From contig CAKUJN010000040.1 of assembly GCA_934661735.1 (NCBI GenBank), positions 1-18,769 on the forward strand: a stretch of 18,769 bases of DNA. The letters are read 5' to 3'. This document shows, piece by piece, positions 1 to 18,769 of the stretch (position 1 is its first letter; every line of letters begins with the position of its first letter). The DNA is from an uncultured Oscillospiraceae bacterium. GTDB taxonomy: Bacteria > Bacillota > Clostridia > Oscillospirales > Oscillospiraceae. A program made the translations under genes and the position numbers. Below the pieces are notes generated by a model. It saw only the letters and a list, made by a program, of their open reading frames with translations, did not search any database and was not told the origin of the DNA.

Positions 1-458
1 ACTTTTTCTGTCTTGCCAGAAAAAGTGGGCAAAAAGAGGCGCTGGAAGCGGATCGGATTGTACCGCAAGCCACAGAATAACCCCGTAGAAAAACATTGCG
101 GCCAACACACGAGACTCTTTCTACAAAGTTACACTACAGCGCCGCCTGCGTGGAGACAACGCTCCCATCGAGAATCGCTGCCACGCAAGAAGCTGGCAAA
201 ACACCCTGCCGTGGAAATGGCAGGCCATCTGCGTATTCGCCGGTGGTGCAAAACGTTTGTAGGGGCCGATGTGCGCATCGGCCCCTACAAACCCGTAAGC
301 AATATCGGGACTGAAAGCTATCGGGAAAGTAACAAATCTGCGCCCGAATAGGGCGTTCAGGCCGCGGAGCGGCCAAAAAATCGCGCGCGTCAGCGCGCAA
401 TATAACGCGTCTCTGGCGCATCTTTTTGCCTACTTTTTCTGGCGCAACAGAAAAAGTA
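1..458. repeat. Segment bounded by 44-bp inverted repeats (MITE-like or composite intergenic repeat)
   Basis: Positions 1-44 match the reverse complement of about 415-458 at most positions. Both ends share actttttctg, agaaaaagt and ggcaaaaaga. Each end is itself a hairpin: ACTTTTTCTG pairs with CAGAAAAAGT at 1-26, and a 13-bp perfect stem lies at 429-441 with 448-460. The interior holds no credible gene; the open frames there have no recognisable motif. It carries a separate 16-bp palindrome. The window starts exactly at the left repeat, so the element may extend further left. Whether it is a mobile element or a pair of independent repeats cannot be decided here. Confidence 0.55.
256..291. 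repeat. 16-bp perfect palindromic hairpin
   Basis: The left arm at 256-271 (TTTGTAGGGGCCGATG) is fully complementary to 276-291, with a 4-nt TGCG loop. The stem is GC rich and ends in TTTGTAGGGG / CCCCTACAAA. There is no T-run directly after it, so a terminator role is not obvious. Stem-loops starting GTAGGGGCCGATG resemble dispersed intergenic repeats of gut Clostridia, but that is recollection and was not checked. Confidence 0.6.
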
Positions 459-471
459 GGCCGCCGGAGGC

Positions 472-545
472 ACAGTTGCGGCGTTGCCGCAAAAGAGGCA
501 GTTCCGGTGAAAACGGGAAAGGGACGGGCAAAGCCCGTCCCTTTT
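472..545 (-). repeat. Dispersed terminator-bearing repeat, left copy
   Basis: This stretch matches the reverse complement of 18624-18697. Both contain a GGGACGG...CCGTCCC hairpin, then (read in the direction of the upstream gene) a CCGGTTTTCACCGG-like stem, ACTGCCTCTTTTGC, and a small GCGG/CCGC stem. In both places the hairpin end faces the 3' end of the adjacent gene, azlC here and the DUF308 gene at the other end. Confidence 0.7.
521..545. terminator. Bidirectional hairpin terminator downstream of azlC
   Basis: GGGACGGGC (521-529) pairs with GCCCGTCCC (533-541) around an AAA loop. On the plus strand TTTT follows; on the minus strand, where azlC ends at 559, TTT and then CCCGTTTT follow. 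It is part of the left repeat copy. Confidence 0.6.
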
Positions 546-558
546 GTATTTTGCAAAA

Positions 559-1161
559 TCAGCGCCGGAGGCCGCTGCCAGCGGCACAGCCCGTGCCAGT
601 CAGCGCCGGACGGTGGTCGGGATGCTCGTCCCACTGGTTGACAAACATGACGACGAACAGCGCCGTCATGACAAATTCAATGCCCGTGGTGTCGAAATGC
701 ACGACCGAGCCGAGCAGCGCGCCCAGCGCGACGCTGCCGACCCAGTAGATCTGGTCGAGCAGGGTGATGAAAAACATGAACCAGCCTCTGTCCACGTCCG
801 GAGGCGGCGCGATGGAGCAGGTGACGGCAAAGGTCTCGTCGCACATGCCGAAAATCAGATAGGGCTTTTTCCAGCCGGTGTTCCGGAAGCGCTCCAGCAT
901 GGACACGCCGTAAAACAGGTGCCGCGCGTTGACCATCAGCGTCAGCGCCAGTGCATGCAGCGGATCGAACGGCGAAAGCAGCAGCTGCACCGTCACAAAT
1001 TCCATTGAGCCGGCAAAAATCAGGCAGCTCATGGCAACGGGGTAAATCAGGCTGAAACCCCTGCTGCGCACCATGAAGCCATAGGACATACCGATAAACA
1101 GGAAGCCCACCGCAATCGGGAGCGTATACGGCAGCGCGGCGCGAAACGCCCGACGTTTCAT
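559..1161 (-). CDS. azlC: AzlC family branched-chain amino acid exporter subunit, 3'-truncated
   Basis: AzlC is the large subunit of the AzlCD branched-chain amino acid exporter (YgaZ in E. coli) and sits in the cytoplasmic membrane. This 200-residue product starts MKRRAFRAALPYTLPIAVGF and carries family hallmarks FAGSMEF (49-55), NARHLFYG (78-85) and a conserved acidic patch around GMCDET (105-110). AzlC proteins usually run 230-255 residues. Here similarity fades after HRPALTG (near 183-189) and the protein ends in the unrelated tail TGCAAGSGLRR before a stop in repeat-derived DNA. The last membrane helices appear lost. The small partner AzlD, normally next, is absent. The start has an upstream AGAGGGA ribosome site, and a consensus promoter precedes it. 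Family assignment is confident; function is doubtful, and it may be a decaying gene. Confidence 0.85.
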   Translation of the reverse strand: MKRRAFRAALPYTLPIAVGFLFIGMSYGFMVRSRGFSLIYPVAMSCLIFAGSMEFVTVQLLLSPFDPLHALALTLMVNARHLFYGVSMLERFRNTGWKKPYLIFGMCDETFAVTCSIAPPPDVDRGWFMFFITLLDQIYWVGSVALGALLGSVVHFDTTGIEFVMTALFVVMFVNQWDEHPDHRPALTGTGCAAGSGLRR

Positions 1162-1220
1162 CTGTCATTCCCTCTTTCGCTTGATTTTTTCGGAAATCCG
1201 CGGTATGATACAAGCATAGC

Positions 1221-1244
1221 GGACAATTGGACGATATATTGTCC
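1221..1244. promoter_or_regulatory. Candidate operator dyad between azlC and the XRE-cupin gene
   Basis: GGACAAT (1221-1227) and ATTGTCC (1238-1244) form a 7-bp inverted repeat with a 10-bp spacer. An overlapping dyad CGATA/TATCG lies at 1232-1250. It sits just downstream of the predicted azlC start site and overlaps the candidate -35 of the divergent regulator gene, a natural place for the encoded regulator to bind. Binding is inferred. Confidence 0.45.
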
Positions 1245-1266
1245 TTATCGTGTGATAAATTATACA
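1239..1266 (+). promoter_or_regulatory. Candidate promoter of the XRE-cupin regulator
   Basis: A -35-like TTGTCC (1239-1244) is separated by 16 bp from a -10-like TATACA (1261-1266). It is weaker than the divergent azlC promoter, and its -35 coincides with the right arm of the dyad, which would allow autoregulation. Confidence 0.4.
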
Positions 1267-1287
1267 TTCGTAAAATATATTTGTCAA
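1259..1287 (-). promoter_or_regulatory. Consensus sigma-A promoter for azlC
   Basis: Read on the minus strand, TTGACA (1287-1282) is followed after exactly 17 bp by TATAAT (1264-1259). This is a perfect match to the housekeeping consensus, pointing toward azlC about 95 nt away. The unit overlaps the divergent regulator's promoter region. Confidence 0.75.
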
Positions 1288-1306
1288 GCAGAAAGGAGAA
1301 CGCGGC

Positions 1307-1858
1307 ATGGAGGCAGGCAGAGTCATAGCGGAAAATCTGCGCACGCTGCGCGCCGAGCGGAATCTGACGCTGGGGCAGCTGTCCAGAATCTCCGGCATCA
1401 GCAAGGCCATGCTGGCGGAGATCGAAAAGGGCGGGAGCAATCCGACGATCAACACGCTGCTGAAAATCGCGAACGGCCTGAACGTCCCCTACACGCGTCT
1501 GATGGAGGAGCCGGAGCAGGACGTCAGCATCGTCCGCGGCGCGGACATGCCCGAGCAGACCGGCGAAACGGAGCACTACCGGATCAACTGCTGCTTTACC
1601 ACGACGCACACGCGGAATTTTGAGCTGTTCCGCGCCGAGCTGGACGGCGGATCTTCCAGCACCTCCATCGGCCATCCGGCAAAGGCGCAGGAGTACCTGT
1701 ATGTGACAGCCGGACAACTGCAAATGTGTCTGAACGGGCAGACGTATACGCTGAACGCGGGCGACGCGATGGCGTTTGACTCCTCGCTCCGCCACACCTA
1801 TCGCAACGAACTGCCGGAAACCGCACATTTTGTGATTCTCAATTTCTATCCGGCATAG
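1307..1858 (+). CDS. XRE family transcriptional regulator with C-terminal cupin domain
   Basis: This 183-residue protein has an XRE-type helix-turn-helix at about residues 8-65 (LRTLRAERNLTLGQLSRISG, then ISKAMLAEIEKG, NPTINTLLKIANGL). A cupin_2 beta-barrel lies at about 105-175 (GHPAKAQEYLYVTAGQL, LNAGDAMAFDSSLRHTY). Such proteins are cytoplasmic DNA-binding regulators whose cupin domain senses a small ligand. They are often encoded beside AzlCD-type exporters, and this gene is divergent from azlC. The start is supported by AAAGGAG about 10 nt upstream. The likely target is the shared intergenic region; the ligand is unknown, with amino acids plausible from context only. Since azlC is truncated, the regulator may have outlived its original partner. 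Confidence 0.88.
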   Translation: MEAGRVIAENLRTLRAERNLTLGQLSRISGISKAMLAEIEKGGSNPTINTLLKIANGLNVPYTRLMEEPEQDVSIVRGADMPEQTGETEHYRINCCFTTTHTRNFELFRAELDGGSSSTSIGHPAKAQEYLYVTAGQLQMCLNGQTYTLNAGDAMAFDSSLRHTYRNELPETAHFVILNFYPA

Positions 1859-1873
1859 GGCGGAAAGCATCAA

Positions 1874-1900
1874 AAAACCTCCGGCTGAGCCGGAGGTTTT
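1874..1900. terminator. Bidirectional terminator between convergent genes
   Basis: AAAACCTCCGGC (1874-1885) pairs perfectly with GCCGGAGGTTTT (1889-1900) around a TGA loop. T-rich arms on both strands let it end both the regulator transcript and the oncoming peptidase transcript. Confidence 0.85.
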
Positions 1901-1926
1901 GACTTATATATAGCACTGTCTGCCGT

Positions 1927-3036
1927 CTAGAGGGCGAGATAGCCCTCCAGGACCTTCAGGGTGTTCCACACGCCGTCGATGTGGCTGCGCTCGTAGCCGT
2001 GGCTGGCGTAGACGCCGGAGCCGATCAGGCCGTGGCGGATATCGCACCCCGCGTGGAGCGTCGCCTCCACGTCGGAGCCATAGTGCGGATAGACGTCCAC
2101 GGCATAGTCCGCGCCGGTCTTTTTCGCCTCCTCGATCAGCCCGCCGACCACATCATAGCTGTACGGCCCGCCGGAATCCTTGGCGCAGATGGAGACCTGC
2201 CGCTCGGTACAGGCAAGACCGTCGCCGACGCAGCCCATGTCCACGCTGATGGACTCGGTCACGCCCGCCGGAACGGAGCCGGCGCCGCCGTGGCCGACCT
2301 CCTCGTATACGGTGATGTGCGCATAGACGCGGCGCGACGGCGCTTTGCCGGCTTCCTTCATGTACTTTGCAAGGCCAAGCAGAATGCCGACGGAGAGCTT
2401 GTCGTCCAGGAAACGGCTTTTGATATAGCCGGAGTCCGTGATGCGCGTCCGCGGGTCAAAGCAGACGATGTCGCCCGTCTCAATGCCGAGCTTGCGCGTA
2501 TCCTCGGCGGAGCCGACGTCCTCGTCCAGCACGACCTCGGTCGTGTCAAAGGTGCGCTTTGTCTCGCTGTACTCGCCGTTGACGTGGATGGAGGCGTTGC
2601 ACAGCTGAAGCGTGCCCTCATAGACCTTTCCGCCGCGCGTATGGACGCGGACGTTTTCGGTTTCGCCGTTTGCCGCGCACATGCCGCCAAGCGGCGTCAG
2701 GCGCAGACGGCCGTTTGCCTTGACCTCGGCGACCATCGCGCCCAGCGTGTCGGTGTGCGCCTGCAAAAGCAGGGCGTTTTCCGCATCCGCGCCGCCAAGC
2801 TCAACCATTACGCCGCCCTTGGTCGTGATTTCCGCCGGATAACCGAGCGACGCGAAGGCCTGCCGGACCCACTGCGCCGCTTCCGCGGTGAAGCCGGTGG
2901 GGCTGTCGATTGCCAGAAGCTCCGCGGCCCGCTCTGCCGCGTATTGCGCATAGCTTCGTTCCATATTTCTCGGGACGGCGGCACGCGCGAACAGCACGTC
3001 CGCCGCCCTTTCACTTCCTTTCTGTCTGTTTTTCAT
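1927..3036 (-). CDS. M42 family metallopeptidase
   Basis: This is a cytoplasmic aminopeptidase-like enzyme of the M42 clan (glutamyl aminopeptidase/tetrahedral aminopeptidase type), expected to trim peptides with a two-metal centre. The expected ligands and catalytic residues are visible: H94 and D96 in QAHTDTLG, D211/D212 in FLDDKLSVG, E245-E246 in VYEEVGHGG, D266 in SVDMG, and the C-terminal SHGYERSH with H346 or H352. Length (369) fits the family. It lies 21 nt after the M20-type gene and forms an operon with it. The start is uncertain: the ATG at 3036 has no Shine-Dalgarno site, and homology seems to begin near M25 (ATG at 2964). A GTG at 2997 is also possible. The peptide substrate cannot be read from sequence. 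Confidence 0.9.
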   Translation of the reverse strand: MKNRQKGSERAADVLFARAAVPRNMERSYAQYAAERAAELLAIDSPTGFTAEAAQWVRQAFASLGYPAEITTKGGVMVELGGADAENALLLQAHTDTLGAMVAEVKANGRLRLTPLGGMCAANGETENVRVHTRGGKVYEGTLQLCNASIHVNGEYSETKRTFDTTEVVLDEDVGSAEDTRKLGIETGDIVCFDPRTRITDSGYIKSRFLDDKLSVGILLGLAKYMKEAGKAPSRRVYAHITVYEEVGHGGAGSVPAGVTESISVDMGCVGDGLACTERQVSICAKDSGGPYSYDVVGGLIEEAKKTGADYAVDVYPHYGSDVEATLHAGCDIRHGLIGSGVYASHGYERSHIDGVWNTLKVLEGYLAL

Positions 3037-3057
3037 GCTGCCGCTGCCGCGTTCTGT

Positions 3058-4287
3058 CTACAGTCCCGCCAGCTCGGACGCGACGTCCAGAAGCAGATTC
3101 GCGCCGTTGATCACGTCCGCATCGCGCGTCAGCTCCTCAGGATTGTGGCTGACGCCATTGACGCTGGGGACAAAGATCATGGCCGTGGGGCACACGCGCG
3201 CAAGCATCTGCGCGTCCTGTCCCGCGCCGGAGGTCATGCGGCGGCAGCTGAGTCCGCGCACAGCGGCGTACTTTTCGACCAGACGCACGATTCCCTCGTC
3301 AAATTTGACCGGCTCAAAGCGGCTCATCCGCTCGACGCTGACGGTAACTCTGTCCGTCTGCTCCAGCTCGTTCAGGAACGCGGCAAGCGCCGCCTCCTCC
3401 GCGCGCAGGCACGTCTCGTCGGGGTTCCGGATGTCCATGGTGAACACCGCGCGCGACGGAATGACGTTTGTCGCGTTCGGCGTAAAGGCGATGCAGCCCG
3501 TGGTGGCTACCGTCCGGCTCCCCGGCAGGCAGCAGCGCTCACGCATGAACGCAATGACCTTTGCCGCGGCGACGCCCGCGTCGCGCCGGTAGGAGATCGG
3601 CGTGGTTCCGGCGTGGTTCTGCGCGCCGTTGATGGTGATGCGGCTCCACGAAATGCCCTGCAAATCCTCAACCGCGCCGATCTGAACGCCCTCTGCGTCC
3701 AGAATCGGGCCCTGCTCGATGTGCAGCTCGACAAACGCGTGTGGCCGGATGAACAGCGGGCCTGCCGTTCCGGCATAGCCGATGCGCCGGAGCTCGTCGC
3801 CGAGCCTTTTGCCGTCGACGCCGACGGTATCCAGCGCCGTGTCCACATCCAGTCCGCCGACGTAGACCAGCGAGCCGAGCATATCCGGCGCGAAGCGCAC
3901 GCCCTCCTCGTCGGTAAACGCGCCCACCGCCAGCGGCCGCGCGGGCTTTGCGCCGCTTTCCATCAGCGTCTGAATGACCTCAAGTCCACCCAGCACGCCG
4001 GTGCAGCCGTCGTACTGTCCGGCGTTGATGACCGAATCGATGTGCGAGCCGAGCATGACCGGCTCGCGGTCTTTGTTTTCCTCCGTCTGCCAGATGCCGA
4101 ACTGGTTGCCGACGCAGTCGGTCACAACGGTCAGTCCCGCCTCCGTCATCCATTGTGCCAGCAGGTCGCGGCCGGCCTTGTCCTCATCCGTCGCCGCCAG
4201 CCGCACGCGCCGTCCGGCCGCGTCCAGTCCGGTTCTGCCCAGCGCGTGAATTCTGTCCAGTAAACGTGCTTCATTTATGTGCTGCAT
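3058..4287 (-). CDS. M20 family amidase/hydantoinase-type Zn-dependent hydrolase (N-carbamoyl-L-amino acid hydrolase or allantoate amidohydrolase-like)
   Basis: This 409-residue cytoplasmic enzyme belongs to the hydantoinase/carbamoylase branch of peptidase family M20, which hydrolyses N-carbamoyl amino acids, allantoate or ureidoglycine-type amides. Metal-site residues are present: H82 in GSHIDSV, D93 in QYDG, E127/E128 in TDEEGVRF, H189 in ELHIEQGP and H381 in SHNPEE. H225 in NHAGTTP belongs to the lid domain. The ATG at 4287 has a GGGAGG site 6 nt upstream. It is the first gene of a two-gene operon with the M42 peptidase. No other purine or hydantoin catabolic gene (dihydropyrimidinase, allantoinase) is nearby, so the exact amide substrate is open. 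Confidence 0.88.
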   Translation of the reverse strand: MQHINEARLLDRIHALGRTGLDAAGRRVRLAATDEDKAGRDLLAQWMTEAGLTVVTDCVGNQFGIWQTEENKDREPVMLGSHIDSVINAGQYDGCTGVLGGLEVIQTLMESGAKPARPLAVGAFTDEEGVRFAPDMLGSLVYVGGLDVDTALDTVGVDGKRLGDELRRIGYAGTAGPLFIRPHAFVELHIEQGPILDAEGVQIGAVEDLQGISWSRITINGAQNHAGTTPISYRRDAGVAAAKVIAFMRERCCLPGSRTVATTGCIAFTPNATNVIPSRAVFTMDIRNPDETCLRAEEAALAAFLNELEQTDRVTVSVERMSRFEPVKFDEGIVRLVEKYAAVRGLSCRRMTSGAGQDAQMLARVCPTAMIFVPSVNGVSHNPEELTRDADVINGANLLLDVASELAGL

Positions 4288-4337
4288 CGTATGCCTCCCG
4301 CTTGCGTTGTGTGCCGGATGCTCCGGCCTCTGCTCTG

Positions 4338-4366
4338 ATTATAATCCGGCTTTGCGCCGGATGCAA
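4338..4366 (-). promoter_or_regulatory. Candidate promoter for the M20-M42 operon
   Basis: On the minus strand TTGCAT (4366-4361) precedes TATAAT (4343-4338) by 17 bp. It points at the M20-type gene whose ATG is at 4287. The -10 is perfect and the -35 is partial. Confidence 0.5.
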
Positions 4367-4417
4367 TCACGATTCTTTGCGGCGCGGCGCAAAATTGCCG
4401 CTTTGGGCAGAAGCGGT

Positions 4418-4446
4418 TTGACATTTCGCGCCGCAGGCCGTATAAT
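4418..4446 (+). promoter_or_regulatory. Consensus sigma-A promoter of csoR
   Basis: TTGACA (4418-4423), a 17-bp spacer and TATAAT (4441-4446) make a perfect housekeeping promoter. Transcription would start near 4453, directly before the operator. Confidence 0.8.
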
Positions 4447-4454
4447 CAGAAAAA

Positions 4455-4470
4455 ATACCCGCACGGGTAT
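4455..4470. promoter_or_regulatory. CsoR-type operator in the csoR leader
   Basis: ATACCC-GCAC-GGGTAT is a perfect 6-4-6 dyad of the TACCC/GGGTA type bound by CsoR proteins. It lies just after the predicted transcription start and immediately before the GGAGG ribosome site (4471-4475), consistent with negative autoregulation. Confidence 0.75.
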
Positions 4471-4482
4471 GGAGGTGCGTCT

Positions 4483-4758
4483 ATGAAGCAGTGTATGGAC
4501 GCGGAGAATCTGCACCGCAGGCTCCGCAAAATCATCGGACAGGTACAGGCCATCGACCGGATGATCGACGAGGACGTGCCGTGTGAGGACGTTCTGTCGC
4601 AGATCAACGCCGCAAAATCCGCGCTGCACGGCTGTGGAAAGCTCGTACTGGAGGGTCATATCAAGCACTGTGTCCGCGACGGCATCGAGCACGGCGACGC
4701 CGACAAGACCATTGAGAACTTCACAAAGGCGGTTGAGCGGTTTTCAAACATGGGATAG
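4483..4758 (+). CDS. csoR: CsoR family copper-sensing transcriptional repressor
   Basis: This 91-residue all-helical regulator belongs to the CsoR/RcnR/FrmR (DUF156) family. These proteins bind DNA as oligomers and release it when Cu(I) binds. The Cu(I) triad Cys-His-Cys is visible as C34 (VPCEDVL), H59 and C63 (EGHIKHC), with the spacing known for CsoR (C36, H61 and C65 in the M. tuberculosis protein). The N-terminal helix carries the typical RLRKIIGQVQAIDRMI. A GGAGG site lies 7 nt before the ATG. It sits directly upstream of a P1B ATPase with the same operator, so it most likely represses itself and the ATPase until metal is in excess. FrmR-like formaldehyde sensing is less likely given the context. 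Confidence 0.9.
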   Translation: MKQCMDAENLHRRLRKIIGQVQAIDRMIDEDVPCEDVLSQINAAKSALHGCGKLVLEGHIKHCVRDGIEHGDADKTIENFTKAVERFSNMG

Positions 4759-4766
4759 AGGCTTTC

Positions 4767-4794
4767 AAAAGCAGCCCTGCGGGGCTGCTTTTTT
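4767..4794 (+). terminator. Intrinsic terminator after csoR
   Basis: GCAGCCC (4771-4777) pairs with GGGCTGC (4782-4788), extended by AAAA/TTTT, and is followed by a run of six T. The T-run ends at 4794, one base before the -35 of the next promoter, so csoR and the ATPase gene are separately transcribed. Confidence 0.85.
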
Positions 4795-4795
4795 C

Positions 4796-4824
4796 TTGAC
4801 ATTGTATACCCATATGGGTATAAT
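4796..4824 (+). promoter_or_regulatory. Consensus sigma-A promoter of the P1B ATPase gene
   Basis: TTGACA (4796-4801) and TATAAT (4819-4824) are separated by exactly 17 bp. The spacer is largely filled by a CsoR-type operator, so repressor binding would directly block RNA polymerase. Confidence 0.85.
4806..4821. promoter_or_regulatory. CsoR-type operator in the ATPase promoter
   Basis: ATACCC-ATAT-GGGTAT has the same 6-4-6 form as the csoR operator and lies between -35 and -10, overlapping the first three bases of the -10. A further half-site-like ATACCCCC follows at 4831-4838. Confidence 0.78.
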
Positions 4825-4862
4825 ATACGCATACCCCCTAATGTATAGAAAAGAGGCCGTGT

Positions 4863-6734
4863 ATGAAACATCTTATGGAAAAGCTGGAGCGGCTGCTGGA
4901 ACTGGGCGGCATCAAAAAGAATATTGTGCTGCTTGCAATCTCCGGCGCCGCGGTCGTTTGCAGTCTTTTGCAGTTCAGACCGTTTTCGCTCGATCCGGCA
5001 TGGATTGCCATTTTTCTGTGCGGCATACCGATCATTCTGGAGGCAGTTATCGGTCTGGTCACCGCCTTTGACATCAAGGCGGACGTGCTGGTGTCGCTGG
5101 CGCTGATTGCCTCCATCTGCATCGGAGAGACGTTTGCCGCCGGCGAGGTGGCGTTTATCATGCAGCTGGGCGCGCTGCTTGAGGAGCTGACGGTTGCAAA
5201 GGCCAGAGCCGGCATCGAAAAGCTGGTCCATCTGACGCCGCAGACAGCGCGCGTTCTGCGGAACGGCGCAGAGGAAACCATTCCCGCCGAGCAGGTGCGG
5301 GTCGGCGACCGGCTCCGCGTCCTCCCGGGCGAAACGGTGCCCGTGGACGGCGTGATTATCTCCGGACAGACCTCCATCAATCAGGCGGTCATGACCGGCG
5401 AGTCGCTGCCGGTGGACAAGAGCGAGGGCGATCCGGTGTCCTCGGGTACGGTCAACCAGTTCGGCGCATTCGAGATGGAGGCCGTGAAGGTCGGCGAGGA
5501 CAGCTCCATTCAGCGCATGATCCGGCTGGTGCAGTCGGCGGACGCGGGCAAGGCGAAAATTGTCGGCATTGCGGACCGCTGGGCGACGTGGATTGTCATT
5601 ATCGCGCTCAGCGCCGCGGCGCTGACGTGGCTGATAACCGGACAGATCATCCGCGCCGTGACCATCCTTGTTGTATTCTGCCCGTGCGCGCTGGTGCTGG
5701 CCACGCCCACGGCCATCATGGCCACCATCGGCAACGCAACAAAGCACGGCTTTCTGGTCCGCGAGGGCGACGCGCTGGAGCGGCTTGCACGGACAAAAAT
5801 CATCGCCTTTGACAAGACCGGCACGCTGACCTGCGGAACACCGGAGGTCGTCGCGGTGGACAGCGTTTCGGAAACGCTCGGCAGGGACGAGGTATACCGC
5901 CTTGCCGCCTCCGCGGAGCAGCTCTCCGAGCACCCGCTTGGAAAAGCCATCGTCAGCTGCTGCAAAAAAGCCGGCGCAGCGCTGTCCGCAGCGGAGGAAT
6001 TTGAGATGATCCCGGGCCGCGGCGTGCGCGCGGTGGTGGAGGGAAAAGTCATCCTTGCCGGAAGCCCCGCGCTTCTGCGGGAGCACGGCGTTGAAATCAC
6101 CTCCGTGCCATCTGCCGAGGCCCGTGTCCGGCAGGGCTGCACCGTGACCTATGTGGCGGCAGACGGTGTGTTTGCCGGATACATCGCCCTGTCCGACACG
6201 CTGCGGAAGGAGAGTGCGGCGACCATCGGCGCAATCGCCCGTCTCGGCGTGCAGCCGGTGCTGTTGACCGGCGACCATGAAAACGCCGCAGAGGCCATTG
6301 CGGAAAGGCTGCACATCCGCGAGGTGCGGGCGGGCTGCCTGCCGGAGGACAAGCTGAAATACATCGGCGAATATCAGGAAAAGGGCATGCCGGTATGCAT
6401 GATCGGCGACGGCGTGAACGACGCGCCGGCGCTGAAAAAGGCGGACGTCGGCATCGCCATGGGCGGCGTGGGGAGCGATATCGCCGTGGACGCGGCGGAC
6501 ATCGCGCTGGTGGACGACGAGGTCAGGGAGCTGCCGCATCTGATGGCGCTGTCCAGACGGATGATGACCACCATACGGCTGAACATGGCGTTCTCGATGG
6601 CGCTGAACTTCGCGGCAATCACGCTGGCCATCATCGGAACGCTGAATCCCGTCGTCGGCGCGCTGGTGCACAACGCGGGCTCTGTGCTGGTCATCGCAAA
6701 CTCGGCATTTTTATTGAAATGGAGAAAAAAATAA
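4863..6734 (+). CDS. Heavy-metal-translocating P1B-type ATPase (probable copper exporter)
   Basis: A cytoplasmic-membrane pump that exports metal using ATP. The 623-residue protein has four N-terminal helices (about 19-110), actuator motif TGES (178-181), a CPC metal site (273-275), phosphorylation motif DKTGT (317-321), the HP dipeptide (357-358) and GDGVND (515-520), then two C-terminal helices. The N-terminal heavy-metal-binding domain common in CopA is absent, explaining its short length. The last helix reads LVHNAGSV (602-608) rather than the MSxSS pattern of typical Cu(I) pumps, or the DxG of Zn/Cd pumps. Copper is suggested by the adjacent CsoR with its Cys-His-Cys triad and by its operator in this promoter. 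The transmembrane metal site leaves specificity open, so no gene symbol is given. Confidence 0.92.
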   Translation: MKHLMEKLERLLELGGIKKNIVLLAISGAAVVCSLLQFRPFSLDPAWIAIFLCGIPIILEAVIGLVTAFDIKADVLVSLALIASICIGETFAAGEVAFIMQLGALLEELTVAKARAGIEKLVHLTPQTARVLRNGAEETIPAEQVRVGDRLRVLPGETVPVDGVIISGQTSINQAVMTGESLPVDKSEGDPVSSGTVNQFGAFEMEAVKVGEDSSIQRMIRLVQSADAGKAKIVGIADRWATWIVIIALSAAALTWLITGQIIRAVTILVVFCPCALVLATPTAIMATIGNATKHGFLVREGDALERLARTKIIAFDKTGTLTCGTPEVVAVDSVSETLGRDEVYRLAASAEQLSEHPLGKAIVSCCKKAGAALSAAEEFEMIPGRGVRAVVEGKVILAGSPALLREHGVEITSVPSAEARVRQGCTVTYVAADGVFAGYIALSDTLRKESAATIGAIARLGVQPVLLTGDHENAAEAIAERLHIREVRAGCLPEDKLKYIGEYQEKGMPVCMIGDGVNDAPALKKADVGIAMGGVGSDIAVDAADIALVDDEVRELPHLMALSRRMMTTIRLNMAFSMALNFAAITLAIIGTLNPVVGALVHNAGSVLVIANSAFLLKWRKK

Positions 6735-6898
6735 TGGTCGTAAAAATTATCGGACTCATCATCGGCATTCTTGTACTTGGCGCAGGTATCTACTACCTTG
6801 TCAGGGAAAAATCAGACGCGGAATCCAAAAAGATCTACACCGTCGTCAGCATTCTCGGCGCGGTCATCGCCGCCGTGTGCGCGGTGCTGCTGCGCTGA
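6734..6898 (+). CDS. Small two-helix membrane protein overlapping the ATPase gene
   Basis: This 54-residue protein (MVVKIIGLIIGILVLGAGIY...) overlaps the ATPase stop by one base as TAATG, and GGAG lies 10 nt upstream. An in-frame ATG at 6719 would add five residues (MEKKI). Two hydrophobic helices are predicted, about 4-23 and 35-53, joined by a charged loop (REKSDAESKK). No known family was recognised. The overlap implies translational coupling to the pump, so a subunit, stabiliser or chaperone role for the ATPase is a reasonable inference, by analogy with small peptides of other P-type pumps such as KdpF. No metal-binding Cys or His pair is present apart from one Cys (C49). Confidence 0.75.
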   Translation: MVVKIIGLIIGILVLGAGIYYLVREKSDAESKKIYTVVSILGAVIAAVCAVLLR

Positions 6899-6954
6899 CG
6901 CAGCGCTTCCGTTTGCGCTTTCTGCCTGAGGGCTCTGTGTTTTTTGTGATCTGC

Positions 6955-6985
6955 AAAGCGGAACGCCGTATGGCGTTCCGCTTTT
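6955..6985 (+). terminator. Intrinsic terminator of the metal-resistance operon
   Basis: AAAGCGGAACGCC (6955-6967) pairs perfectly over 13 bp with 6972-6984 around a GTAT loop and ends in TTTT. It separates the metal unit from the cobalamin operon. Confidence 0.88.
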
Positions 6986-7005
6986 GCGCTGCCGGCGAAA
7001 GCTCG

Positions 7006-7033
7006 TTGACTTTTTTCTTCATTTCTGTATAAT
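7006..7033 (+). promoter_or_regulatory. Promoter of the cobalamin-uptake operon
   Basis: TTGACT (7006-7011) and TATAAT (7028-7033) lie 16 bp apart. The first coding sequence starts only at 7222, leaving a leader of about 180 nt. Confidence 0.75.
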
Positions 7034-7039
7034 AATAAA

Positions 7040-7170
7040 CATAAAAACTGCGAAAGCTTCCGGTATCCATGCAGAATCCGGCGGAAGCGCCGTGCGCCGC
7101 AGCCGCGGCGGGCGCATGCCGCCGCCCAGATCTTCCGGCCGTCATTTCTCCGGAAATGGCGGTCTTTTCA
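7040..7170 (+). promoter_or_regulatory. Structured 5' leader with attenuator; candidate cobalamin riboswitch
   Basis: The leader precedes a B12-type operon and is rich in helices: GCTTCCG (7056-7062) can pair with CGGAAGC (7082-7088), and GCGCCGC with GCGGCGGGCGC-like segments further on. ATGCAGAATCC (7069-7079) resembles the GGTGCAAATCC box of cobalamin riboswitches. CCAGATCTTCCGGCC (7126-7140) resembles their 3' AGTCAGA...CCTGCC box. An intrinsic terminator follows directly. Known parts, such as a clear GCCACTGT box, are not obvious, so the class is inferred mostly from context. Transcription attenuation is better supported than the identity of the ligand. Confidence 0.42.
7139..7168 (+). 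terminator. Attenuator terminator in the leader
   Basis: CCGTCATTTC (7139-7148) pairs with GAAATGGCGG (7153-7162), 10 bp with one G-U pair, around a TCCG loop and followed by TCTTTT. It lies before the first gene of the operon, so it must be conditional. Its 5' arm overlaps the last bases of the putative aptamer. Confidence 0.65.
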
Positions 7171-7221
7171 GCAGCGCGCATCCGGCGCGCCGCGTTGAAG
7201 CGGAACAAGGAGGTAACAGAC

Positions 7222-8817
7222 ATGAAAACCGTCAGAAAACTGGTCGCGCTGGCGCTGGCCGTCATGCTGGCGCTCTCTCTGGCCTGCACCGCGCCCGCCG
7301 CGGGCACACTGAGCCAGAGCGTTCAGAAATCCGCACAGTATCTGCTCAACGCCGTTCCCGACCCGCAGGTCGGCGGCGTGGGCGGCGAATGGGCCGTGCT
7401 GGGACTGGCGCGTTCGGGCGCTTCGGTGCCGGACAGCTATTTCAGCACCTATTACCGCAATGTCGAGCGCTATGTCCGAGAATGCCGCGGCGTTCTGCAC
7501 GAGCGCAAGTACACCGAATATTCGCGCGTCATCATCGCACTGACCGCCATCGGCAAAGACCCGACAAATGTCGCGGGCTATAATCTGCTCACGCCGCTTG
7601 GCGACTATGACCAGACCGTCTGGCAGGGCGTCAACGGCCCGATGTGGGCGCTGATCGCGCTGGACTGCGGCGGCTATGACATGCCAAAAAATACGCAGGC
7701 AAAAACGCAGGCCACGCGGCAGATGTACGTGGATCTGATTCTCGGCGCGCAGCTGTCCGACGGCGGCTGGACCATCGGCGGCGACGAAGCCGACCCCGAT
7801 CTGACGGCCATGGCGCTTCAGGCGCTGGCGCCCTATCGCGGGCAGAAGGCCGTGCGGAGCGCGGTGAACGACGGCATCGCATGCCTGTCAAAGCTTCAGG
7901 GCAGCACCGGCGGCTATGAATCGTGGGGCACCGCAAATTCCGAGAGCGCCGCGCAGGTCGTCGTTGCGCTGACGACGCTGGACATTCCGCTGGACGATTC
8001 GCGCTTTGTCAAGGGCGGGAAAACCGTTCTGGACGCGCTTCTGACCTATCAGAACACCGACGGCAGCTTCCGCCACACAGCGGACGGCACGGCCGACGGC
8101 ATGGCGACGGAGCAGGGCTTCTACGCGCTGGCGGCGGCGCTGCGCGCGCAGAACGGCCAGAGCGCGCTGTATCAGATGCAGGTCGACGCGTCGTCGGCCG
8201 AGCCGTCGAATCCGGATAAAAACGCCGCGGTGAAGTCCGTTCCGGTGACAAAGCCCAACGTCAGCTTTTCTGACGTCAAAAATCACAAGAATCAGGCCGC
8301 CATTGAGGAGCTTGCCTCGCGCGGCATCATCAACGGCACCGGCAGCGGTCTGTTCCAGCCCGACCGGAGCATGACGCGCGCGGAATTCGCCGCCATCGTC
8401 ACGCGCGGCCTCGGTCTGACGCCAGGCGCCACCTCCGCCTTTACCGACGTGCCCGCGGATCAGTGGTACGCGGGCTATATCGGCACGGCCAGCAGCTATG
8501 GCATCGTCAACGGCGTCGGCAACCGGAAGTTCAATCCCTCCGGAACGATTACCCGTCAGGAGGCCGCGGCCATGGTCGCGCGCGCGGCAAAGCTCTGCGG
8601 CATGGACACCGCCCTGACAGCCTCCGCGTCCGAGGCGGAGCTTGCGAAATACGACGACGGCCGGCTCACCGCCGACTGGGCCAAACAGCCGGTGGCGTTC
8701 TGTCTGAAAGAGGGCATTCTGACGTGCGGGAAAACCATCTCCCCCACGCAGCCCATTCTGCGCTGCGAAATCGCGCAGATGCTCTACAATCTGCTGAAAA
8801 ATGCGGAGCTGCTGTAG
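7222..8817 (+). CDS. Secreted SLH protein with alpha/alpha-toroid (prenyltransferase/intrinsic-factor-like) domain
   Basis: This 531-residue exported protein has a signal peptide at 1-27 (MKTVRKLVALALAVMLALSL..., cleavage near APAAG). An alpha/alpha-toroid domain of the squalene-cyclase/prenyltransferase repeat type spans about 30-320, with repeats such as DGGWTIGG (180-187), GGYESWG (230-236) and TDGSFRH (279-285). Three SLH domains follow, with motifs TRAE (385-388), TRQE (444-447) and a weaker LRCE (513-516). SLH domains bind secondary cell-wall polymer, so the protein should sit on the cell surface. The toroid matches the fold of the alpha domain of intrinsic factor and transcobalamin, and the next gene supplies the matching beta domain. 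A capture role for cobalamin or a related corrinoid is inferred from this pairing and the operon. AAGGAGG lies 9 nt before the chosen ATG; the frame stays open upstream into the leader and is not coding there. Confidence 0.87.
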   Translation: MKTVRKLVALALAVMLALSLACTAPAAGTLSQSVQKSAQYLLNAVPDPQVGGVGGEWAVLGLARSGASVPDSYFSTYYRNVERYVRECRGVLHERKYTEYSRVIIALTAIGKDPTNVAGYNLLTPLGDYDQTVWQGVNGPMWALIALDCGGYDMPKNTQAKTQATRQMYVDLILGAQLSDGGWTIGGDEADPDLTAMALQALAPYRGQKAVRSAVNDGIACLSKLQGSTGGYESWGTANSESAAQVVVALTTLDIPLDDSRFVKGGKTVLDALLTYQNTDGSFRHTADGTADGMATEQGFYALAAALRAQNGQSALYQMQVDASSAEPSNPDKNAAVKSVPVTKPNVSFSDVKNHKNQAAIEELASRGIINGTGSGLFQPDRSMTRAEFAAIVTRGLGLTPGATSAFTDVPADQWYAGYIGTASSYGIVNGVGNRKFNPSGTITRQEAAAMVARAAKLCGMDTALTASASEAELAKYDDGRLTADWAKQPVAFCLKEGILTCGKTISPTQPILRCEIAQMLYNLLKNAELL

Positions 8818-8846
8818 CGCTCCGCGGTCTGTGAGGAATTCGCCTG

Positions 8847-9476
8847 ATGTGGTGGAAAGCAAATAAATGGAAGATTCTGATTCCGGCGGCAGTCGTACTG
8901 GCGCTGCTGGCAGCATTCCTGCTGGGCGGAAAAGCGCCCGCACAGCCGGAGGCGCCGGTCTCCGGCACACAGGAGACCGCCGACCGCTATCAGACCGAGC
9001 CCGTCCCCGAGGGGAAGCCGCAGCCGGTCGAACCGCAGGACGCCGTCCGCGGCGACGGCACAATCCGGTGCACGATCTCCATCTCCTGCGCGACGATTCT
9101 GGACAACATGGACCTGTGCGACGCGGAAAAGCGCGAGCTGGTGCCGGACGACGGCTGGCTTTTGCCGCCGGAGGAGGTCACGGTGCAGGAGGGCGAAAGC
9201 GTTTTTGACGTTTTACAGCGCGTGTGTCAGGAAAACCGGCTTCATCTGGAGTTTTCCAACACGCCCGCGTACAACTCGGCGTATATCGAGGGCATCGGGA
9301 ATCTCTATGAATTTGACGTCGGGAATCTGTCCGGCTGGATGTACTCGGTCAACGGGTGGTTCCCAAATTATGGATGCAGCCGCTATCAGCTGTGCGACGG
9401 CGACGTGATCTGCTGGGTCTACACCTGCGATCTGGGGAGCGACGTCGGCGGCAGCAACGCGGCGGGCGGGGCATAA
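8847..9476 (+). CDS. Membrane-anchored DUF4430 (transcobalamin-like C-terminal) protein
   Basis: This 209-residue protein has an N-terminal membrane helix (about 10-27) after a short Lys-containing start, a Pro/Glu-rich linker (about 28-70), then a DUF4430 domain at about 110-195. The diagnostic stretch is LSGWMYSVNGWFPNYGCSRY followed by GDVICWVYT. DUF4430 corresponds to the beta domain of intrinsic factor and transcobalamin, which closes over bound B12. Eight cysteines lie in the extracytoplasmic part (75, 81, 91, 127, 177, 183, 189, 194), so disulfides are possible. There is no lipobox. It lies between the toroid protein and EcfT, suggesting that it hands ligand to the importer. The domain call is firm; ligand and partner are inference. 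GAGG lies upstream of the ATG. Confidence 0.87.
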   Translation: MWWKANKWKILIPAAVVLALLAAFLLGGKAPAQPEAPVSGTQETADRYQTEPVPEGKPQPVEPQDAVRGDGTIRCTISISCATILDNMDLCDAEKRELVPDDGWLLPPEEVTVQEGESVFDVLQRVCQENRLHLEFSNTPAYNSAYIEGIGNLYEFDVGNLSGWMYSVNGWFPNYGCSRYQLCDGDVICWVYTCDLGSDVGGSNAAGGA

Positions 9477-10373
9477 ATGCGGAAAAACGACACATTCGCG
9501 GGCTATCACCCGCTGATCAGCTTTTTATACTACGCGCTGGTGCTTCTGTTTTCCATGTGTCTGATGCACCCTGCGTACCTGCTGATCTCGCTCGCCGGCG
9601 CGGCGGGCTACAGCATATGGCTCAAGGGCCGGAAGGCCGTTCGATTCGCCGTCATGGGGCTTCTTCCTATGGCGGCGCTTGCCGCGCTGATCAACCCCGC
9701 GTTCAACCATGAGGGTATGACGATTCTGACGTATCTGCCCTCCGGCAATCCGATGACGCTGGAGTCCATCTACTACGGCGCGGCGGCGGCTGCGATGCTT
9801 TCGTGCGTCGTGCTGTGGTTTTCCAGCTATCACGAGGTCATGACCTCGGATAAATTCGTCTATCTCTTCGGGCGCGTCATTCCGGCGCTCTCGCTGGTCT
9901 TATCCATGGCGCTGCGCTTTATTCCCAGATTCCGCGCGCAGATGAAAACCGTCCTTGACGCGCGGCAGTGTCTCACGCGCGGCGCGGCGGAGCGCGGCGT
10001 TTTCTCGCGCGTGCGGAACGCCGCGACGGTGTTTTCCAGCATGGTCACATGGAGCATGGAAAACGCGATTGAAACGGCCGACTCCATGCGCGCGCGCGGC
10101 TACGGCCTGCCGGGCCGGACGGCCTTTTCCATCTATCGGTTTGACGCGCGCGACCGCGCGGCGCTGGCGTGGATTGGCTTCTGCGGGGCGTATGTCGTCT
10201 CCGGCTGGATTGCCGGAGGGACATATTTCCGGTATTACCCCACCGTGCGCGCGGCGGCGTGGACGCCGATGAACGTCAGCTTCATGCTGGCGTATCTGGC
10301 GCTCTGCATGACGCCGGTGATGCTCAACTGGAAGGAGGCGCGCAAATGGAAATCCTTACGATCCGCGATCTGA
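9477..10373 (+). CDS. ecfT: ECF transporter transmembrane subunit EcfT (CbiQ family)
   Basis: The T component of an energy-coupling factor importer couples two ABC ATPases to a substrate-binding S component in the membrane. This 298-residue protein has several hydrophobic helices and the two Ala-Arg-Gly coupling motifs in the cytoplasmic helices, ARQCLTRG (162-169) and MRARGYG (204-210). The ATG follows the DUF4430 stop codon with no gap, and its end overlaps the following ATPase gene by 28 nt, so the three are translated as a unit. A dedicated (group I) ECF module is implied because T, A and S lie together. B12 or cobinamide as the substrate is inferred from the neighbours. Confidence 0.9.
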   Translation: MRKNDTFAGYHPLISFLYYALVLLFSMCLMHPAYLLISLAGAAGYSIWLKGRKAVRFAVMGLLPMAALAALINPAFNHEGMTILTYLPSGNPMTLESIYYGAAAAAMLSCVVLWFSSYHEVMTSDKFVYLFGRVIPALSLVLSMALRFIPRFRAQMKTVLDARQCLTRGAAERGVFSRVRNAATVFSSMVTWSMENAIETADSMRARGYGLPGRTAFSIYRFDARDRAALAWIGFCGAYVVSGWIAGGTYFRYYPTVRAAAWTPMNVSFMLAYLALCMTPVMLNWKEARKWKSLRSAI

Positions 10374-12964
10374 CGTTCACCTACCCCGAGCAGGATCGGC
10401 CTGCCGTCAGAAATCTGACGCTCAGCGTGCGCGCCGGAGAATTTCTGGTGCTCTGCGGACCGTCCGGCTGCGGAAAAAGCACGCTGCTGCGGCAGCTGAA
10501 AAGCGTGCTTGCGCCGCACGGAACGCGCAGCGGAGAAATTTTATGGCACGGCGCGCCGCTGGACGCGCTGTCCCAGCGCGAGCAGGCCGAAAAAATTGGC
10601 TTTGTCCAGCAGAGTCCGGAAAACCAGATTGTGACCGACAAGGTCTGGCACGAGCTGGCCTTCGGGCTGGAATCACTGGGCGTGGAAACGCCGGAAATCC
10701 GCCGCCGCGTGGCAGAAATGGCGTCGTTTTTCGGCATTCAGACATGGTTCCACAAAAATGTAACCGAGCTTTCCGGCGGACAGAAGCAGCTGCTCAATCT
10801 TGCCGCCGTGATGGTGATGCAGCCGGAGGTTCTGATTCTGGACGAGCCGACCAGCCAGCTGGACCCCATCGCCGCGTCCGATTTTCTCGCGACGCTGGGC
10901 AAAATCAACCGCGAGCTCGGCACGACGATTCTCCTGACCGAGCACCGGCTTGAGGACGCGTTCAGCCTTGCCTCGCGCGCGGCTGTGATGGAGCGCGGCA
11001 CGCTTGCCTGCACGGGAAGCCCCGCCGAAATCGGCGCGGCCCTGAAAGCGGGCGGCAGCCCGATGTTTCTGGCCATGCCCGCCGCGATGCGTATCTGGGC
11101 TGCGGCGAACGCCGAGCCGCCGTGTCCGGTCAGCGTCCGCGACGGACGGCTCTGGCTGCGCGGCTATGCGCAGGCGCATCCGCTGCGCCCGCTGCCGCCG
11201 GCGCGTCCCGCGCCCGCCGCGGGCGAGACGCTCATTCAGGCCGATTCGCTCTGGTTCCGGTATGAAAAAGAGCTGCCTGACGTGGTAAAGGGCCTGTCCC
11301 TCACGCTGCGCAGGGGCGAGCTTCTGGCCCTCCTCGGCGGCAATGGAACCGGAAAGACCACCTCGCTCAAGCTTCTGGCAGGCTTGCAGAAGCCGTACCG
11401 CGGGGAACTGAAGCTATCGGGCAGGGCCGCCCTGCTCCCGCAGAATCCGCAGACGCTGTTTGTCAGGCAGACCGTGCGCGAGGATCTGACGGAGCTTCTG
11501 CCGAAGGCCGAACGCCGGTCCGAGCGGTTCGCGCAGATTGTCTCGCTCTGCCGGCTGACGGAGCTTCTGGACCGGCACCCCTATGATCTGTCCGGCGGCG
11601 AGCAGCAGCGCGCCGCGCTGGCAAAGGTGCTGCTTCTGGAGCCGGATATTCTGCTTCTGGACGAGCCGACCAAGGGTCTGGACGCCGAGTTCAAGCAGAC
11701 GCTGGCACAGATTCTCCGGACGCTTCAGTCCTCCGGCGTAGCAATCCTGATGGTCAGCCACGATATCGAGTTCTGCGCAGGCTGCGCCGGACGCTGCGCG
11801 CTGTTCTTTGACGGCGCCATCGTCGCCGAGGACGCGCCGCGCGCATTCTTCTCCGGCAACAGCTTCTATACGACCGCCGCCAACCGCATTGCGCGCGAGC
11901 TGTCCCCCGAGGCCGTGACGGCTGAGGACGTTATCGCCGTCTGCGGCGGCGAGGCTGCGCCCGAGCCGGAGGCTCCGGCGTATGCCCCCCTCCCGCCCGA
12001 GCCGGAGCGCGGGGAAGCCGCTGTGAAGGGGCTGCCCGTCTGGCGGAAGGTCCTTGCCGCCATTTCCGGCGCGGGCGCGCTGGCCTTGATCATTCAGGCC
12101 ATCCGCATGACGGATCTGACGCAGCTGGTCACGTCCGGCGGACTTTCCGCCATGGCCCCGCGGCAGCTGATTTCCTATGGCATTCTGATTGCGCTTCTGT
12201 TTATGTTCGCGTTCTCCATCGGACAGCGCGCGCCGCGCGCCGCCGTGCCGCAGCCGCAGAGGCAGCGGCTGAAAAAACGGACGCTTCTGGCCACGGCGCT
12301 GATTCTGCTGATGATTCCGCTGACGCTTTTCGCGGGCGTGCGCCTTTTCGGCGGGCGGCGGTACTATTTTATCTCCCTGCTGATTCTGCTGGAGTGTATG
12401 CTCCCGTTTTTTCTGATCTTTGAAGGCCGCAGGCCGCAGGCGCGCGAGCTTGTGATGATTGCGGTGCTGGTCGCGCTGAATGTGGCGGGACGCGCGGCGT
12501 TCTTCATGCTGCCGGAGTTCAAGCCCGTCGTGGCGATGACGATTCTGGCGGGCGTGGCCTTTGGCGGCGAAACGGGCTTTCTGGTCGGCGCAATGACGAT
12601 GCTGGTGTCCAACATTCTGTTTTCACAGGGGCCGTGGACGCCGTGGCAGATGTTTGCCATGGGCATCATCGGCTGGCTTGCCGGCGTGCTCTACCGCAGG
12701 GGCGTTCTGCGCCGCGGGCGGCTGAGCCTGTGCATATTCGGCGTTCTGTGCTCGACGGTCGTCTACGGCGGCATTATGAACCCCGCCGCGGCGCTGATGT
12801 GGGCGCAGACGATCAATCGGGACATTCTTCTCAGCTATTACCTCACCGGCGTGCCGGTCGATCTGGTGCGCGCGGCGGCGACCTTCTTCTTCCTTTGGGT
12901 TGCGGCGGAGCCGATGCTGGAAAAGCTGGACCGTGTCAAGGTGAAATACGGTCTGGTGGAATAG
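10346..12964 (+). CDS. ECF transporter fusion: two ABC ATPase domains joined to an S component
   Basis: This 872-residue protein joins parts that are usually three subunits. NBD1 (about 1-240) has Walker A GPSGCGKST (38-46), signature LSGGQ (142-146), LILDEP (163-168) and switch H200. NBD2 (about 294-505) has GGNGTGKTT (331-339), LSGGEQ (415-420), LLLDEP (436-441) and H472. After a Pro-rich linker (535-558) come helices at about 567-583, 608-626, 646-665 and 674-692. A membrane domain at about 700-855 resembles ECF S components (GAMTMLVSNILFSQGPWTPW at 748-767), possibly the cobalamin-type CbrT group. AAGGAGG lies 7 nt before the ATG at 10346; the same frame is open further upstream, inside ecfT. 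All ATPase motifs are intact. It likely forms a complete importer with EcfT; the substrate is inferred. Confidence 0.88.
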   Translation: MEILTIRDLTFTYPEQDRPAVRNLTLSVRAGEFLVLCGPSGCGKSTLLRQLKSVLAPHGTRSGEILWHGAPLDALSQREQAEKIGFVQQSPENQIVTDKVWHELAFGLESLGVETPEIRRRVAEMASFFGIQTWFHKNVTELSGGQKQLLNLAAVMVMQPEVLILDEPTSQLDPIAASDFLATLGKINRELGTTILLTEHRLEDAFSLASRAAVMERGTLACTGSPAEIGAALKAGGSPMFLAMPAAMRIWAAANAEPPCPVSVRDGRLWLRGYAQAHPLRPLPPARPAPAAGETLIQADSLWFRYEKELPDVVKGLSLTLRRGELLALLGGNGTGKTTSLKLLAGLQKPYRGELKLSGRAALLPQNPQTLFVRQTVREDLTELLPKAERRSERFAQIVSLCRLTELLDRHPYDLSGGEQQRAALAKVLLLEPDILLLDEPTKGLDAEFKQTLAQILRTLQSSGVAILMVSHDIEFCAGCAGRCALFFDGAIVAEDAPRAFFSGNSFYTTAANRIARELSPEAVTAEDVIAVCGGEAAPEPEAPAYAPLPPEPERGEAAVKGLPVWRKVLAAISGAGALALIIQAIRMTDLTQLVTSGGLSAMAPRQLISYGILIALLFMFAFSIGQRAPRAAVPQPQRQRLKKRTLLATALILLMIPLTLFAGVRLFGGRRYYFISLLILLECMLPFFLIFEGRRPQARELVMIAVLVALNVAGRAAFFMLPEFKPVVAMTILAGVAFGGETGFLVGAMTMLVSNILFSQGPWTPWQMFAMGIIGWLAGVLYRRGVLRRGRLSLCIFGVLCSTVVYGGIMNPAAALMWAQTINRDILLSYYLTGVPVDLVRAAATFFFLWVAAEPMLEKLDRVKVKYGLVE

Positions 12965-12988
12965 CGCGGACGCCGCGGAGGATACAAT

Positions 12989-14053
12989 ATGGATTTTTCA
13001 CAACTGAACCGTCAGATTGCCCCGCCCGACGGCGCGGCGGCCGCGCGCGCAAAGGCGCACTGGGACGGCATTGCAAAGCCGCTGGCGGGCCTTGGCGCAC
13101 TGGAGGATATGATTGTCAAAATCGCCGCGCTGACGGGCGATGAAAACGTGCGCCTTGCGCCGCGCGCGGTGCTGGTTCTGTGCGCCGACAACGGCGTGGT
13201 GTGCGAGGGTGTGACCCAGACCGACGCGTCGGTCACGGCGGTCATGGCCGGTCAGATTCACCGCAGGCGCTCGTCCGTGTGCCGCATGGCCGCGGCGGCG
13301 GGCGCGGAGGTCGAGCCGGTGGACATGGGAATGCTGACGCGCGTCGAGGGCGTGCGCGGCTGTCACATCGCCGACGGCACGAAAAATATCGCCGCCGGCC
13401 CCGCCATGACGCACGGCGAGACCGTGCGCGCGATAAAATACGGCATGGAGCTGGTGCGCGAATACCGTGACAGGGGCTTCCGCCTGCTTGCCACCGGCGA
13501 AATGGGCATCGGCAACACCACCACATCCAGCGCCGTGGCCGCGGCGCTTCTGCACCTGCCGGTCGAGGCGGTGACGGGCCGCGGCGCGGGACTCAGCGAC
13601 GCGGGTCTTGCGCGAAAGCAGGACGCAGTCCGGCGGGCGCTTCAGATCAATCATCCCGACGCGGACGACGCGCTGGACGTGCTGGCCAAGCTTGGCGGCT
13701 TTGACATCGCGGGCATGGCCGGAATCTTCCTTGGCGGCGCGCTGTACCGCGTGCCGGTTCTGATCGACGGATTTATCAGCTCCATTGCCGCGCTGATTGC
13801 CGCGCGGCTGTGTCCGCGCGCGGCGTGCGCGATGCTGGCAAGCCACTGCTCAGCGGAGCCTGCCGCGCGGCAGGTGCTGCGCGAGCTTGGCGTGCGCGCC
13901 GTCATTGACGCAGGGCTGAAGCTTGGCGAGGGCACAGGCGCGGTATGCGCCATGCCGCTTCTGGAGCTGGCGCTTTCGGTGTACCACGGCTCCGCCGCGT
14001 TCTCCGACACGGGCGTGGAGCAGTACACCGTACAGGAGGGCGACCGGCGATGA
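12989..14053 (+). CDS. cobT: Nicotinate-nucleotide--dimethylbenzimidazole phosphoribosyltransferase CobT
   Basis: CobT makes alpha-ribazole phosphate from a lower-ligand base and nicotinate mononucleotide, the first step of nucleotide-loop assembly of B12. The 354-residue length fits. Family landmarks include LCADNGVVCEGVTQTD near residues 64-80, GEMGIGNTTTSSA near 170-182, GRGAGLSD near 196-203 and the catalytic Glu in KLGEGTGA (E314). GGAGG lies 8 nt before the ATG. It is 24 nt downstream of the transporter fusion gene and overlaps cobU by ATGA. The base specificity (dimethylbenzimidazole, adenine or phenolics) cannot be read. Confidence 0.94.
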   Translation: MDFSQLNRQIAPPDGAAAARAKAHWDGIAKPLAGLGALEDMIVKIAALTGDENVRLAPRAVLVLCADNGVVCEGVTQTDASVTAVMAGQIHRRRSSVCRMAAAAGAEVEPVDMGMLTRVEGVRGCHIADGTKNIAAGPAMTHGETVRAIKYGMELVREYRDRGFRLLATGEMGIGNTTTSSAVAAALLHLPVEAVTGRGAGLSDAGLARKQDAVRRALQINHPDADDALDVLAKLGGFDIAGMAGIFLGGALYRVPVLIDGFISSIAALIAARLCPRAACAMLASHCSAEPAARQVLRELGVRAVIDAGLKLGEGTGAVCAMPLLELALSVYHGSAAFSDTGVEQYTVQEGDRR

Positions 14054-14577
14054 TGATTCTGCTGACAGGCGGCTCGGGCTGCGGAAAAAGCACGTTTGCG
14101 GAAAAGCTCTGCGTACAGCTGCCCGCGCCGCGGTATTATATCGCCGCCATGCGCCCCTATGGCCTGGGCGGGCGCGAAAAGGTCGCGCGGCACCGCGCGA
14201 TGCGCGCGGGAAAGGGCTTTGAGACAATCGAGCGCTATATGGCACTGGACACGCTGCGGCTGGACGCCGCGGGCGGCACGGCGCTTCTGGAGTGCATCTG
14301 CAATCTGACGGCAAACGAGATGTTTGACGAAAACGGCGTGCAGTCGGACCCCGTGCGCCGCGTGCTGGACGGTGTCGCCGCGCTGCGCGCGCAGTGCGAA
14401 ACGCTTGTCGTCGTGACAAACGACGTGGGGAGCGACTGCGGCGAGTATTCCGCCTCCACGCGCGGCTATATCGCCGCACTGGGACAGATCAACGCAGCTC
14501 TTGCCGCGCAGGCCGACGCCGTGTGCGAGCTGGTCTGCGGGATTCCCCTTGTTCTGAAAGGAGCGCTGCCGGTATGA
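14050..14577 (+). CDS. cobU: Adenosylcobinamide kinase/adenosylcobinamide-phosphate guanylyltransferase CobU
   Basis: CobU phosphorylates adenosylcobinamide and then transfers GMP to give AdoCbi-GDP, the acceptor for CobS. The 175-residue protein has P-loop GGSGCGKST (7-15), the guanylylated His in ARHRAMRAG (H48), the TNDVGSD segment (123-129, usually NEVGxG) and the C-terminal CGIPLVLKGALP. Its start overlaps the cobT stop (ATGATG, with GGAGGG upstream), and its stop overlaps the cobS start. The DVGSDC sequence departs somewhat from the usual NEVGSGIVP. It works together with CobT and CobS here. Confidence 0.9.
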   Translation: MMILLTGGSGCGKSTFAEKLCVQLPAPRYYIAAMRPYGLGGREKVARHRAMRAGKGFETIERYMALDTLRLDAAGGTALLECICNLTANEMFDENGVQSDPVRRVLDGVAALRAQCETLVVVTNDVGSDCGEYSASTRGYIAALGQINAALAAQADAVCELVCGIPLVLKGALPV

Positions 14578-15353
14578 AAGACGTTCTTCGCTCCATGGCC
14601 ATGGCATTTTTGATGTTTTCCGTTGTGCCCATGCCGCGCGTGGAGTGGAAAAAGGAAAATATGCGCTATATGCTGGCGTGCCTGCCGCTGGTCGGCGTAC
14701 TCATCGCGCTGGCGCAGCAGCTGTGGCTGCTGCTCTGCGAGGTGCTCGGCTTCGGAAAGCTTTTGTACGCGGCGGGGCTGACGCTTCTGCCGGTGCTGCT
14801 TTCGGGCGGAATTCATCTGGACGGCTTCTGCGATACGGTCGACGCGCTGTCCAGCCATGCCGAGCCCGCGCGCAAGCGGGAGATTCTGAAGGACTCGCAC
14901 GCCGGTGCGTTCGCGATGATCTTCCTTGCCGTCTATTTTATCGCCGCTGCGGCGCTGTGCGCCGAGCTTCCGCGGACGAGGACGGCGGTTCTGGCGCTGG
15001 GCATACAGCAGGTGCTTGCGCGCGCTGTCGGCGCGCTGGCCTCGGTCTGGTTCCCCGGCTCGACGCAGACGGGGCTGCTTGCGGCGTTCCGCGACGCGGC
15101 GGCACGCCGGTCGGCGGTTGTGCTTGCGCTCTGGATTGCCGCGTGCGCGGCGGGCCTTTTCGCGCTTTCGCCCGCAGGCGGCATTGCCGCCGTACTGGCG
15201 GCGGGGCTCTGCATGTGGTATGTCTACCGGATGTCCCGCCGCGAATTCGGCGGAATGTCGGGCGATCTGGCGGGATTTCTGATTACGATCAGCGGCGCGG
15301 CGATGCTGCTTGCGCAAATTGCCGCGGAAAGGGTGAGTGCAATATGGTTTTGA
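14574..15353 (+). CDS. cobS: Adenosylcobinamide-GDP ribazoletransferase CobS
   Basis: CobS is the membrane-bound cobalamin synthase that joins AdoCbi-GDP to alpha-ribazole (phosphate). The 259-residue polytopic protein shows GGIHLDGFCDTVDAL (78-92), KDSHAGAF (106-113) and GGMSGDLAGF (226-235), the conserved acidic and substrate motifs of the family, plus several hydrophobic helices. It starts within the cobU stop (ATGA) and overlaps the next small gene by 10 nt, indicating tight coupling. Confidence 0.93.
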   Translation: MKDVLRSMAMAFLMFSVVPMPRVEWKKENMRYMLACLPLVGVLIALAQQLWLLLCEVLGFGKLLYAAGLTLLPVLLSGGIHLDGFCDTVDALSSHAEPARKREILKDSHAGAFAMIFLAVYFIAAAALCAELPRTRTAVLALGIQQVLARAVGALASVWFPGSTQTGLLAAFRDAAARRSAVVLALWIAACAAGLFALSPAGGIAAVLAAGLCMWYVYRMSRREFGGMSGDLAGFLITISGAAMLLAQIAAERVSAIWF

Positions 15354-15697
15354 TCATCGGCGGCGAGGGGTCCGGCAAGCGCACGTTTGCGCAGAGCCTC
15401 GGCCTTTCGCCGGAGGATATGGCTGACGGCGCGCTGGACGCGCGGCCGTGCGTGTATCATGTGGAAAAAATGGTGTTTGCCGACGCGGCGAACGCGCCGC
15501 GGCTTCTGGAGCCGCTGTGCGAAAAGCAGGTTGTGATCTGCTGCGAGGTGGGCAGCGGCGTGATTCCGGCCGACTATGAAACACGCCTTGCGCGCGAGGC
15601 CGTCGGGCGGCTCTGCGTCCGGCTGGCGCAGCGCGCGCAGTGCGTGGTGCGCATGGTCTGCGGCATTCCCGCAATCATCAAGGGGGAGCTGCCGTGA
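15344..15697 (+). CDS. Short CobU-like P-loop protein (kinase paralogue lacking the guanylylation segment)
   Basis: This 117-residue protein resembles a shrunken CobU. It has P-loop GGEGSGKRT (6-14), EVGSGVIP (68-75) matching CobU's NEVGxGIVP, then a helix and CGIPAIIKGELP (106-117), almost the same ending as the full CobU encoded two genes earlier. About 55 middle residues, including the guanylylated His region, are missing, so it could at most keep a kinase activity. Its EVGSG motif is closer to the CobU consensus than that of the full-length paralogue. It lies inside the cob operon with overlaps on both sides (10 nt with cobS; GTGA with cobC), which argues that it is translated and useful. 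Possible roles are a dedicated cobinamide kinase or a partner of the full CobU. Confidence 0.8.
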   Translation: MVLIIGGEGSGKRTFAQSLGLSPEDMADGALDARPCVYHVEKMVFADAANAPRLLEPLCEKQVVICCEVGSGVIPADYETRLAREAVGRLCVRLAQRAQCVVRMVCGIPAIIKGELP

Positions 15698-16305
15698 AGC
15701 TGCTGATGATCCGGCACGCGCAGACAGCTGGAAATCTTCTGCGCCGCTACATCGGCGCGACGGACGAGCCGCTGTGCCCCGAAGGCGTGCGCGCGGCGCG
15801 CGCAGCCGCGCCCGCATGGCGGCCGGAGGCGGTTTTCGTCACGCCGCTGCTGCGCACGCGGCAGACGGCGGCGATCATGTTCCCCGACGTGCCGCAGGTC
15901 GTCGTTCCGGCGCTGCGCGAGATGAACTTCGGCCGCTTTGAGGGCCGCAGCGCGGCGGAAATGGAGCAGGACACGGCCTATCGCGCGTGGGTCGACGGCG
16001 GCTGTACGGGCGCGTGCCCCGACGGAGAGAGCCGCGAGGAATTCTGCGCGCGCGTCTGCGCGGGCTTTGCACAGACACTGCGGCAGCTCGCCGCCAGCAA
16101 CGCGCAGCGCGCGGTATTTGTCGTACACGGCGGGACGATCATGGCAGTGCTCTCCCGCTTTGCCCGTCCGGAAATGGAGTATTATGACGGCGCCGTTGGA
16201 AACTGCCGCTGCGTCCAATGCGAGGCGGAATTTTCTGACGGTGCTTTGACGCTGACGCGCGTGCAGAAGCTGGACGCGCCCGCGGAATGGAAAGGAGCGA
16301 AATGA
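15694..16305 (+). CDS. cobC: Alpha-ribazole phosphatase CobC (histidine phosphatase family)
   Basis: CobC removes the phosphate from alpha-ribazole 5'-phosphate or from cobalamin 5'-phosphate, finishing nucleotide-loop assembly. The 203-residue protein has the phosphohistidine motif RHAQT (7-11, H8), acidic E76 in ALREMNFGRFEG and the second catalytic His in HGGT (H145). The start is a GTG that overlaps the previous stop (GTGA) with AGGGGGAG upstream. The frame is open further upstream, but that part lies within the previous gene. Histidine phosphatases are broad, so the specific role rests on the operon. Confidence 0.88.
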   Translation: MKLLMIRHAQTAGNLLRRYIGATDEPLCPEGVRAARAAAPAWRPEAVFVTPLLRTRQTAAIMFPDVPQVVVPALREMNFGRFEGRSAAEMEQDTAYRAWVDGGCTGACPDGESREEFCARVCAGFAQTLRQLAASNAQRAVFVVHGGTIMAVLSRFARPEMEYYDGAVGNCRCVQCEAEFSDGALTLTRVQKLDAPAEWKGAK

Positions 16306-17264
16306 AGGTACAATTCAATCTGACGACCAGCAGCTGCGATCTGGACCGCTACCGCGACCGCGCGGATCTGGAGTCCATGATGGAGGGCTTTGACGGTGTG
16401 GAGCTGATGTGGATGGGCGAGGACACGCGGAAAATCGTCCCGCCGGAGCGCGTCATCGGTCTGCACATGGCGTGCAAGCCGTACTGGCTGGATTTCTGGA
16501 ACGGCGATCTGGATGCGTGCCGCGACGAGCTTGGCTCGGACGAGATGATCCGCGCCGTCTACGGCGGCGATGCGCGCGACGCGCTGACGGCATACTATCG
16601 CGCGGAGCTTGCGCGCGCCATGGAGTACGGCGCGGAGTATGTGGTGTTCCACGCGTCGGACTCCGGCATTGAGGAAACGCTGCGCCGCCGCTACCGCCAC
16701 ATGGACGCGGAGGTCGTCGACGGCGTCTGCGCGCTGATGAACGAGGTCTTTGACGGCGTGACGGACGGTCCGGCGCTGCTGCTGGAAAATCTGTGGGAGT
16801 CGGGGCTTACCATGACCGACCCCGAGATCACGGCGCGCCTGCTGGACGGCATCGCCTATCCGAACAAGGGTCTGATGCTGGATACGGGGCACATCATGCA
16901 CACGAATCTGGCGCTGTGCACCCAGAAGCAGGCGCTTGAGTACATCCACACCATGCTGGACCGGCACGGTCCGCTCTGCCGCAGCATCCGCGGCATTCAC
17001 CTGAACCAGTCGCTGAACAGCGCGTATATCCGGCGGCTGATCCGCCATCCACCGGAGATTCCCGCCGACTATGCCGCGCGCTCGGCGCTTTTGTTCGAGT
17101 ATGTGTTCCAGGTGGACCAGCATAAGCCGTTTATCTGCCGCGGCGTTCGGTCGCTGGTCGACCGTCTCAAGCCGGAGTATCTGACATATGAGTTCATCTC
17201 CTCCAGCCGTGAGCAGCACCAGCGCATGCTGATCCGTCAGCGCGCCGCGCTGGCGCGCGAATAG
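16302..17264 (+). CDS. TIM-barrel protein of the sugar phosphate isomerase/epimerase (AP endonuclease 2) family
   Basis: This 320-residue cytoplasmic protein has the xylose-isomerase-like fold. Likely metal ligands at strand ends are visible: H117 (VVFHASDSG), E162 (LLLENLWESG), D194 and H197 (LMLDTGHIMHT), H233 (GIHLNQS) and E297 (TYEFISS). They suggest a working divalent-metal enzyme. Its ATG overlaps the cobC stop as ATGA, with AAAGGAG upstream, so it belongs to the cobalamin operon, yet no such enzyme is part of the classical B12 pathway. It might act on a ribose moiety of the lower ligand or on an unrelated sugar. The function is unknown. Confidence 0.85.
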   Translation: MKVQFNLTTSSCDLDRYRDRADLESMMEGFDGVELMWMGEDTRKIVPPERVIGLHMACKPYWLDFWNGDLDACRDELGSDEMIRAVYGGDARDALTAYYRAELARAMEYGAEYVVFHASDSGIEETLRRRYRHMDAEVVDGVCALMNEVFDGVTDGPALLLENLWESGLTMTDPEITARLLDGIAYPNKGLMLDTGHIMHTNLALCTQKQALEYIHTMLDRHGPLCRSIRGIHLNQSLNSAYIRRLIRHPPEIPADYAARSALLFEYVFQVDQHKPFICRGVRSLVDRLKPEYLTYEFISSSREQHQRMLIRQRAALARE

Positions 17265-17275
17265 GAGGGCGTGGT

Positions 17276-17866
17276 ATGGCAGGCTTCACCCGTCAGGCCA
17301 TTCAGTCGTCGTTTTGCAGACTGCTTGCGGAAAAGCCGCTGAACAAAATCAGCGTGCGTGATATCGTCGAGGACTGCGGCATCAACCGCAACTCGTTTTA
17401 CTATCACTATCAGGACATTCCGGCACTTCTGGACGAAATCGTCGCCGAGCAGACCGAGAAGCTGATGCAGGCATATCCAACGGTCGCGTCGCTGGATGAG
17501 TGCTTTCAGGCGGCGTTCCGCTTCGCCCGCCGGAACCGCAGCGCGGTGCGTCACATCTACGAATCCGCGAACCGCGATCTGTTTATACAGGGCGCGCTGC
17601 GCCTGAGCGAGTATTTCGTCACGCGCTATGTCTCCGAGCTTCCGGCCGCGCAGCACGCCGACCCGCACGACCGGCAGATTCTGATTACATGTCTCAAATG
17701 CCAGCTGTTCGGCATGTGCATCGACTGGATTGTTTCAGGCATGAAGGACGAGGCATACGACGATCTTCGGCGCGGTCTTGCGCTGTGGCGCGGCATTCCG
17801 GAGCAGCTTCTGCAAAAAAGCGCGGCGCAGGGCCAAGGCGCTGTGCAAAACGGCAAAAATGTCTGA
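17276..17866 (+). CDS. TetR/AcrR family transcriptional regulator
   Basis: This 196-residue regulator has an N-terminal helix-turn-helix at about 5-50: KISVRDIVEDCGINRNSFYYHY, split here as KISVRDIVEDC and GINRNSFYYHYQD. The helical C-terminal ligand domain resembles the DhaS-like TetR_C subgroup. AGGAGGG lies 8 nt before the ATG, and the gene starts 11 nt after the TIM-barrel stop, so it probably shares the cobalamin operon transcript. It could regulate that operon or the DUF308 gene downstream. No clear operator dyad was identified. A hairpin with T-run follows the gene. Confidence 0.88.
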   Translation: MAGFTRQAIQSSFCRLLAEKPLNKISVRDIVEDCGINRNSFYYHYQDIPALLDEIVAEQTEKLMQAYPTVASLDECFQAAFRFARRNRSAVRHIYESANRDLFIQGALRLSEYFVTRYVSELPAAQHADPHDRQILITCLKCQLFGMCIDWIVSGMKDEAYDDLRRGLALWRGIPEQLLQKSAAQGQGAVQNGKNV

Positions 17867-17881
17867 ATTTCTGTCAGATTC

Positions 17882-17917
17882 CGGCGGCTGTCCAGATTTT
17901 GGGCTGCCGCCGCCTTT
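17882..17917 (+). terminator. Probable terminator after the TetR gene
   Basis: CGGCGGC (17882-17888) pairs with GCCGCCG (17906-17912), with an inner CCA/TGG helix. CC and TTTT follow. The loop is rather large and the T-run short. Confidence 0.55.
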
Positions 17918-17946
17918 TGTCCGTGTGCAAGGGCGGCGCAATGGGG

Positions 17947-17952
17947 TATACT
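17947..17952 (+). promoter_or_regulatory. Possible -10 box for the DUF308 gene
   Basis: TATACT lies 51 nt before the DUF308 start codon. A weak -35-like TGTGCA lies 17 bp further upstream (17924-17929). Evidence is limited to this similarity. Confidence 0.35.
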
Positions 17953-18003
17953 CTGAATATCAAAGGAGCGCGCCGGACGGCGCGCGGAAAAGGAGTGTTT
18001 CTT

Positions 18004-18597
18004 ATGCGGGATATCGCCCCGATGAAAGCTGCAAAAACCGGTTATATCGTCATGTCCGTTCTGTTCTGTGTGCTGGGCGTCGTGCTGTTTGTGCTGCCAG
18101 AGGTGTCGGTCGTCTGGATCGGCCGCCTGCTGGGCATCGGCATGATCGTATTCGGCGCGGTCAAGCTGATCGGCTATTTTTCGCGGGATCTGTTCCGGCT
18201 GGCGTTTCAGTATGATCTGGCCTTCGGCGCGCTGCTGATTGCGCTGGGCGTCGTCACACTGCTGCATCCGAACAGCGCCATGAGCTTCCTGTGCATCATG
18301 TTCGGCATTCCGGTTCTGGCAGACGGCCTGTTCAAAATCCAGATTGCCATCGATTCGCATCGCTTCGGCATCCGCAGCTGGTGGCTGGTGCTAGTTCTGG
18401 CAATTCTGACATGCGTGGTCGGCGTGCTGCTGGTACTGTGTCCGGCGGTCGGCGCGCAGGTTCTGACGATGATGATGGGCATTTCCCTGTTCATGGACGG
18501 CGTGCTGAATCTGTGCGTGGCAATCTGCATGGTCAAAATTGTCCGCAATCAGCAGCCCGACGTGATCGACACCAAAGGGTACGAGGTGGACGGCTGA
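18004..18597 (+). CDS. DUF308 (HdeD-like) integral membrane protein
   Basis: This 197-residue protein is made mostly of hydrophobic helices in the repeated pairs typical of DUF308/HdeD: about 13-30, 35-53, 66-82, 86-104, 119-140 and 146-170. GxLLIALGVVTLLHP (71-85) and the later GISLFMDGVLNL follow the family repeat pattern. HdeD-like proteins are linked to acid or general stress, but the molecular function is unknown. AAAAGGAG sits 9 nt before the ATG at 18004. An in-frame ATG at 17941 lacks a ribosome site. The preceding TetR regulator may control it. A perfect terminator follows. Confidence 0.85.
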   Translation: MRDIAPMKAAKTGYIVMSVLFCVLGVVLFVLPEVSVVWIGRLLGIGMIVFGAVKLIGYFSRDLFRLAFQYDLAFGALLIALGVVTLLHPNSAMSFLCIMFGIPVLADGLFKIQIAIDSHRFGIRSWWLVLVLAILTCVVGVLLVLCPAVGAQVLTMMMGISLFMDGVLNLCVAICMVKIVRNQQPDVIDTKGYEVDG

Positions 18598-18623
18598 GAA
18601 AGTGCTTCGCCGGAGAGGCTGTA

Positions 18624-18652
18624 GGGACGGACGATCCTGTCCGTCCCTTTTT
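18624..18652 (+). terminator. Intrinsic terminator after the DUF308 gene
   Basis: GGGACGGAC (18624-18632) pairs perfectly with GTCCGTCCC (18639-18647), loop GATCCT, followed by five T. It forms one end of the right repeat copy. Confidence 0.85.
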
Positions 18653-18697
18653 CCGGTTTCACCGGACTGCCTCTTTTGCAGTGACACCGCAGCTGTT
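18624..18697 (+). repeat. Dispersed terminator-bearing repeat, right copy
   Basis: The reverse complement aligns with 472-541, sharing GCAAAAGAGGCAG, TCCGGTGAAA and the GGGACGG hairpin arms with only scattered changes. As at the left end of the window, the terminator hairpin faces the 3' end of the neighbouring gene. The remaining 72 bases to the window end hold no recognisable gene. Confidence 0.7.
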
Positions 18698-18769
18698 GCT
18701 TCGCAGACCCTCGTCCTCACAAACTCCACATCCCTCGCCCCGCCGCAAGCGGCAGGTCTCGTCCGTTCC

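Follow-up and report, generated by a model that had tools for sequence, protein, structure and literature searches.

To our knowledge, the means by which Gram-positive bacteria win scarce corrinoids are less worked out than the BtuB/BtuG route of Bacteroides. A closely related proposal came from Burroughs, Balaji, Iyer and Aravind, who in 2007 defined the SLBB superfamily and noted bacterial fusions of a toroid with an SLBB domain (PMC1796856). In the available parts of that paper, bacterial toroid/SLBB proteins are predicted to be B12 scavengers whose genes share operons with CbiO- and CbiQ-like ones, in some cases together with that of a second extracellular SLBB protein. The transcobalamin-like clade is defined there by a beta-grasp with a beta-hairpin insert after the helix, and animal transcobalamin, the two domains of which sandwich a single B12 molecule, is proposed to be a transfer from low-GC Gram-positives. 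The importer ECF-CbrT of Lactobacillus delbrueckii (PDB 6FNP), characterised in 2018, transports cobalamin and cobinamide, and the binding protein of ECF importers is the S-component itself, according to the available text of PMC5997447; the terms “lipoprotein” and “DUF4430” are absent from its main text as available. Finally, the accessible parts of PMC9963975 tabulate an “Additional lipoprotein component of putative cobalamin ECF transporter” and place a DUF4430 protein beside rtpR. As far as these parts of the two papers go, the 2007 prediction and the later listing mean that the broad reading of such proteins as B12 scavengers is not new. An experimental test of a bacterial toroid/DUF4430 protein was not found in the literature searched, outside which most subscription journals lie.

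Here we analyse an operon in an 18,769-nucleotide stretch of DNA (the window) from an uncultured Oscillospiraceae bacterium (contig CAKUJN010000040.1), which very likely serves corrinoid uptake. Its ten genes, as called from open reading frames, run from 7222 to 17264 with ends that touch, overlap or nearly touch (Table 1). An earlier note, made from the letters of the window, had described the first two as a wall-anchored toroid protein and a membrane-anchored DUF4430 protein; it gave coordinates and domains for both that agree with the open reading frames, the Pfam matches and the structure prediction of the toroid. Its further claim that the pair heads an operon with an ECF importer and CobT/U/S/C is borne out by Pfam and NCBIfam models. 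The TIM-barrel protein had no PDB match at E 0.01. A promoter-like pair precedes the run; as shuffles of the region lead one to expect 1.9 such sites and one was found, its presence alone has no statistical significance. Taken as a whole, the data make it probable that this is a corrinoid acquisition operon, in which the toroid and DUF4430 proteins form separate-chain halves of a transcobalamin-type binder that feeds a CbrT-type importer.

Table 1. Features of the operon and its upstream region, in window coordinates.
Feature	Position	Strand	Basis and remarks
Promoter-like -35/-10 pair	7006..7033	+	ahead of operon; consensus match only, 11/12 bases
Toroid protein, 531 aa	7222..8817	+	ATG 7222, stop 8817; signal peptide by eye; toroid + SLH
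Alpha/alpha-toroid domain, residues 26-325	7297..8196	+	AF2 model, Foldseek
SLH domains, predicted cell-wall anchor	8257..8814	+	Pfam SLH 7.4e-32
DUF4430 (transcobalamin-type SLBB) protein, membrane-anchored, 209 aa	8847..9476	+	ORF, Pfam
DUF4430 domain, residues 116-193	9192..9425	+	Pfam PF14478, 4.7e-18
EcfT (CbiQ family)	9477..10373	+	Pfam CbiQ 1.6e-5, 25.1 bits vs cut-off 25
EcfA-EcfA-S fusion, one 872-aa chain	10346..12964	+	Pfam ABC_tran twice, ECF S-component models
S-component domain, CbrT-like	12431..12952	+	PDB match 6fnp_A (ECF-CbrT)
CobT	12989..14053	+	NCBIfam TIGR03160 above cut-off
CobU	14050..14577	+	Pfam CobU 7.8e-31; NCBIfam model under cut-off
CobS	14574..15353	+	NCBIfam TIGR00317 above cut-off
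Second CobU-like protein, short, 117 aa	15344..15697	+	Pfam CobU 2.1e-10, C-terminal part only
CobC-like alpha-ribazole phosphatase	15694..16305	+	Pfam His_Phos_1 1.2e-32; TIGR03162 1.7e-26, under cut-off
TIM-barrel protein, final gene of overlapping run	16302..17264	+	Pfam AP_endonuc_2 1.2e-9

The first protein had been credited with three SLH domains; two of them pass the Pfam model singly, and the third is seen by eye only as a degenerate repeat. Residues 26-325 are modelled by AlphaFold2 as a confident toroid (pLDDT 96, pTM 0.93), and the Pfam Prenyltrans match to this region is weak (5.8e-4, under the Pfam cut-off). In Foldseek searches with the model, the best terpene cyclase was retrieved at E 2.3e-5 and the best transcobalamin at E 6.1e-5; the TMq towards transcobalamin reached 0.65, with cyclases tied in Foldseek and ahead in VIA-align. 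The predicted toroid by itself thus matches terpene cyclases as well as or better than transcobalamin. Sequence searches of the PDB with the single toroid protein returned S-layer proteins and, weakly, cyclases, and a toroid profile returned cyclases and, more weakly, alpha-2-macroglobulin, as well as a few matches near E 0.1. A phmmer search with the DUF4430 protein against the PDB gave nothing at E 1. A direct route by sequence to intrinsic factor in the PDB was set aside, and the link of toroid and DUF4430 to it comes from structure only.

A cyclase-like fold raises the idea that the toroid is a class II terpene cyclase or prenyltransferase-type enzyme acting on an isoprenoid or wall lipid, next to an ECF importer that carries something else, and squalene-hopene and drimenyl synthases indeed stand at or near the top in both the profile and the fold searches. 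The catalytic signature of class II cyclases is D-x-D-D-T. This motif occurs in 0 of 203 toroid sequences (some of them redundant), 200 of which have [DENQ]-x-D-hydrophobic-T-x-M in its place, and the enzyme was therefore dropped as the leading idea despite the good fold fit. Furthermore, the protein is a predicted secreted SLH protein, and the B12 riboswitches of its relatives as well as the CbrT-like S-component indicate B12, which leaves an enzymatic role extremely improbable.

The second protein bears the membrane helix that had been proposed for it: by eye, a single N-terminal hydrophobic segment without cysteine, followed behind this uncleaved helix by a proline-rich linker. Such an N-terminal segment is present in 70 of the 73 single-DUF4430 open reading frames from 80 relatives' loci and the window. 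The domain ranges beyond bacteria of this kind, with matches in Lactococcus lactis and Methanosarcina acetivorans among 14 control genomes searched.

Toroid and DUF4430 also occur as natural fusions: P0126, P0127 and 33 of the 37 entries P0241-P0277 cover at least 92% of the fusion query, and fused genes lie directly before EcfT in four loci (L095-L098). The P0126 protein, whose DUF4430 part aligns with that of the window at 79% identity, was modelled with pLDDT 89; the 15 best PDB matches of the model all belong to transcobalamin, haptocorrin and intrinsic factor (E 3e-11 to 8e-9). Its match to the beta domain of transcobalamin 5no0 has a TMt of 0.79, and helix 394-404 is followed by strands 409-414 and 419-425, which correspond to the SLBB beta-hairpin insert after the helix. 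The model of this natural fusion upholds the claim that the two window proteins carry the two domains of intrinsic factor and transcobalamin, and the existence of fusions argues that both domains act together.

The importer encoded behind the pair comprises an EcfT, two ECF ATPases and a CbrT-homologous S-component. The fusion chain scores above the cut-off of the NCBIfam cbiO model TIGR01166 and just below that of the ECF ATPase model TIGR04520. With its S-domain as query, 6fnp_A was the sole PDB chain matched at E up to 10 (E 6.1e-8), and the stand-alone S-component of locus L086, the gene of which directly follows DUF4430 and a cobalamin riboswitch, matches the same chain at 7.8e-19. The membership of EcfT in the CbiQ (cobalt) family and the score of the ATPase part against a cobalt model would also suit an operon that imports cobalt or a lower-ligand precursor (alpha-ribazole or benzimidazole) instead of the corrinoid ring. 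The action of CobT and CobC on the lower ligand favours that reading too, whereas CobU and CobS act on cobinamide, and the binder model is transcobalamin-like. Moreover, the S-domain resembles CbrT, a transporter of cobalamin and cobinamide according to the available text of PMC5997447. On balance, import of cobalt or a lower-ligand precursor is very unlikely.

Relatives of the window toroid were collected as 340 matches in genome contigs, of which the best 80 were kept by similarity. They come mostly from Clostridia-type bacteria and in some cases from Paenibacillus, and 76 of the 80 toroids carry SLH domains. Neighbours were identified by phmmer with the window's own proteins, by which divergent partners may be missed, and two loci that apparently represent the same stretch (L023 and L025, with identical coordinates) were both counted. 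Among these best 80 of 340, DUF4430 adjoins the toroid in 63 of the 70 loci with 1.5 kb of room, and EcfT lies downstream in 50 of the 66 loci with 3 kb of room. Given 340 toroid relatives and adjoining DUF4430 in 63 of 70 loci, the pairing is not a matter of chance. The earlier note had held that its B12 trap would be refuted if the pair often stood in operons without a link to B12. This was not the case: a relative of the window S-component is present in 51 of the 60 loci, likewise among the best 80 of 340, with 5.5 kb of sequence downstream.

The Cob genes, to which the earlier note had also appealed, turned out to be peripheral as support for a B12 role. Besides the window, CobT or CobS lies downstream in one of the 80 relatives (L002), and the Cob genes therefore represent an add-on to the operon and not its core. 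Locus L002 repeats the gene order of the window with CobT, CobU, CobS, a CobU-like gene and CobC, with one extra SLH open reading frame between.

The loci often contain a further large gene: an upstream protein of more than 500 aa with SLH, DUF4430 or toroid matches was seen in 45 of the 66 loci with 3 kb upstream. Five large proteins were scanned for domains. Four of them (L029, L034 and L041 upstream, L061 downstream) combine SLH and DUF4430 with Ig-like or cadherin-like domains, and in the remaining one (L067), which is cut by the locus end, DUF4430 was the sole match and below threshold.

The strongest functional evidence stems from the riboswitches of the relatives and not from one of the window, where an RF00174 aptamer upstream of the operon was not found in four separate looks. 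For the leader at 7040-7221, the predicted fold is better than that of shuffles (z -2.6, with 4 in 200 equally good), but it matches no RNA family. Among relatives, 21 loci, selected for length and not at random, were scanned with Rfam; in 16 of them RF00174 is located upstream of the toroid gene on the + strand. A riboswitch model (R1) was built from 16 Rfam hits in such loci and run on all 81 sources; its results overlap with its training loci, so that of the two counts only that of Rfam is independent. With R1, a riboswitch was detected upstream in the same-strand run of 42 of the 80 toroid loci, in 15 cases directly before the toroid gene and in 27 separated from it by one to three genes, at distances of up to 9.4 kb. 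Among the other loci, 27 have a run that reaches the locus start, such that a riboswitch would be out of sight, and 11 have none. The count leaves out matches weaker than E 0.01 (7 of 73), and 62 of the 66 matches at E 0.01 are on the operon strand. A first count of 29 of 80 had broken runs at small antisense open reading frames; for the count of 42, unmatched frames of less than 180 aa were dropped, gaps of less than 2 kb were allowed and the last opposite gene was permitted an overlap of 250 bases. In L002, the locus with the same Cob genes as the window, a gap of 87 bp separates the end of the riboswitch from the toroid open reading frame. The riboswitches of relatives, together with the CbrT-type S-component, tie the operon family to B12.

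Surveys of DUF4430 made independently of the toroid point in the same direction. A draw of 59 genomes from the order to which the seed genome G001, the source of locus L001, belongs contained DUF4430 in 46 and RF00174 in 31 genomes. With G001 left out, a same-strand riboswitch lies at most 7 kb upstream of 22 of 70 DUF4430 matches, versus about 0.083 expected by random placement, and DUF4430 follows 23 of 48 riboswitches, two of which are under the Rfam gathering score; the link is seen in 18 of the 22 genomes that have both. For the remaining 48 of the 70 matches no riboswitch was seen in the RF00174 scan, which used stricter filters, scored at most 35 candidates per genome and may have missed some. 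The distance windows of 7 kb, 12 kb and 500 bp were set after the coordinates were seen. Among 30 genomes drawn from the family to which the Paenibacillus genome G005 belongs, 12 contain DUF4430, and 28 of the 31 matches lie at most 12 kb downstream of a riboswitch, a raw count without chance expectation; the other three are all in one genome without a detected riboswitch. Thirteen survey loci were scanned with Rfam, among which L096 has an upstream AdoCbl-II riboswitch and L097, L099 and L100 have no riboswitch.

Stand-alone CbrT-like genes directly follow DUF4430 in 18 of 21 cases, or in 12 of 15 once the six genomes behind the query are left out; the query was built from six S genes neighbouring DUF4430. 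CobS was found in none of six genomes with riboswitch-linked DUF4430, which may be incomplete; this absence is as expected of scavengers. In G024, G028, G036 and G053 (loci L085-L088), riboswitch, DUF4430 and CbrT-like S gene stand in a row, with no toroid in the stretch examined. Such loci favour a B12 uptake operon without a joint trap, where DUF4430 alone would be the donor to CbrT and the SLH-toroid an independent wall reservoir or a binder of polysaccharide or wall. Toroid folds are also common among glycan-active proteins, and the toroid and beta domain that are fused in animals sit on different anchors here. Separate functions nevertheless appear rather unlikely, given that the two genes are neighbours in the great majority of loci and fused in many proteins, in the same operon slot, and that the two domains of transcobalamin sandwich one B12, as stated in the available text of PMC1796856.

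We thus return to the reading of the two proteins as halves of one binder: a two-piece trap formed by toroid and DUF4430 is plausible. The SLH-bound toroid would capture or concentrate a corrinoid (cobalamin, cobinamide) at the cell wall. The DUF4430 lid, on a flexible tether beside the importer, would then close over the exposed face of the corrinoid, completing the site, and hand the ligand over to the S-component of CbrT type. Import would be driven through ATP hydrolysis by EcfT and the two ATPases, and CobU, CobS, CobT and CobC might complete or remodel the salvaged corrinoid. The split form may allow one wall-bound pool of toroids to feed few importers. The domain identities, the similarity of the S-domain to CbrT, the riboswitches of relatives and the natural fusions were all obtained by computation; we infer corrinoid binding, contact between the two chains and hand-off. 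Homology and context underlie the first and last steps, and the closure and hand-off between them are the conjectural part. Whether the locus encodes a split intrinsic factor in the full sense, with a wall toroid that catches cobalamin and a membrane-tethered DUF4430 lid that clamps it and docks on a CbrT-type ECF importer, we regard as evenly poised. Three observations count against the two-piece B12 reading, i.e., the lack of a detected riboswitch in the window, the rarity of Cob genes among relatives and the cyclase-like fit of the toroid.

If the reading is correct, an ECF system would here be equipped with a dedicated extracellular receptor made of two chains, and its lineage is the one that Burroughs et al. 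proposed as the source of intrinsic factor in animals. It would follow that ECF importers can work with extracellular receptors specific to them; the bacterial kin of intrinsic factor would become testable, and DUF4430, a domain of unknown function in Pfam, would gain a function across a large part of its range. Because one and the same slot of the operon is filled by a fused form in some loci and by the split form in others, the two can be compared in assembly, affinity and hand-off.

How does the locus relate to the systems described so far? Like the animal binders intrinsic factor, transcobalamin and haptocorrin, it combines a toroid with a DUF4430-type beta-grasp, and P0126 aligns with them over both domains. 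The two domains are encoded by two genes in the window and lie in one chain in fusion relatives such as P0126. In contrast to the animal proteins, the window has two chains with an SLH wall anchor and a membrane anchor, and its cobalamin binding is putative; the identity of the fusion to the animal proteins amounts to 13-15%, and the domain arrangement of the model differs (rmsd about 10 A). With the SLBB transcobalamin-like clade, the locus shares a predicted extracellular toroid plus SLBB beside CbiO/CbiQ-like genes, the window proteins being predicted as secreted or surface proteins from their N-terminal hydrophobic segments. The available text of PMC1796856 describes toroid-SLBB fusions and not a split pair of SLH-toroid and membrane SLBB, and its main text as available contains neither “SLH” nor “S-layer”. 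Hence, the “distinctive uptake route” of the earlier note needs qualification: its core idea was predicted in 2007, and the split, SLH-anchored form is not described in those parts of the paper. New here are this split SLH/membrane form, the CbrT identity of the S-component, the riboswitch counts, the toroid-less DUF4430-CbrT pair and the fusion model.

The S-component of the window is homologous to CbrT; unlike ECF-CbrT, the window unites the S-component and both ATPases in one chain and encodes an extracellular two-domain binder in addition. The lipoprotein tabulated in PMC9963975 is likewise an extra protein beside a cobalamin ECF transporter. In the accessible parts of that source it is a name only, its identity with the DUF4430 neighbour of rtpR is not stated, and it is a lipoprotein, whereas the window has a transmembrane protein plus an SLH pair partner. 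Finally, the Bacteroides BtuB-BtuG/BtuH systems (PMC10404256, PMC8941943) offer an analogy, for which no homology is claimed: they are outer-membrane and TonB-dependent, and there, too, a surface protein catches B12 and passes it to a transporter, as the toroid and DUF4430 proteins may do at the Gram-positive cell surface.

Large surface proteins (from more than 500 to about 3000 aa) that combine SLH and DUF4430 domains, and often toroid domains as well, accompany the operon in other genomes, e.g., at loci L029, L034, L041 and L061. Such a protein is encoded upstream of the operon at 45 of the 66 loci for which 3 kb of upstream sequence was available, and downstream at L061; possibly, these proteins represent a further corrinoid receptor.

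A relative of the TIM-barrel (AP_endonuc_2) protein is encoded downstream of the toroid at 11 of 80 loci, the best 80 of 340 toroid relatives (L029, L034, L035, L042, L043, L050, L051, L053, L056, L059 and L063). Its gene is placed after EcfT and before the ATPase fusion at these loci, but at the operon end in the window. The window also harbours, in addition to a full CobU, a short CobU-like gene following CobS, and the same CobS/short CobU-like order recurs at L002, a locus sharing the Cob genes of the window.

The leader preceding the toroid gene folds more stably than shuffled sequences (z -2.6) and matches no Rfam family. It occupies the place of the cobalamin riboswitch in some relatives. 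For the regulator and ATPase genes upstream of the operon, no link to B12 was seen.

Coordinates of neighbouring features in the window and at related loci
Feature	Location	Strand	Remarks
Small CsoR-like regulator and heavy-metal P-type ATPase	window 4483-6734		upstream of operon; named by eye from translation
GC-rich leader	window 7040-7221		182 nt; between promoter-like site and toroid gene
Short second CobU-like gene	window 15344-15697		matches C-terminal part of CobU only
TIM-barrel (AP_endonuc_2) gene	window 16302-17264		last overlapping gene of operon
CobU-like gene	L002 10442-11212		
OLE RNA (RF01071)	L087 5757-6000	(-)	partial match, 179 bits; runs into locus end

In some toroid-DUF4430 fusions, including P0280 and P0301 (rows of alignment A3), two hydrophobic segments, recognized by eye, separate the toroid from DUF4430, an arrangement suggestive of a hairpin in the membrane that would hold the two domains on the outside. 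Fusions of this type may be intermediate between the fused and the split forms.
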